Shown here one piece after another: positions 1 to 64,000 of a DNA stretch of 64,000 nucleotides; position 1 is the first letter of the stretch; every line of letters starts with the position of its first letter. Origin of the DNA: Balaenoptera acutorostrata (lineage: Eukaryota > Chordata > Mammalia > Artiodactyla > Balaenopteridae); the NCBI RefSeq assembly GCF_949987535.1, contig NC_080067.1, positions 47,366,910-47,430,909 on the forward strand, written 5' to 3'. The notes below the pieces were generated by a model. That model made no database searches. It had not been told where the DNA came from and saw nothing but the letters and a program-made list of their open reading frames with translations. Position numbers and translations under genes: made by a program.

Positions 1-600
1 AGGTTTGGTGATTTCTGAAAGGTTAAACATATATGTGTCCTATTACTCAGCAATTATACTCCTAGATATTTACTCAGGAGAAATAAAAACATATTAAAAC
101 AAAGTCTTATACAAGAATGTTCATAGCATATGGCTGATTATACTCCAATATCAGACACAACCCCATATTCATCAACAAGAGAACAGGTAAACAAAACAGG
201 GATATTCACACAGGGCAGATATTCTGCAGTAAGAAGGAGCAAGCTGCTTATACACACAACAACGTGAATGAATTTCGCAGATATTTTGCCGAGTGAAAGA
301 AGCTGTATACAAAGAAGTACCTGTTTATTATGTAATTAAATTCATTTAAATTTTAAGAACAGGCAAATCATAACTAACTATTTTGAGAACTAGTCTATGG
401 TAAAACAAGTAAACAAACAAACCCAGAAAAGTATGGGGATTAACTGAGATGAGGCATAAGTGAACTTTCTGGAATAATGGAAATATTTTATATCTTGATA
501 GGAATGGGGGTTAGTGGGTGTATCCATTTGTCAAAATTTCATCAAATTGTACCCTTAACATTTGTGCATTACATTGGATCTAAATTTTACCACCCCTCAA
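1..600 (+). mobile_element. Ancient L1 (L1M-type) 3' end
   Basis: The text follows the usual mammalian L1 ORF2-end/3'UTR order in degraded form: an 'actcagcaattatactcctagatatttactc' type opening, 'gagaaataaaaacatatt', then 'gagtgaaagaagc', 'gtgtatccatttgtcaaaatttcatcaaattgtaccc' near 510-560. No reading frame survives. It enters from the left edge, so its 5' limit is unknown. Subfamily is not resolved. Confidence 0.65.
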
Positions 601-1199
601 TATCCCCCTGCCCCCAAGCTACTGAATTCTAATAATAGGTTTGCTTGCCACAGAGGTATGAGTTAGTGGTTCTGAAATTCCTTTTAGTGTAGTGTAAGCT
701 TGAGAAAAATGAGTAAATATATTGAACATAATGGAAACCCAGTGTCTAAATGTTGGAGGAGGGAGTTACAAATAGGGATAGATGGAAGACTAGAATGCAC
801 CCTGTGGTGCTGAATTAGATTTGGAGGTATTAAAATGAACTCATTGTGTGTGTTTGTGTACACATTATATATGTTTTCTCTTTTCTAGCTTTGTACACTG
901 AAGAGGCTTGGAAGAAATGCCATTCCAGTAGCAGTGAGTACACCTAGCACCCATTTCTTGGTTACTAAATACTGTTCTCTAAAAGAAACCAGAGCTCCTT
1001 GGAGAAATAGTTGATATCAAGGGCCAATGTGGGGAAAATATAAGATAAGCCTGAGATATCTTGCTATGCTAGAAAGTAAGGAAGTACTTAGAGAATGATG
1101 GGGACTTGTCAAAAAGACACAGGCACCAACTTGAAGGGGCTCCCTACCGGCTAAATCTGGGCCAAATTGGGCTTCTAAATTTAAAAAAAAGATAATAAT
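601..1199. other. Unassigned, probably old repeat
   Basis: No gene or clear repeat boundary. The block around 655-1190 reads like an old dispersed repeat (I have the impression of L1M-related 3'UTR text), but I cannot name it. No splice-flanked open exon is visible. Confidence 0.3.
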
Positions 1200-1201
1200 A
1201 G

Positions 1202-1408
1202 ATTTTTTTTATTGGAGTATAATTGCTTTACAATGTTGTGTTAGTTTCTGCTGTACAGTAAAGTGAATCAGCTCTATGTATACATATATCCCCTCCTTCT
1301 TGGACCTCCCCCACCCCATCCCACCCATCTAGGTCATCACAGAGCACCAAGCTGAACTCCCTGTGTTATGCAGCAGGTTCCCACTAGCTATCTATTTTAC
1401 ACATGGTA
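1202..1408 (-). mobile_element. 5'-truncated L1, 3'UTR only
   Basis: Begins with a T-run (the A tail read in reverse), then 'tattggagtataattgctttacaatg', the C-rich tract 'cctcccccaccccatccc' and 'ctatctattttaca'. The same order is seen in the 3'UTRs of the two long L1s at 30.6 and 45.2 kb. Weak flanking repeats of 'ataataat' type are seen at about 1192 and 1413. Only about 200 bp of 3'UTR was inserted. Confidence 0.85.
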
Positions 1409-2090
1409 ATAAAATAATAATCCAGGGGTCTATAATGATATAAGTAAGAAATAAATAAAAAAATAAGGAACAGGAAAAGCTCTTCCGTACAACAGAATGT
1501 TAACAAATAAATACAGAAGGAATTATGGAGTTAGGATATCTTCAATAGGTATTAAAACTAGTAGGTAAAGTTTTTGAGGAACGGGAAACTTACATTACTT
1601 CAAAGATTCTGTCACAAATCGTTTATTGCAAATTGAATAATGGTAACTATGCTATGGAGAAACTGGGTATACCACCTTCACCAAGTTATCAAGGTTAACC
1701 TCACCTGTAATGAGACATACAGACATCAAGTGGCTTTGGATACAATGCAATGAGAAGGACACAACATCACTTCTATGGTGTTTCTGCCCAAAATGCATAT
1801 GTTGAAGTCAATCATGAGGAAACCTCAAATAAACTCTGGTATTTATTGCTTCAAAAGTCTCAAGTCAAGAATGACTGAGATAGGCTAAGAAATATACAAG
1901 AAACTGTAGTGTTATGACATGAGTTTAATGTGAATCCTGGACTGAGAGAGAAAAGAAAATATAGCTACAAAAGACTTTATTGGTACAATTTATGAAATTT
2001 GAATATCAACTGTGGATTAAAAAATTAAACAAATTTCCTGTTTTTCATAATTATACTGCTACATAAGAAAATACTACTTTTATTTTTTTT

Positions 2091-2450
2091 TTATTTATTT
2101 TTTTTTTTTGCCAATTTTTTTTTTTTCTTGATTTTATTTATTTATTTATTTATTTATTTATTTTTGGCTGTGTTGGGTCTTCGGTTCGTGCGAGGGCTTT
2201 CTCCAGTTGCGGCAAGCGGGGGCCACTCTTCATCGCGGTGCGGGGACCGCTCTTCATCGCGGTGCGCGGGCCTTTCTCTATCGCGGCCCCTCCCGTCGCG
2301 GGGCACAGGCTCCAGACGCGCAGGCTCAGCAATTGTGGCTCACGGGCCCAGCTGCTCCGTGGCATGTGGGATCTTCCCAGACCAGGGCTCGAACCCGTGT
2401 CCCCTGCATTAGCAGGCAGATTCTCAACCACTGCGCCACCAGGGAAGCCC
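2091..2450 (-). mobile_element. CHR-type SINE (tRNA-Glu derived), CpG-rich subfamily
   Basis: Full-length SINE in reverse: the (ATTT)n tail lies at 2130-2163 and the tRNA head ends in 'ccaccagggaagccc' at 2450. Flanking 15-bp direct repeats, 'acttttatttttttt', lie at 2076-2090 and 2451-2465. The body carries 'cttcggttcgtgcgaggg', shared only with the SINE at 27867-28173. The other copies read 'cttcgtttctgtgcgaggg'. It also holds a short internal duplication ('ctcttcatcgcggtgcg' at 2225-2241 and 2250-2266). The apparent small ORFs here are by-products of the CpG-rich SINE body. Confidence 0.95.
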
Positions 2451-2540
2451 ACTTTTATTTTTTTTAAGAAATGAAGGGTTTAGAAATAAGGAGACATTTC
2501 TCCATCTTGCTCTCAAATGACTCGGAAAAAAATTTATTCA

Positions 2541-2582
2541 CACACATTCACACATATGTGTGTGCATGTGAGAGAGAGAGAA
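2541..2582. repeat. CA/TG/GA microsatellite
   Basis: Imperfect (CA)n, then (TG)n, then (GA)n. Lies inside the old repeat that carries the SINE. Confidence 0.6.
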
Positions 2583-2765
2583 GATGATAAAGCAAATGAA
2601 CAAATTATAAACAATTGATGAATCTGGATATAGAACATACTGTACTTTCTTGCAGGATTCTCATAATTGTAAGTTTACACTATCAAAATAAAAAGTTTCA
2701 AATAAAAAAAGGAAAACAATGTAAAAGATAAATAAGGGTAGCAAAGTTGAATTGCAATAAGCAGG

Positions 2766-3348
2766 TGTATTAGTTTCTATGGTGGTGTAACATATTATCC
2801 CAAATTTAGCTGCTTAATAAAACACAAACATTTATTATCTCACAGTTTCCATGGGGCAGGATTTTAAGTTCAACTTAGCTCAGTGTCCCACAGGACTGCT
2901 ATGAAGATATTGGTTGGGCTGCATTTTCATTCAGAGGCTTGAATGGGGAAGGGTCTGCTTCCAAACTCATTAAAGTTGTTGACAGAGTTCATTTCTTTTT
3001 GGTGTATGACTGATAATCTTAACTTCTTATTAGCTGTCAGATGAAGATTATTGTCAGATCCCAGGGGGTACCCACAATTCCCTGCTGTGTGGTCCTCTCT
3101 GTAGGCAGTTCACAATGTGGCTGTTCACTTCTTGAAGCCTAGCAGAAGAGTGTCTTACTCCAGTGTGCTTAGACAGACTCTTATGTAACATAACATAATC
3201 AAAGGAGTGACTGTCGATCCCTTGCCATATTCTATTAGTTAGAAACAAGTTACAGGACCCTTCCATGTTCTAGGGAATAGGGTTACACAAAGGAGAGGGC
3301 ACCAGAAAGTGGGAATTACTGGTGGCACTCTAGAGTTGGTCTACCACA
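2766..3348 (-). mobile_element. MaLR/MLT1-like old LTR (probable)
   Basis: Starts 'gtattagtttctatggtggtgtaacatatt' and runs through 'aaacatttattatctcacagttt', 'gaggcttgaatgg', 'attctattagttagaaacaagt' to 'ggtctaccaca'. This order recurs in the copy at 19755-20155, so it is a dispersed family. Placement in MLT1 is from memory and uncertain. Confidence 0.5.
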
Positions 3349-3587
3349 TCATGAAATTACTAAGTCAAATAAATGTGATTCATCCATTTCTATATAATTT
3401 TCTATCTTCAATTTAAACTAAATTAAGAAATGGTAAAATTATTTTCTAACAACTGTTGAGGTTATATATTTGAGAGAAACAATTTTAGACACTGAAGAAA
3501 ATGTTATCAGTTTTTGGTATTCACTCAGAATCTTTAGAACATGTTTCCTTATGTTTCAGAAATATTTCACATGATCAATCCTGCCTA

Positions 3588-3985
3588 CTAAAGGTGTTCT
3601 GTCATAAATACTGTACACCAAATATGTTTGAATTTTTTTCTAGTCAATGGTGGGATTGCATTTCCCCGTCCCTTTTCTAGTTGGGTGTTATCTTGTGACT
3701 TGTAGATATAATCAGGTGACTTGCTTTGATCAACAAAATGTAGGTGGGAGCTTTCATTGCATATACGTCCATTGGCATATTCATCTTTATCTGACTCAAA
3801 ATCTTTGAAAAAATATGTCACAAAGGGGCTCCTGTCAGCCTGGATCTTTGAATGATTGCAGTGGGCAGAGTCTCCATACTGAAATGAGAAATGAATTCTT
3901 GTTGTGTTAGGTGACTGCTATTTTTAGCTTTTTTTATTATTGCAGCCAGACCTAGTCTATCCTGACTGGTATGGACATTTGTTGT
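3588..3985 (+). mobile_element. Old dispersed repeat, MLT1-like
   Basis: 'tgtgacttgtagatataatcaggtgacttgctttgatcaacaaaatgtaggtggga' and the closing 'cctagtctatcctgactgg' resemble the 3' half of an old MaLR-type LTR. No gene is visible. Confidence 0.35.
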
Positions 3986-4254
3986 CAGAATTGGCATGCC
4001 ACTATAACAAGACCCTAAGTTATGTAGTGTTGATTGAATGGTTAGTTGATTGGCGATAAGGAAACAGAAGCTAACAGCATGGTGATTCGTCATATTCAGG
4101 AAGGAAATATTTGGTAAAACTCTCAGCTAGGGAGCAGATCACGTCCTTAGTGATTAGTATGCTAGATAGAGTAAGAGGTTAGAGAGTCGGATGTGAGCTT
4201 TGCATGTTGGTGAGGAATAGCAAGAAAAAGATGATAATTTTGATGTACAGGTTC

Positions 4255-4502
4255 AGGGACCATGCCACCCAATATCAGCAGTGCAAACTACAGGGCTTGT
4301 ATCCAGTGAAAGCGGCAGAGGGTTCTTCCCTGGAAGAGTCCCAGTCTGTGGTTTGGGAGTTTTTTCTGGCTGCAGAGCCTTGAATCCTGACCTTCTGGCT
4401 CTCAGGTTAGTTCTGGAAGTTACCTAAAGTTATTCAATAAATTTCATTTCTGCTTAAAGTTGCCTTGTGTGTTTTGTTGTTAGTCAACGAGGATGCTGAG
4501 TA
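4255..4502 (+). mobile_element. Old LTR-like repeat, 3' end
   Basis: 'cttgaatcctgaccttctggctctcagg' followed by 'ttcaataaatttcatttctgcttaaa' (AATAAA signal) and 'gtcaacgaggatgctgagtaacac'. This is a common layout at the end of an old LTR or DNA-element-derived repeat. Family not named. Confidence 0.35.
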
Positions 4503-4534
4503 ACACAGAAAGTGTGATGCTTTCACATTCGCTG

Positions 4535-4632
4535 AGACATTTTTACAAGCACTTACTGTGTGTCAGGTACTGGGCCAGATCCTGAAAATGCAATCGTGAA
4601 CATGACAGGCATGGACTTTGACTTCAAGAAGC
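4535..4632 (-). mobile_element. L2 3' fragment
   Basis: 'caagcacttactgtgtgtcaggtactgggcc' with 'aagaagctcaaa' matches the reverse complement of the L2 3' end. Confidence 0.55.
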
Positions 4633-4699
4633 TCAAATTCTTTAAATTTGTTTGTTTTTGCAAATATTTATAAATTTTTTGTAGGGGTGGAGAATTTTT

Positions 4700-5572
4700 A
4701 TTTTTCCTTTACCCATTTTAGGTTCTCCAACTGGAGCCCAGTAAAGTGACAAAAGTCAGACTAACAACAGAAAAACAAATATAAATTCATTAACATGTGC
4801 ATTACCCGTATACATGGGGGCACTTACTGATGAGTAAATCAAAGAGGTGTTTAAAACTTGGGCTTTTGTAGCATCTTAACAAAAGAACAACAAATTTTTA
4901 GAGAGGTGACAAGACAAAGGAAAAAGACCTTCAGTTTCTAGGGTAGCAAATTGTGGGAAGATAAATAATGTGGGGAACAAATGGAATATAGTTATCCCTT
5001 GGTATGCACAGGGATTAGTTCCAGGACCCCACCCAGACACCAAAATTTGTGGATGCTCAAGTCTCTTATACAAAATGATGTAATATTTGCATATAGCCTA
5101 CTCACATTCTCCTGTATATTTTAAATCATCTCTAGATTACTTATAGATACTTAATAAAGTGTAAATGCTATGTAAATAGTTGCTGCTGTGTTGCAAATTT
5201 AGGTTTGCTTTTGGGAATTTTCTGGAATTTTTTGGAAATATTTTCAGTTTGAATTTGGTTGAATCTGTGGATGTGGAAACCACGGATATGGATGATTGAC
5301 TGTATAAAGGTTAGTTGTAAGGATTGTTATGTAGGCTCATTTGGTGATATCTCTGGGCTGATAAGGGTCTAGAGTTGTCTCCAGTGTCTCTATCTTCCTG
5401 ATAGAAAGGGGAGGAGAGACGCCTTTACAAATTTTATGTCCCACTTTTAGGCAAAACAGAGGAAGGGTGGAGAGCATTTTTTCATAACTGCATCATTTTA
5501 ATTGCCTTCAGCTCAAAATAATCCTTATACCAAAGAGGCATATTTTGGGGTGGCATATTCTGCTACCCTTCA
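4700..5572 (-). mobile_element. Old LTR interrupted by MER2
   Basis: Read in reverse, the element would start TGAAGGGTAGCAGAATATGC at 5572, a TG start typical of LTRs. The block 4740-4985 (spans such as 'gacaaaagtcagactaacaacag') belongs to the same family as the copy at 38430-39005. The MER2 element at 4989-5302 sits inside it and separates the two halves. Family name not assigned. Confidence 0.5.
4989..5302 (-). mobile_element. MER2 (Tigger-like, TcMar) DNA transposon
   Basis: Near full-length MITE-sized element. Left end 'tagttatcccttggtatgca', core 'taaatcatctctagattacttata' and 'gtaaatgctatgtaaatagttg', right end 'gatgattgactg'. The ends are inverted relative to each other and flanked by TA at 4987-4988 and 5303-5304, as expected for Tc/mariner target duplication. 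It has no coding capacity and is non-autonomous. Confidence 0.85.
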
Positions 5573-6539
5573 TTATATTTAATGCATTCCAATAATGTAT
5601 ACCACAAAGCTACTCATTCTGAGATACTATTTCAGAAATAAATATGTGTATCTGTTATTTATATGACATTTCATAATGGAAGCTATTTTCATTTTAGCTC
5701 AAAGATTAAACCAGAAACATAAATAAGCAAGAAAACATTCTTATAGCTTGTATAATTATTTTTTTTACAGTTTTTATTGTTAACTCTAATCTACTTTTGT
5801 TATACTTATCAGATGATTTTATTTCTTCCAGGAACACTGTTTCACCACTCAACAGTGAAACAGTGCCTTTTAAAAGTTAGTGCTAATTCTTGAGTTTGAC
5901 ACCAGATGCTTCATTTTGAGAAAACTATGGCAAGAACAAAATTAAAATTTGCATCTTTTAAATATATCTCCTCTTAGCTGTTTGCTTCATATTTTATGTT
6001 TTTAATTTAAGGAAAGTAAAAAATTAGACTTTCTATAGAAATTGGAAAGTTTGTTTATACACAGCTGCAAATTATATTTGACAAATAGAAAATAACATTT
6101 CATCAGAAGCTATGTTTTGCAAATAGCGTATGCTTTCCTGGAGTTTTAACTGAAACTTTAATTTTTTTTTTCTATAAACATGTAGATGCATTTAAGGGGT
6201 AATTAATAGGAAATCATTTACCTAAGTTAAATCTCTTGGGTAAGTGTGATTTCAAATCCTTGGGAGCTGAATTTTTATAATCAGGATTAATTAATTTCTC
6301 AGGAAGGGATGTATTTGCCTAAGAAACATTAACTACTGAACATGAAGTGTGGATTTCAGAGGTAAACCTTCGATATGAAGCTCCACAGGCACATTCCAAA
6401 TCATTAGACGTGATTTATATGGGGACTTCTAGTTATAGCTGTCTTTGGAAGCTGCATTCCAAATGGGAGATGGAAATAAAGCTTAAGATTTCCGCCTTAG
6501 GAACACTGCAGAGCAGGGAGGAGGGGCAATAAAGGGATA
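5573..6539. other. No gene seen; one inverted repeat
   Basis: AT-rich single-copy-looking DNA. The only structure is the inverted repeat at 5835-5865. Open frames are short and have no recognisable protein. Confidence 0.5.
5835..5865. repeat. Perfect 11-bp inverted repeat
   Basis: Arms 'cactgtttcac' (5835-5845) and 'gtgaaacagtg' (5855-5865) are exact reverse complements around a 9-nt spacer. Function unknown. Confidence 0.85.
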
Positions 6540-6672
6540 AGAACACTCAGTCTGGGGTCATGGGATCCGGCTCTGCTATTAAATGCCTTTCTTTTTCTTA
6601 CCTGTAAAATTAATGAATTGGATTATATGACCTCCAAAGTTCCCCTGAGCTCTAAGTTCTGTGACTATGAGA
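6540..6672 (+). mobile_element. MIR-family SINE fragment
   Basis: 'ttacctgtaaaattaatgaattggattatatgacctccaaagttcccctgagctctaagttctgtgac' follows the MIR 3' half. Strongly diverged. Confidence 0.5.
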
Positions 6673-7301
6673 CAAATAGGGTAGAGACAATAAAACTAAC
6701 TGATACTTCTTTAAGCTATAAATTGAAAAGGAAACTAAAAAATAGGGCTGTATAATGAAAAACTTTGACTTCTTCGTGGATATTTCTTATTAGAATTCTT
6801 TGGTGCTTGTACCACTGGTGTTGATTACATGAAAACAATTACCTTGGGTTTAATTTATTAATTTCACAGCAAGAGAAAACAAGAACTACCCCACTCAGAT
6901 AAACGGAAAGGAATAAAGGGAATAGGGCCAAAGATAAAATGAATTCTCAATTCTAAGAGAGAATTTTTGGTGAATCAATTCTGTAAATAAAGCTGACACT
7001 CTTTGACTTGATTTAATATGATATGAGGGAGCTAAGGGTAGAAAGGATCTGACTCATTGTCTGGAGTGAAAAGTAGAAAAATTAGGATTTTTTTGAAAGG
7101 AAAAAAAAAACCTGTTTAGGAGTCCAGTCATGACTGGTTTTGGGTGGAATTTTGTGACCTGAATAAAGAGTTGGTGGTTATTGTACTCGGTGTGGTTATA
7201 AATGAAATGGATCCTTACAGGTAACACAAGAAGTGGTTAGAGTATTTGTCTTAATGTGTACAACTTGTTAATATCTCTGCAAAGGAAACGGCCTTAGTGT
7301 T
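6673..7301. other. No feature recognised
   Basis: AT-rich. No open frame of interest and no repeat I can name. Confidence 0.45.
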
Positions 7302-7315
7302 CCTGCAAATTTTTT

Positions 7316-7604
7316 TTTTTTATAAATTTATGATTTATTTTTGGCTGTGTTGGGTCTTCGTTTCTGTGCGAGGGCTTTATCTAGTTGCGGCAAGCTGGGG
7401 CCACTCTTCGTCGCGGTGCGCGGGCCTCTCACTATCGCGGCCTCTCTTCTTGCGGAGCACAGTCTCCAGACGCGCAGGCTCAGTAATTGTGGCTCACGGG
7501 CCCAGCTGCTCCGCGGCATGCGGGATCTTCCCAGACCAGGGATCGCACCCATGTCCCCTTCATTGGCAGGCAGATTCTCAACCACTGCGCCACCAGGGAA
7601 GCCG
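7316..7604 (-). mobile_element. CHR-type SINE
   Basis: Full-length. The T-rich tail is at left and the head 'ccaccagggaagcc' at right. The 14-bp TSD 'cctgcaaatttttt' lies at 7302-7315 and 7605-7618. Body of the 'cgtttctgtgcgaggg' subtype. Confidence 0.95.
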
Positions 7605-7618
7605 CCTGCAAATTTTTT

Positions 7619-8419
7619 AATGCTCTGAACTAACCTCTAATATTGTCTTCCTTTCTCCCTATGTTATTCGACTGCTCCAGCTGTGGGCGTCTCAAATCCT
7701 CGTCCTTCTCTGCCACTAGGATACAGCCTCTCCCTTAGGAATCCTTTGCCAGCCTTCTCACAAACTGTGCACCTGAACCCATATATGATTGGAACCTTTT
7801 AATATGGAAAATGCTTGAAATGAATGATCCTGGTGAAAGTTCCTGCCATGTCCCCTTGCTGCAAGCAGAGGTCTTATTTTTAAGCTCTTTGAATGCAGTC
7901 TCTTTTATTAGGTTCCCTGGGTATAGTGGATGCTTAATAAATAATGATGAAGGTTTTAAAATCTCATTTTACAAATGAGAAGTCAGAAGTGTTTTGGCCG
8001 ATGTGGATTAACAAGTCATCTAGTGAGTCAAACCTTACCCTCAGGATCCCCACAGAGTATATCCAGTTTGACCTGAGGTGCAACATCAGGTGAGTAGATA
8101 AAATGAGCATATTTATCCAGCACAGGATGGAGGAAATAGACTTTCCAAAACAGTAAAAATGTTCATAAATGAAGAGATTTTTATTGTTAGTGGCAAGGAA
8201 TAGAAAAATGTGTGATATTATGATACAACTATGGAATGTGCATAATAAATATAACGATAATTATTTGCTTTACAAAATAAATTGGGAATGAATATTGTAG
8301 CGTTATTTAAGGATAGCACTGTCATGTGAGAAGTGGAAACAGAAAAAAATAATCTGTAGACTATTTTGCATGAGTATAAAATCAAATTAAAAAATCTGAA
8401 CTTCCTATAGGTAAGGCAC
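7619..8419. other. Old fragments only
   Basis: A probable L2 3' remnant is seen near 7860-7945 ('gtggatgcttaataaataatgatgaa') and a MIR-like remnant near 7970-8055. No gene is visible. Confidence 0.35.
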
Positions 8420-8840
8420 TCTGCTCTATACTATAATAGAACAGTTTATGGGCAGAGAGATGATATTCAAGGAGCTTGTAGTACATGGCGTCAGGGATGG
8501 AGTGGACTAGAGAAAAGGATGAGAACAAAATAAACAGAGGTCTTTATTTCAAGCTTGATTAAGATAATTTTCATTAAGATAATGGAGTGCAATAAGCATT
8601 CTAAGGAGAAAGAGACTGTACACAGCCAGGAGAATTAGAGAAAACGTTGCAGAGGATTTCCAAGGTGTATACATTTTCAACAGACCAAAATAGAGGTAGA
8701 GGTGGTTGCATTTTGGATGTAGGAATCAACTCTCTTTCATTCTTCTATAACAAATTGTTAAGCATCTACTGCATACCTGCCTGGTGTAGAAAATGGCATC
8801 CTAAAATGAATAAACCTGATTTCTGATTCTAGAAACTTCC
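8420..8840 (-). mobile_element. L2 fragments
   Basis: Reverse-strand L2 text: 'ggtaaggcactctgctc', 'caaggagcttgtagtacatgg', 'gcaataagcattctaaggag', 'gttaagcatctactgcatacctgcctggtg'. Broken and diverged. Confidence 0.5.
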
Positions 8841-9331
8841 TACCTGGGCAGACTTGTCTTATTGGATATGTGTTCCAAGAGGGATCCTTTTTGCTACTGG
8901 AAAGCTATGTTGTTCTAGTGGTGCCCTTAGTTAATTACAGTGGGAAAAAATCCTTCCAATTCTTACCCACAAATTCTTCATAAGATGATTGGAGAAGTCT
9001 CAGACTTTCTTTCCAATTTATATCCCAACTCACTAGTTTTCCTCAGATCCAGTTACTTTGCACTGATGGAGATGTGTAACGGGAAGGTGGTGTTTTTGAA
9101 GGCAGACCTTTTACAAAAGTGTGAGCCATGTGAATGTTCTTTCATTCTGACTTCCCTCCATCCCCACTTCTCCCTTCTTTCTTGAGAACCCTGATTTCAG
9201 ACCCATGGAGTCTGGTACCCTGCCATCTCTTAGGAAGTTTCACTTCTTACTTAAGGAGAAGTTTCTGTCTCTTTCTGAACATCCTGATAGCTTGTGAATG
9301 CAAGAAACTGATACTCCTTTAATGATCAGGG
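8841..9331. other. No feature recognised
   Basis: The open frames here (for example 8940-9185 +) show no domain, no signal sequence and no splice context that would support a gene. Confidence 0.4.
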
Positions 9332-9695
9332 TGTCTTTTTCAGCTCAGGCTGCTGTAACAAAATACCTTAGACTGAGTGGCTAAAACAACAAACATTTAT
9401 TTCTCACATTCTGGAGGTGAAGAAGTCCAAGATCCAGGCACTGCCAGATCTGGTGTCTGGTGAGAGGTCCTGCTTCCTGGGTTGTATGTGGATGGCCTCC
9501 TTTTTGTTGTTTCCCCACATGGCAGAGAGTGGTAGCAAGCTCTCAAGTCTCTCCTTATAAGGGCACTAATCCTATTCATGAGGACTCCACCTTCATGGCC
9601 TAAATACCTCCCAAAGTCTCCACCTTCTAATACCATCACACTGGAGGTTCAGATTTCAACATATGAATCTGGTGGGACACATGCAGTCCATATGA
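9332..9695 (-). mobile_element. MST-type MaLR solo LTR
   Basis: Reverse MST order: 'ggctgctgtaacaaaatacc', 'gactgagtggctaaaacaacaaacatttatttctcac', 'ggtgtctggtgagaggtcctgcttcctgg', 'ccttataagggcactaatcc', 'ttcaacatatgaatc'. It is about the usual LTR length, and no MaLR internal region is beside it. The same family occurs at 54588 (+) and 56845 (-). Confidence 0.85.
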
Positions 9696-9934
9696 TGACT
9701 CCAAAGGCAGGGTAGGGGTTTTAGTAGGCTTCAGCCCTGTGTTTGAAGGTGATGATATGACCTAAATTATATTCACTTTTCCTCCCAGCTAACCAAAAAG
9801 AAAGCACATTTGTTTTTAGTCTGAGCATCCATTTATTTTTCCAAGAAAAATATATCTAATATATGGAAGGGATATTTCCCCTGTTGGCATGACTTTAGCC
9901 CTGCCCTTTGTGAAATGACAACCCTGTAAATATT

Positions 9935-10297
9935 TAATTTTTAAAAAAACTTTCTTTATTTTATTTATTTATTTTTGGCTGCATTGGGTCTTTTTTGCTG
10001 CACGTGGGCCTTCTCTAGTTGCAGCGAGCGGGGACTACTCTTTGCTGCAGCGTGCGTGCTTCTCATTGCGGTAGCTTCTTTGTTGTGGAGCACGGGCTCC
10101 AGGTGCATGGTCTTCAGTAGTTGTGGCATGTTGGCTCAGTACTTGTGGCACGTAGGCTCTAGAGCACAGGACCGGTAGTTGTGGTACACAGGCTTAGCTG
10201 CTCCACAGCTTGTGGGATCTTCCCAGACCTGGGAATGAACCCGTGTCCCTTGCATTGGCAGGTGGATTCTTAACCACTGCGCCACCAGGGAAGTCCT
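9935..10297 (-). mobile_element. CHR-type SINE, long older subfamily
   Basis: The (ATTT)n tail is at 9955-9975 and the head 'ccaccagggaagtcc' at right. TSD 'ccctgtaaatatt' at 9922-9934 and 10298-10310. It is longer (about 363 bp) than the 290-bp copies because of extra 'ttgtggcacgtaggctctagagcac' type segments. The copy at 40756-41078 shares the 'ggctctagag...' body. CpG sites are more decayed than in the other SINEs, which fits greater age. Confidence 0.93.
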
Positions 10298-10310
10298 CCC
10301 TGTAAATATT

Positions 10311-11082
10311 GTGATGGGAGCACTGGACTCCTAGGTCTTTTTTATATTATAAGAGTCACAATTCTTGCTCTAGTTGGCTCTCTCTTGGCCATTTTGGATG
10401 AGTGGTTCCCACTCTGTTTAAGTGCTTTCTGAGTCCAAATCTCCCTTGATAGAAGGAACTTGTAACTGTGTGCATATGTGCGTAAGTATATGGGGAGGTC
10501 AGTTTCTTTCTGAAAAGCTTAATACGGGGAAAGTGTTAAAAGAAAGCTGGTGTGTCTTGGACTAGAAGTGAGCTTGATTATTAAAATACCAAAATGAATT
10601 TGCCGTCGGGTAGTCATCTATTAAGAGATCACACAGCATAAATTGCAGTGTATACACAGATTGCACAGCATGGGATCAGGTAAGACCTAAGGGATTAGTT
10701 AGCCATCACTTTTGAAAAGAGGTTCAGTTGCTATCCAGGTTCCAAATACATCTAACGCAAAGGAGTGTGGAGAGGAATTTTCCTGAAAAAGGAATGTTAA
10801 ATGGTGTACCCTATATATAGTTCCACACCATTTTACTCCCCCGGGAAAGATGACATTTGTTTTAGGGAGGTAGATTTGAATAAATTTGCCTCTTTGGGCT
10901 GCTAATCAGTACGCAGAATATCAGCCAAGAAAAGTCAATTTCTCTCCCATACTTTTAACTCTCTTGGAAAGTGTTGGGGTTTATACTTCAACTGCTCAGG
11001 TAGCCTCCTCTCCTCATTTTGACAGATGGTGAATAAATACTAACAATTCTTTATTAGAGGCACACCCCTGCTCTTTGTATCA
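10311..11082. other. No feature recognised
   Basis: Apparently single-copy AT-rich DNA. I see no gene, repeat or obvious regulatory structure. Confidence 0.4.
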
Positions 11083-11612
11083 ATGAATTCCATAGCCGTG
11101 GGGGCTGGCTTCCTACTCAGGTGTAGATTACAAGGTCTGTGTAGCCCCAGTGAATCTCCTAGCTTCCAGATTTATCCACAGAGGGGCCTCTCCACTCTCC
11201 CTTGTCTCATTTGTCAAGGGCCCTTCATTCTCCTACTGGCTTTCTGTCTCATGGTCCTACTGGACCACTCACACATTTGGTGGTTTGCTAGAAGGATTCA
11301 CAGATTTCAGCGTCATTCTCTCATATTCACAGTTCAGGTTTATTAGAGAAGCACAGTAAGGATACACCACCAGATTAGAAAGGGGAAAAGCATATTAGGC
11401 AGAGTCTGGAGAAATCCATGTGCAGGCGTCCTATGTCCTCTTCCTCCTGGTAGGGGTCGCACACAGCACACTCTCCCTCTGCAATAAAAGTACATCCACA
11501 TATGTGCAATGTGTCTGCCTAGGGAAGGCTGCTTGTGACTGATTTCAGGGTTTTCACTGGGGGCTGATCACAGAGACACCCATGCCCAATAAAATTCCAG
11601 ACTCTAAGACAG
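11083..11612 (-). mobile_element. ERVL-type old LTR (MLT2/MER21-like)
   Basis: 'tggtttgctagaaggattcacagatttcag', 'aggtttattagagaagcacagtaaggataca', 'gcagagtctggagaaatcc' and 'cccaataaaattccagactc' follow, in reverse, an old ERVL-type LTR. The related copy at 60870-61545 has 'ttttctagaatggctctcagaactta' at the matching place. The 87-aa frame at 11083-11346 is not a gene. Confidence 0.5.
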
Positions 11613-12009
11613 AAAAAGGGTGGGTGCTCACCATAAAAATCATTTTTTGTACAATTTAAGTAAGCTGGCACAGCAGTCTAACTTTACACTTAGTGAACAT
11701 TTTAAAAGCCATGTTCCCAGATGCCAGCCAAGGGCCAGTCTTGAAAGCAAGAACTTCTAAAGATAGCAGCCTCAGGGAAGTCGCATTAGCTCTTTCCTGC
11801 CAACTTCCCTACTTCAGTTGCTTTGGAAGCAATGATTTGTTTTTGAGTCCTGAAGACATATATGATGTCTGTTTGTTAACTTCACTGATCCTCAGTTTTC
11901 TCCCCTGGAAAATAGGTTTGGAAACCAGTTACCAGTGATTTGGCACAAAACAATTTAATTCAAAGCAATTTGTTATAAAGTAGGTTGATTGGTATTGATG
12001 CTGAAAACT
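11613..12009. other. No feature recognised
   Basis: No repeat boundary or gene seen. The 81-aa plus-strand frame at 11693-11938 has no recognisable motif. Confidence 0.35.
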
Positions 12010-12530
12010 CGACCTCTGTGCACTGGTGCCAAATTGAACCTTAGAGACGGAGTTTTGGGTGAAGCAGAAAAGAATAGCTTTATTGCTTTGCCAGGCAAAG
12101 GGGGACACAGCGGGCTCATGACCCTTAAAAACTGTGTGTCCCAACTCAGGAGGATTTGGTGAGGAGTTTTGTGGTAATGATTCAAGGGCGAGGTTACTGA
12201 TGAGAATTAAGGTATGTGCAGGGCCTGCACTCCTTTAATCTGGCCTCAGGTGGTCTCTTGATGAGCTTCTCTGGTTCTCAAGGCTATCAAACCATGACCT
12301 TCTCTTTGGAATGAAAAATGCTAACATCTTCCATTTGTTGGGGGTTTTAGTTCTGTAAACAGCTCAAAGATATTGTTATGTGTACCCCCTGAGGTGGAAA
12401 GAGGACCCTGCCCCAAGGCTGCACTGTGGTTTCTTGGCTGCTCCTCCTTTGTCTCTGCATCCCCTCCCTTGCCTGATTAGCAACTGTTTGAAAGACTTCC
12501 ATGCCCAGGAGCCCCACAGGGTCCTGCCCC
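12010..12530 (-). mobile_element. ERV solo LTR (probable)
   Basis: 'ggtgccaaattgaaccttagagacggagttttgggtgaagcagaaaagaatagctttattgctttgccaggcaaaggggg' reads as the reverse of an LTR R/U5 region with an AATAAA signal (tttatt at about 12079-12084). The rest, up to the SINE TSD, is G+C-richer than its surroundings, as is usual for U3. No internal region is adjacent. Confidence 0.5.
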
Positions 12531-12549
12531 ATTTCAGTATGACAATTTT

Positions 12550-12845
12550 TAAAAAAAAATTATTTATTTATTTTATTTATGGCTGTGTTGGGTCCTCGTT
12601 TCTGTGCGAGGGCTTTCTCTAGTTGCGGCAAGCGGGGGCCACTCCTCATCGCGGTGCGCGGGCCTCTCACTATCGCGGCCTCTCTTGTTGCGGGGCACAG
12701 GCTCCAGTCGCACAGGCTCAGCAATTGTGGCTCACGGGCCCAGCCGCTCCGCGGCATGTGGGATCCTCCCAGACCAGGGCCCGAACCCGTGTCCCCCGCA
12801 TTGGCAGGCAGACTCTCAACCACCGTGCCACCAGGGAAGCCCCAC
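12550..12845 (-). mobile_element. CHR-type SINE
   Basis: Full-length. The 15-bp TSD 'cagtatgacaatttt'/'cagtgtgacaatttt' (one mismatch) lies at 12535-12549 and 12846-12860. Head 'gccaccagggaagcccca' at right. CpG-rich body. Confidence 0.95.
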
Positions 12846-12860
12846 CAGTGTGACAATTTT

Positions 12861-13184
12861 ATCGGAAATGAATACCTTCTAAAAATTAGTTCAGGACGTT
12901 TATGCTAAAGTGCTTTGTAAACTATACATTGAAATGCTGTCCAAAATATTATTTTTTATTACTACTTTTTAGGCTCCCAGCATGGTAGACCATGGCCTTC
13001 TCCAGACAGTTCTGAGCCCTGTGTGTGCTCTGGGGACTGGACACTCTGAATGGCAGAGGGGCTGTTGCAGGACTGCTGTAGTGTGACCTTTGTGGAGAAA
13101 TTGACACCACTTTGTGCCTCACCTGTTTCACTTTAGAAATGACACAAAGGAAGCATCTGATCTCACTTTATAAGATGACAGTTA
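12861..13184. other. No feature recognised
   Basis: Short AT-rich spacer with no gene or repeat I can name. Confidence 0.35.
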
Positions 13185-13430
13185 GAAGCACAGATTCTAA
13201 ATCTAGGTGACCTCAGCTTGAATCCTAATTATTCCACTGGCTGGCTTTTTATCCTGGGCAAGTGACTTAACCTCTTTGAGCTTCAGCTTCCTTATCTATG
13301 AGATGGGATAAAAGCAACAATACTTTGTGTTGTCCTGAGCTTTAAATGAACTGATGCGTATAAAGTACTTATAACAGTGTCTGGCGCTTGGTAAGTTCCT
13401 TATAAATATATACTATTATTAATATCAACT
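13185..13430 (+). mobile_element. MIR SINE
   Basis: Nearly complete MIR: 'agcacagattctaaatctaggtgacctcagcttgaatcc', 'ctgggcaagtgacttaacctctttgagcttcagcttccttatctatgagatggg', 'ataacagtgtctggcgcttggtaag'. The core is well preserved. Confidence 0.9.
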
Positions 13431-13467
13431 TTTTGATATCTTCAACATTGTATTGTGTAACAAAAAG

Positions 13468-13690
13468 AAAATAGACTTTTGAGTCAGAGAGATCTGCATT
13501 CATTTCTGGCTCAGCCCCTTATTATCTGTATGAATTTGGGAAAGTTACACAACCTCTCTGAACTCTTTGCTCCCTAGATAAGAAAATGGGAATGATCTTT
13601 ATCTGGCAGGGTTTTATGTGTTTAGGGTTAGAAATACTATAAATAAAGCGGTCAGCATGTAGTAGATACTTACTAAATTATTATTGTTTA
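13468..13690 (+). mobile_element. MIR SINE (second, tandem neighbour)
   Basis: 'agacttttgagtcagagagatctgcattc', 'gggaaagttacacaacctctctgaactc', 'agaaaatgggaatgatc', 'gcatgtagtagatacttactaa'. It lies 37 bp after the previous MIR in the same orientation, but the two differ too much to be a recent duplication. Confidence 0.88.
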
Positions 13691-13691
13691 T

Positions 13692-14165
13692 TGATTCATT
13701 CTGTAACTATTTATAGAGCACCTATTATGTGTCAGGCCTTATTCTGGACTTTGGAGAGATGGTATAGAATAAGCCAAGTCCCTGCTGCTTGCTGCTGACC
13801 TGTGTGAGGAAAGACGCATGGTAAATAAATAAACTCATGCCTATATAATCGAATATCAGATAGTGGTAAGTGCAATGAGGTGAAAAGCCCCAGCGAGATG
13901 GTAAAGCCAGGTGAGGCAAAGAGAGTGATTCGAGACTGAGATTGGTTTTGGATAGGGTGAGGATGGCAGTCATTATGAGAAAGTGACATTTATGTAGACA
14001 CTAGAATAAGGTGAATTAGGGAGAGGTGCAGAGACCTGGGAGGAAAAGTGTTCCAGGCAAGTGGAATAGCAAAGGTAAACGCCCTGAGGATGGGAGAAAT
14101 CTTGGCATGTGTGAAGAACAGTAAAACACCCAACATGACAGGAGAATGGTGAAAGGGTTCAGAGT
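13692..14165 (-). mobile_element. L2, 3' part (first segment)
   Basis: Reverse L2: 'tagagcacctattatgtgtcaggccttattctggac', 'gatagtggtaagtgcaatgagg', 'gttccaggcaagtggaatagcaaaggtaaacgccctgagg'. The same element resumes at 14632 after the inserted LTR. Confidence 0.8.
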
Positions 14166-14631
14166 GAGCCTTCCCAAAATGTACCACATTGGTGTGTGGA
14201 TTATTTTGAGCTGAAGGCAAGCAAGACTCACAGACTCAAGAAAAACTTTACGTCTCCCTTAACTACCTGAAAGAATTTAGATGGGGCACCTGGCCCAGAA
14301 AAAGGGCTATTTACTAGAGATAACTTTTTATCTGAATGACCTATCTGTATGGCAGGACAAACATCTAATTACCAAAATTCTTCTTGTCCTGTGAGTTGCC
14401 CTTTTCCCCTTTGACGCCCAGGCCCCTATCCCATTCCTTAGCTCAGGATGGCATAGAAGCCTCAACTTCCCAACTTGGCCTTGGGTCCCATATTCTTATG
14501 GGGCCTCCATACGTATATAATTGAACTTTTTTTTTTTTTCCTACCAATCTACCTTATTTTAATTTATTTATTAGATCAGCCTAAGAACCATAAAGGGTAG
14601 AGGAAAATTTTTTCCTCCCCTACGGTGGTAA
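14166..14631 (+). mobile_element. Solo LTR inserted in L2 (class unresolved)
   Basis: This block interrupts a continuous L2. Its end, 'taagaaccataaagggtagaggaaaattttttcctcccctac', is the usual 3' end of a class-I ERV LTR. The T-run and 'taatttatttattag' before it would be the R/U5 region. Exact 5' boundary uncertain (14166-14195). Confidence 0.6.
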
Positions 14632-14815
14632 ACAATGGGAGAAGGATGGAGGTCAGAGAGACAGGGAGAGGACAGGTCAGTCAGGACCTGGCTACTCAAG
14701 GGAGAAATGTTGGGTTTTCTTCAAAGAGGAATGAGGAGCCATTGCAGAGTGTAGACGGAAAGGCATAATCTAATCTTCATTTAAAAACGAGAGCAGGTAG
14801 TAGTCTTTTTCAGAA
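14632..14815 (-). mobile_element. L2 (second segment)
   Basis: 'ggagaaggatggaggtcagagagacagg', 'ggtcagtcaggacctggctactcaag', 'gaatgaggagccattgcagagtgtag' continue the L2 interrupted at 14165. Confidence 0.75.
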
Positions 14816-15955
14816 AATGAGACAAATGATGGTGGCCAGGACTAAGTAGTAGAGATGAAGATGCTGAGACTGCATGATTGCAAATATTATTACTAATGGT
14901 ATTATTTATTTTAGCTTGTAATTACTAGTATTGTTAGCCTAAGACAACTTTCATTTCATTTAGAGCAACAGAAATGCAAGTTAATCTTTCCCTAAACAAT
15001 GTTTTTGAAGAGGTTATTTTGTATTTTTGAAAGGGAAATATCCTAAAGGAGAAGTGTTATGAAGTGGCCTTATTTTATTCCCATCACAGCTATATGGGAG
15101 TGAGGCTTATTACTTTTGTGATTTCTCATATTTCCTCATTATAAAATCCCCAAACCACTTAGAAGAGAAAGGAGTGTGAACATCTTGGGTGTCATGTGTG
15201 CAATGATGATTCGGCAAATGTCTCATCAACTTGTCTTCACTGGTTATAGAGTTTTCCTTCAGGACGGCTGCCTCCTGCCCCTCTAATGGGGTGTTGAATT
15301 TCCCCAGAGTAGGTGTGAGAGCTTGGTTGTCAAGGTGGTTTCGGTACTTTATGCAGGTTGTGGCTTACCTACCCTGTTTGGATGTTTTTCTTTTGTCAGT
15401 ATTTGATTGGATTCTTTCATCTGTGATTCAATGTCTGTATTAAACCCATTTGCTTCTCTGCTCCTTCTCAAGACTTTATTATCTGAAAAAAAAGGCCTGT
15501 GTTCTTTACTGCTGATTTTCTGTTTTTTGTTTGTTTGTTTGTTTTTTTGGGGGGAAGGGGAGGCCATCATCTTTAGCAATGCTGCATAAGAAAGAATATT
15601 TAGCGTTGGGTACCATGTGCCAGATCACTGCCTAGAGGGCTGGGTAGGAAAATGGTTCACCATGCTTGCCATGTAGGAATAAAGTTCAAGGAAACCTTTA
15701 AATGCCCAAACAGATCACTTGGGTAATAATAGAAAGCCACTCTTCAATATCAAAGATTACCCGAAGGCAGGAAACTACGGAAGTATACACATGCATGTAC
15801 TTCAGAAAAGTCTTAGAGTGTGGTGGACAGAAATAATTTTCCTTTGTGAGGCAACAGACTGCTTTCTAGTCTGAAGGAGAAAACGCAGAGTTGTTTTTCT
15901 TTCCTTTGAAGGGGAGTGCTGGAAGGTGAAGCTTACTGCCTGCTCTGCAGCGTTT
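14816..15955. other. No gene seen
   Basis: Single-copy-looking sequence. A T/G-rich run (TTTG)n sits at 15522-15559. The plus and minus frames at 15231-15589 overlap each other and have no recognisable domain. Confidence 0.4.
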
Positions 15956-16045
15956 CGTGATGTATGTGGCAAGTCATTTCTCCTCTGTGGCTCATTTGTA
16001 AAATTAAAGGTTAGATCAAAAGATTTTGAAGGTCTCTTTGATCAT
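15956..16045 (+). mobile_element. MIR-family fragment
   Basis: 'tggcaagtcatttctcctctgtggctcatttgtaaaattaaaggttagatcaaaagatt' matches the MIR core and 3' region. Confidence 0.5.
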
Positions 16046-16699
16046 AAGTAGCCCTTGAGTTGGGCTGATGGCTTTTCTATTACTATTTATGTTAATATCT
16101 CTAGCTATTCCTGAACTCGGTTATTATTTTATTAAATCATTCATCCAAAAAGTAATTCTTTGACCCTTCCTTGTCTTAAAAATCTGCTGGAAATTTTAAA
16201 ATATTTTCAGAGTAAAACATGGTTTTAATAAATGTCATAAAAATGTCTAGTTTCATATAACAAGACCATTTCCACATCTCCACAGGTGGCCAAGAATAAC
16301 AATATTTTACTGAAAATTTTCAAAATAGTCTTTAAAATGAATCTTTTAACCAGGTCATGTTCTTATGAGTCAACTATTACAAGACTTTTAGAAAAGTTTG
16401 TTAAAAACAACAATAGTGGCATCTGATGGAGTCTGCTTATTGCCAGTATAAAATATAGGTATTTTATGGACATCTTATTTCTTTTCCCCAGTAACGTGTA
16501 AGTAAGTATTTTTAATTTCCTTTTCAGAGGGGGCAACTGAATTAGAGAGCTTAAGCCTTTTGCCTAAAATGTTGTTTTCATTACAAACTCAAGTTCGACC
16601 CAATATGCATTCATTGTACACAATGGCAAACAGTGCTGGTAACGAGAGGCAGAAAAGGAGAATGAGATGGGCTCAGGCCACAGGGAACTTCCGATGTGG
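16046..16699. other. No feature recognised
   Basis: AT-rich. Possible short MIR-like remnant near 16500-16600. No gene is visible. Confidence 0.35.
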
Positions 16700-16935
16700 A
16701 AGAAGTGGTTGAGTATGTAGAGCTGGTCCTCCTGCTCTTGCCCTAGGCACTTCAGAACACTTAATTGTATTACGTATTTACTTTATTACCCATCTCTCCA
16801 CATTAGAATGCAAGCTCGGTGGAAGCAGAACACACATTTTTTGTTGTTTACTCCTTTATATCTAAAACCTTGAACAATGTTGTCTACATAGTAGGCACTT
16901 GAAATAGTATATTCATTGAATGAATGAATGACTGG
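16700..16935 (+). mobile_element. L2 3' end
   Basis: 'cacattagaatgcaagctcggtggaagcagaacacacattttttg', 'ctaaaaccttgaacaatgttgtctacatagtaggcacttgaaatag', then 'gaatgaatgaatg' is the standard L2 3' terminus with its short tandem end. Confidence 0.8.
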
Positions 16936-16979
16936 ATGAACTGTCTATACTGTGGGGTGTACTGAACATTGATACAGCA

Positions 16980-17410
16980 GATTTTTAAGGGCGGTGCTCT
17001 GGAGACAGTACAAGGGGAGGTTAATTTTGACACATCATGAAGAAGACTTCACAAAAGAGGAGGTATTTGAATTGGATTTAAAGCATAGGCAAGGTAAAGG
17101 CAGGTGTGGAAAGTTTAGGTCAGAGTGAGAGGACGTGTAATAAGAGTTAACACTAATTGAGCACTTGTTCTGTACTAGGTACAGTTTTAAGCCTGTGTCA
17201 CACACATCATCTCTTTTGATCTTCACTACCACGGGGAAAAGTAGATGCTTCATTATCACCCTGATTGGGGAATGGTAGCTATATAAGGTGGGTAGTAAAC
17301 AGAAATAAAATGCTTTATATTTTGGAACACTTTTCAAGCCAGGATAAGGAATATGAACTTATTTCTGAAGGACATGAGGAACCATTTGCAGTGAGAATGG
17401 CTTCATCAAA
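16980..17410 (-). mobile_element. L2 fragment interrupted by MIR
   Basis: Segments 16980-17135 and about 17300-17410 ('aagccaggataaggaatatgaacttatttctgaaggacatgaggaaccatttgcagtgag') read as reverse L2. The MIR at 17140-17290 lies between them. Confidence 0.55.
17140..17290 (-). mobile_element. MIR SINE
   Basis: 'actaattgagcacttgttctgtactaggtacagttttaagcctgtgtcacac', 'tcttttgatcttcactaccacgggg' is MIR in reverse. Confidence 0.75.
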
Positions 17411-17799
17411 TCTGTAACTGAAGGAGGTGACTTTGATATTGAGGTGATAGGTGGTTTATAAGTCAGAGAAACTGCTACCAGGTAGGTCAGTCAGGAGACC
17501 ATTTCACTAATTCAGGAAAAGTAATTACCATATGGCTTCTCCAAAGAAGACGAAAAAGAGAGAAGTGGCATTTGAGGGACACTGCGGCCTTAGGATTGAC
17601 GGAAGTTTAAGAAATCAACCATTATCCTGAGTTTTTAACACTGAGCGATCCCTGGTTGGTATCAAAATTGGAAATACTTGAGAATAATCAGGTTTATAAA
17701 ACATCTAACTGTATTTTTGGTTGTTTTGGGTGGTATATACCTTTTAGATCCTTAAGGAGGTGCTAGAATCACAAACTATTGAAGTTGTATGTGATCATA
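17411..17799. other. No feature recognised
   Basis: May contain more L2 remnant near 17430-17520. No gene is visible. Confidence 0.35.
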
Positions 17800-17925
17800 A
17801 ATGTGATTTAATCATTTAACACCTTCATTTTACATATGAGGAAACTAAAGTCCAGAACAGTAAATGTCCTCTTCTACAATCACATAGTCAGTCAATGGCA
17901 GAGGCAGACATTTGAAAATAGAGGT
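17800..17925 (-). mobile_element. MIR SINE fragment
   Basis: 'ttcattttacatatgaggaaactaaagtccagaacagtaaatg' then 'cacatagtcagtcaatggcagaggcagac' is the MIR core in reverse. Confidence 0.8.
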
Positions 17926-18775
17926 TTGGGACTTAAGAAAAGATTAAGAAATATTGATGTACTTATGAATCTTGAACCCTGACAAATGTTATAAAAATTG
18001 ACATTGCTATTATTCAGATATTACAGGGCACATAACAGAGTTTAATTTAAAATACTTCTTGAAGTACTTAGACAGGGAGAAGAGATGGGGTGGGGAAGAG
18101 TTTACCCTATATATTTTAGCAAAAATAAATAAGAAAAACCAACAATCCAAACTCCAGAAAAGTGTACTTTTCTGTACACTAGCAGTTGTAATTCTCTGCT
18201 TAATTGAAATTGTAATGTGATGAGGCAATTTTGATGTTCTGTATGGTTCATTAAAGCATAATTCTACTACTTCTGTGAATTCTTGTACTGTTGCCCAAAG
18301 CAAGTTAAATATTTTGTGGGAACACAATCCTTACTGGTATTTTTTAGAGGTATCCTGTTTTACATAAGGCAAGGCATTTAACCAGTTGAATAAAATCTTA
18401 AATACAATAATAATCCTGGTTCAACACAGTTGTTTAACATGCTTCTGTTAGAATTCTATCTGATCCCATGCTCTGCAATGAAAATGAAGGAATATTCTAC
18501 TTAATGTCCTTTGCCTTCATTAAGCAAAGTCCATCATTGAAAGTATTGGATAATCTCCTAGAAAAATTGTTCTTGGTGTAGTAACAACCAATAAGCAGCC
18601 CTGAAAGTACCTGGGGGAGTATCAGAGCAGGGGAAGAACGTAGTCTACTCCTCTGCCCTTGGGCATTGATGGGAGGTCCACGAATCATGACTGTAGGAGG
18701 GGACTTGAGTTTTGCTATTTGGCCACCAGAACTGCTCTAAAAATTTCCAGCAAATTCCTTGTAGGTATACACTCA
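17926..18775. other. No feature recognised
   Basis: AT-rich. The minus-strand 105-aa frame at 18010-18327 is unsupported by motif or context. Confidence 0.4.
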
Positions 18776-18787
18776 CCCCCCCCCCCC
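18776..18787 (+). repeat. Poly(C) tract, about 12 nt
   Basis: A run of C, unusual in this AT-rich region. Prone to length error in sequencing. Confidence 0.8.
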
Positions 18788-19754
18788 ATTTTGGTTTAGG
18801 GGATCTCATTAACTATTATTATCAGAGCAGGTACTGTGCTTAGAAAGATGGTTGAACATGAAAGATAGAGTATGCTTAGGGGTATATTGGGATATCTGTG
18901 TCCCTGAGGGAAATCCTTCAAGGTTGGAAGGATTGTATCTCCATTTTATAGATTAAAAACTCTAGAACTGAAAATGTGAGATTATTGATAGACTATTAAA
19001 AGCTTTCTTGGTTAATAATTATATATTTAGAATACATGTTCTCATAATGAAAATAAAATCAATTGCTGGTAAGCCTAAAGGCAAAAAAGGCTAGTTGCTC
19101 TCAAGAATATATAAAGAATGATTGTGAGAATTCAGTTAGTCATTTTAATTTTTACTTTGGTTGCAATAGAAAAAATATTGCATCTTAGATGAATTCAGAA
19201 GAAATTTATGAGTTGGTAATATCTCTGAAAGAAAGGATTGTTAAATCCTGACATAATTAATAAGTAGGTGTAGACTCCTTTCCCAGAAGATTTTTAAAGA
19301 GAATGATAGACAACTGTCTGGAATGATTTACATGTACTCTTGTTTAAGGATGTATAGGATGAATGCAATCATTCTCTAGAATTACAGTGTTTTATTTCCA
19401 ATTAAAAAAACTGATGTAATAATCCCCCAAAATAATTTATAGGTAATTTTATTATATTTTTACTGGAATTCTGGAATTGAAATATTTCTGGACTTTTCAT
19501 ACATGAATAAATGAATGAATAAGTGAATAAATTGTATAAAACCACACTATGAAATGTTGGTAAAATATATACCATATGTGTACCAGGGAACTATAGCAGA
19601 CTTTTACCTAGACTTTTAGGTCATCCAGACAACTCTATCAATTATACGTTTGAAAAGAGTTTTATGATTTATAAAACATCTTTCTTACTTATATGATTTT
19701 ATTTCTGATACATAGTAATACTATGATTTGGCTTGGGAAGCTGGTGACTGTAGC
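18788..19754. other. No feature recognised
   Basis: AT-rich. Short 'atgaataaatgaatgaataagtgaataaa' tetranucleotide repeats are seen at 19503-19533. Confidence 0.4.
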
Positions 19755-20155
19755 AGTTATTTAGCACCACAATATTGCTATATAACAAATAGCCACAAAA
19801 TTGTAGTGGTAAATAATAATAACCATTTCTTGTTCATGAATCTGGGGTCAGTTAGACAACTCTGCTGATTGTAGCTGGGAAACTGGGCTCTGATCCACAA
19901 GTTTCTCATCCTCCAGGAGGCCAATCTGGGTATGTTCTCAGAGTGATGACAAGGGTGCAAGAGAACAAATGGAAGCACACAAGGCCTCTGGAAAACTATG
20001 CTTAGAACTGGCACATTATTAATCCTAGGTCATTATATTGGCTAAATCAAGTCCTTTAACCGAAACCCCAGAGGTTGAGAGGGAAGGCACCACCTGGTCA
20101 AAAGACATGGACAAAGAGAGGGAAAAAATTTGGACCATTTTTGCAATCTACCACA
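19755..20155 (-). mobile_element. Old LTR-like repeat, same family as 2766-3348
   Basis: 'tatataacaaatagccacaaaattgtagtggtaaat', 'ccatttcttgttcatgaatctggggtcagttagacaactctgctgattg', 'attatattggctaaatcaagtcc' and 'tttttgcaatctaccaca'. The order of landmarks matches the copy at 2766-3348. Confidence 0.5.
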
Positions 20156-20159
20156 GCGA

Positions 20160-20240
20160 TCATAACACCCTGGCCTCTCTTTAGAGACGAGGCTCAGAGA
20201 GAGTAAGTAACTTGCTCTTACAATGAAGTTGAAAAGGATC
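20160..20240 (-). mobile_element. MIR fragment
   Basis: 'gagacgaggctcagagagagtaagtaacttgctctt' is MIR core in reverse. Confidence 0.55.
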
Positions 20241-21768
20241 TAAATCTTTTAAATTCTATTTCAAAGTTCTTTCCTTTCTCCCCAGTTGCACTTTCAGGGA
20301 TCTAAGCATTTGAAAAACAAATCTGCCTAGTGTTTGTTCTACATAACAAATATTGATTTAGTAATTTTTCCATTTAAAAAGCATTTTCAAATGCACTAAG
20401 TCACCTGAGATCATTCCTGGACCTCTCTGAGGTAGTACTGATATTATTTCCTAAAGGAAAACATTGAGGGTGATAAGTGATGTTTGAGAGTTCTTGTTTA
20501 AATCATTTTCACCCTAAATACACCTACTTTTCAAAAAGAAGTAAAGTGTAAAAAATGTAAAATGAGTGAGATTTTTATTTGTAAAGGGTTAACAATGAAT
20601 GAAAATATATGGAACACTTTTAGCAAGTTAGCCTTGATGAACCTAGAAGATATTAGATGTATGACCTCAGTTGTATGATTTAGGTTAAGTTCCTAGCCTA
20701 ATTACCTCTTTTTATAACTACTTGAAACTAACTTCAAGAAATAATTTTTACCCTCCTGAATTCATTCATTTACTTATTTTTATTTTCAGATGACTCATAA
20801 TGTACCCCTTTCTTCAGAGTAAAGATTTTATTATGGTGATTGAATGCTTGCTTATTCAGGCTGAGATGATATGAGGGCACAGAGGATGCAATCTGTTGGT
20901 GACCTGAGATTAAAAAAAAATCTTGAGATGTAAGGGGTCCTCGTACTGGTGAGAGCCGTGTTCATCTGGAGACTTTTTTCTTAATGTCCTCTTATGTCAT
21001 TGGACACACAATTTCACATTTCTGGCAGTGTCTGTGGGTGTGACGGTGAAGTGGAACAAGATGAAAATATGAAGCAAATATGCCTAATAGACTGATTATT
21101 TTTCTCTCCTAGCCTCAAGTTTAGGCATAATAACTACTATAAATTCCAATGACTGGCATCAAAGAGTTAATGAGGTCGTTTCCATAACTATTCATCTTCC
21201 TAAAGTGAAGATAAGCAGGAAGCCACTTCAAGTGTCAAAATTAACTGGGGGCATCAATCAAAAGCTCATAGATTTTGAGATAATTCTATATTTAAACTCA
21301 ATTTAGTTTCCACAGGGGGACTCTAATCTGCCTAGGAGGCTTAATTAAGCTAACTGCCTGAAGAACAGCATAAAACATATGGGTGGGTTCCTATTCAAAA
21401 CTGATTTTATGAGCATTCTCATAGCTCTTACAGAAAATGAAAGAATTTTCAGGGATCTTCAACTAAGCCTTCTGTTTAGTAAGTCCATAAGGGGAAATGG
21501 AAGCAGCTTGGAAGGAATTGATCTTTTTAAAGTGGTCTTTATATTGTGCTTTGCTGTTTTTATATCATGATTTGAACTATACCATGAACTCTGAGAGCCC
21601 AAAAGGGACAGAGTACATTCAAGCGGTGTTTTTAAAGCTTCAGATCAAAACTGAAACTTCCAGGTCCCCAAGGGAATGCCACTCTGCCCTTGTACTTCCT
21701 GAAAATTTCACTAAATCAAATATTTATTAAGCATTCTGACTTAAAGTCCCGGGGAATAGAGAGATAAA
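20241..21768. other. No gene seen
   Basis: Long AT-rich stretch without a repeat I can name. It is the largest apparently single-copy block in the left half, so a conservation search for a regulatory element would be best directed here. The small frames at 21379-21730 overlap out of phase and have no motif. Confidence 0.4.
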
Positions 21769-21783
21769 TAAAATACCATTTTT

Positions 21784-22076
21784 TTTTTGAGTATTTTTTT
21801 TTTTTTTTTTTTTGGCTGTGTTGGGTCTTCGTTTCTGTGCGAGGGCTTTCTCTAGTTGCGGCGAGCAGGGGCCACTCTTCATCGCGGTGCGCGGGCCTCT
21901 CACTATCGCGGCCTCTCTTGTTGTGGAGCACAGGCTCCAGACGCGCAGGCTCAGTAGTTGTGGCTCACGGGCCCAGTTGCTCCGCAGCATGTGGGATCTT
22001 CCCAGACCAGGGCTCGAACCCGTGTCCCCTGCATTGGCAGGCAGATTCTCTGCCAGTGCGCCACCAGGGAAGCCCC
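21784..22076 (-). mobile_element. CHR-type SINE
   Basis: Full-length. TSD 'taaaataccattttt' at 21769-21783 and 22077-22091. The tail is a plain T-run (21798-21812) rather than (ATTT)n. In the head, the usual 'gattctcaaccactgcgcc' is replaced by 'gattctctgccagtgcgcc', next to the A box. Confidence 0.95.
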
Positions 22077-22091
22077 TAAAATACCATTTTT

Positions 22092-23324
22092 ATCCTCAAG
22101 AATCTTAGAGTAATAGATACATGCACAGTCAATTATAATAAATATTAGACTATAGTGAGCACTAAAGGTATAAATAAACAGAAGTGAGAGCATAAGGTAA
22201 GGAGTGACTCATTCTGCCTGATGAGATCAGTGAGGGCTTTGCTGAAAAGTGTCCTTAGTAGTCGGGTTTTGTGGGTACACTGCAGAAACAGAATCAACCT
22301 CCACCTAAAACTTGGGTCAGATGTCAGGACTGAGATACACGCAGAGGGTGTGAAAAGGTTTATTACTTATGTAATGAGACTTTTGGGAGAGAGCAGAGCA
22401 GGCTTTCCATGCTGGTCAGAAAATGGCTTGTGGGAGCAAGGAAAGGAGACCGGTGTGGGCTTTTCATTGTGGTTGGGGGGCTGGAGCTGGACACAGAGCA
22501 GGGCTTACTTGGTTTGAATCTCCTGCTGGTCCAAGGTGAGGGCACCCAAGCTTTCTTAACAGCTTTCCCAGTGGAAGGTCACATGGGCAGGAGGAAAGTT
22601 AAAAGCTGTCAGCAAACATCAAAAGTAGAGTCAGATTCTTTATTACAGCAAGGTTCCTCTGGATTCCATTCTATAGGGGTACCAAGAAAATACTCCATCA
22701 TTTTTTTTTTAACTTGAAACTTAAAGTCTTTTAGATAGGTCACCATAGTAAAACAAAACAAAGCAAAATACAGACCTTCATCTGTTTATATCACAGGCTG
22801 TGTATTTCTAGAAAATTCAAGCCAACCATCCTCACCTTGCTTCAAATCTGTCCTGTGTGGCTGCAGCCCAACACCCTCCGGCCCCACCCTCCACCTCATC
22901 CCTTGCTATCACCACTTATTCCATGGATATCCCTAGTTCACTCAGAAATGGTACTCATTTGTTGTCTGCTTCTGCATACCACTTCCTGCCATTACCCCAG
23001 GAAACATTCACTATAATGACCATGACACAGCCAACACCTTAGCATAAGAACTTTCTGGTTCTCTGAACCCCAAAGAGCTTCTCCTTTATCATTCCTCAGG
23101 TATCCACTCTCCAGGGACCACAGTGAATGTTGGCAACCTCCATACATATGCCTTCCGAGATCTTATACCTGGGTGCTCTAAGCTCTGACCATACCCCTTA
23201 CCTCATTGCTTAGAGTCTCTTAGTTCTTGGCCTCTCTATTCTTTCCTTTCCTCCTCATCTGACACTCCCCCGTGGCTTCATTCCCTTCTAATTTAGCTTG
23301 TTCTCTCTAAAACATCCTTTTTAC
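22092..23324. other. Possible old LTR, otherwise nothing
   Basis: 22251-22670 ('gtacactgcagaaacagaatc', 'aaaaggtttattacttatg', 'ccaaggtgagggcacc') has the look of a reverse-strand LTR, but I cannot assign it. The frames at 22221-22717 on three phases are not supported as genes. The rest has no recognisable feature. Confidence 0.3.
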
Positions 23325-23870
23325 TAATTCATTCATTTGTTTAACCACTATTTATTGAGCACCTATCAAGTGCAAGTCACTGTTTAGATACTGGAAATAT
23401 GGTATTGCAAATAAATTTAAATTTATTATGGCATGTACGTATTAGGGAAAGAACGCAGACAATAAGCAGATAAACGAGCAGATTTATAATATGTCAGAAT
23501 GTGATAAGATTTATTGAAAAACATGAAGCAAATTAAGAAGGCTGGAGAGTGCGGGGGACAAGGGAGTCGTGGTTACTTTATATACTAGAGTGGTCATGGC
23601 AGGCCTCACTGATGAGGTGATACCTGCTCAGAGACTTGAAGAAATTAGGAAAGGAGCCCTTCAGATCTTGAAAGAAGCACTTTCTAGGAGCAGTAAAGAG
23701 AAAGTACACAAGCTCAGAGGCTGGAGTGTGCTTCAGACCAGTGCGTCTGAAGTGGAGTGAAAAAGAGGTGGTGGAGGAGGAGAAGCATAGCTGGGGAAGT
23801 AGCTTGGGACCAAGTAATTCAGGGTCTTGCGGACTGTGGAAGGTTTAGGATAGAGGAACGGCTGAATCCA
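23325..23870 (-). mobile_element. L2, 3' half
   Basis: Reverse L2: 'ccactatttattgagcacctatcaagtgcaagtcactgtttagatactgg', 'cagacaataagcagataaacgagc', 'atggcaggcctcactgatgaggtgatacc', 'ggtcttgcggactgtggaagg'. No open reading frame of L2 survives. Confidence 0.8.
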
Positions 23871-24049
23871 GCTTGATCTGATTCCTGTTGACATCAATGA
23901 CATCATCTTCACTCTCAGAATTCTTTGCCCTGTTTTCTTTGGCTCATCTTTTGTTTTACGTGTTGGATCTTCCTCTAAGCGTATAAACATGACATGTGAA
24001 TGTCTACCCTATATTGAATAAACAAACTGCAAAAACAAAGACTTTAGGT

Positions 24050-25030
24050 ACGACCTGATCTTTCTCTTTCCCTTCATCACTAAGGCTCTCAAAAGAGTAA
24101 CAGTAATTTACAGTCCCATTCACACTTGCACACCTTGTATTCATTATTCAATCCGTATAATCATATTCCACAAACTGAACTTGCTGTTGTCAAGGTTGTT
24201 GCTAAAATCAAAGGACATATTTTAGTTCTAATCTTACTTTCTTCTCTCTCTCTGGGTTTGAATTATTGACTACTCTCTTTTTGAAATTCTGCTCTGTTGG
24301 TTTTCGAGGCATGATGCGTTCCCTAGGGTTGCATTTTTGTACCTTTTCTCTCCTCCACATTCTCTTCTCACAATGCCATTTCCTTTCATGGCTCCAACTG
24401 TCATCTATATGCTGATAACTCCTTAATATATATCTGCAGGACAAGCCACTTAAAAAATTAGTTCCAGCCCATATATCAAAGTTTCTACTTTCTACATTTG
24501 AATTTCTCAAAGGTACTTACTTGAAACTCATCGTGTCCATATTTTACATTTTCTTCTCCCACAAGTCACTTCTCTTCTTTTTCTACAGTTCCTAACCTAG
24601 TGATGAAGTCAAGAGTCAACCCAAGTTTTAAAAGTAGAGTTTATTCCAACCCCTTGCTTCATTGGTCTGTAAGTCCTGGTGGTGCAACATATAGCCGATC
24701 CAGTTACTTCCCTGATTGCAATCTTCCTAGCCAAATTCTGTTTGTCCTTTCAGACTCTCAGTTGTCATCCCATTTGGAAATTTTTCTTTAGCACCTGGAT
24801 CATCATCCTAGGCGAGAGTAAATAGCCTTCTTGCCTGCTTTTATCACTCCATTTCCACAGCTCTTTCAGGCACATAATATCCTCTTTGGTAATGATCTTG
24901 ACACACGTACATCTGTGAAGATTAAGCAACTTGAGGGCAAAGAGTATGTTTCTGTCATCTTTGTATCTGTAGTGCTTATCACAATGCCTGACATTTTGTA
25001 TACTGAATCAATGTTTGTTGAATGGAGTTG
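24050..25030 (+). mobile_element. L2, ORF2 end and 3' terminus
   Basis: The L2 order is kept: the 'gttgctaaaatcaaaggacatattttagttctaatctta' segment near 24198, 'ccagcccatatatcaaag', 'ggatcatcatcctagg' near 24798, and the L2 terminus 'gaagattaagcaacttgagggcaaagagtatgtttctgtcatctttgtatctgtag' to 'gtttgttgaatgg' at 25025. Stops and gaps make it non-coding. It faces away from the reverse L2 at 23325-23870. Confidence 0.7.
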
Positions 25031-25535
25031 ACAACTGACATTTGATAAAGGGTGAGTGAGATTTCATAAAGTAGAAAACAAGGTGTTAATCAGAACTCTA
25101 ACTAATTAATAATGGATAACTCTAACTCAATTCTAACTAATATGTTAACATGATACTAGGGTATTTCACAGAAGGGATATATACCCACAATTCAGGAAGG
25201 CAATAACCAGAGCAACAATGGGACCTGAAAAAGTGAAACCAGGGGTTTGAACACAATCAGGGTACTTTTATTTTCTCATCACTGTTTTTCTCTCTGTGTT
25301 GGTTTCATCCTCTCAGGCAGTCTTTTCCCATGAGCCTATAATCATGAGTGCCTGGAGGTCTCCTCTGCACTCGATATGTTGACCACTGGACCAATGAATG
25401 CAACAAGTGTGAGGGGGCAGGATGCTTAACTTAGCTTGGTACTAATTTCTACTGGACCAATAGTCTGACCTGTGAATTTGGATCTTTTTAGAAGACAGTT
25501 CCCATCAGATAATGTGATGGAAGCTGGAAAGAGAG
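25031..25535. other. No feature recognised
   Basis: Short single-copy-looking spacer. No gene is visible. Confidence 0.35.
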
Positions 25536-25575
25536 GGACCATTTTCTCAAAATAAGGACCATTTTCTCAAAATAA
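25536..25575 (+). repeat. 20-bp tandem direct repeat
   Basis: 'ggaccattttctcaaaata' is repeated exactly at 25536 and 25556 (period 20). Two copies only, so probably slippage. Confidence 0.85.
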
Positions 25576-25620
25576 TGGTACTAGAAGAAGGGAAGTGTCT
25601 AGGCAGACATTACATATACT

Positions 25621-25745
25621 TACTAATACTAGTAATATTAGCTAAAGTTTTCTAGTACTCATTTTGTAACAGACACTGTGCTAAGTACTTTACATGAATT
25701 TTCTCATTGAATTATCACAACAACCCTATTAGATGAATGTTTCAG
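25621..25745 (-). mobile_element. MIR SINE
   Basis: 'gtaacagacactgtgctaagtactttacatgaattttctcattgaattatcacaacaaccctattag' is MIR in reverse. Confidence 0.8.
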
Positions 25746-25749
25746 AATT

Positions 25750-25973
25750 TTTTCATCAATAAAATAATGTCCAACTAAAAGTGGCTTAAATTTAGGACTT
25801 TATTTTGCTCACATAACCACAAGTACAGAGTAAGACAAGTGATTCCAGTATTGGTTCAACTGCTCAAAGGTGTCAGGGATGTTGGTTGGCTTTTCTCTAG
25901 TTCTGTTGGATTTCCACTCATGATTGCAAAATGGCTGTTATAGCTCCAAGTTCACATCTTCACACAGCATGTT
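25750..25973 (-). mobile_element. Old dispersed repeat (pair member 1)
   Basis: 'agtggcttaaatttaggactttattttgctcac', 'agtattggttcaactgctcaaaggtgtcagggatg', 'gcaaaatggctgttatagctcc'. The copy at 26560-26870 shares the landmarks 'agtgagttaaaccggaaggacatttctt' and 'cgtattggttcaacggttggctcag'. Family not named; the strand is given by analogy only. Confidence 0.45.
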
Positions 25974-25988
25974 AAAATGTTAAAAAGG

Positions 25989-26283
25989 GGGGCTTCCCTG
26001 GTGGGGCAGTGGTTGAGAGTCTGCCTGCCAATGCAGGGGACACGGGTTCAAGCCCTGGTCTGGGAAGATCCCACATGCCGTGGAGCAACTGGGCCCGTGA
26101 GCCACAACTACTGAGCCTGCGCGTCTGGAGCCTGTGCTCCGCAACAGGAGAGGCCGCGATAGTGAGAGGCCCGCACACCGCGATGAAGAGTGGCCCCTAC
26201 TTGCCACAACTAGAGAAAGCCCTCGCACAGAAACGAAGACCCAACACAGCCATAAATAAATAAAATAAAACAAATACTTAAAA
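25989..26283 (+). mobile_element. CHR-type SINE
   Basis: Full-length on the plus strand. TSD 'aaaatgttaaaaagg' at 25974-25988 and 26284-26298. The A box reads TGGGGCAGTGG (a C-to-G change from TGGCGCAGTGG) and the B box GGTTCAAGCCC. Both changes are likely to weaken Pol III transcription. The tail is A-rich (ATAAATAAATAAAATAAAAC). Confidence 0.95.
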
Positions 26284-26559
26284 AAAATGTTAAAAAGGAA
26301 CAAAGGCTTCTTCTTGGGCATCTTTTAGGAAGGAGAAAATCTTAACAAGAAACACCCCCATACATTTCCCCTCAGAATGACAGGCCAGGATGGCATTAGA
26401 TACTCATAATTGAGCAAGTGAAAATGGGAAAGCAAGCCCCTGGCATTTTCAGTCCCATAGCGAACTGTCTCTTTTCTGGCAAAAAAGACAATGGGAGAAT
26501 GGCTGTCAGTAGGCAACAAATAGTTTTTGCCTTAGTGTATAATACTGTATAGGAATATT

Positions 26560-26870
26560 TTGGTAAAAACAATAGAATATCTGACTAACAGTGAGTTAAA
26601 CCGGAAGGACATTTCTTGTTACCCTAACAAGAAGTTCACAGCTAGGCAGTCTCCGTATTGGTTCAACGGTTGGCTCAGCTCTGTTACCAAGGACAGGCAC
26701 TTTCTCTTTCTTTCCTGCCATCTCCGCTGCTGGTGACATCTACCATCTGATCAGGTGGCTGCCGATCCTCCAAACATCATCTCTACACATGACATCTTCA
26801 CAATCAGTAAGAAAGGAGTAGAGTGGGAAAAGACTGCCTTTCAGCCACCTTCTCTTTTGAGGAAGTAAAC
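26560..26870 (-). mobile_element. Old dispersed repeat (pair member 2)
   Basis: See 25750-25973. Landmarks 'gacatttcttgttaccc', 'attggttcaacggttggctcagctctgttaccaaggacaggcactttctctttc', 'atgacatcttcaca'. About 600 bp from its relative. Confidence 0.45.
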
Positions 26871-27204
26871 TATTTCTCAAAAGTCCCAAGCATTTTTCCT
26901 TTACATTTTATTTGCTTGAATTGGGTTACATGCACTCCTTTAGACTTATTCCTGGCAGTTGGGAATTGCTTGATGTGATTGGTATGGAAATAGTGGACAA
27001 AGGCAAGAATGCATGCAACATTATCCTGGTTGAAGCCTAGGATAAGTGGAGGTTGGAAGTGGAATGAGGAATGCTGACTATTTGTCTCCTCTATGGAATC
27101 CTTTCTGTGATACTACCCAGTTGTTGGTTACTCAGATCCTATAGTTCCTAATTGTCAGTTCTTGATGGCCAGTGTTTAGCATAGTAAATATCTTCAGTTC
27201 TGTA
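26871..27204. other. No feature recognised
   Basis: No gene or named repeat. Confidence 0.35.
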
Positions 27205-27290
27205 TTAGGGATTGTGCTAAGCAGTACAGATACAAGGATGACCAGTTCTTTACCTTAAGGAGCTTGTATGCAGATATTAAAGAGAAAGTA
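27205..27290 (-). mobile_element. L2 3' fragment
   Basis: 'attagggattgtgctaagcagtacagatacaaggatgacc' and 'cttaaggagcttgtatgcag' are the reverse of the L2 end. Confidence 0.6.
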
Positions 27291-27866
27291 TGCATCTGTT
27301 CTGCCATGTATTTGAGTTCATAGTCTTCCTGCATTTTGTATATTCTTCCTAGAAATGGTGTATGAGAGTTTATATGTTTAGAGATGTGTGATTTTCTTAA
27401 TTATTACAAACTGAAGAGAGTTTGATCAAACAAGAATGGTATTCCAGAACTTATCAGCTTTTCCCTGCTGTCTAAAGCTGTGTGAAAACTCAGTTGCTGG
27501 CTGGTGACTCTAATTGGCATTCACTTCAACAATATCTAAGCAAGACAGTATTAATTAGACGTGAAAAAGAGAATGTTCTCTTATCCTTTAATCCAGCAGG
27601 TGGTCATTGCAGTTGAGGGCAGGGATGAAGTTGTGATTAAAGCTGCACCTTGTTTAATCACTTTATTTTGAGGTAGAAACTTACAGATCTTACTTGCTAG
27701 ATGTAGAGCATTTCGTCAAAGATAAACCATGGACTCAATCCATGACTTTGCAAACTTCCTTTTCCTATTGTGCAATACATATATACATACAGTACAATTT
27801 TATCAACTGTATTCCTTTCAACTCTTCCAACCAGTGGTGAAACTGAGGACCATAAAATAAGGGCTA

Positions 27867-28173
27867 GGGCTTCCCTGGTGGCGCAGTGGTTGAGAGTCTG
27901 CCTGCTAATGCAGGGGACGCGGGTTCGAGCCCTGGTCTGGGAAGATCCCACATGCCGCGGAGCGGCTGGGCCCGTGAGCCACGGCTGCTGAGCCTGCGCG
28001 TCTGGAGCCTGTGCCCCGCGGCGGGAGGGGCCGCGATGGTGAAAGGCCCGCGCACCGCGATGAAGAGTGGCCCCCGCTTGCCGCAGCTGGAGAGGGCCCT
28101 CGCACGAACCGAAGACCCAACACAGCCAAGAATAAATAAATAAATAAATAAAGTAGGGAAAAAAAAAAAAATT
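27867..28173 (+). mobile_element. CHR-type SINE, youngest-looking copy
   Basis: Full-length on the plus strand. TSD 'ataaaataagggcta' is perfect at 27852-27866 and 28174-28188. Head: A box TGGCGCAGTGG at 27879-27889 and B box GGTTCGAGCCC at 27922-27932, both intact, so Pol III promotion is possible. It has very high CpG content and an intact (AATA)n tail. It carries the 'cctcgcacgaaccgaagaccc' variant found also in the copy at 2091-2450. The many small frames here are artefacts of GC richness. Confidence 0.96.
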
Positions 28174-28188
28174 ATAAAATAAGGGCTA

Positions 28189-28668
28189 AATTAAGTTTCC
28201 AGTTACATGTATAGGCACTGATCCACACTCATTTTTTGTACTAAATTGTAGCCTTCTCTTGGTTTCCCGTCTTATCTCTCCTACATTTCTTTCCGATTTT
28301 TTTTTTTTTCCTCCTGGGTCTTTTTCCACTGCCCATCCACTCAAAGTCCTTGCAAGACTCTGGCATTCTTCCTTTTCTCTGAGTGATCTCACAGATTCAT
28401 GATTTTTACTACCCTTATTAGCTGAAGTCAGGCAGGTAATTAAATATATGAATTGGATCAGTGCAAACAACAGGAAATGATGAAGCCGGTGGCATTCTGG
28501 AAATGATCAAAGACATTTAAAGTTACACTTAGGAAAGTAAGTGTAACTTATTTCCAGATGAGTTCTGCCCGTTGCATCTGACTTTCTTTCTCCCAAATAT
28601 GTGATCCCTCACTTGCCTCTCCCCAAAGCTTCAGTACCGCATCGCAAATTGTCTGCTGGCTATTGCAT
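28189..28668. other. No gene; one perfect hairpin
   Basis: Contains the inverted repeat at 28520-28549. The 94-aa minus frame at 28186-28470 has no motif and begins in SINE flank. Confidence 0.4.
28520..28549. repeat. Perfect 12-bp inverted repeat, 6-nt loop
   Basis: Arms 'aagttacactta' (28520-28531) and 'taagtgtaactt' (28538-28549) around 'ggaaag'. Not explained by any repeat family I recognise. Confidence 0.9.
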
Positions 28669-28800
28669 AGGATAGTGTCTCTCAAAACCCACTGCATTTT
28701 AGAATCACCTGGAGAAGCTTTTAAAAATATTGCCGCTCAGGGGCTGAGACCCGGGATTTAAATTGTTTAAGTTTCCCTGGTATTTAGAATTATTACCAAT
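28669..28800 (+). mobile_element. MER5-type (hAT) DNA transposon fragment
   Basis: 'tgtctctcaaaacccactgcattttagaatcacctggagaagcttttaaaaatattg' resembles the MER5 left end and body, strongly diverged. Confidence 0.55.
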
Positions 28801-29529
28801 ATAGATTTTTCTTTTACAAAGTGTAAGCATTTCCTGTAATTTAAGGATGTAAATGGAAGCTGATCAAAGCCATTTGTTTTAAAATTTACAAATACTATAT
28901 ATTTTGGTCAATCCTTTAGTTTTTAGATTCTAGTTTTGTATTTGGTAAAAATTATAGTTTTCTATGATTTGTACCTGTCTAAATTTTAAGTGTTTTGTGA
29001 AAAATCTTTGAATGCTCTATTCCTATATAAAAATGTGCATTCTCTGATGGGTAAAAAATTCTTTATTTTACCTTATATTGTGCCTGTAAGTTACCTTTTT
29101 TGAATCCTTTTTCTCCTAATTTTGCATGTATTTTATATGACCATTTTTGGAGACCTGTGTGGTAAGTTTGCCTCGATGAATATTAATTTGTAAATTTATC
29201 CTTATAGTTCTAGAATTTTGTGTTATATTTGATGCTAGCTTTTTTGTTGCATAACAGTATTTGTAAAAATTTTTGTGATTGTTTCTCCTATAATTTTAAA
29301 TAATTTCTAGACATTGAATTCTATCTTATCACAGCTGCTGTTTTCTCTTTTTGAGGGGTGGTGTGAGCATTTGTCTGGAGACATATATATATTTAAATTA
29401 TACATATATTTCCTTCTCATTATTTCCAATCTATCTGTGTCATTTCTTTTAATTATCATCTCTTGTTATCAATCTACAGCTGGATTAATAGTTTTGAATC
29501 CAATGTGACAATCTGTATATTTATGACAG
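28801..29529. other. No feature recognised
   Basis: T-rich sequence, possibly very old repeat. No gene is visible. Confidence 0.4.
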
Positions 29530-29544
29530 AATATTACCTATTCA

Positions 29545-30500
29545 CTGGGTGGAAGGTCTAAGTAGACATTTCTCCAAAGAAGACATACAGATGACCAAAA
29601 AGTACATGAAAAGATGCTCAACATCACTAATTATCAGAGAAGTGCAAATCAAAGCTACAATGAAGTATCACCTCACACCAGTCAGAATGGCCATCATCAA
29701 AAAAAAAAAATCTACAAACAATAAAGGCTGGAGAGGGTGTGGAGAAAAGGGAACCCTCCTACACTGTTGGTGGGAATGTAAATTGGTACAGCCACTATGG
29801 AGAACAGTATGGAGATTCCTTAAAAAACTAAAAATAGAACTAAAAATATGACTCAGCAATCCCACTCCTGGGCATATACCAGAGAAAACCATAATTCCAA
29901 AATATACATGCCCTCCCAATGTTCATTGCAGCATTATTTATAAAGCCAGGACATGGAAGCAACCTAAATGTCCATCAACAGAGGATTGGATGAAGAAGAT
30001 GTTATACATATATATGATGGAATATTACTCAGCAATAAAAAAGAACAAAATAATGCCATTTGCAGCAACATGGATGGACCTAGAGATTGTCACACTGAGT
30101 GAAGTAATTCAGACACAGAAAGACGAATGTCATATGATACCGCTTATATGTGGAATCTAAAATAAAGGTGTACAAATGAACTTATCTCCAAAACAGAAGT
30201 AGCATCACGGATGTAGAAAACAAACTTATGGTTACCAGGGGATAAGGGGTAGGGGGGAGGATAAACTGGGAGGTTGGGATTGACATATACACACTACTAT
30301 ATATAAAGTAGATAACTAATAATAACCTGTTGTATAGAACAGGGGACTCTTTTCAGTACTCTGTAATGACCTTTATGGGAATAGAATCTAAAAAAGAGTA
30401 GATATATGTATATGTATAACTGATTCACTTTGCTGTACACCTGAAGCTAACACAACATTGTAAATCAACTATACTCCAATAAAAATTTAAAATAAAAAAT
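29545..30500 (+). mobile_element. 5'-truncated L1 (ORF2 C-terminus and 3'UTR)
   Basis: Starts in the ORF2 C-terminal region. A plus frame at 29549-29851 encodes '[10 protein letters not shown]', '[27 protein letters not shown]' and '[29 protein letters not shown]', then stops. Text like 'ccagagaaaaccataattccaaaa' continues to the 3'UTR and a tail ending 'aaaatttaaaataaaaaat'. The 15-bp TSD 'aatattacctattca'/'aatattacttattca' (one mismatch) lies at 29530-29544 and 30501-30515. The 3'UTR is of an older type than those of the two long L1s. Confidence 0.92.
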
Positions 30501-30961
30501 AATATTACTTATTCATATATTTTATGTTTACTGATAATTTTGAATTTATTATTACTACCATATGTTTTTGTCTATCTTTTTTTTTTAACATCTTTATTGG
30601 AGTATTGGAGGATAATTGCTTTACAATGGTGTGTTACTTTCTGCTTTATAACAAAGTGAATCAGTTATACATATACATATATTCCCATATCTCTTCCCTC
30701 TTGCATCTCCCTCCCTCCCACCCTCCCTATCCCACCCCTCTGGGTGGTCATAAAGCACAGAGCTGATCTCCCTGTGCTATGCGGCTGCTTCCCACTAGCT
30801 ATCTATTTTACGTTTGGTAGTGTATATATGTCCATGCCTCTCTCTCACTTTGCCACAGCTTACCCTTCCCCCTCCACCTATCCTCAAGTCCGTTCTCTAG
30901 TAGGTCTGTGTCTTTATTCCCGTCTTGCCACTAGGTTCTTCATGACCTTTTTTTTTTTTTC

Positions 30962-33900
30962 TTAGATTCCATGTATATGTGTTAGCATATTGTATTTGTT
31001 TTCCTCTTTCTGACTTACTTCACTCTGTATGACAGACTCTAACTCCATCCACCTCACTACAAATAACGCCATTTCGTTTCTTTTTATGGCTGAGTAATAT
31101 TCCATTGTATATATGTGCCACATCTTCTTTATCCATTCATCTGTTGATGGACACATAGGTTGCTTCCATGTCCTGGCTATTGTAAATAGAGTTGCAATGA
31201 ACATTTTGGTACATGACTCTTTTTGAATTACGGTTTTCTCAGGGTATATGCCAAGTAGTGGGATTGCTGGGTCGTATGGTAGTTCTACTTTTAGTTTTTT
31301 AAGGAACCTCCATATTGTTCTCCATAGTGGCTGTATCAATTTACATTCCCACCAACAGTGCAAGAGGGTTCCCTTTCCTCCACACCCTCTCCAGCATTTA
31401 TTGTTTGCAGATTTTTTGATGATGGCCATTCTGACTGGTGTGAGGAGATACCTTAATATAGTTTTGATTTCCATTTCTCTAATGATTAGTGATGTTGAGC
31501 GTTCTTTCATGTGTTTGTTGGCAATCTGTATATCTTCTTTGGAGAATGTCTATTTAGGTCTTCTGCCCATTTTTGGATTGGGTGGTTTGTTTTTTTGTTA
31601 TTGAGCTGCATGAGCTGCTTGTAAATCTTGGAGATTAATCCTTTGTCAGTTGCTTCATTTGCAAATATTTTCTCCCATTCTGAGGGTTGTCTTTTGGTCT
31701 TGTTTATGGTTTCCTTTGCTGTGCAAAAGCTTTTAAGTTTCATTAGGTCCTATTTGTTTATTTTTGTTTTTATTTCCATTTCTCTAGGAGCTGGGTCAAA
31801 AAGGATCTTGCTGTGATTTATGTCATAGAGTGTTCTGCCTATGTTTTCCTCTAAGAGTTTGATAGTGTCTGGCCTTACATTTAGGTCTTTAATCCATTTT
31901 GAGTTTATTTTTGTGTATGGTGTTAGGGAGTGTTCTAATTTCATACTTTTACATGTACCTGTCCAGTTTTCCCAGCACCACTTATTGAAGAGGCTGTCTT
32001 TTCTCCACTGTATATGCTTGCCTCCTTTATCAAAGATAAGCTGAACATATGTGAGTGGGTTTATCTCTGGGCTTTCTATCCTGTTCCATTGATCTGTATT
32101 TCTGTTTTTGTGCCAGTACCACACTGTCTTGACTACTGTAGCTCTGTAGTATAGTCTGAAGTGAGGGAGCCTGACCCCTTCAGCTCCATGTTTCGTTCTC
32201 AAGATTGCTTTGGCTATCCGGGGTCTTCCGTGTTTCCATACAAACTGTGAAACCTTTTGCCCTAGTTCTGTGAAAAATGCCAGTGGTAGTTTGATAGGGA
32301 TTGCATTGAATCTGTAGATTGCTTTGGGTAGTAGAGTCATTTTCACAATGTTGATTCTTCCAATCCAAGAACGTGGTATATCTCTCCATCTGTTTGTATC
32401 ATCTTTAATTTCTTTCATCAGTGTCTTATAATTTTCTGCATACAGGTCTTTTGACTCCTTAGGTAGGTTTATTCCTAGATATTTTATTCTTTTTGTTGCA
32501 ATGGTAAAAGGGAGTGTTTTCTTAATTTCACTTTCAGATTTTTCATCATTAGTGTATAAGAATGTAAGAGATTTCTGTGCATTAATTTTGTATCCTGCTA
32601 CTTTACAAATTCATTGATTAGCTCTAGTAGTTTTCTGGTAGCATATTTAGGATTCTCTATGTATAGTATCATGTCATCTGCAAACAGTGGCAGCTTTACT
32701 TCTTCTTTTCCGATTTGGATTCCTTTTATTTCTTTTTCTTCTCTGATTGCTGTGGCTAACACTTCCAGAACTATGTTGAATAATAGTGGTGAGAGTGGGC
32801 AACCTTGTCTTGTTCCTGATCTTAGTGGAAATGGTTTCAGTTTTTCACCACTGAGGATGATGTTGGCTATGGGTTTGTCATATATGACCTTTATTATGTT
32901 GAAGAAAGTTCCCTCTATGCCTACTTTCTGCAGGGCTTTTATCATAAATGGGTGTTGAAGTTTGTCAAAAGCTTTCTCTGCATCTATTGAGATGATCATA
33001 TGGTTTTTCTCCTTCAATTTTTTAATATGGTGTATCACATTGATTGATTTGCATATATTGAAGAATCCTTGCATTCCTGGGATAAACCCCACTTGATCAT
33101 GGTGTATGATCCTTTTAATATGCTGTTGGATTCTGTTTGCTAGTATTTTCTTGAGGTTTTTTGCATCTATGTTCATCAGTGATATTGGCCTGTAGTTTTC
33201 TTTCTTTGTGACATCTTTGTCTGGTTTTGGTATCAGGGTGATGGTGGCCTCGTAGAATGAGTTTGGGAGTGTTCCTCCCTCTGCAATATTTTGGAAGAGT
33301 TTGAGAAGGATAGGTGTTAGCTCTTCTCTAAATGTTTGATAGAATTCGCCTGTGAAGCCATCTGGTCCTGGGCTTTTGTTTGTTGGAAGGTTTTTAATCA
33401 CAGTTTCAATTTCAGTGCTTGTGATTGGTCTGTTCATATTTTCTATTTCTTCCTGGTTCAGTCTCGGCAGGTTGTGCATTTCTAAGAATCTGTCCATTTC
33501 TTCCAGGTTGTCCATTTTATTGGCATAGAGTTGCTTGTAGTAATCTCTCATGATCGTTTGTATTTCTGCAGTGTCAGTGGTTACTTCTCCTTTTTCATTT
33601 CTAAGTCTATTGATTTGAGTCTTCTCCCTTTTTTTCTTGATGAGTCTGGCTAATGGTTTATCAATTTTGTTTATCTTCTCAAAGAACTAGCTTTTAGTTT
33701 TATTGATCTTTGCTTTTGTCTCCTTCATTTCTTTTTCATTTATTTCTGACCTGATCTTTATGATTTCTTTCCTTCTGCTAACTTTGGATTTTTTTGTTCT
33801 TCTTTCTCTAATTGCTTTAGGTGCAAGGTTAGGTTGTTTATTCGAGATGTTTCCTGTTTCTTGATGTAGGCTTGTATTGCTATAAACTTCCCTCTTAGCA

Positions 33901-34776
33901 CTGCTTTTGCTGCGTCCCATAGGTTTTGGGTCGTTGTGTCTCCATTGTCATTTGTTTCTAGGTATTTTTTGATTTCCCCTTTGATTTCTTCAGTGATCAC
34001 TTCGTTATTAAGTAGTGTATTGTGTAGCCTCCATGTGTTTGTATTTTTTACAGATCTTTTCCTGTAATTGATATCTAGTCTCATAGAGTTGTAGTCAGAA
34101 AAGATACTTTATACGATTTCAATTTTCTTAAATTTACCAAGGCTTGATTTGTGACCCAAGATATGATCTATCCTGGAGAATGTTCCATAAGCACTTGAGA
34201 AAAATGTGTATTCTGTTGTTTTTGGGTGGAATGTCCTATAAATATCAATTAAGTCTGTCTTGTTTAATGTATCATTTAAAGCTTGTGTTTCCTTATTTAG
34301 TTTCATTTTGGATGATCTGTCCATTGGTGAAAGTGGGGTGTTAAAGTCCCCTACTATGATTGTGTTACTGTCGATTTCCCCTTTTATGGCTGTTAGTATT
34401 TGCCTTATGTTTTGAGGTGCCCCTGGTTGGGTGCATAAATATTTACAATTGTTATACCTTCTTCTTGGATTGATCCCTTGATCAGTATATAGTGTCCTTC
34501 TTTGTCTCTTGTAATAATCTTTATTTTAAAGTCTATTTTGTCTGATATGAGTATAGCTACTCCAGCTTTCTTTTGATTTCCATTTGCATGGAATATCTTT
34601 TTCCATCCCCTCACTTTCAGTCTGTATGTGTCCCTAGGTCTGAAGTGGGTCTCTTGTAGACAGCATATATATGGGTGTTGTTTTTGTATCCATTTAGCCA
34701 GTCTGTGTCTTTTGGTGGGAGCATTCAATGCATTTACATTTAAGGTAATTTTCAATATGTATGTTCCTATTCCCAT
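30962..34776 (-). pseudogene. ORF2: L1 ORF2 (endonuclease-reverse transcriptase), broken
   Basis: The start (MGIGTYI...) and stop correspond to the open ORF2 at 45583-49401, but the span is 3815 bp against 3819. The net loss of four bases is explained by four single-base deletions that I see by comparison: near 34425 (endonuclease domain), 33787, 32605 (just after the RT catalytic region) and 31545. Three in-frame stops are also present: TAA at 34109-34111, TAG at 33687-33689 and TAG at 31750-31752 (the last two are Trp codons in the open copy). The longest surviving piece, 32598-33551, still holds the FADD catalytic motif ('[15 protein letters not shown]'). The C-terminal cysteine/histidine knuckle is in 30962-31510. 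No active enzyme can be made. Confidence 0.95.
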
Positions 34777-34834
34777 TTTCTTAAATGTTTTGGGTTTGTT
34801 ATTGTAGGTGTTTTCCTTCTCTTGTGTTTCTTGC

Positions 34835-35728
34835 CTAGAGAAGTTCCTTTAGCATTTGTTGTAAAGCTGGTTTTGTGGTGCTGAACTCTCTCAACTTTTG
34901 CTTGTCTGTAAAGGTTTTAATTTCTCCATCAAATCTGAATGAGATCCTTGCTGGGTAGATTAATCTTGGTTGTAGGTTTTTCTCCTTCATCACTTTAAGT
35001 ATATCCTGCCACTCCCTTCTGGCTTGCAGAGTTTCTGCTGAAAGATCAGCTGTTAACCTTATGGGGATTCCCTTGTGTGTTATTTGTTGTTTTTCCCTTG
35101 CTGCTTTTAATATGTTTTCTTTATATTTAATTTTTGATAGTTTGATTAATATGTGTCTTGGCATGTTTCTTCTTGGATTTATCCTGTATGGGACTCTCTG
35201 TGCTTCCAGGACTTGATTAACTATTTCCTTTCCCATATTAGGGAAGTTTTCAACTATAATCTCTTCAAATATTTTCTCAGTCCCTTTCTTTTTCTCTTCT
35301 TCTTCTGGGACCCCTATAATTCGAATATTGGTGTGTTTAATGTTGTCCCAGAGGTCTCTGAGACTGTCCTCAGTTCTTTTCATTCTTTTTTCTTTATTCT
35401 GCTCTGCAGTAGTTATTTCCACTATTTTATCTTCCAGGTCACTTATCCGTTCTTCTGCCTCAGTTTTTCTGCTATTGATCCCTTCTAGAGTATTTTTAAT
35501 TTCATTTATCGTGTTGTTTATCGTTGCTTTGTTCCTCTTTAGTTCTTCTACGTCCTTGTTAAATGTTTCTTGCATTTTGTCTATTCTATTTCCAAGATTT
35601 GGGATCATCTTTACTATCATTATTCTGAATTCTTTTTCAGGTAGACTGCCTATTTCCTCTTCATTTGTTAGGTCTGGTGTGTTTTTACCTTGCTCCTTCA
35701 TCTGCTGTGTGTTTTTCTGTCTTCTCAT
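34835..35728 (-). CDS. ORF1: L1 ORF1p, RNA-binding protein, open frame
   Basis: 297 aa, the same length as ORF1 of the intact L1 at 49460-50353 and nearly identical by eye. Layout: basic N-terminus, coiled coil about residues 35-125 (the trimerisation region in L1 ORF1p), RRM about 130-225 with RNP2-like '[11 protein letters not shown]' and '[16 protein letters not shown]', then the C-terminal domain to 'LQQMLKELL'. L1 ORF1p coats L1 RNA and acts as a chaperone in cytoplasmic RNPs. Here the frame has outlived its partner ORF2, which is broken, so the element cannot move by itself. ORF1 ends 58 bp before the ORF2 start, as in the intact copy. Whether it is still transcribed is not visible. Confidence 0.9.
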   Translation of the reverse strand: MRRQKNTQQMKEQGKNTPDLTNEEEIGSLPEKEFRIMIVKMIPNLGNRIDKMQETFNKDVEELKRNKATINNTINEIKNTLEGINSRKTEAEERISDLEDKIVEITTAEQNKEKRMKRTEDSLRDLWDNIKHTNIRIIGVPEEEEKKKGTEKIFEEIIVENFPNMGKEIVNQVLEAQRVPYRINPRRNMPRHILIKLSKIKYKENILKAAREKQQITHKGIPIRLTADLSAETLQARREWQDILKVMKEKNLQPRLIYPARISFRFDGEIKTFTDKQKLREFSTTKPALQQMLKELL

Positions 35729-37910
35729 TTTGCTTATCTTACTGTGTTTGGGGTCTCCTTTTCACAGGCTGCAGGTTCGTAGTTCCCGTTGTTTTTGGTA
35801 TCTGTCCCCAGTGGCTAAGGTTGGTTCAGTGGGTTGTGTAGGCTTCCTGGTGGAGGGGATTAGTGCCTGTGTTCTGGTGGATGAGGCTGGATCTTGTCTT
35901 TCTCGTGGGCAGGACTGTGTCCAGTGGTGTGTTTTGGGGGGTCTGTGACCTTATTATGATTTTAGGCAGCTTCTGTGCTAGTGGGTGGGGTTGTTTTCCT
36001 GTCTTGCTAGTTGTTTGGCATAGGGTGTCCAGCACTGTAGCTTGCTGGTCTGTGAATGGAGCTGGGTCTTAATGTTGAGATGGAGATCTCTGGGAGAGCT
36101 TTTGCCATTTGATACTATGTGGGCCTGGGAGGTCTCTGGTGGACCAATGTCCTGAATTCGGCTCTCCCATCTCAGAGGCTCAGGCCTGACAGCTGCCCGG
36201 AGCACCAAGACCCTGTCAGCCACTTGGCTCAGAAGAAAAGAGAGAAAAAATAAAAGACAGAAAGAAAGAAAAAAATAAAATAAAATAAAAGTTTTTAAAA
36301 TAAAATTTAAAAAAATATTAAAAATAAAAAAATAAAAAATTCATTAAAAAAGAAGAAAGAATAGCTCAACTAAAGCAAAAAACAAATCCACCAATGATAA
36401 CAAGCACTAAAAACTATAGTTAAAAAAAAAAGAAAAAATGGACAGACAGAACCATAGGACAAATGTTAAAAGCAAAGCTATACAGAGAAAATCACACAGA
36501 GAAGCATACACATACACACTCAGAAAAATCGAAAAAGGAAAAAAAAGAAAAAAATATATATATATTTTTTAAAAAAGGAGGAGAGCAACCATCTCAATAA
36601 ACAGGTCTACCAATGATAATAATCTCTAAATACTAAACTAAGATAAACATAAAACCAGAAACAAATTAGATGCAGAAAGCAAACTCCAAGTCTACATTTA
36701 CTCCCAAAGTCCACCACCTCAATTTTGGTATGATTCGTTGTCTATTCAGGTATTCCACACATGCAGGGTACATCAAGTTGATTCTGGAGATTTAATCCAC
36801 TGCTCCTGAGGCTGCTGGGAGAAATTTCCCTTTCTCTTGTTTGTTTGCACAGCTCCTGGGGTTCAGCTTTGGAATTAGCCCTGCCTTTGCGTGTAGGTCA
36901 CCTGAGGGCGTCTGTTCTTTGCCCAGACGGGGGGAGAGGTTAAAGTAGCAGCTGATTAGGGGGCTCTGGCTCACTTAGGCCAGGGGGAGGGAGGGGTACA
37001 TAATGCAGGGTGAGCCTGTGGCAGCAGAGGCTGGCATGATGTTGAAACAGCCTGAGGCGTGCCGTGTGTTCTCCTGGGGAAGTTGTCCCTGGATCACGGG
37101 ACCCTGGCAGTGGCAGGCTGCAGAGGCTCCCAGGAGGGGAGGTGTAGCTAGTGACCTGTGCTTGCACACAGGATTCTTGGTGGCTGCAGCAGCAGCCTTA
37201 GCGTCTCATGCCAGTCTCTGGTGTCTGCACTGATAGCCACGGCTCATGCTTATTTCTGGAGCTTGTTTAGGCGGTGCTCTGTATCCCCTCTCCTCTTGCA
37301 CCCCAAAACAATGGTCTCTTGCCTCTTAGGCAGTTCCAGACTTTTTCCCGGACTCCCTCCCAGCTAGCTGTGGTGCACTAGCCCCTTCAGGCTGTGTTCA
37401 TGCAGCCAACCCCAGTCCTCTCCCTGCGATCCGACCGAAGCCCGAGCCTCAGCTCCCAGCCCCCGCCCGCCCCGGCGGGTGAGCAGACAAGCCTCTCAGG
37501 CTGGTGAGTGCTGGTCAACACCAGTCCTCTGTGCGAGAATCTCTCCACTTTGCCCTCTGCACCCCTGTTGCTGCACTCTCCTCTGTGGCTCCGAAGCTTC
37601 CCCCCTGCCCACCCCCTGTCTTCGCCAGTGAATGGCCAGGGCTTCCTAGAGTGTGGAAACTTTTTCTCATTCACAGTTCCCTCCTAGAGGTGCAGGTCCC
37701 GTCCCTATTCTTTTGTCTCTGATTTTTCTTTTTTCTTTTGTCCTACCCAGGTACATGGGGAGTTTCTTGACTTGGGAAGTCTAAGGTCTTCTGCCAGCAT
37801 TCAGTAGGTGTTCTGTAGAAGCTGTTCCACATGTAGATGTATTTTTGATGTATTTGTGGTGAGGAAGATGATCTCCACATCTTACTCCTCCGTCATCTTG
37901 AAGGTCCCTC
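35729..37910 (-). promoter_or_regulatory. 5'UTR/promoter region of the older L1
   Basis: About 2.2 kb. It contains an A-rich tract (36232-36700 on the plus strand), much longer than the matching 50856-51010 tract in the intact L1, then the GC-rich part 36830-37720. That part holds only one copy of the roughly 366-bp unit that is duplicated in the intact L1. Many CpGs are decayed to TG/CA. Confidence 0.75.
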
Positions 37911-38105
37911 TCCATAAGTTTGTTTTCTATATATGTGAGTCTATTTCTGTTTCATAAATAAGTTCATTTGTATTATTGTTTAGATTCCACATGTAAGAGA
38001 AATCATATAATATTTGTCTCTCTCTATCTGACTAACTTAGTATGCTAATCTCTAGGTCTATCCATATTGCTGCATGTGGCATTATTTCATTCTTTTTTTT
38101 TATCA
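37911..38105 (-). mobile_element. Older L1 3' fragment
   Basis: Reverse of the L1 end: 'ccataagtttgttttctatatatgtgagtctatttctgtttcataaataagttcatttg', 'agattccacatgtaagagaaatcatataatatttgtc', 'gtggcattatttcattc'. Type as in 29545-30500 but opposite strand. The long L1 adjoins it directly. Confidence 0.8.
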
Positions 38106-38429
38106 CTGCTTCTTTATCATAGGAACCTCTCCTCCTTTCCCTTCTTCTCCTTATTTTCCTCCTCTTCCTTCTCCTTCTCCAATTACACCTCTTTTTTCTT
38201 CTTTGTAAGACTCCAAAATCTCTGAACATATTCATTATACTTACTGAATATTTTATTTTTCTTAAATCTTAAAGCTTCCTCAGAAGTTACTTTTCCTCTT
38301 TGTGGGGTTTAGTACCACCTGTTTGTTTCCCTCAGATGTTTGGTGATTCTTGGTTGTTTGTTTACATAGATGAGGATTTTGCTTATTGCTAGTAGCTGGT
38401 TTATATTTCTAGAGCCCCAGTGAGAATTC
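38106..38429. other. No gene seen
   Basis: Pyrimidine-rich 'ctcctcctttcccttcttctcc' type tract at 38128-38200. The lysine/arginine-rich minus frame across it (38032-38235) is a low-complexity artefact. Confidence 0.5.
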
Positions 38430-39005
38430 TATTTTTCTGAGAGTGAAAGAAAATTTTATTAAGTATGAGGGACAGGGAAGTTCTTTCAGCTGTAGGGGAG
38501 GAGAAAGTTTTCCTTGATCCTCCAAAAGTCCCTGTCTGGGTCTAAAAATTAAACTGTCAAAGATGGATTAACAAGAGAAAAGCATACAAATTATTTAGTG
38601 TAAGTTTTACACGACATGGGAGGCTTCATAAGGAAATGAAGACCTGAAGAAATGGTTGGACCTGAGTGTTTTTATGCCAGGTTTGATGAAGAGTGGAAAG
38701 TTGTGGTGAATTCTGATAAGACAAAGAGTACGAGGTAAGTGCAGTAAACTGCGGGAAACTGAGCAAGTCCTGTTCTTTTGGATTCTTCTTGGCATCTCTC
38801 CATCTTAGAGATAAGGATGTTCCTTCACTCCAGGTATAGAGAGGGTACCTCTCACGTGGAAGTCTTATGACCTGCTTCAGGGGAGAAGAGTGGGGAAAAT
38901 TCAAAGAGACCTTCCTGCTTTTTCTGTTTTCTCAAACTCCTTCACCTTAAAATATTCAAAATGCCAAGATGCTGTATTTTGGAGTAGTATGTCCTGAACC
39001 CCATC
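38430..39005 (-). mobile_element. Old LTR, same family as 4700-5572
   Basis: 'gatcctccaaaagtccctgtctgggtctaaaaattaaactgtc', 'agcatacaaattatttagtgtaagttttacacgacatgggagg', ending 'gctgtattttggagtagtatgtcctgaacccca'. In reverse this is an LTR U3-to-U5 order. The small frames here (38607-38904) are not genes. Confidence 0.5.
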
Positions 39006-39479
39006 ACAGCATAGTCAGTTTTCCTTCAGAGCAGAGGTCACAAACTACCCACTATCGTAACAATTGGGAAATTTCATATGAAATTAATGATTTCAATTTT
39101 TTTCTTAGAAAATATGAAGCTCTAGAAAATCTGGGCCTGTGTTACTGAATGGAAACAACTGGCTTGAACTAAGTTGAGCCTGTCCTTGAGATGTGGCCTG
39201 TGCTCCTGTTTGTCACAGTACTCATCACTCCCTAGTCTACTCCTTTTCTAGGCCACTACTCCCTTGATTGGGAGCAATTTTAGTGTTCTTTTGGGAAGAT
39301 CTATTCTTTGGAAGAGATTCTTTTCCCCAAAGAAATTATAATAATAAAATACTAATCGATTATAATAATTTCACCTATTACTAGATAAGGATTTACTATT
39401 TGGGAAGCATTATGGAAAGTATTTACTATTATAGCTAATCTTAACAGTTTCCTAGCTGAATAGTTGATTAGTATTTAAA
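39006..39479. other. No feature recognised
   Basis: No gene or named repeat. Confidence 0.35.
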
Positions 39480-39486
39480 TGATACC

Positions 39487-39520
<34 letters not shown>

Positions 39521-39522
39521 TT
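39487..39522 (-). mobile_element. Tail-only retroinsertion (poly-A with no body)
   Basis: A T-run with the 'aatttatttatttt' interruptions seen in CHR SINE tails, bounded by 'tgatacc' at 39480-39486 and 39523-39529. Best read as a SINE (or L1) insertion so 5'-truncated that only the A-tail was copied. Local slippage is the alternative. Confidence 0.5.
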
Positions 39523-39555
39523 TGATACCCTTTTAAAGATGGGAAATAGAAGGCT

Positions 39556-39655
39556 TAAGATAACACTGTTGAGGAGTAGGGGAGGTAGGATTTGAACCCA
39601 GGTCATTTGATACCAACACTTGGGCTGTTAACCACTATACCAAGCTGTCTTTTTA
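39556..39655 (-). mobile_element. MIR 5' fragment
   Basis: 'ggtaggatttgaacccaggtcatttgataccaacacttgggctgttaaccactataccaagctgtc' is the tRNA-derived end of MIR in reverse. Confidence 0.75.
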
Positions 39656-40239
39656 TTCAAGATTATTGTTTCCTTTATGTTTTTCTGTATTTGCAATATA
39701 GCTTTTTAGAAATTTCACACTGTTCTATCTGTGGTTGACATCTTCCCTAGTTTTCCCAAGCTGAAGTTTGTCTTTGGGGGAGGACCCACTGGAAGTGGAG
39801 CTTGATCAGTTATACAAATTGATGTCTCTGTTTCTAATTAAACAATATTTCTTGATGGTGGGGAGTTCGTCTTATGTATCTTTAGATCCTTTGACACTCA
39901 GCACAGTGCCTGGCTGGTAATAGACATTCCACACACGCCTAATTTGAAAACAGCTGCCTTTGTTTCTTTCATCTTTTTGAATGACAATGAGAAATGTTTT
40001 ATAGGATACATATGTTATATACTGTTAAAACAAATCTTTTCAGACCATTTAAATCAAACCATATTTCTTGAAATTTGTTGCAATTTTTTCCCTTGATATA
40101 TGCATTTTTTGAGCTTTCATACTCTCATGTAGGCTGTTTGTTCAGTTATATATCCATTTGAGTACCCAGTTATCTATATTTCATACATATATTTCAAATA
40201 TATCATATATATTTCTCCTTTCATTTAATGAAAATGTAT
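39656..40239. other. No feature recognised
   Basis: AT-rich, no gene. A short segment near 39895-39945 ('cagcacagtgcctggctggtaatagacattcc') may be an L2 end. Confidence 0.35.
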
Positions 40240-40460
40240 TGATCAGGTGCTCTACGTAAAGCAATTACTCTTGTTGGCCCTGGAAGAACGGAGCTCACAA
40301 TCTAATAGTGGAGAGAAAACCTTTACAGGAAAAAATTATGATAGACATTAAAATGTGCAAGGAGAGAACAGATAAAGGGCTCTGGAAATTCTGGAGAGAG
40401 GGGTAGTGAAAAGGTGCTGAAAACCTAATATTTATTGGATGGATCTTGAAGGATAGGAAG
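40240..40460 (-). mobile_element. L2 fragment
   Basis: 'gatcaggtgctctacgtaaagc', 'ggagctcacaatctaatagtggagag', 'gtgcaaggagagaacagataaagggctctggaaattc' in reverse L2 order. Confidence 0.55.
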
Positions 40461-40505
40461 AACTTGAACATGTAATGGTATCAAGGTTCATTGATTTCTT
40501 GTAAA

Positions 40506-40594
40506 GTAATGCTATTAATATATTTATACATACATATATATAAATATATATTATAAATATCACAAATATTTATATATCATATATATATATATTT
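40506..40594. repeat. AT-rich microsatellite
   Basis: Imperfect (AT)n/(ATAT)n with 'atatatatatatat' stretches. It supplied the insertion site for the two SINEs that follow. Confidence 0.8.
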
Positions 40595-40751
40595 TAAAAT
40601 TATTTATTTATTTATTTATGGCTTTGTTGGGTCTTCGTTTCTGTGCTAGGGCTTTCTCTAGCTGCGGCAAGCGGGGGCCACTCTTCATTGCGGTGCACGG
40701 GTCTCTCACTATCGTGGCCTCTCTTGTTGCAGAGCACAGGCTCCAGACGCG
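40595..40751 (-). mobile_element. 5'-truncated CHR-type SINE
   Basis: (ATTT)n tail and the 3' body of a short-subfamily SINE, stopping at 'cagacgcgc' at 40751. The tRNA-derived head is missing. A second, complete SINE abuts it. Confidence 0.88.
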
Positions 40752-40755
40752 CATG

Positions 40756-41078
40756 TATTTTCTTTCTTTCTTTTTTTAAAAAAATTTATTTATTTTATTT
40801 TTGGCTGTGTTGGGTCTTTGTTGCTGCACGCGGGGTTTCTCTAGTTGTGGCGAGCGGGGGCTACTCTTTGTTGCGGTGCGTGGGCTTCTCACTGCGGTGG
40901 CTTCTCTTGTTGCAGAGCACGGGCTCTAGGCACGCGGGCTCTAGAGTGTAGGCTCAGTAGTTGTGGTGCACGGGCCTAGTTGCTCCACGGCATGTGGGAT
41001 CTTCCCAGACCAGGGCTCGAACCCGTGTCCCCTGCATTGGCAGGCAGATTCTCAACCACTGCGCCACCAGGGAAGCCC
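40756..41078 (-). mobile_element. CHR-type SINE, long older subfamily
   Basis: Full-length, with a T-rich tail at 40764-40800 and the head 'ccaccagggaagccc' at 41078. It shares the extra 'ggctctagagtgtaggctcagtagttgtgg' body with 9935-10297. Possible TSD: 'catgtatttt' (40752) and 'catatatttt' (41080). Confidence 0.9.
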
Positions 41079-41090
41079 TCATATATTTTT

Positions 41091-42525
41091 ATACATCTGG
41101 GTGATATCCAAATACCTACGTGAATCTTCTTTTTAACACTGGTTCTCTATACAAGGAATTTCCTTTTGAAGTGTAAAATGCTATGACCATCCTTGAAAAG
41201 ACAGCTTAGTGACTCCTCTTAGGCATTGACCCATTCAGGACTAGAATTGTTTTTTTAAGTTTAATGCAGTTAATATCTCAGTATGTTTTCTAAACACCAA
41301 TATATATATTTACTTTCAAATCTGTTGCTTTCTCCTGTAGCAAAATAGTGATACTGTTTTATTAATTTGAGTCTAAAATTATTGCTTTCTTCATGCTATT
41401 AAATCAAACTTCTCCTTGACACATTTTTTCGTTTCACTTCCAATACCACATATGTTATGTAGTGGAAGAATTTTTATCAACAGGGGCCTTAAATCACTTC
41501 TGAAGTGCACAATTAGAAGCACTGTTAATAGAATTAGGTTGAAGTTTTCCCTCTTGACATTGGTTTACATGGTTTTCAAATATATTTTTTCAAAGAGGCA
41601 TTCGCCAGGATTGTAGTTCATCTCTTTTTTTTTTTTAATAGCAACCCCTGTGGCTGCATCATCCCTGTGGTCCATTAATCTCTTATTTCATTACCCTGAA
41701 ATTGTGTTGGCTGTAAGTAATCATAAACTATCAGCTTTGAAAAGCTAACATTTGTTAGCTTCACAGGCATGAAAAAACTAGTGATAAGTGAGGTTGTTAA
41801 AAAGTCAAATTAAATGTTAATTGATGCAAGGTCACAGAGCAGTAAGGCACTTAAGAGTTTAGATGTGGGCACTACCTTTATCAGACTTGACAAATCATCC
41901 TGAAGAGCTTCCATAGATACCTGCCTTTATATTCTCCTCCACCACCATTTTCCAAGTAAGCATGTTACAATTCAAAGATAGTTAAAATACCACTCTTGCC
42001 AAGTGTTTACATAGACTCATAAGAAGCCATAGGCAAGATTCCGATTCTACTGTGTATATTTACAATGCTTTATTTTAAGCAGTGCGAGGATCTAAGAAAA
42101 GAATCAAAGAACAGACTATCCTAGAAATTTGCATAAGGAGAAAAGAACATACACACTCTTGGAGAATTAAAGAGAAGATTCTTTCTTAATCATCTCATAC
42201 ATTTAAATTATCCAAATTTGCATAAATGCTGAAGTGTGAATTGTTGCCTTAAAAAAATAAAATCGATTACTTTCAGACCATTGCTAATTATTCTTGGCTA
42301 ATGTGATAAAGTTAAAGGCACAGAAAGTCTCTGATACTCCTCGGTTGCCTTCTCCAGAATGCTGACATGAGGCGTGGTTTGCTTCGATTCCCTGGTTGAT
42401 ACACAAAGAAGTAGGGTGAAATACTGTGACTAAAATAGTTTTGTTTTCTTGGATCTTGGGTTGCTGGTAGACTACAAAAAAAGGAAAAGTGTTCTGGCTG
42501 GCTCTAGAGGCATTATACTTTTATG
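41091..42525. other. No gene seen
   Basis: Mostly AT-rich single-copy-looking DNA. A T-run at 41622-41637 could be an old retroposon tail. No open exon is seen. Confidence 0.4.
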
Positions 42526-42540
42526 GAAGTGGCTAGTGAC

Positions 42541-42944
42541 GACTAAAAAAAAATGCGACCTGAGAGCTGTGAGTTCAGTTTTATTTGGGTTTTACTGAGG
42601 ACTATAGCCTAGGAGACAGACTCTCAGATAGCTCTGAGGAACTGCTGTGAAGAGGTGGCAGGGGGAGGTCAGTATACATATGATTTTGGTGAAAGGGGTA
42701 CATGTTATCAAGCACACATCTCAATAGAAGGTTGCTGCTAGTCACGAGGAGCAGATGTCTCCATTAATGATTTTAGTGCTTTTCTAGGTGTGAGAAGATG
42801 CAAGAAATTTGGTTCATAAAATTTGCTCCTGAAAATATCTAACCATCTGAAAGCCTGCTCTGCCAGTTTTTCCCAGAGCACGGAAAGCCTCCTTCCTGAT
42901 CTCTGCCCAGAACTCGTTTCAGTGTGTGTTGAAGGTCAGTGACT
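42541..42944 (-). mobile_element. LTR-like element between 15-bp direct repeats
   Basis: Block starting 'gactaaaaaaaaatgcgacc', with 'gttcagttttatttgggttttactgaggactatagcc' and an AATAAA in reverse ('ttttatt' at 42579-42585). It resembles a dispersed artiodactyl/cetacean LTR-like family. It lies between perfect copies of 'gaagtggctagtgac' at 42526-42540 and 42945-42959. The right copy may belong to the element itself. Confidence 0.5.
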
Positions 42945-42960
42945 GAAGTGGCTAGTGACT

Positions 42961-43584
42961 TCATTCTTGTAGAACCAGATGGCCAGTGACATTCTTTAGT
43001 TGGCACTTGCTAATTACAGATGTGTTTTTGCTAAATTTTCATATTATTAGGACTAGTTCAGAACCTGGTATAGATTTTAGATTCTGCTTAGTACATTTCA
43101 ATGTGCCAGTTTTCACAAACTATCTACTTAGGAGGTAATGGCAAATGCTATGTTAAAAAAATAAAGGATCCAAGGCTTTTGAACTACATTTCAATGACTG
43201 TATCTATTGATTTTTGACTCATTTTGTATATAGAATTTCCTACGGTCACAAACAAATTCCTCTCGCATATCCACTTCCAGGGCAGCATGAACAGAATATC
43301 CTGACCTGAGACTGACACCCATTTATAGGACTTATGAGAGTTAAGGATTTTCTTAACTGCTTGGAAGATTTTGACAGCTTAGTACTGGCCTGTCACTTGA
43401 AAACCTTGTTTTCCTAGTAGAGTTTTCTTTCTTCTCCATTGGAAATTTATTTGAATTCATGCTTTCCCCCAAAGTAGAAGAACTTCAGTAAAGCATAGTC
43501 TTTGCTGGAAAGAAGTTTGAGAGGCCTCAAGCTACTAAGGAGAAGCAGTCTGTGTTAGAACGTAAGCACTGAGAGATTAAGTTG
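42961..43584. other. No feature recognised
   Basis: The element above may extend to about 43020 ('ccagatggccagtgacattctttagttgg'). Otherwise nothing is seen. Confidence 0.35.
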
Positions 43585-43700
43585 AATTCAATGGATATTG
43601 TTGAGTGTCCACCTTGTGCTTTACTGGGCAGACACAAAAGAAATCTAACACACATTTCCTGCCCTGAAGGCTGCAATAGTCTATCTGAAGAGGGAGGGCA
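43585..43700 (-). mobile_element. L2 3' fragment
   Basis: 'gatattgttgagtgtccaccttgtgctttactgggcagac', 'acatttcctgccctgaaggctgcaatagtc' is the L2 end in reverse. Confidence 0.6.
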
Positions 43701-43858
43701 AACGAAGATAGTAGAGTGCCTCTCTGTATACTTGTTCATATAGGGGGTGTGGTGGAGGGGAGTGTAGGGGGAAAACCTGCTTTTGTTCTGTTTACCAAGC
43801 CAGGTGTGTGTTTGAGTCTAAATCTGCTCCAAAAGGTAATTAACTAATCTATTAATTA

Positions 43859-44285
43859 GGGTGGTGTTAGCTGTTGTAACAAGCATTTTCCAAAGTTTCA
43901 GTGACTTAGAATAAATGTTTATTTCTGGGTTACAAAACTATCCAATTTACATTTCTGGTCTGTAGATGGCTTTCCTCCATATAGTGATTCTGGGACTGAG
44001 TCTCCTTGCGTCTTGTGATTCTACCTTTCTCACCAAATGATTTCCAAGGTCACTGTTGTTGTCCACTTCAAGCCACATAGGGGAAGAGGGCATGGAGGAT
44101 CATTGGTAAGAAGTGTATGAGGACGCAGGAACACATCAATTCTGCTTATGTTCTATTGGCTAGGACTCAGGGGAATACCACATCCAACCTCAGGAGAGGA
44201 TGGAAAACACAACCTGGCTGTGAGCTCAGGAAGAAGAAGAAAAGGTCTGGTGAACAGTTGGCTAGGCTCTGCCACACTCTGTTCT
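43859..44285 (-). mobile_element. Old dispersed repeat, same family as 57430-57885
   Basis: 'ggtgttagctgttgtaacaagcattttcc', 'gacttagaataaatgtttatttctgg', 'gaacagttggctaggctctgccaca'. The copy at 57430-57885 ends 'gaaaagctagccagtctctgccacag'. Probably an old LTR; not named. The frame at 44117-44419 is not a gene. Confidence 0.45.
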
Positions 44286-45173
44286 TCTGGTTACTTATTA
44301 GCTGTATCTATGTCTGTAACTCTATGTCTATATCTGCATGTATATCTATACATCTATATATATTGATAGCTGTTTCCCAATCTTCTATTTTAGGAACAGC
44401 TATGTCCCAGGGCAAGTAGCTAAGTTAATTTTGCTTTGGTCTCAATATTGTTTTAACATAGGGGCAAGAAAATATGCCTGGTCTCAGTATTATACAAACA
44501 GGGACAAGAAATTATGCCCATACACTTCCCAAAGGAGACAACCTCAGGTAGCATCTAGCTCCAAGTTCAGGATCTCATTGTTGTGCAGCATCCTCTTTTA
44601 TAAATCTAGATGTGGGTCCATGTTTTCTTGTGATCTGTGAGCTAAAAAGCAAAGCTAAAACAAACTATTCACCCTTCTCACCTCACACCCATGGTTCCAC
44701 ACAAGTCCCATATACAATGGCAAAGCAGAGACAAAATAACACACTAGAAACTTCCATTACCCAAATGGAATATTGGGAAAGACACAGTTGTCTCTGGTCC
44801 GCAAATTAATGCTTTCTAGTGGAAGGCACAGCGAAGACCCTCTATTTGAGATTTGGAGGATATTTGTTAGATTTTGATTCTGTTCCTTGGAAGGAACTCC
44901 CTTGTCCAGCATTATCTAGTACTCTTGTTTCCATTGGACAAAAGATTCTACCTTGTCCGTTATCCTCCATGGCCACAACAAAAGTAGGAACTGGGAAGTA
45001 TGCCTTCCTTGGGAGCTGTACAACTTTCACAGTCAGTCTGTGCTGGTGCAATTTTATTGTGCTCAAGTGATGTGTTAAGTCTTAAAGAAATCAAAGAATT
45101 TTTAAACCGAGCCCAGAGTTTCTTTGGCAATGTATTTGTCTTAGGGATGTAGTAGGCTCCTGATCTATTTGTT
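44286..45173. other. No gene recognised
   Basis: Several overlapping frames of 60-100 codons on both strands (for example 44819-45070) have no motif. The last part, 45105-45173, is continuous with 52603 onward before the L1 arrived and may be the start of the LTR described at 52603-52960. Confidence 0.35.
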
Positions 45174-45186
45174 TCGAGTAGGTTCT
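45174..45186 (+). repeat. L1 target-site duplication, left copy
   Basis: 'tcgagtaggttct', identical to 52603-52615. The last T cannot be told apart from the A-tail. Confidence 0.95.
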
Positions 45187-45582
45187 TTTTTTTTTTTTTT
45201 TTTCAAACATCTTTATTGAAGTATAATTGCCTTACAATAGTGTGTTAGCATCTGCTTTATAACAAAGTGAATCTGTTATACATATACAATATGTTCCCAT
45301 TTCTCTTCCCTCTTGCATCTCCCTCCCTCCCACCCTCCCCATCCCACCCCTCTAGGTGGTCACAAAGCACCGAGCTGATCTCCCTGTGCTATGTGGCTGC
45401 TTCCCACTAGCTATCTATTTTACATTTGGTAGTGTATATATGTCCATGACACTCTCTTACCCTGTCACATCTCACCCCACCCCCTCCCCATATCCTCAAG
45501 TCCATTCTCTAGTAGGTCTGTGTCTTTATTCCCGTCTTGCCACTAGGTTCTTCATGGCCTTTTTTTTGTTTTGTTTTTTCCC
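45187..45582 (-). terminator. L1 3'UTR with polyadenylation signal
   Basis: Sense AATAAA (plus-strand tttatt at 45212-45217) shortly before the A-tail. A G-rich tract in sense (plus 'ctccctccctcccaccctccccatcccacccc' around 45320-45351) is the polypurine/G-rich motif commonly found in L1 3'UTRs. Confidence 0.85.
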
Positions 45583-48500
45583 TTAGATTCCATATATATG
45601 TGTTAGCATACTGTATTTGTTTTTCTCTTTCTGACTTACTTCACTCTGTATGACAGACTCTAACTCCATCCACCTCATTACAAATACCTCCATTTCATTT
45701 CTTTTTATGGCTGAGTAATATTCCATTGTATATATGTGCCACATCTTCTTTATCCATTCATCTGTCGATGGACATTTAGGTTGCTTCCATGTCCTGGCTA
45801 TTGTAAATAGAGCTGCAATGAACATTTTGGTACATGACTCTTTTTGACCTATGGTTTTCTCAGGGTATATGCCCAGTAGTGGGATTGCTGGGTCGTATGG
45901 TAGTTCTATTTGTAGTTTTTTAAGGAACCTCCATACTGTTCTCCATAGTGGCTGTATCAATTTACATTCCCACCAACAGTGCAAGAGTGTTCCCTTTCCT
46001 CCACACCCTCTCCAGCATTTATTGTTTCTAGATTTTTTGATGATGGCCATTCTGACCGGTGTGAGATGATATCTCATTGTAGTTTTGATTTGCATTTCTC
46101 TAATGATTAATGATGTTGAGCATTCTTTCATGTGTCTGTAGGCCATCTGTATATCTTCTTTGGAGAAATGTCTATTTAGATCTTCTGCCCATTTTTGGAT
46201 TGGGTTGTTTGTTTTTTTGTTATTGAGCTGCATGAGCTGCTTGTAAATCTTGGAGATTAATCCTTTGTCAGTTGCTTCATTTGCAAATATTTTCTCCCAT
46301 TCTGAGGGTTGTCTTTTGGTCTTGTTTATGGTTTCCTTTGCTGTGCAAAAGCTTTTCAGTTTCATTAGGTCCCATTTGTTTATTTGTGTTCTTATTTCCA
46401 TTTCTCTGGGAGCTGGGTCAGAAAGAATCTTGCTGTGATGTATGTCATAGAGTGTTCTGCCTATGTTTTCCTCTAAGAGTTTGATAGTGTCTGCCCTTAC
46501 ACTTAGGTCTTTAATCCATTTTGAGTTTATTTTTGTGCATGGTGTCAGGGAGTGTTCTAATTTCATACTTTTACATGTTCCTGTCCAATTTTCCCAGCAC
46601 CACTTATTGAAGAGGCTGTCTTTTCTCCACTGTATATGCTTGCCTCCTTTATCAAAGATAAGTTGACCATATGTGTGTGGGTTTATCTCTGGGCTTTCTA
46701 TCCTGTTCCATTGATCTATATTTCTGTTTTTGTGCCAATACCAAACTGTCTTGATTACTGAAGCTTTGTAATATAGTCTGAAGTCAGGGAGCCTGATTCC
46801 CCCAGCTCCATTTTTCGTTCTCAAGATTGCTTTGGCTATTCGGGGTCTTTTGTGTTTCCATACAAATTGTGAAATTTTTTGTTCTAGTTCTGTGAAAAAT
46901 GCCAGTGGTAGTTTGATAGGGATTGCATTGAATCTGTAGATTGCTTTGGGTAGTAGAGACATTTTCACAATGTTGATTCTTCCAATCCAGGAACATGGTA
47001 TATCTCTCCATCTATTTGTATCATCTTTAATTTCTTTCATCAGTGTCTTATAATTTTCTGCATACAGGTCTTTTGTCTCCTTAGGTAGGTTTATTCCTAG
47101 ATATTTTATTCTTTTTGTTGCAGTGGTAAATGGGAGTGTTTTCTTAATTTCACTTTCAGATTTTTCGTCATTAGTGTATAGAAATGCAAGAGATTTCTGT
47201 GCATTAATTTTGTATCCTGCTACTTTACCAAATTCATTGATTAGCTCTAGGAGTTTTCTGGTAGCATCTTTAGGATTCTCTATGTATAGTATCATGTCAT
47301 CTGCAAATAGTGACAGCTTTACTTCTTCTTTTCCGATTTGGATTCCTTTTATTTCTTTGTCTTCTCTGATTGCTGTGGCTAGGACTTCCAGAACTATGTT
47401 GAATAATAGTGGTGAGAGTGGGCAACCTTGTCTTGTTCCTGATCTTAGTGGAAATGGTTTCAGTTTTTCACCATTGAGGACAATGTTGGCTGTGGGTTTG
47501 TCATATATGGCCTTTATTATGTTGAGGAAAGTTCCCTCTATGCCTACTTTCTGCAGGGCTTTTATCATAAATGGGTGTTGAATTTTGTCAAAAGCTTTCT
47601 CTGCATCTATTGAGATGATCATATGGTTTTTCTCCTTCAATTTGTTAATATGGTGTATCACATTGATTGATTTGCGTATATTGAAGAATCCTTGCATTCC
47701 TGGGATAAACCCCACTTGATCATGGTGTATGATCCTTTTAATGTGCTGTTGGATTCTGTTTGCTAGTATTTTGTTGAGGATTTTTGCATCTATGTTCATC
47801 AGTGATATTGGCCTGTAGTTTTCTTTCTTTGTGACATCTTTGTCTGGTTTTGGTATCAGGGTGATGGTGGCCTCGTAGAATGAGTTTGGGAGTGTTCCTC
47901 CCTCTGCAATATTTTGGAAGAGTTTGAGAAGGATAGGTGTTAGCTCTTCTCTAAATGTTTGATAGAATTCGCCTGTGAAGCCATCTGGTCCTGGGCTTTT
48001 GTTTGTTGGAAGGTTTTTAATCACAGTTTCAATTTCAGTGCTTGTGATTGGTCTGTTCATATTTTCTATTTCTTCCTGGTTCAGTCTCGGCAGTTTGTGC
48101 ATTTCTAAGAATCTGTCCATTTCTTCCAGGTTGTCCATTTTATTGGCATATAGTTGCTTGTAGTAATCTCTCATGATCTTTTGTATTTCTGCAGTGTCAG
48201 TGGTTACTTCTCCTTTTTCATTTCTAATTCTATTGATCTGAGTCTTCTCCCTTTTTCTATTGATGAGTCTGGCTAATGGTTTATCAATTTTGTTTATCTT
48301 CTCAAAGAACCAGCTTTTAGTTTCATTGATTTTTGCTATTGTTTCCTTCATTTCTTTTTCATTTATTTCTGACCTGATCTTTATAATTTCTTTCCTTCTG
48401 CTGGCTTTGGGGTTTTTTTGTTCTTCTTTCTCTAATTGCTTTAGGTGCAAGGTTAGGTTGTTTATTCGAGATGTTTCCTGTTTCTTGAGGTAGGCTTGTA

Positions 48501-49401
48501 TTGCTATAAACTTCCCTCTTAGCACTGCTTTTGCTGTGTCCCATAGGTTTTGGGTCGTCGTGTCTCCATTGTCATTTGTTTCTAGGTATTTTTTGATTTC
48601 CCCTTTGATTTCTTCAGTAATCACTTCGTTATTAAGTAATGTATTGTGTAGCCTCCATGTGTTTGTATTTTTTACAGATCTTTTCCTGTAATTGATATCT
48701 AGTCTCATAGCGTTGTGGTCGGAAAAGATACTTGATACGATTTCAATTTTCTTAAATTTACCAAGGCTTGATTTGTGACCCAAGATATGATCTATCCTGG
48801 AGAATGTTCCATGAGCACTTGAGAAAAATGTGTATTCTGTTGTTTTTGGGTGGAATGTCCTATAAATATCAATTAAATCCATCTTGTTTAATGTATCATT
48901 TAAAGCTTGTGTTTCCTTATTTATTTTCATTTTGGATGATCTGTCCATTGGTGAAAGTGGGGTGTTAAAGTCCCCTACTATGATTGTGTTGCTGTCAATT
49001 TCCCCTTTCATGGCTGTTAGTATTTGCCTTATGTATTGAGGTGCTCCTATGTTGGGTGCATAAATATTTACAATTGTTATACCTTCCTCTTGGATCGATC
49101 CCTTGATCATTATATAGTGTCCTTCTTTGTCTCTTGTAATAGTCTTTATTTTAAAGTCTATTTTGTCTGATATGAGAATTGCTACTCCAGCTTTCTTTTG
49201 ATTTCCATTTGCATGGAATATCTTTTTCCATCCCCTCACTTTCAGTCTGTATGTGTCCCTAGGTCTGAAGTGGGTCTCTTGTAGACAGCATATGTATGGG
49301 TCTTGTTTTTGTATCCATTCAGCCAGCCTGTGTCTTTTGGTGGGAGCATTTAATCCATTTACATTCAAGGTAATTATCGATATGTATGTTCCTATTCCCA
49401 T
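45583..49401 (-). CDS. ORF2: L1 ORF2p, endonuclease and reverse transcriptase
   Basis: 1272 aa, close to the 1275 of human L1 ORF2p. It nicks genomic DNA and reverse-transcribes L1 RNA from the nick, in the nucleus. The apurinic-type endonuclease spans residues 1-235: N13 ('LNVNG'), E42 ('QETHF'), D144/N146 ('VGDFN'), D204 ('[10 protein letters not shown]') and D228/H229 ('FSDHN') are present. In the RT domain (about 450-770) D599 ('SIDAEKAFD') and D701/D702 in 'LFADDMILY' are present, with '[12 protein letters not shown]' before them. The C-terminus has the C-x3-C...H...C knuckle '[18 protein letters not shown]'. All catalytic residues I can check are intact, with no stop or frameshift. The start MGIGTYI lies 58 bp after ORF1, as expected for translation by reinitiation. 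Activity is inferred, not shown. Confidence 0.97.
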
Positions 49402-49459
49402 TTTCTTAAATGTATTGGGTTTGTTATTGTAGGTGTTTTCCTTCTCTTGTGTTTCTTGC

Positions 49460-50353
49460 CTAGAGAATTTCCTTTAGCATTTGTTGTAAAGCTGGTTTGG
49501 TGGTGCTGAACTCTCTCAGCTTTTGCTTGTCTGTAAAGGTTTTAATTTCTCCATCGAATCTGAATGAGATCCTTGCTGGGTAGAGTAATCTTGGTTGTAG
49601 GTTTTTCTCCTTCATGACTTTAAGTATATCCTGCCACTCCTTTCTGGCTTGCAGAGTTTCTGCTGAGAGATCAGATGTTAACCTTATGGGGATTCCCTTG
49701 TGTGTTATTTGTTTTTTTTCCCTTGCTGCCTTTAATATGTTTTCCTTATATTTAATTTTTGACAGTTTGATTAATATGTGTCTTGGCGTGTTCCTCCTTG
49801 GGTTTATCCTGTATGGGACTCTCTGTGCTTCCAGGACTTGATTAACTATTTCCTTTCCCATATTAGGGAAGTTTTCAACTATAATCTCTTCAAAAATTTT
49901 CTCAGTCCCTTTCTTTTTCTCTTCTTCTTCTGGTACCCCTATAATTCGAATGTTGGCACGTTTAATGTTGTCCCAGAGGTCCCTGAGACTGTCCTCAGTT
50001 CTTTTCATTCTTTTTTCTTTATCCTGCTCTGTAGTAGTTATTTCCACCATTTTATCTTCCAGGTCACTTATCCTTTCTTCTGCCTCAGTTATTCTACTAT
50101 TGATCCCATCTAGAGTATTTTTAATTTCATTTATTGTGTTTTTCATCATTGCTTGGTTCCTCTTTAGTTCTTCTACATCCTTGTTAAATGTTTCTTGCAT
50201 TTTGTCTATTCTATTTCCAAGATTTTGGATCATCCTTACTATCATTATTCTGAATTCTTTTTCAGGTAGACTACCTATTTCCTCTTCATTTGTTAAGTCC
50301 AGTGTGTTTTGAGCCTGCTCCTTCATCTGCTGTGTGTTTTTCTGTCGTCTCAT
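49460..50353 (-). CDS. ORF1: L1 ORF1p, RNA-binding trimeric protein
   Basis: 297 aa (human ORF1p has 338; the N-terminal coiled coil is the usual place of length change). Binds L1 RNA in cis and forms the cytoplasmic RNP with ORF2p. Residues 1-30 are basic/polar. Heptad-rich coiled coil about 35-125 ('[20 protein letters not shown]', '[20 protein letters not shown]'). RRM about 130-225 with RNP2-like '[11 protein letters not shown]' (134-144) and '[16 protein letters not shown]' (192-207). C-terminal domain to 297 with '[20 protein letters not shown]'. The start is the first ATG of the frame (MRRQKNTQQ), and the old L1 uses the same one. It is uninterrupted. Nothing else of this size is coded in the 5'UTR that precedes it. 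Confidence 0.96.
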
Positions 50354-51540
50354 TTTGCCTATCTTACTGTGTTTGGGGTCTCCTTTTCACAGGCTGCAGG
50401 TTCGTAGTTCCCGTTGTTTTTGGTATCTGTCCCCAGCGGCTAAGGTTGGTTCAGTGGGTTGTGTAGGCTTCCTGGTGGAGGGAACTAGTGCCTGAGTTCT
50501 GGTGGATGAGGCTGGATCTTGTCTTTCTGGTGGGCACGTCCACGTCTGGTGGTGTATTTTGTGGTGTCTGTGGCCTTATTATGATTTTAGGCAGCCTCTC
50601 TGCCAATGGATGGGGTTGTGTTCCTGTCTAGCTAGTTGTTTGGCATAGGATGTCCAGCACTGTAGCTTGCTGGTCGTTGAGTGAAGCTGGGTCTTGATGT
50701 TGAGATGGAGATCTCTGGGAGATTTTTGCCGTTTGGTATTACGTGGAGCTGGGAGGTCTCTTGTGGACCAGTGTTCTGAAGTTGGCTCTCCCACCTCAGA
50801 GGCACGGCCCTGATGCCTGGCTGGAGCACCAAGAGCCTTTCGTCCACACGGCTCAGAGTAAAAGGGAGAAAAAATAGAAAGAAAGAAAGAAAGAGGCTAT
50901 AATATAGTGAAGTAAAATAAAGCTATTGTAAAGCAAAGCTATACAGACAAAATCTCACCCAGAAGCATATACATATACACTCACTAAAAAAAGGAAAAGG
51001 GGAAAAATTAATATCTCCTGCTCCCAGAGTCCACCTCCTGAATTTGGGATGATTCGTTGTCTATTCAGGTATTCCACAGATGCAGGTACATCAAGTTGTC
51101 TGTGGAGCTTTAATCCGCTGCTCCCGAGGCTGCTGGGAGAGATTTCCCCTTCTCTTCCCTGTTCGCACAGCTCCTGGGGTTCAGCTTTGGATTTGGACCC
51201 GCCTCTGCGTGTAGGTCGCCTGAGGGCGTCTGTTCCCCGCCCAGACAGGACGGGGTTAAAGGAGCAGCTGCTTCGGGGTCTCTGGCTCACCCAGGCCGCG
51301 GGGAGGGAGGGGTACGGAGGAGGCGGGGCGAGCCTGCGGCGTCAGAGGCCGGCGTGACGTTGCACCAGCCTGAGGCGCGCAGTGCGTTCTCCCGGGGATG
51401 TTGTCCCCGGATCCCGGGACCCTGGCAGTGACGGGCTGCACAGGCTCCCGGGAGGGTTGGTGTGGAGAGTGACCTGTGCTCGCACACAGGCTTTTTGGAG
51501 GCGGCAGCAGCAGCCCCAGCGTCTCACGCCCGTCTCTGGG

Positions 51541-51906
51541 GTCCGCGCTGATCGCCGTGGCTTGCGCCCTTCTCTGGAGTTCGTTTAGGCGGCGCTCTGA
51601 ATCCCCTCTCCTTGCGCGCCGCGAAACTAAGAGGCAAGAAAAAGTCTCTTGCCTCTTCGGCAGCTGCAGACCTTTTCCTGGTCTCCCTCCCGGCTAGCTG
51701 TGGTGCGCCAACCCCTTCAGGCTGTGTTCACGCCGCCAGCCCCAGTCCTCTCCCTGCGATCCGACCGCAGCCCGAGCCTCAGCTCCCAGCCCCGCCCGCC
51801 CCGGCGGGGGAGCAGACAAGCCTCTCGGGCTGGTGAGCGCCGCTCGGCGCCGAGCCTCTGTGCGGGAGTCTCTCCGATTTTCCCTCTGCGCCCCTGTTGC
51901 TGTGGG
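51541..51906 (-). repeat. Tandem promoter unit, copy 1
   Basis: About 366 bp from 'tccgcgctgatcgccg' to 'cccctgttgctgtggg'. It holds GC boxes and a hairpin (51629-51657). Offset to copy 2 is 366-367 bp throughout. Confidence 0.93.
51629..51657. repeat. 11-bp hairpin in unit 1
   Basis: Arms 'aagaggcaaga' (51629-51639) and 'tcttgcctctt' (51647-51657) with a 7-nt loop. The same hairpin is at 51995-52023 in unit 2. Confidence 0.9.
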
Positions 51907-52272
51907 ATCCGCGCTGATAGCCGCGGCTCGCGCCCTTCTCTGGAGTTCGTTTAGGCGGCGCTCTGAATCCCCTCTCCTTGCCCGCCGCGAAACAAAGAGG
52001 CAAGAAAAAGTCTCTTGCCTCTTCGGCAGCTGCAGACTTTTTCCCCGGACTCCCTCCCGGCTAGCTGTGGTGCGCTAACCCCTTCAGGCTGTGTTCACGC
52101 TGCCAGCCCCAGTCCTCTCCCTGCGATCCGACCGCAGCCCGAGCCTCAGCTCCCAGCCCCGCCCACCCCGGGCGGGTGAGCAGACAAGCCTCTCGGGCTG
52201 GTGAGTGCTGCTCGGCGCCGAGCCTCTGTGCGGGAACCTCTCCGCTTTGCCCTCCGCACCTCTGTGGCTGCG
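51907..52272 (-). repeat. Tandem promoter unit, copy 2
   Basis: Starts 'atccgcgctgatagccg' and ends near 'cacctctgtggctg'. By eye it differs from copy 1 at roughly two dozen positions. The right flank ('gcgctctcctccgtggct') matches the flank of the single unit in the older L1. Confidence 0.93.
51995..52023. repeat. 11-bp hairpin in unit 2
   Basis: Identical arms and loop to the unit 1 hairpin, 366 bp further on. The older L1 has only 'tctcttgcctctta' at this place, without the left arm. Confidence 0.9.
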
Positions 52273-52581
52273 CTCTCCTCCGTGGCTCTGAAGCTTCCCC
52301 CCTCCGCCCCCCGCAGTCTCCGCCCGCGAAGGGGCTCCTAGTGCGTGGAAACCTTTCCTCCTTCACGGCTCCCTCCCACTGGTGCAGGTGCCGTCCCTAT
52401 TCTTTTGTCTCTGTTATTTCTTTTTTCTTTTGCCCTACCCAAGTACGGGGGGAGTTTCTTGCCTTTTTGGAGGTCGGACGTTTTCTGCCAGCATTCAGTG
52501 GGTGTTCTGTAGGAGCAGTTCCACGTGTAGGTGTATTTCTACTGTATCTGTGGGAAGGAATGTGATCTCCGCGTCTTACTC

Positions 52582-52595
52582 TTCCGCCATCTTCC
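52582..52595 (-). promoter_or_regulatory. YY1-like site at L1 5' end
   Basis: In sense GGAAGATGGCGGAA, which contains AAGATGGCGG, the core of known YY1 sites that position the start in human L1. It lies within 21 bp of the element start. Confidence 0.75.
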
Positions 52596-52602
52596 CTCCC
52601 TC

Positions 52603-52615
52603 TCGAGTAGGTTCT
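52603..52615 (+). repeat. L1 target-site duplication, right copy
   Basis: 'tcgagtaggttct', identical to 45174-45186. Confidence 0.95.
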
Positions 52616-52960
52616 GATGCCAGGAATCATTCCCAAAGTTCTTTCCTAGACATAGTTCTCTGATCTGTTTTGTTTCTTTTACTTCTTTGCTCTTGAAAAT
52701 GGAAACCAACATAACTTCTTGTTCCCATGGAATGAATTACTGAGACCAAGCCCACTTTCCTGTCTCTATGTTAAAAATATTGAGATCAAGAAAAAAACAG
52801 TTAGGTGCTTGCTCCAGGATGCTCTTGCTCCTGAGAGATATACTGTAAAACAACTAAATCAGCCATATTTCACAGCTTACTCATCAAGGCCCTTACCTTG
52901 CTGTGCCCAGCAATTCAAATCTATGAAAATCTCAAAATACATTTTATTTAACAAACAACC
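52616..52960 (+). mobile_element. Old ERV LTR, copy A (truncated)
   Basis: 'ccaacataacttcttgt', 'aatattgagatcaag', 'gtgcttgctccaggatgctc', 'cagcttactcatcaaggcccttaccttgctgtgcccagcaattcaaa'. The same landmarks in the same order lie in copy B (56080-56570). Its upstream part may continue at 45105-45173, on the other side of the L1. Confidence 0.6.
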
Positions 52961-52973
52961 AGAATGAATTTTA

Positions 52974-53152
52974 TTTTTTAAATTTTTAAATTGAAGTATA
53001 GTTGATTTATAATGTGTTAATTTCTGCTGTACAGCAAAGTGATTCAGTTATACATATGTATGCATTATTTTTTTATTCTTTTCCATATGGTTTATCACTG
53101 GATATTGAATATAGTTCCCTGTGCTAAAGAGTAGGACTTTTTGTCTATCCAT
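52974..53152 (-). mobile_element. Older L1 3' fragment
   Basis: 'aaattgaagtatagttgatttataatgtg', 'tctgctgtacagcaaagtgattcagttatac', 'atatagttccctgtgctaaagagtaggac'. The 13-bp TSD 'agaatgaatttta' is perfect at 52961-52973 and 53153-53165. Confidence 0.92.
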
Positions 53153-54480
53153 AGAATGAATTTTAAATATTTCTTGGCCATTGTTTATTCAGGATTGGTT
53201 GGAGATTTTCCAGCCAGAGAGCTGAGCTATGATGGTGGTGAAATAACCACTTGATTTTCATTTGCTATCTCTCCAGTGATGGAGCACCCATTTTGCTAGA
53301 GATCTCATTTAAGAGATTTTCAAGGCCTTGTTACTTATTGAAAAACTTCATGGTCTCTAAAGCAAAACCCTCAATCTTTGAGAAAGAAGAAAAGCACAAA
53401 TGGAATTCTAAAATGAAACATTTCAAAGTTCTCAGAACTTTGAACTTCCATGGTCTAAAGTATTTCAACCGATCTTAATGATATTGTGATGCACTTCTTT
53501 TCACGTTCATTGACTTTTTTGTTATGGGTTAGAAACAAACTGATTCATGAATTTAGGAATATTACCTTTAATCCTAGACTCTGCCCTATTGTAAGCAGAC
53601 ATAACCAAATACTGCATAGGATTTATGCAGTGCATTCAGGCTTATCATCACCAGGTACAGCAGATTTTCCTCAACACCCTCCCAAGCAAACTTTGCCTAA
53701 CTTAAAATTGGAGATTTGGCTTTCTGGAAAAGATGTCAAAGATAGATAGTCCTGGAATTCCTATGGAATAGACATTATCAGGCACCTGTTAACCATTAGC
53801 ACATTAGTAAATCTTTGAAGGGTTGATCCTTGATTTATATCTACCGGTTTAAGGGATATAAACCATCTGCAGCTCATTGGAAGATTCCTAGCCAAAGGCT
53901 TTAAGATGATAATTCTTAGGTATCCTCCAGAAGCAGATACTTTTTGAGAAGAGAGAGATATTTGGATCAAGTTGACAACTATCAAAACATGAAGTAGACT
54001 GCTTCTACTCAAGACCCACAGAACAAGATTCAGCTGACTAGAGACAAAGGTTATCATGATTTAATCTGCATGCTCTTGTTCTTTATTTTCTCCGGCTGTT
54101 TTATATATTCTATGCTGCTTTAAGCTTCTGGATTTGCTGACATTCACTTGTTATCCTTTAACTATGGTGCCAATGAAGCCCATATTATAAGTACTGTTCT
54201 TTGTATCACTAGCAACTCCTTGGTATGTGTTCAGTGGCTGGCTATAATTTTCTTGTGGTTTGGCTAAAATATAAATCAGACCAACTTAATACCATTAATA
54301 CCAGTTCTTTCTAATAAATTAGCCAGTATATTGGTTGATTGGACACACCTTCTAAGCAACTTCTTAGATTGTAAACAATGCAACCGGCCAGACAGGCAAA
54401 AGTAAAAGCTCTTAGATAGCACATCTAGGATAGGAAGGTTCTATCTTTGTTAAAACAACATCTAGGAGTTTCTTAAAGTT

Positions 54481-54559
54481 CAAAACTTTCACAGAAATAG
54501 AGTTTAGAATATGACTATATAACAAAACTTTCACAGAAGTAGAGTTTGGAATATGACTA
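54481..54559 (+). repeat. 37-bp direct repeat, period 42
   Basis: 'caaaactttcacagaa' to 'atatgacta' occurs at 54481-54517 and 54523-54559 with two substitutions. Confidence 0.85.
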
Positions 54560-54587
54560 AGAAAAATACAGTATACTAGGGAAAGCC

Positions 54588-54978
54588 ATGCACTATGGAT
54601 GGAGTTTTTTCCCACCCCAAATTCATATGTTGAAGTCTTAACTCCCAATGTGTTGGTACTTGGAGATGGTGGTCTTTGGGAGCCAATTAGGTTTAGATGA
54701 AGTCATGAGGATGGGGCTCTTGTAGTGGAATTAGTGCCATGATAAGAAGAGACATGAGTGTTTCTCTCTTTCTCTCTCATTCTTTATGACATGTGAGGAC
54801 ATAAGAATTATCTAGCTATCTGAAAGCCAGGAAGAGAGCTTTCACCAGAACCCAACAATGCTTGTACCCTGATATCAGACTTCCAGTCTCCCGAACTGTG
54901 AGAAAAATAAATTTCTGTTGTTTAAGCCACCTAGTCTATGGTGTTTTGTTATGGCAGCCCAAGCAGACTAAGACACCA
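54588..54978 (+). mobile_element. MST-type MaLR solo LTR
   Basis: 'atgcactatggatggag', 'ccaaattcatatgttgaagtcttaactcccaatgtg', 'ccgaactgtgagaaaaataaatttctgttgtttaagccacctagtctatggtgttttgttatggcagcccaagcagactaagaca'. It has the usual full length and an AATAAA at 54905-54912. Confidence 0.9.
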
Positions 54979-56079
54979 CTTCATTTTAACAGACCTGCAA
55001 GAAGGCTTACTTCTTAAGCTTAACCTCATGCTGTTTTACTATAGCTCTAACGGATGATCTACCTAATTTAAATCTTGCTGTCTGACTCCAATCCACTCTT
55101 ACTGAGTAGCACTAAAAGTTACAGAATAATTAGGCAACCCACAAGGGTATTTTGGCTCAAAAGAGTGCTGGGTGACTCCCAACAAATGGTATTGGATTTG
55201 TGTATGAAAAGTTTATTGGTTACTACCTGCAAAACTGGATGAGGGTCTGATTATCTTAGTAGCTGTTGCCTATATTCAGGATAGTACCTGATATCACTAT
55301 GGACCCGTTTTGATATGACATTTTTCCTCTCTTAAAAAAAAAAAAAAAAAAAAAAAAGCAAAAGAAAAAAACCAAAAGGAAGTCTTTAGGTAAGTTAGTT
55401 TAAAAGGAAGATAAACCAAGTCTCAGTTTGCGACTCCAAAATGTAACTCCTAAAAGGGAATTTTAGGTGTCTTTCTTCTGTCCTTAAGTCTCCTCATTTC
55501 TTGCTTTACAATGTATGGGGGTGAGGGCATGTCCTACATGTGATAGCTCACAGATTGACAGGAGAGCATTACAGTGCCACTAAGGCTATAGATGTCCTTG
55601 CCTAAGAAGTTTGTGAGACCAGATTGGTGTTGATTCTGAACAGAGCCGCCCTAGATATTATATCGTTCTCTTTAACCTTACAGGCTTTTCTGGAATTTTT
55701 ATTATTTTTAAAACATCTGGGAACAAATAACTAAATTATGTACTACAGGCTCTTCACATTGGTAGTTGGATCTATTCTCTTGCTTTAATTTAGGCACTCT
55801 TTACTCTTGACTTAGAAGTGGATTATAAACGCTGATCATGATCCTTTTCTTAGTATTTGCCTGTGTCCTAGTTCTCAAGTGTGTTACCTCCAGAGTCTTA
55901 AATGGTGATATATAGCCATTTTTTTCTGTCAAATGATCCAGTAGATTATCATCCAACAAGGATAGTTAATACATGACCATGACCCATCAAATAGCAATGT
56001 GCATTTGGATTGATCATGATTCCACATGACAATCTACCCTCTGGAATAGACTGGATGGAGAATGACCAAAAGTAGGAAC

Positions 56080-56570
56080 TGATAACTGACACCAACATAA
56101 TATCTTGTCTCTGTGTTAAACAATTACTTAAACCATTCTTTCCTCTGCCTGAGAATATATAGCCCTGTCCTCATTTAAATATTACCGAGACCAAGCACAA
56201 GTTAGTTACTTGTTCCAGAAAATACTTTCCTGGAATATAAGACTATAAAGCAACTAACATACTCATTAAGAACAACAGCTTGTTTATCAAGGCTGCTTCA
56301 AGGCCATTGCTCCACTGTGCCCACAAATCCAAAGCTACTATGTCATAATCTGCCCATTCTGAACCAGATCCCTGCCCTTCAACATCTACCTTACATTTAC
56401 TCAAACAAGGCCCTAAAACTTTTTGGTAATTTCCTAACTCCCAGCTTTTGAGATACCATTAAGACTGTCAAGGTGGTGTTCTTCCTTACTGCAATAAATT
56501 TAATAAACTCATCTTTACTTAATCAATATATTCTCCTGGTGGTGTCTGAGAGAGGGCTTCAATACATCTT
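56080..56570 (+). mobile_element. Old ERV LTR, copy B
   Basis: 'ccaacataatatcttgtc', 'tttaaatattaccgagaccaagc', 'gttacttgttccag', 'gtttatcaaggctgc', 'cattgctccactgtgccca', then a polyadenylation signal at 56493-56498 ('gcaataaatttaataaac') and the end 'gagggcttcaatac'. Homologous to copy A, but with many differences. Confidence 0.65.
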
Positions 56571-56844
56571 GCTTCTATTTCTCACTTTAATGGGACCATT
56601 TTTATGGCATCTGAAACACAGTAGGCTTGTATGTGAAGGAAATACAATCTCATTTGCTTAAGGGTGAGACGCTTCGCTTAACTGAACAATCAATGAGCTT
56701 TTGTCCTTCAATGTCATTTTCAGTCTTTTATTCCTATAGTTGAGGTTTAAAAGCAGTTGAGTTTTCTAATTTTCCAACCCTTCAAGACCTTGCATTTCTG
56801 GGTTATCTATCCCTCTTCATTTTTCCTTTAAACCCATTAATTCT
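56571..56844. other. No feature recognised
   Basis: Short spacer, no gene. Confidence 0.35.
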
Positions 56845-57215
56845 TTCCTTAGCACATGCAGCTGTAACAAAAATATCATAGACTGGGTGGCATAAACAAG
56901 AAACTTTTATTTCTCATAGTTCTGGAGGCTGGGAAATCCAAGATCAGTATACCAGCATGGTTGGGTTCTGGTGATGACTCTCTTCCTGATTTGCAGATGG
57001 CCGTCTTCTCACTGTGTCCTCACATGGCAGACGGAGAGAATTCTGGTCTCTTACTCTTCTTATAAGGGTACTAACCCCATTATGCGGGTTCTACCTTCAT
57101 AGCCTCATCTAACCTAACCACCTCCCAAAGGCCCCACCTCCTAATACCACCACACTGAGGGGTTAGGGCTTCAACATACAACGTTTTGCGAGACACAAAC
57201 ATGCAGACCATAAAA
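56845..57215 (-). mobile_element. MST-type MaLR solo LTR
   Basis: Reverse MST: 'cagctgtaacaaaaatatcatagactgggtggcataaacaagaaacttttatttctcatagttctggaggctggg', 'cactgtgtcctcacatggcag', 'cttataagggtactaacccc', 'cacctcctaataccaccacactg', 'gcttcaacatac'. Confidence 0.9.
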
Positions 57216-57429
57216 TTTTGTAAAGAAGCAGAAAGGAAAAGTGATGCACACTCTAACTTTTTGCAACCACTTTCCTTGGAGATAAAGGCTCAGTAGTCAT
57301 ATTGTTTGCACTCCAGATTATCTCTGCTAACTAGTTTGCCGTTGTGTAACATAAATCTCTATCTTTGCAACCTCTAATGCCAATTCCTTTACCAAGTATT
57401 GCCTGGCCATTAGTAACCCCACTTCTGAT
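57216..57429. other. No feature recognised
   Basis: Short spacer, no gene. Confidence 0.35.
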
Positions 57430-57885
57430 TTTGATTTCTATATTAATTTGGATAATGCCAAAGGTTGACACAGGATAACCAAATACCCGTGAATTAACAC
57501 AACACAGATTTATATTACACTCATGTAACAGTCCAAAGCAGGTATTCCTGGTTAGGGAGCACCTTTGTCTACAAGGGGAATCCATAATTGTGGCTCCACA
57601 ATCTTCAATTCCTTCCTCTCAAGATTGATATGATTGTCTGACTCAAGTTAGGGAAGTGTGGAAAGAACATAGAGAATTGCATGTGGGAGGTTTTTTATGG
57701 GTTAGGCTAGAATGGCACACATCACTTCCACTCACATTAATTGGCTGTAACTCAATCATATGGACAAACCTGACTGCAAGGAAGCCTGGAAAATGTGGTA
57801 GAGCTGTAAGCCTAGCAAGAAAAGGAAATGAGCGTGATGAAAAGCTAGCCAGTCTCTGCCACAGTTGTGTCTTTTAAAGCACACA
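57430..57885 (-). mobile_element. Old dispersed repeat, same family as 43859-44285
   Basis: 'gataatgccaaaggttgac', 'cacttccactcacattaattggctgtaactcaatcatatgg', 'gaagcctggaaaatgtggtagagc', ending 'gctagccagtctctgccacag'. Probably an old LTR-type element. The frame at 57656-57877 is part of it and not a gene. Confidence 0.45.
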
Positions 57886-59494
57886 GCTTGACACATAGGG
57901 AAACAGACTCCTCGAGACAGTGTCAGGCAGTAGGTGATGGTGCCAGAAATAGAGATGCAAGAGCTCAGCCTGTGATGTGGCTGGGGAAATGGTTGGCAAG
58001 AGACATCATTATGATATTATGATATGGATCAGGAAAGGCATCAAATATAATAGGGATGAGTAGAATGTACAGGGTTGATGAAATTGTGGATAAATATATT
58101 CCTGTTGGAGGCAACACTGAATGTAAATGTTTAGGGGCAGAAATGATTATGACATGTTTGAGGGGCCGTGAGAGGATTTGCTTGACTATGTCGATTTCTT
58201 TCGGAGATTAAGAAAATTTAAAGATGGCTGGAGATGTTGGAATGGAGCTGAGGTCCTTCAATGCTGCTCATATTAAAAAGGCATAATCTAGAGTCATTTA
58301 AATCGTACTGACCATTTAGAATCATTGACTACTTATAATTTTAATCTCTTTAGGCCTGCTGTATATATTTCAGCATTTGATGCTTTCCTTTAGGTAGAAG
58401 AGAGTTTGTGTGAAGAAAACATACACAGACTCTGAAAAGGGGATGGATTGGGAATGGCCTATTATACATTCATTATGTTCCTTCAATGTCAGCAGGAGTT
58501 TTCTGGGTCACTGGTAGTTGTGTGCATAATGGCTGGAAGATTGAGTCTTAATTACGAAGACTAGCATTGCAGAGGCATCACTCAGTACAACTTTGTTGGA
58601 ATATAATATCTTTGTCTGAGATGATTAGACATTACAGATAGGTCATTTAAAAATGCACAGGTAAAACTCTAATTTTCTCTGTCCAATCAACGTAATTCTA
58701 ATAGAAAATGTGCCTGGTTTTTTTAAAATAAGAAATTGATAATACAGTCTTTCAAAAGATAGTCTACATAAAATGAGAAAAGAGTCTATTCATAATGTCC
58801 TAGTGTTCTCAAAGGACTTTATCATACTAAAAAAAGTTAATTTTATATTTTTGTATCCCAATAACCTAAAATATGCTTCAAAGAAACACAGTGAGCTGTT
58901 TTCGGAGGGTGAGGAGGACAGAAATGAGGGGATCCAGTCTTACATATCTCTAGTGATTGTTTTTCCTTACTTAGGGTGACCTATGTTCTTTGTGTGGAAG
59001 AATAATAATAACTGCTTAATTTAACCTTTTCTAAAGTTGCTGACAGTAAACTCAAATTCAAAAAGAATTTAGCTGTGTTGTTATAAAACTGTAATAATGG
59101 TGTTCTCATCTTTGGTGACTGAAAGATAGTGTGGAGTGGAACCTTTCAATGATTGTATGATTTATATGTGAAATATATATTGCACATAATGGAAAATCTT
59201 CATTCCCCATAACCTTAGCTAAGCAGTATGCTGAGAAAAAAAGTACCTTACGAACTTGAAAAGAATATCTGAATTCTTTCTCTTTCTTATATTAGTGTTA
59301 TTATTAATAAGTAGAATAACCATATAATTTATTAACTGGATTGGGACACTTTCGAGAATGAAAATTTAGCACCATTAATAATTACTCTGGAAACATAGAT
59401 ATTAACTAGGACCTATGGTACCTAATGAAAATCTACATGTGTAAATGAAACTGGCAAGAAAGATGAAAAATCGGACTTTAGTTTAAGTTGTCAT
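57886..59494. other. No gene recognised
   Basis: Parts of 57900-58260 ('gatgaagatgtgg'-like text, 'agatggctggagatgttggaatggagctgagg') may be old L2. The rest is AT-rich and single-copy in appearance, with no supported coding frame. Confidence 0.4.
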
Positions 59495-59690
59495 TTACCT
59501 AAAACTTGTATGTGGCAGAGTCTCTACTAAGCATCATATATGCATTACCTCATTTAATTCAAACCCGCACATGAGGGAGTTATTGTTATAACCATATTCT
59601 AGATGAGGAAAATAGAGGTTAACTAACTCTAACAGAGGTTACTAACTCCTTTAAGATTCCATATCTTGTAGGTGGCAAAGACTGATTTTT
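59495..59690 (-). mobile_element. MIR SINE
   Basis: 'cagagtctctactaagcatcatatatgcattacctcatttaattcaaacccgcac', 'attctagatgaggaaaatagagg', 'cttgtaggtggcaaag' in reverse MIR order. It contains a small internal duplication around 'agaggttaactaactc'. Confidence 0.7.
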
Positions 59691-60389
59691 AAGTTTTATG
59701 TATTTATATAAATCATGGACAATAACACTATAGGCAGTTTGACAGTAAAGACATAAATAACCCACAGTTCTATTATAGTTCTAATATCACTATTATAATC
59801 TTAAAATTTTATTTCTGACTTGTCTTAATGTGTGCTATTTTTCTCAAAGAAATTAAGAAATTATTACTAGAGTAATAACACATATGATAAAAATAAAGAA
59901 TTTAAACAGCACAGAAAAGCACCAAATGAAAAGCAAAAGGCACTATTTCTACCCATACTTCATACCCCAAGCTTCATATTCCATAGTAATAATTTTTAAT
60001 AATTTTAGTTTTTGCTGCTTCTAGAGGTTATCTCAACTCTAAAGTAATATGCTCATTCCCCATTTGTGATTAATCATCTTTACACAGCATCTTATGAATC
60101 CCTGTTATGAAAGGCAAAGTATTAGTTTCCTATTTTCTTCTTATTCTCCTCTCAGTTTATAATAACTATATTATTTTAATTATTTTATTATTTGCATAAC
60201 TTTTTATAATAAATATATACTTTCTGATTGTAAAAATGATATACGCTCATGGCAAAATTGGAAAAACAGGAAATCCCACCCTCACTGTCAGAAACTACAT
60301 TAATATTTTGCAGGCCATATTTCATGTCATCTTTGTCAGTACATTAACATAACATACATTCAAAACACCTCTATGCTTATTTTTACATA
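59691..60389. other. No feature recognised
   Basis: AT-rich, no gene. Confidence 0.4.
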
Positions 60390-60869
60390 ATTAAGATTAC
60401 ATGGAGCCCTAGGTTGGGTTTCCCAGGAAAGAGACTCTGAAAAAGAGGTTTGTGTTCTGGAAAGTAATTGGACACAGTATGAAAGAGCAAGGAAAGCAAG
60501 ATGGTGCAGTGGGAGAAATTGAACTCGGATGCAATCACTACAAAAATCTCAACCAATTCAATGGGAAATTCAGGAGTCCTCTGTTATACCATTAAAATAA
60601 GAGGGTTAGGCTTCCCTCAGGGAAAGACTATGACCCTGTAAAAGGAAACACTGATTTTACTACTACTCTCACCGTTTCTGGCAACCAGTGCCTGTTTTTT
60701 TCCCACACTAAGCAATTCTCCAATTCTTGGTGCACACTGAGTGTCCTACAATTTAACTCATCCTGACAAAAACTATATGGAGTTAGTGCAGATCTCAAAG
60801 GTTAAGAGCACAATCCCACAAGACTACTCCCCATTTCTGACTGACCGGCTATAAATCAAGGGTTCTCAT
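60390..60869 (-). other. Possible further LTR sequence
   Basis: 'ggagccctaggttgggtttcccaggaaagagactctg' is typical of the end of an ERVL-type repeat and is close to the LTR that follows. Not resolved. Confidence 0.3.
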
Positions 60870-61545
60870 GATATCCTTTTGTTGGATAATTTTCTAGAAT
60901 GGCTCTCAGAACTTAGGAAAGCACTTTACTTATTATTACCCATTTATTATAGAAAGTACAACTCAGGAAGAGCCAAATAGAAGAGAGGCATAGGGTAAGG
61001 GATGGGGAAGGGGCACAGAGTTTCCATGCCTTCTCTGGGCACATTACCCTACCAGCTCCTCCATGTATTAACCAACCTGGAAGCTCTCCAAACCCATTTG
61101 GTTATGGTTTTTTCTGAAGGTTCATTATATAAGCATGATTGACTAAATTATTGGTCACTGATGATTAAACCCAATCTCCAACCCCCTCCCCTTCCTGTGG
61201 GATGGAGAGTGGGGCTAAAACTTCCAAGCTTCTAATCATGGCTTGGTGTTTCTGGTGACCAACGTCCATCCTGAAGCTAACCAGGAGCCCACCAAGAGTC
61301 ACCTCATTAAGACAAGGGACACATCTATCACTCAGGAAACTTCAAGGGTTTTAGGAGCTCTGTGCCAGGAACCAGGGACAAAGAACAAATATACAGTGCT
61401 TTGATGTCACAATATCACACCTTGGGTGAGGCATTTCCCTTCTGCCAAAGGCAATTCCTGGAAAAATGATTAGCCATGAGGTGTCAGCAGCCATCACTCC
61501 TGGCAGCTTGGGGAATGACTGACTTGGTGTTATACCATAGCCTCT
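60870..61545 (-). mobile_element. ERVL-type old LTR (MLT2/MER21-like)
   Basis: 'ttttctagaatggctctcagaacttagg', 'acccatttattatagaaagtacaactcagg', 'ccaacctggaagctctccaaaccc', 'ttcattatataagcatgattgactaaattattggtcactgatgattaa', 'gtcacctcattaagacaagggacac', 'caagggttttaggagctctgtgccaggaaccagggacaaag'. It is well kept and clearly one of the common mammalian LTRs. Exact subfamily not assigned. Confidence 0.65.
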
Positions 61546-61929
61546 ACCACAGTCATACACGTCATTTTAAAAATCATGGGCAACTTTCAAAATTATATAC
61601 AATTATTATATTAAAATTACATCAATTTCCAGTTTAATTCCCCCTCCATTCTCTCCTATATTTCCTCCTGGTGACCAAAGTTAACTATCTAGTACATATT
61701 CTTTCTTATCTTTCTGCTTGCTCACATACTTATATATGAACACAAATGCTCCCAACTTTTTTGGGGGGAGGTGAGAGGTTCATAATTCATTTTGTATAAG
61801 TGGGATAATATTAAATAAACTTTTCTGCACACTGCTTTTTGCACGTAAGCATACTTCCTGGAAATCCCTCCAAAGTAAATGATAGTGTCAACTCATTCTT
61901 TTAAATGACTGTTATTCCATGACGTGTTG

Positions 61930-62240
61930 GTAATTTACCTCTTATCTCTCTCTCATCTCCAAGCTTACCCTTCTGTATTTAGCTCTGTGATTCTGATGAC
62001 TCTGTAAATAACATCTTCCAGAATGTTGGAGTGCTGGAGGGCTCAATTCTTATATCTTTCCTTTACATTTATTATAAAAGTGATTGTGTCCATACTAATG
62101 TATAGAGCTCCAGCTCAGGTCTTACCCATAAACTCCAGACCTGTATGTATTACAACTGCCAACTTGACAATTCCACGTTGGGTGTCCAATATGAATCTCA
62201 AAGGTAACATGTCCACACTGAGCTCCTGATATAGTCTAGG
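61930..62240 (+). mobile_element. L2 ORF2-region fragment
   Basis: 'atagagctccagctcaggtcttacccataaactccagacctgtatgtattacaactgccaacttgacaattccacgttggg' and 'atgaatctcaaaggtaacatgtccacactgagctcctgat' follow the L2 3' ORF text. Stops present. Confidence 0.65.
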
Positions 62241-62717
62241 ATATTCTCCTCTTGTCAAACCTATTCATTCTGTAGTTTTCCCTGTTTCAGTTAAGGGAAT
62301 TCCTTTTTTGCCAGCTTTAAAGTATTATGAACATAAGGCAGTATGTTACTAATACTTCAATATGCCTTCCTGATTAATATAGAGAATAAGAAATTTTCTT
62401 TTTTTTTAATTCAAACAGAAAGTCACAAAAATTATAATCATCCTCATCATTTCACTCAGTCCCATGTAATTAATTTTTTTTTTCATCTTGATCTTTTGTT
62501 AACACTTTTATGAATTCATCAGTTTCCATTAGAGTTCTGAAAATGCTTATACATTCAGCTCAGCAGTATAGTCAGTTACCAGAAACCTGTACTTGTCAGA
62601 GTCTTTTCCATGAATTCCTTGAAGATGAAACCCTTGTATAGGAACATTTTTGCAAAAGCATCAGAGTACACCCAGAACTGTCTGTAAATGATAAAAGACT
62701 TAAAAATGACCACGGTT
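62241..62717. other. No feature recognised
   Basis: No gene or named repeat. Confidence 0.35.
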
Positions 62718-62730
62718 AAAGATTTGATGA

Positions 62731-62973
62731 GAGTGAGAGAGTGGCATGGACATATATACATTACCAAACGTAAAATAGATAGCTAGTGGGAAGCAACCAC
62801 ATAGCACAGGGAGATCAGCTCTGTGCTTGATGACCACCTAGAGGGGTGGGATAGGGAGGTTGGGAGGGAGGGAGATGCAAGAGGGAAGAGATATGGGAAC
62901 ATATGTATATGTATAACTGATTCACTTTGTTATAAAGCAGAAACTAACACACCATATAAAAAAGAAAAAAAAA
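62731..62973 (+). mobile_element. 5'-truncated L1, 3'UTR only
   Basis: The 3'UTR is of the same type as in the two long L1s ('aaaatagatagctagtgggaagc', 'aggtgggagggagggagatgc' style G-rich tract, 'tataactgattcactttgttataaagcagaaactaacac'), then an A-tail. TSD 'aaagatttgatga' at 62718-62730 and 62974-62986. The start may be rearranged, because 'gagtgagagagtggcatggacatata' corresponds to a region near the 5' side of the 3'UTR. Confidence 0.92.
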
Positions 62974-62986
62974 AAAGATTTGATGA

Positions 62987-63175
62987 AAGTTCACAATAAT
63001 GCAATTGACAAGGACATTTAGTTATTTCTGAGATATACATTTAAAAATAATAACTAGAATTACGACTTATAACATTGTACCAGAACATATAAGATTTTTA
63101 GGAATTTCATGTAATGTCTGAAACATTTATATTAACATATTTCCATACAAATAACCCAAAGAAAGTTTAGTATTA
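62987..63175. other. No feature recognised
   Basis: Short spacer. Confidence 0.3.
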
Positions 63176-64000
63176 GTTGTTTTGTTTGTTTGCTTGTTTG
63201 TTTTTTTATACTGCAGGTTCTTATTAGTCATCAATTTTATACACATCAGTGTATACATGTCAATCTCACTGGCCAATTCATCACACCACCATCCCCAACC
63301 CCCCGCGGCTTTCCCCCCTTGGTGTCCATACGTTTGTTCTCTATATCTGTGTCTCAACTTCTGCCCTGCAAACCGGTTCATCTGTACCATTTTTCTAGGT
63401 TCCACATACATGCGTTAATATATGATATTTGTTTTTCTCTTTCTGACTTACTTCACTCTGTATGACAGTCTCTAGATCGATCCATGTCTCAACAAATGAC
63501 TCAGTTTCGTTCCTTTTTATGGCTGAGTAATATTCCATTGTATATATGTACCACAGCTTCTTTATCCATTCATCTGTCAATGGGCATTTAGGTTGCTTCC
63601 ATGGGCTATTGTAAATAGTGCTGCAATGAACATTGGGGTGCATGTGTCTTTTTGAATTATGGTTTTCTCTGGGTATATGCCCAGTAGTGGGATTGCTGGG
63701 TCATATGGTAATTCTATTTTTAGTTTTTTAAGGAACCTCCATACTGTTCTCCATAGTGGCTGTATCCATTTACATTCCCACCAACAGTGCAAGAGGTTTC
63801 CCTTTTCTCCACACCCTCTCCAGCATTTGTTGTTTGCAGATTTTCTGATGATGCCCATTCTAACTGGTGTGAGGTGATACCTCATTGTAGTTTTGACTTG
63901 CATTTCTTTAATAATTAGTGATGTTGAGCAGCTTTTCATGTGCTTCTTGGCCATCTGTATGTCTTCTTTGGAGAAATGTCTATTTAGGTCTTCTGCCCAT
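63176..64000 (-). mobile_element. L1, 3' end, runs off the window
   Basis: T-rich tail at 63176-63207, a 3'UTR of a second type (63208-63394, 'ctgcaggttcttattagtcatcaattttatacacatcagtgtatacatg') and the end of ORF2 from 63395. It probably continues beyond the window. Confidence 0.93.
63395..64000 (-). pseudogene. ORF2: L1 ORF2 C-terminus, frameshifted, partial
   Basis: Two overlapping frames make up the C-terminal region of ORF2: 63577-63954 ('[32 protein letters not shown]', '[39 protein letters not shown]') and 63395-63643 ('[32 protein letters not shown]'). They are out of phase because four bases are missing near 63600-63604 compared with the intact L1 ('cttccatgtcctggctatt' there, 'cttccatgggctatt' here). 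The rest lies outside the window, so the state of the upstream domains is unknown. The end differs from the other L1s ('YHILTHVCGT' against '[10 protein letters not shown]'). Confidence 0.9.

What the first reader, a model, noticed from the sequence alone, without database searches (positions are those of the whole stretch)
51541..52272. Tandem duplication of a 366-bp promoter unit in the intact L1
The GC-rich 5'UTR core occurs twice at a constant offset of 366-367 bp. The older L1 at 30576-37910, collinear otherwise, has one unit (about 37211-37570) with the same flanks. This resembles the start of monomer-based promoter growth as known in mouse L1 (about 200-bp monomers), but in a non-rodent lineage and with a larger unit. 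The two units differ by roughly two dozen bases, so the duplication predates this insertion and has probably been passed on by an active lineage.
Basis: seen in the sequence. Interest (0 to 1): 0.8.

Follow-up and report, generated by a model that had tools for sequence, protein, structure and literature searches.

The report
Duplicated promoter block in whale L1
A jumping gene (LINE-1) in this whale or dolphin genome carries two copies of a 366-base control block where an older relative carries one, and the same duplication turns up in other copies, so this control region has grown by repetition, something already known from mouse, horse and elephant.

Summary
The L1 at 45187-52602 (minus strand; ORF1 and ORF2 open; 13/13 target-site duplication) holds a tandem 366-368 bp duplication at 51534-52271, with 24 mismatches in 369 aligned bases. 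The older L1 has one unit, 37216-37573. ORF1p places the host in Cetacea.

No host genome could be searched, so I searched antisense translations of the region against predicted proteins. Of 152 relatives retrieved, 27 contain the unit-unit junction (2 complete from flank to flank, 1 with at least three units), 74 have one unit and 51 are uninformative. A mark beside the junction (F/S or FF) is in 24 of 27 junction ends and 0 of 72 one-unit ends. So the duplication is shared and most likely arose once and was inherited by replication. Multi-unit copies are not one clean clade (p-AU 0.044).

Tandem L1 promoters outside rodents are already published (horse and rhinoceros; also elephant, hyrax, opossum). 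The difference here is an internal array behind a unique 331-bp 5' cap with a YY1-like site. Any effect on promoter strength is inferred.

The parts
45187..52602 (-). Full-length L1 carrying the duplication (7416 bp with 17-base poly(A))
52603..52615 (.). Target-site duplication next to the 5' end; 13/13 identical to 45174-45186
45174..45186 (.). Target-site duplication next to the poly(A) tail
52272..52602 (-). Unique 5' cap, 331 bp, upstream of the array; boundary approximate by a few bases
52584..52593 (-). YY1-like site AAGATGGCGG at element nt 10-19
   Evidence: motif name recalled
51903..52271 (-). Distal (5') unit, GC 0.66, CpG o/e 0.79
51534..51902 (-). Proximal (ORF1-side) unit, GC 0.67, CpG o/e 0.84
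51885..51920 (.). Region of the unit-unit junction whose antisense translation (CAPVAVGSALI) recurs in relatives
50354..51533 (-). Unique 1180-bp stretch between array and ORF1 (tether-like)
49460..50353 (-). ORF1, 297 aa, open
45583..49401 (-). ORF2, 1272 aa, open; endonuclease and reverse transcriptase domains
37216..37573 (-). Single unit of the older L1

Best explanation
An internal, GC- and CpG-rich 366-bp segment of a cetacean L1 5'UTR was joined head to tail to a second copy, most likely once, in an ancestor of many copies, and the multi-unit form was then inherited through retrotransposition. Shown: the duplication; the same junction in other copies; one, two and at least three units among relatives; a mark beside the junction that one-unit copies lack. 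Inferred: some descendants fell back to one unit, or exchanged units, through recombination between near-identical blocks. Also inferred: transcription starts at the YY1-like site in the unique cap and the units act as promoter or enhancer blocks (GC boxes and a RUNX-like core in each), so that a second block raises or buffers output.
For: Duplication. Junction in 27 of 152 retrieved clusters; one search prints 27 junctions from 26 of them with the same join (VAVGSALI or CCCGIRADS, by frame), and P0134 was read by eye. Complete two-unit forms P0241 and P0250, at least three units in P0151. Mark before the junction: 24 of 27 junction ends against 0 of 72 one-unit ends. Older than the insertion: 13/13 target-site duplication; probability of no stop in the ORFs 0.018 or 0.0017 if the differences had arisen after insertion. 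Candidate sites and CpG content per unit.
Against: Multi-unit rows are marginally rejected as one clade (p-AU 0.044), which fits single origin only with later loss or exchange. The mark is absent or partial in 3 of 27 junction ends (LS, LC, LF), and LF and LS each also occur in one one-unit end. P0186 and P0241 change frame a few residues before the junction. No promoter activity was measured. The relatives are antisense translations from mostly unnamed contigs.
Confidence: 0.7

Rival explanations
1. The two-unit promoter arose by exchange or template switching between two one-unit L1 subfamilies rather than by duplication of one unit; in the window copy the units were later made alike.
For: In P0121, P0123, P0125, P0126 and P0127 the proximal unit is of one type (A-R-x-E-T-K/R-x-Q or close to it) and the post-junction unit of another (AHQETKREEK).
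Against: The window copy, P0186, P0194 and P0210 have an R-type post-junction unit (P0194 and P0210 were mislabelled there as proximal). Only about 85 residues of antisense translation were compared.
Confidence: 0.2
2. The array is real and inherited but passive: a by-product of recombination with no effect on transcription.
For: One-unit relatives are more numerous than multi-unit ones in what was retrieved (74 against 27 of 152), so two units are not required. No activity data exist here.
Against: Both units keep high CpG o/e and candidate sites. In mouse L1spa two monomers are reported as the minimum for activity (PMC9022269, passage), though that unit is unrelated.
Confidence: 0.3
3. The same segment was duplicated several times independently at a preferred breakpoint.
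For: Multi-unit rows scatter on the tree.
Against: The join is the same in the junctions printed, and the mark beside it is shared.
Confidence: 0.06
4. Assembly artefact in this window.
For: No reads were available; TRF did not report the array.
Against: The units differ at 24 sites and the junction recurs in 27 other clusters.
Confidence: 0.02

Closest known systems
Horse and rhinoceros L1 5'UTR types 1 and 3 (PMC5872511)
   Same: Tandem repeats in a GC-rich non-rodent L1 5'UTR; in type 1 the number of repeats is 2 or 3, lost and regained between families (section 10).
   Different: Unit length and position in the 5'UTR are not given in what I read; homology was not tested, because the consensus sequences are in supplements that could not be read here.
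Mouse L1 5'UTR monomers (A, Tf, Gf)
   Same: Tandem units with a number that varies between copies, and a unique stretch between array and ORF1 (PMC9022269, passages).
Human L1 5'UTR
   Same: YY1-like site at the extreme 5' end (nt 10 here; nt 9-20 in human, PMC11602158, passage).
   Different: Human L1 has no tandem units (PMC9022269, passage: mouse differs from human in this).
Giraffe L1-1_Gir, L1-1A_Gir, L1-1B_Gir (PMC8620236)
   Same: A related artiodactyl L1 with versions that differ in the 5'UTR while the rest is 99.7% alike (passage).
   Different: [quoted passage not shown] whether they are repeat units is not said in the passage, and no sequence was available.

Membership tests
LINE-1 (L1), full length | ORF1 with L1 RNA-binding domains and ORF2 with endonuclease and reverse transcriptase | tested here: met
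LINE-1 (L1), full length | Target-site duplication, poly(A) tail, 5'UTR reaching the 5' end | tested here: met
L1 with tandemly repeated 5'UTR | Two or more head-to-tail units in the 5'UTR | tested here: met
L1 with tandemly repeated 5'UTR | Unit number varies between copies | tested here: met
   74 with one, 27 with two or more (1 of them at least three) of 152 clusters; from translations, not DNA
Mouse-type monomeric promoter | Array forms the 5' end of the element | tested here: not met
   331-bp unique cap upstream of the array
Mouse-type monomeric promoter | YY1 motif within the unit (mouse Tf) | tested here: not met
   AAGATGG only at nt 10, in the cap; exact core searched
Mouse-type monomeric promoter | Each unit has promoter activity | not testable with these tools
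   needs reporter assays
Horse L1 type 1 5'UTR | Sequence homology of the units | not tested

The most novel reading that the evidence does not exclude
Cetacean L1s use an internal-array promoter: a fixed YY1 cap sets the start site while 366-bp blocks downstream of it are gained, lost and exchanged between subfamilies, so promoter strength evolves by block number without moving the start site, unlike mouse arrays.
Probability: 0.3. Interest if true: 0.65.

Novelty: new variant of a known kind. Interest (0 to 1): 0.45.

Why it matters
It adds whales and dolphins to the mammals whose L1 promoters grow by repetition. It offers a family in which copies with one, two and at least three units exist side by side behind the same cap, so the effect of unit number can be measured directly. 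It also bears on L1 activity in cetaceans, which one paper lists among lineages where L1 is apparently extinct (PMC5872511, passage) while another infers recent activity (PMC6657726, passage).

Tried and rejected
The genome search on the window's own genome did not complete in 9 tries, so units per genomic copy could not be counted. ORF1p in genome contigs and viral contigs gave no confirmed relative (67 and 13 stretches matched a pattern, none confirmed), and an exact 23-mer of the unit gave none. TRF missed the array. A classification by loose peptide patterns confused the proximal flank with the junction and was discarded. The alignment-based one was used with hand corrections: P0249 moved from multi to one; P0170, P0179, P0189, P0202, P0243, P0246, P0247 and P0254 from undecided to one; P0134 from undecided to multi. 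P0202, P0149 and P0186 were left out of the tree because of reading frame. In one search P0194 and P0210 were labelled proximal by the script; they are post-junction.

Considered and rejected: the old L1 as a deletion chimera of a two-unit parent (its matches to the two units are interspersed); a link to the common cetacean satellite, described as similar to the L1 3' end (PMC9659126, passage). Not pursued: whether any antisense frame is coding; in the window the flank-unit frame stops at 51697. Rfam gave no match. The hairpin regions fold no better than shuffles as a whole (z -1.51 and -0.78).

Full report
What is there. The L1 lies on the minus strand at 45187-52602 (7416 bp). It has a 13-base target-site duplication identical on both sides (45174-45186 and 52603-52615), a poly(A) tail and open ORF1 (297 aa) and ORF2 (1272 aa) with the expected Pfam domains. 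Its 5'UTR of 2249 bp consists of a unique cap (331 bp), a distal unit (369 bp), a proximal unit (369 bp) and 1180 bp up to ORF1.

The duplication. The two units align over 371 bp at 93.0%, with spacings of 366, 367 and 368. MAFFT counts 24 mismatches in 369 aligned bases, 8 of them CpG transitions. The older L1 has one unit, which differs from the distal unit at 51 of 359 and from the proximal unit at 56 of 357 aligned bases. Where the two units differ by substitution, the old copy matches the distal unit 14 times, the proximal unit 8 times and neither twice, interspersed along the unit; gap columns go 1, 2 and 1 (all). It is therefore not a chimera left by deletion between the units. Three sequences cannot be rooted, so they alone do not order the duplication and the split of old and young.

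Host. ORF1p is 90% identical to a protein of false killer whale and 88% to proteins of pilot whale and vaquita; goat and musk deer proteins are at 69-72% (best 120 of 6648 listed). The host is therefore a cetacean; the species is not known.

Other copies. The host genome could not be searched. The units are GC-rich and often open on the strand antisense to the L1, so gene callers have predicted 'proteins' there in contigs that hold cetacean DNA. That these contigs are cetacean is inferred from likeness; one hit is named gray whale (P0155). A junction-spanning translation (window 51698-52075) found 242 proteins at E up to 1, of which 120 are listed. A second search used residues 1-128 of P0121, which end before the junction so that the junction itself did not score; it found 274 at E up to 0.001, of which 120 are listed. 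The union is 152. Each was aligned to proximal flank, unit and distal flank and classified, with the hand corrections told in Tried and rejected.

Counts. One unit with both flanks: 74 of 152. Two or more units: 27 of 152; 17 are anchored in the proximal flank, and 2 of those (P0241, P0250) run through to the distal flank. One of the 27 (P0151) has two junctions, hence at least three units. Uninformative: 51 of 152. In the second search alone: 72 one-unit, 15 anchored multi-unit (the query P0121 included), 7 other multi-unit and 26 uninformative, of 120. These are 90%-identity clusters, ranked by likeness to a two-unit query and limited in length. They are not genomic frequencies. P0151 is a single contig and could be mis-assembled.

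One origin. One search prints 27 junctions from 26 proteins, with the same join in either frame (VAVGSALI or CCCGIRADS). P0186 and P0241 change frame a few residues before it, and P0194 and P0210 have an extra stretch of about 40 bases just after it. P0134 was read by eye. The unit end just before the junction reads F, S or FF in 24 of 27 junction ends; the other three read LS, LC and LF. Of 72 one-unit ends scored, 62 read LC or A by pattern and 6 more read LC by eye; one each reads PC, LF and LS, and one is unclear. None reads FF, and none F or S in the other frame. The window copy shows the same contrast between its two units (S before the junction, LC before the cap), and the old L1 reads A. 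One duplication inherited by replication explains this best.

Not one clade. A tree of the proximal flank and the first part of the unit (90 rows, window copies included; 105 columns; 63 of 87 inner branches unresolved) needs 12 changes of the label, against a shuffled mean of 15.0 (7 of 500 shuffles as low). Holding the 16 multi-unit rows together is marginally rejected (p-AU 0.044). With a single junction this implies losses of a unit or exchange between copies. Unit types that go with position in P0121, P0123, P0125, P0126 and P0127 leave an origin by exchange between subfamilies open.

Age. If the unit differences had arisen after insertion, the ORFs would rarely have stayed free of stops: probability 0.018 at the non-CpG rate and 0.0017 at the full rate (3000 simulations each, substitutions only). 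Together with the clean target-site duplication and the shared mark, this puts the duplication before this insertion.

How it may work (inferred). The cap has a YY1-like site at nt 10, as human L1 has at nt 9-20 (PMC11602158, passage). GC-box cores lie at nt 428 and 439 in the distal unit and at 802 and 806 in the proximal one, others in cap and tether; a RUNX-like core is at 532 and 899, and at 2038 in the tether. CpG o/e is 0.79 and 0.84 in the units. Motif names are recalled, and short cores occur by chance. The likely picture is a fixed start site in the cap with doubled activator blocks behind it. In mouse, two monomers are reported as the minimum for L1spa activity (PMC9022269, passage), and Tf monomers act together through YY1 (PMC11602158, passages); there the YY1 motif is in the monomer, here it is in the cap.

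What is known. Tandem repeats in horse and rhinoceros L1 5'UTRs are published; in type 1 the number is 2 or 3, with loss and regain (PMC5872511, section 10 read). [quoted passage not shown] My nine paper searches listed no paper whose title or abstract start describes tandem units in cetacean L1 5'UTRs. Most subscription journals, and repeat databases, were not searched.

Verdict. A real, shared, internal tandem duplication in a cetacean L1 promoter region: a new variant of a known kind. Its function is untested.

Noticed in passing
51629-51657 and 51995-52023; 51842-51855 and 52210-52223: Each unit holds a near-perfect inverted repeat (AAGAGGCAAGA...TCTTGCCTCTT) and a 14-base palindrome (GCTCGGCGCCGAGC). 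The old L1 lacks one arm of the first.
   Followed up: partly
relatives P0161, P0194, P0209, P0210: The first 40 or so bases of the unit appear twice in a row in these copies, which suggests a second, smaller slippage point at the unit start.
   Followed up: no
45187-52602: An L1 with both ORFs open and a clean target-site duplication in a cetacean, although a paper lists cetaceans among lineages where L1 is apparently extinct (PMC5872511, passage).
   Followed up: no
30577-37910 against 45194-52602: The old and young L1 are 94.2% identical over the stretch that holds the ORFs but only 81-84% in the 5'UTR. The old 5'UTR has lost many CpGs (unit: 12 against 31 and 34), which may explain part of it.
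   Followed up: partly
36359-36700: The old L1 5'UTR has about 340 bp here where the young one has about 24; part of it repeats the neighbouring 140 bp, beside an A-rich tract.
   Followed up: no
protein P0004: A protein filed under a Delftia metagenome-assembled genome is 87% identical to this L1 ORF1p: probably cetacean DNA in a bacterial bin.
   Followed up: no
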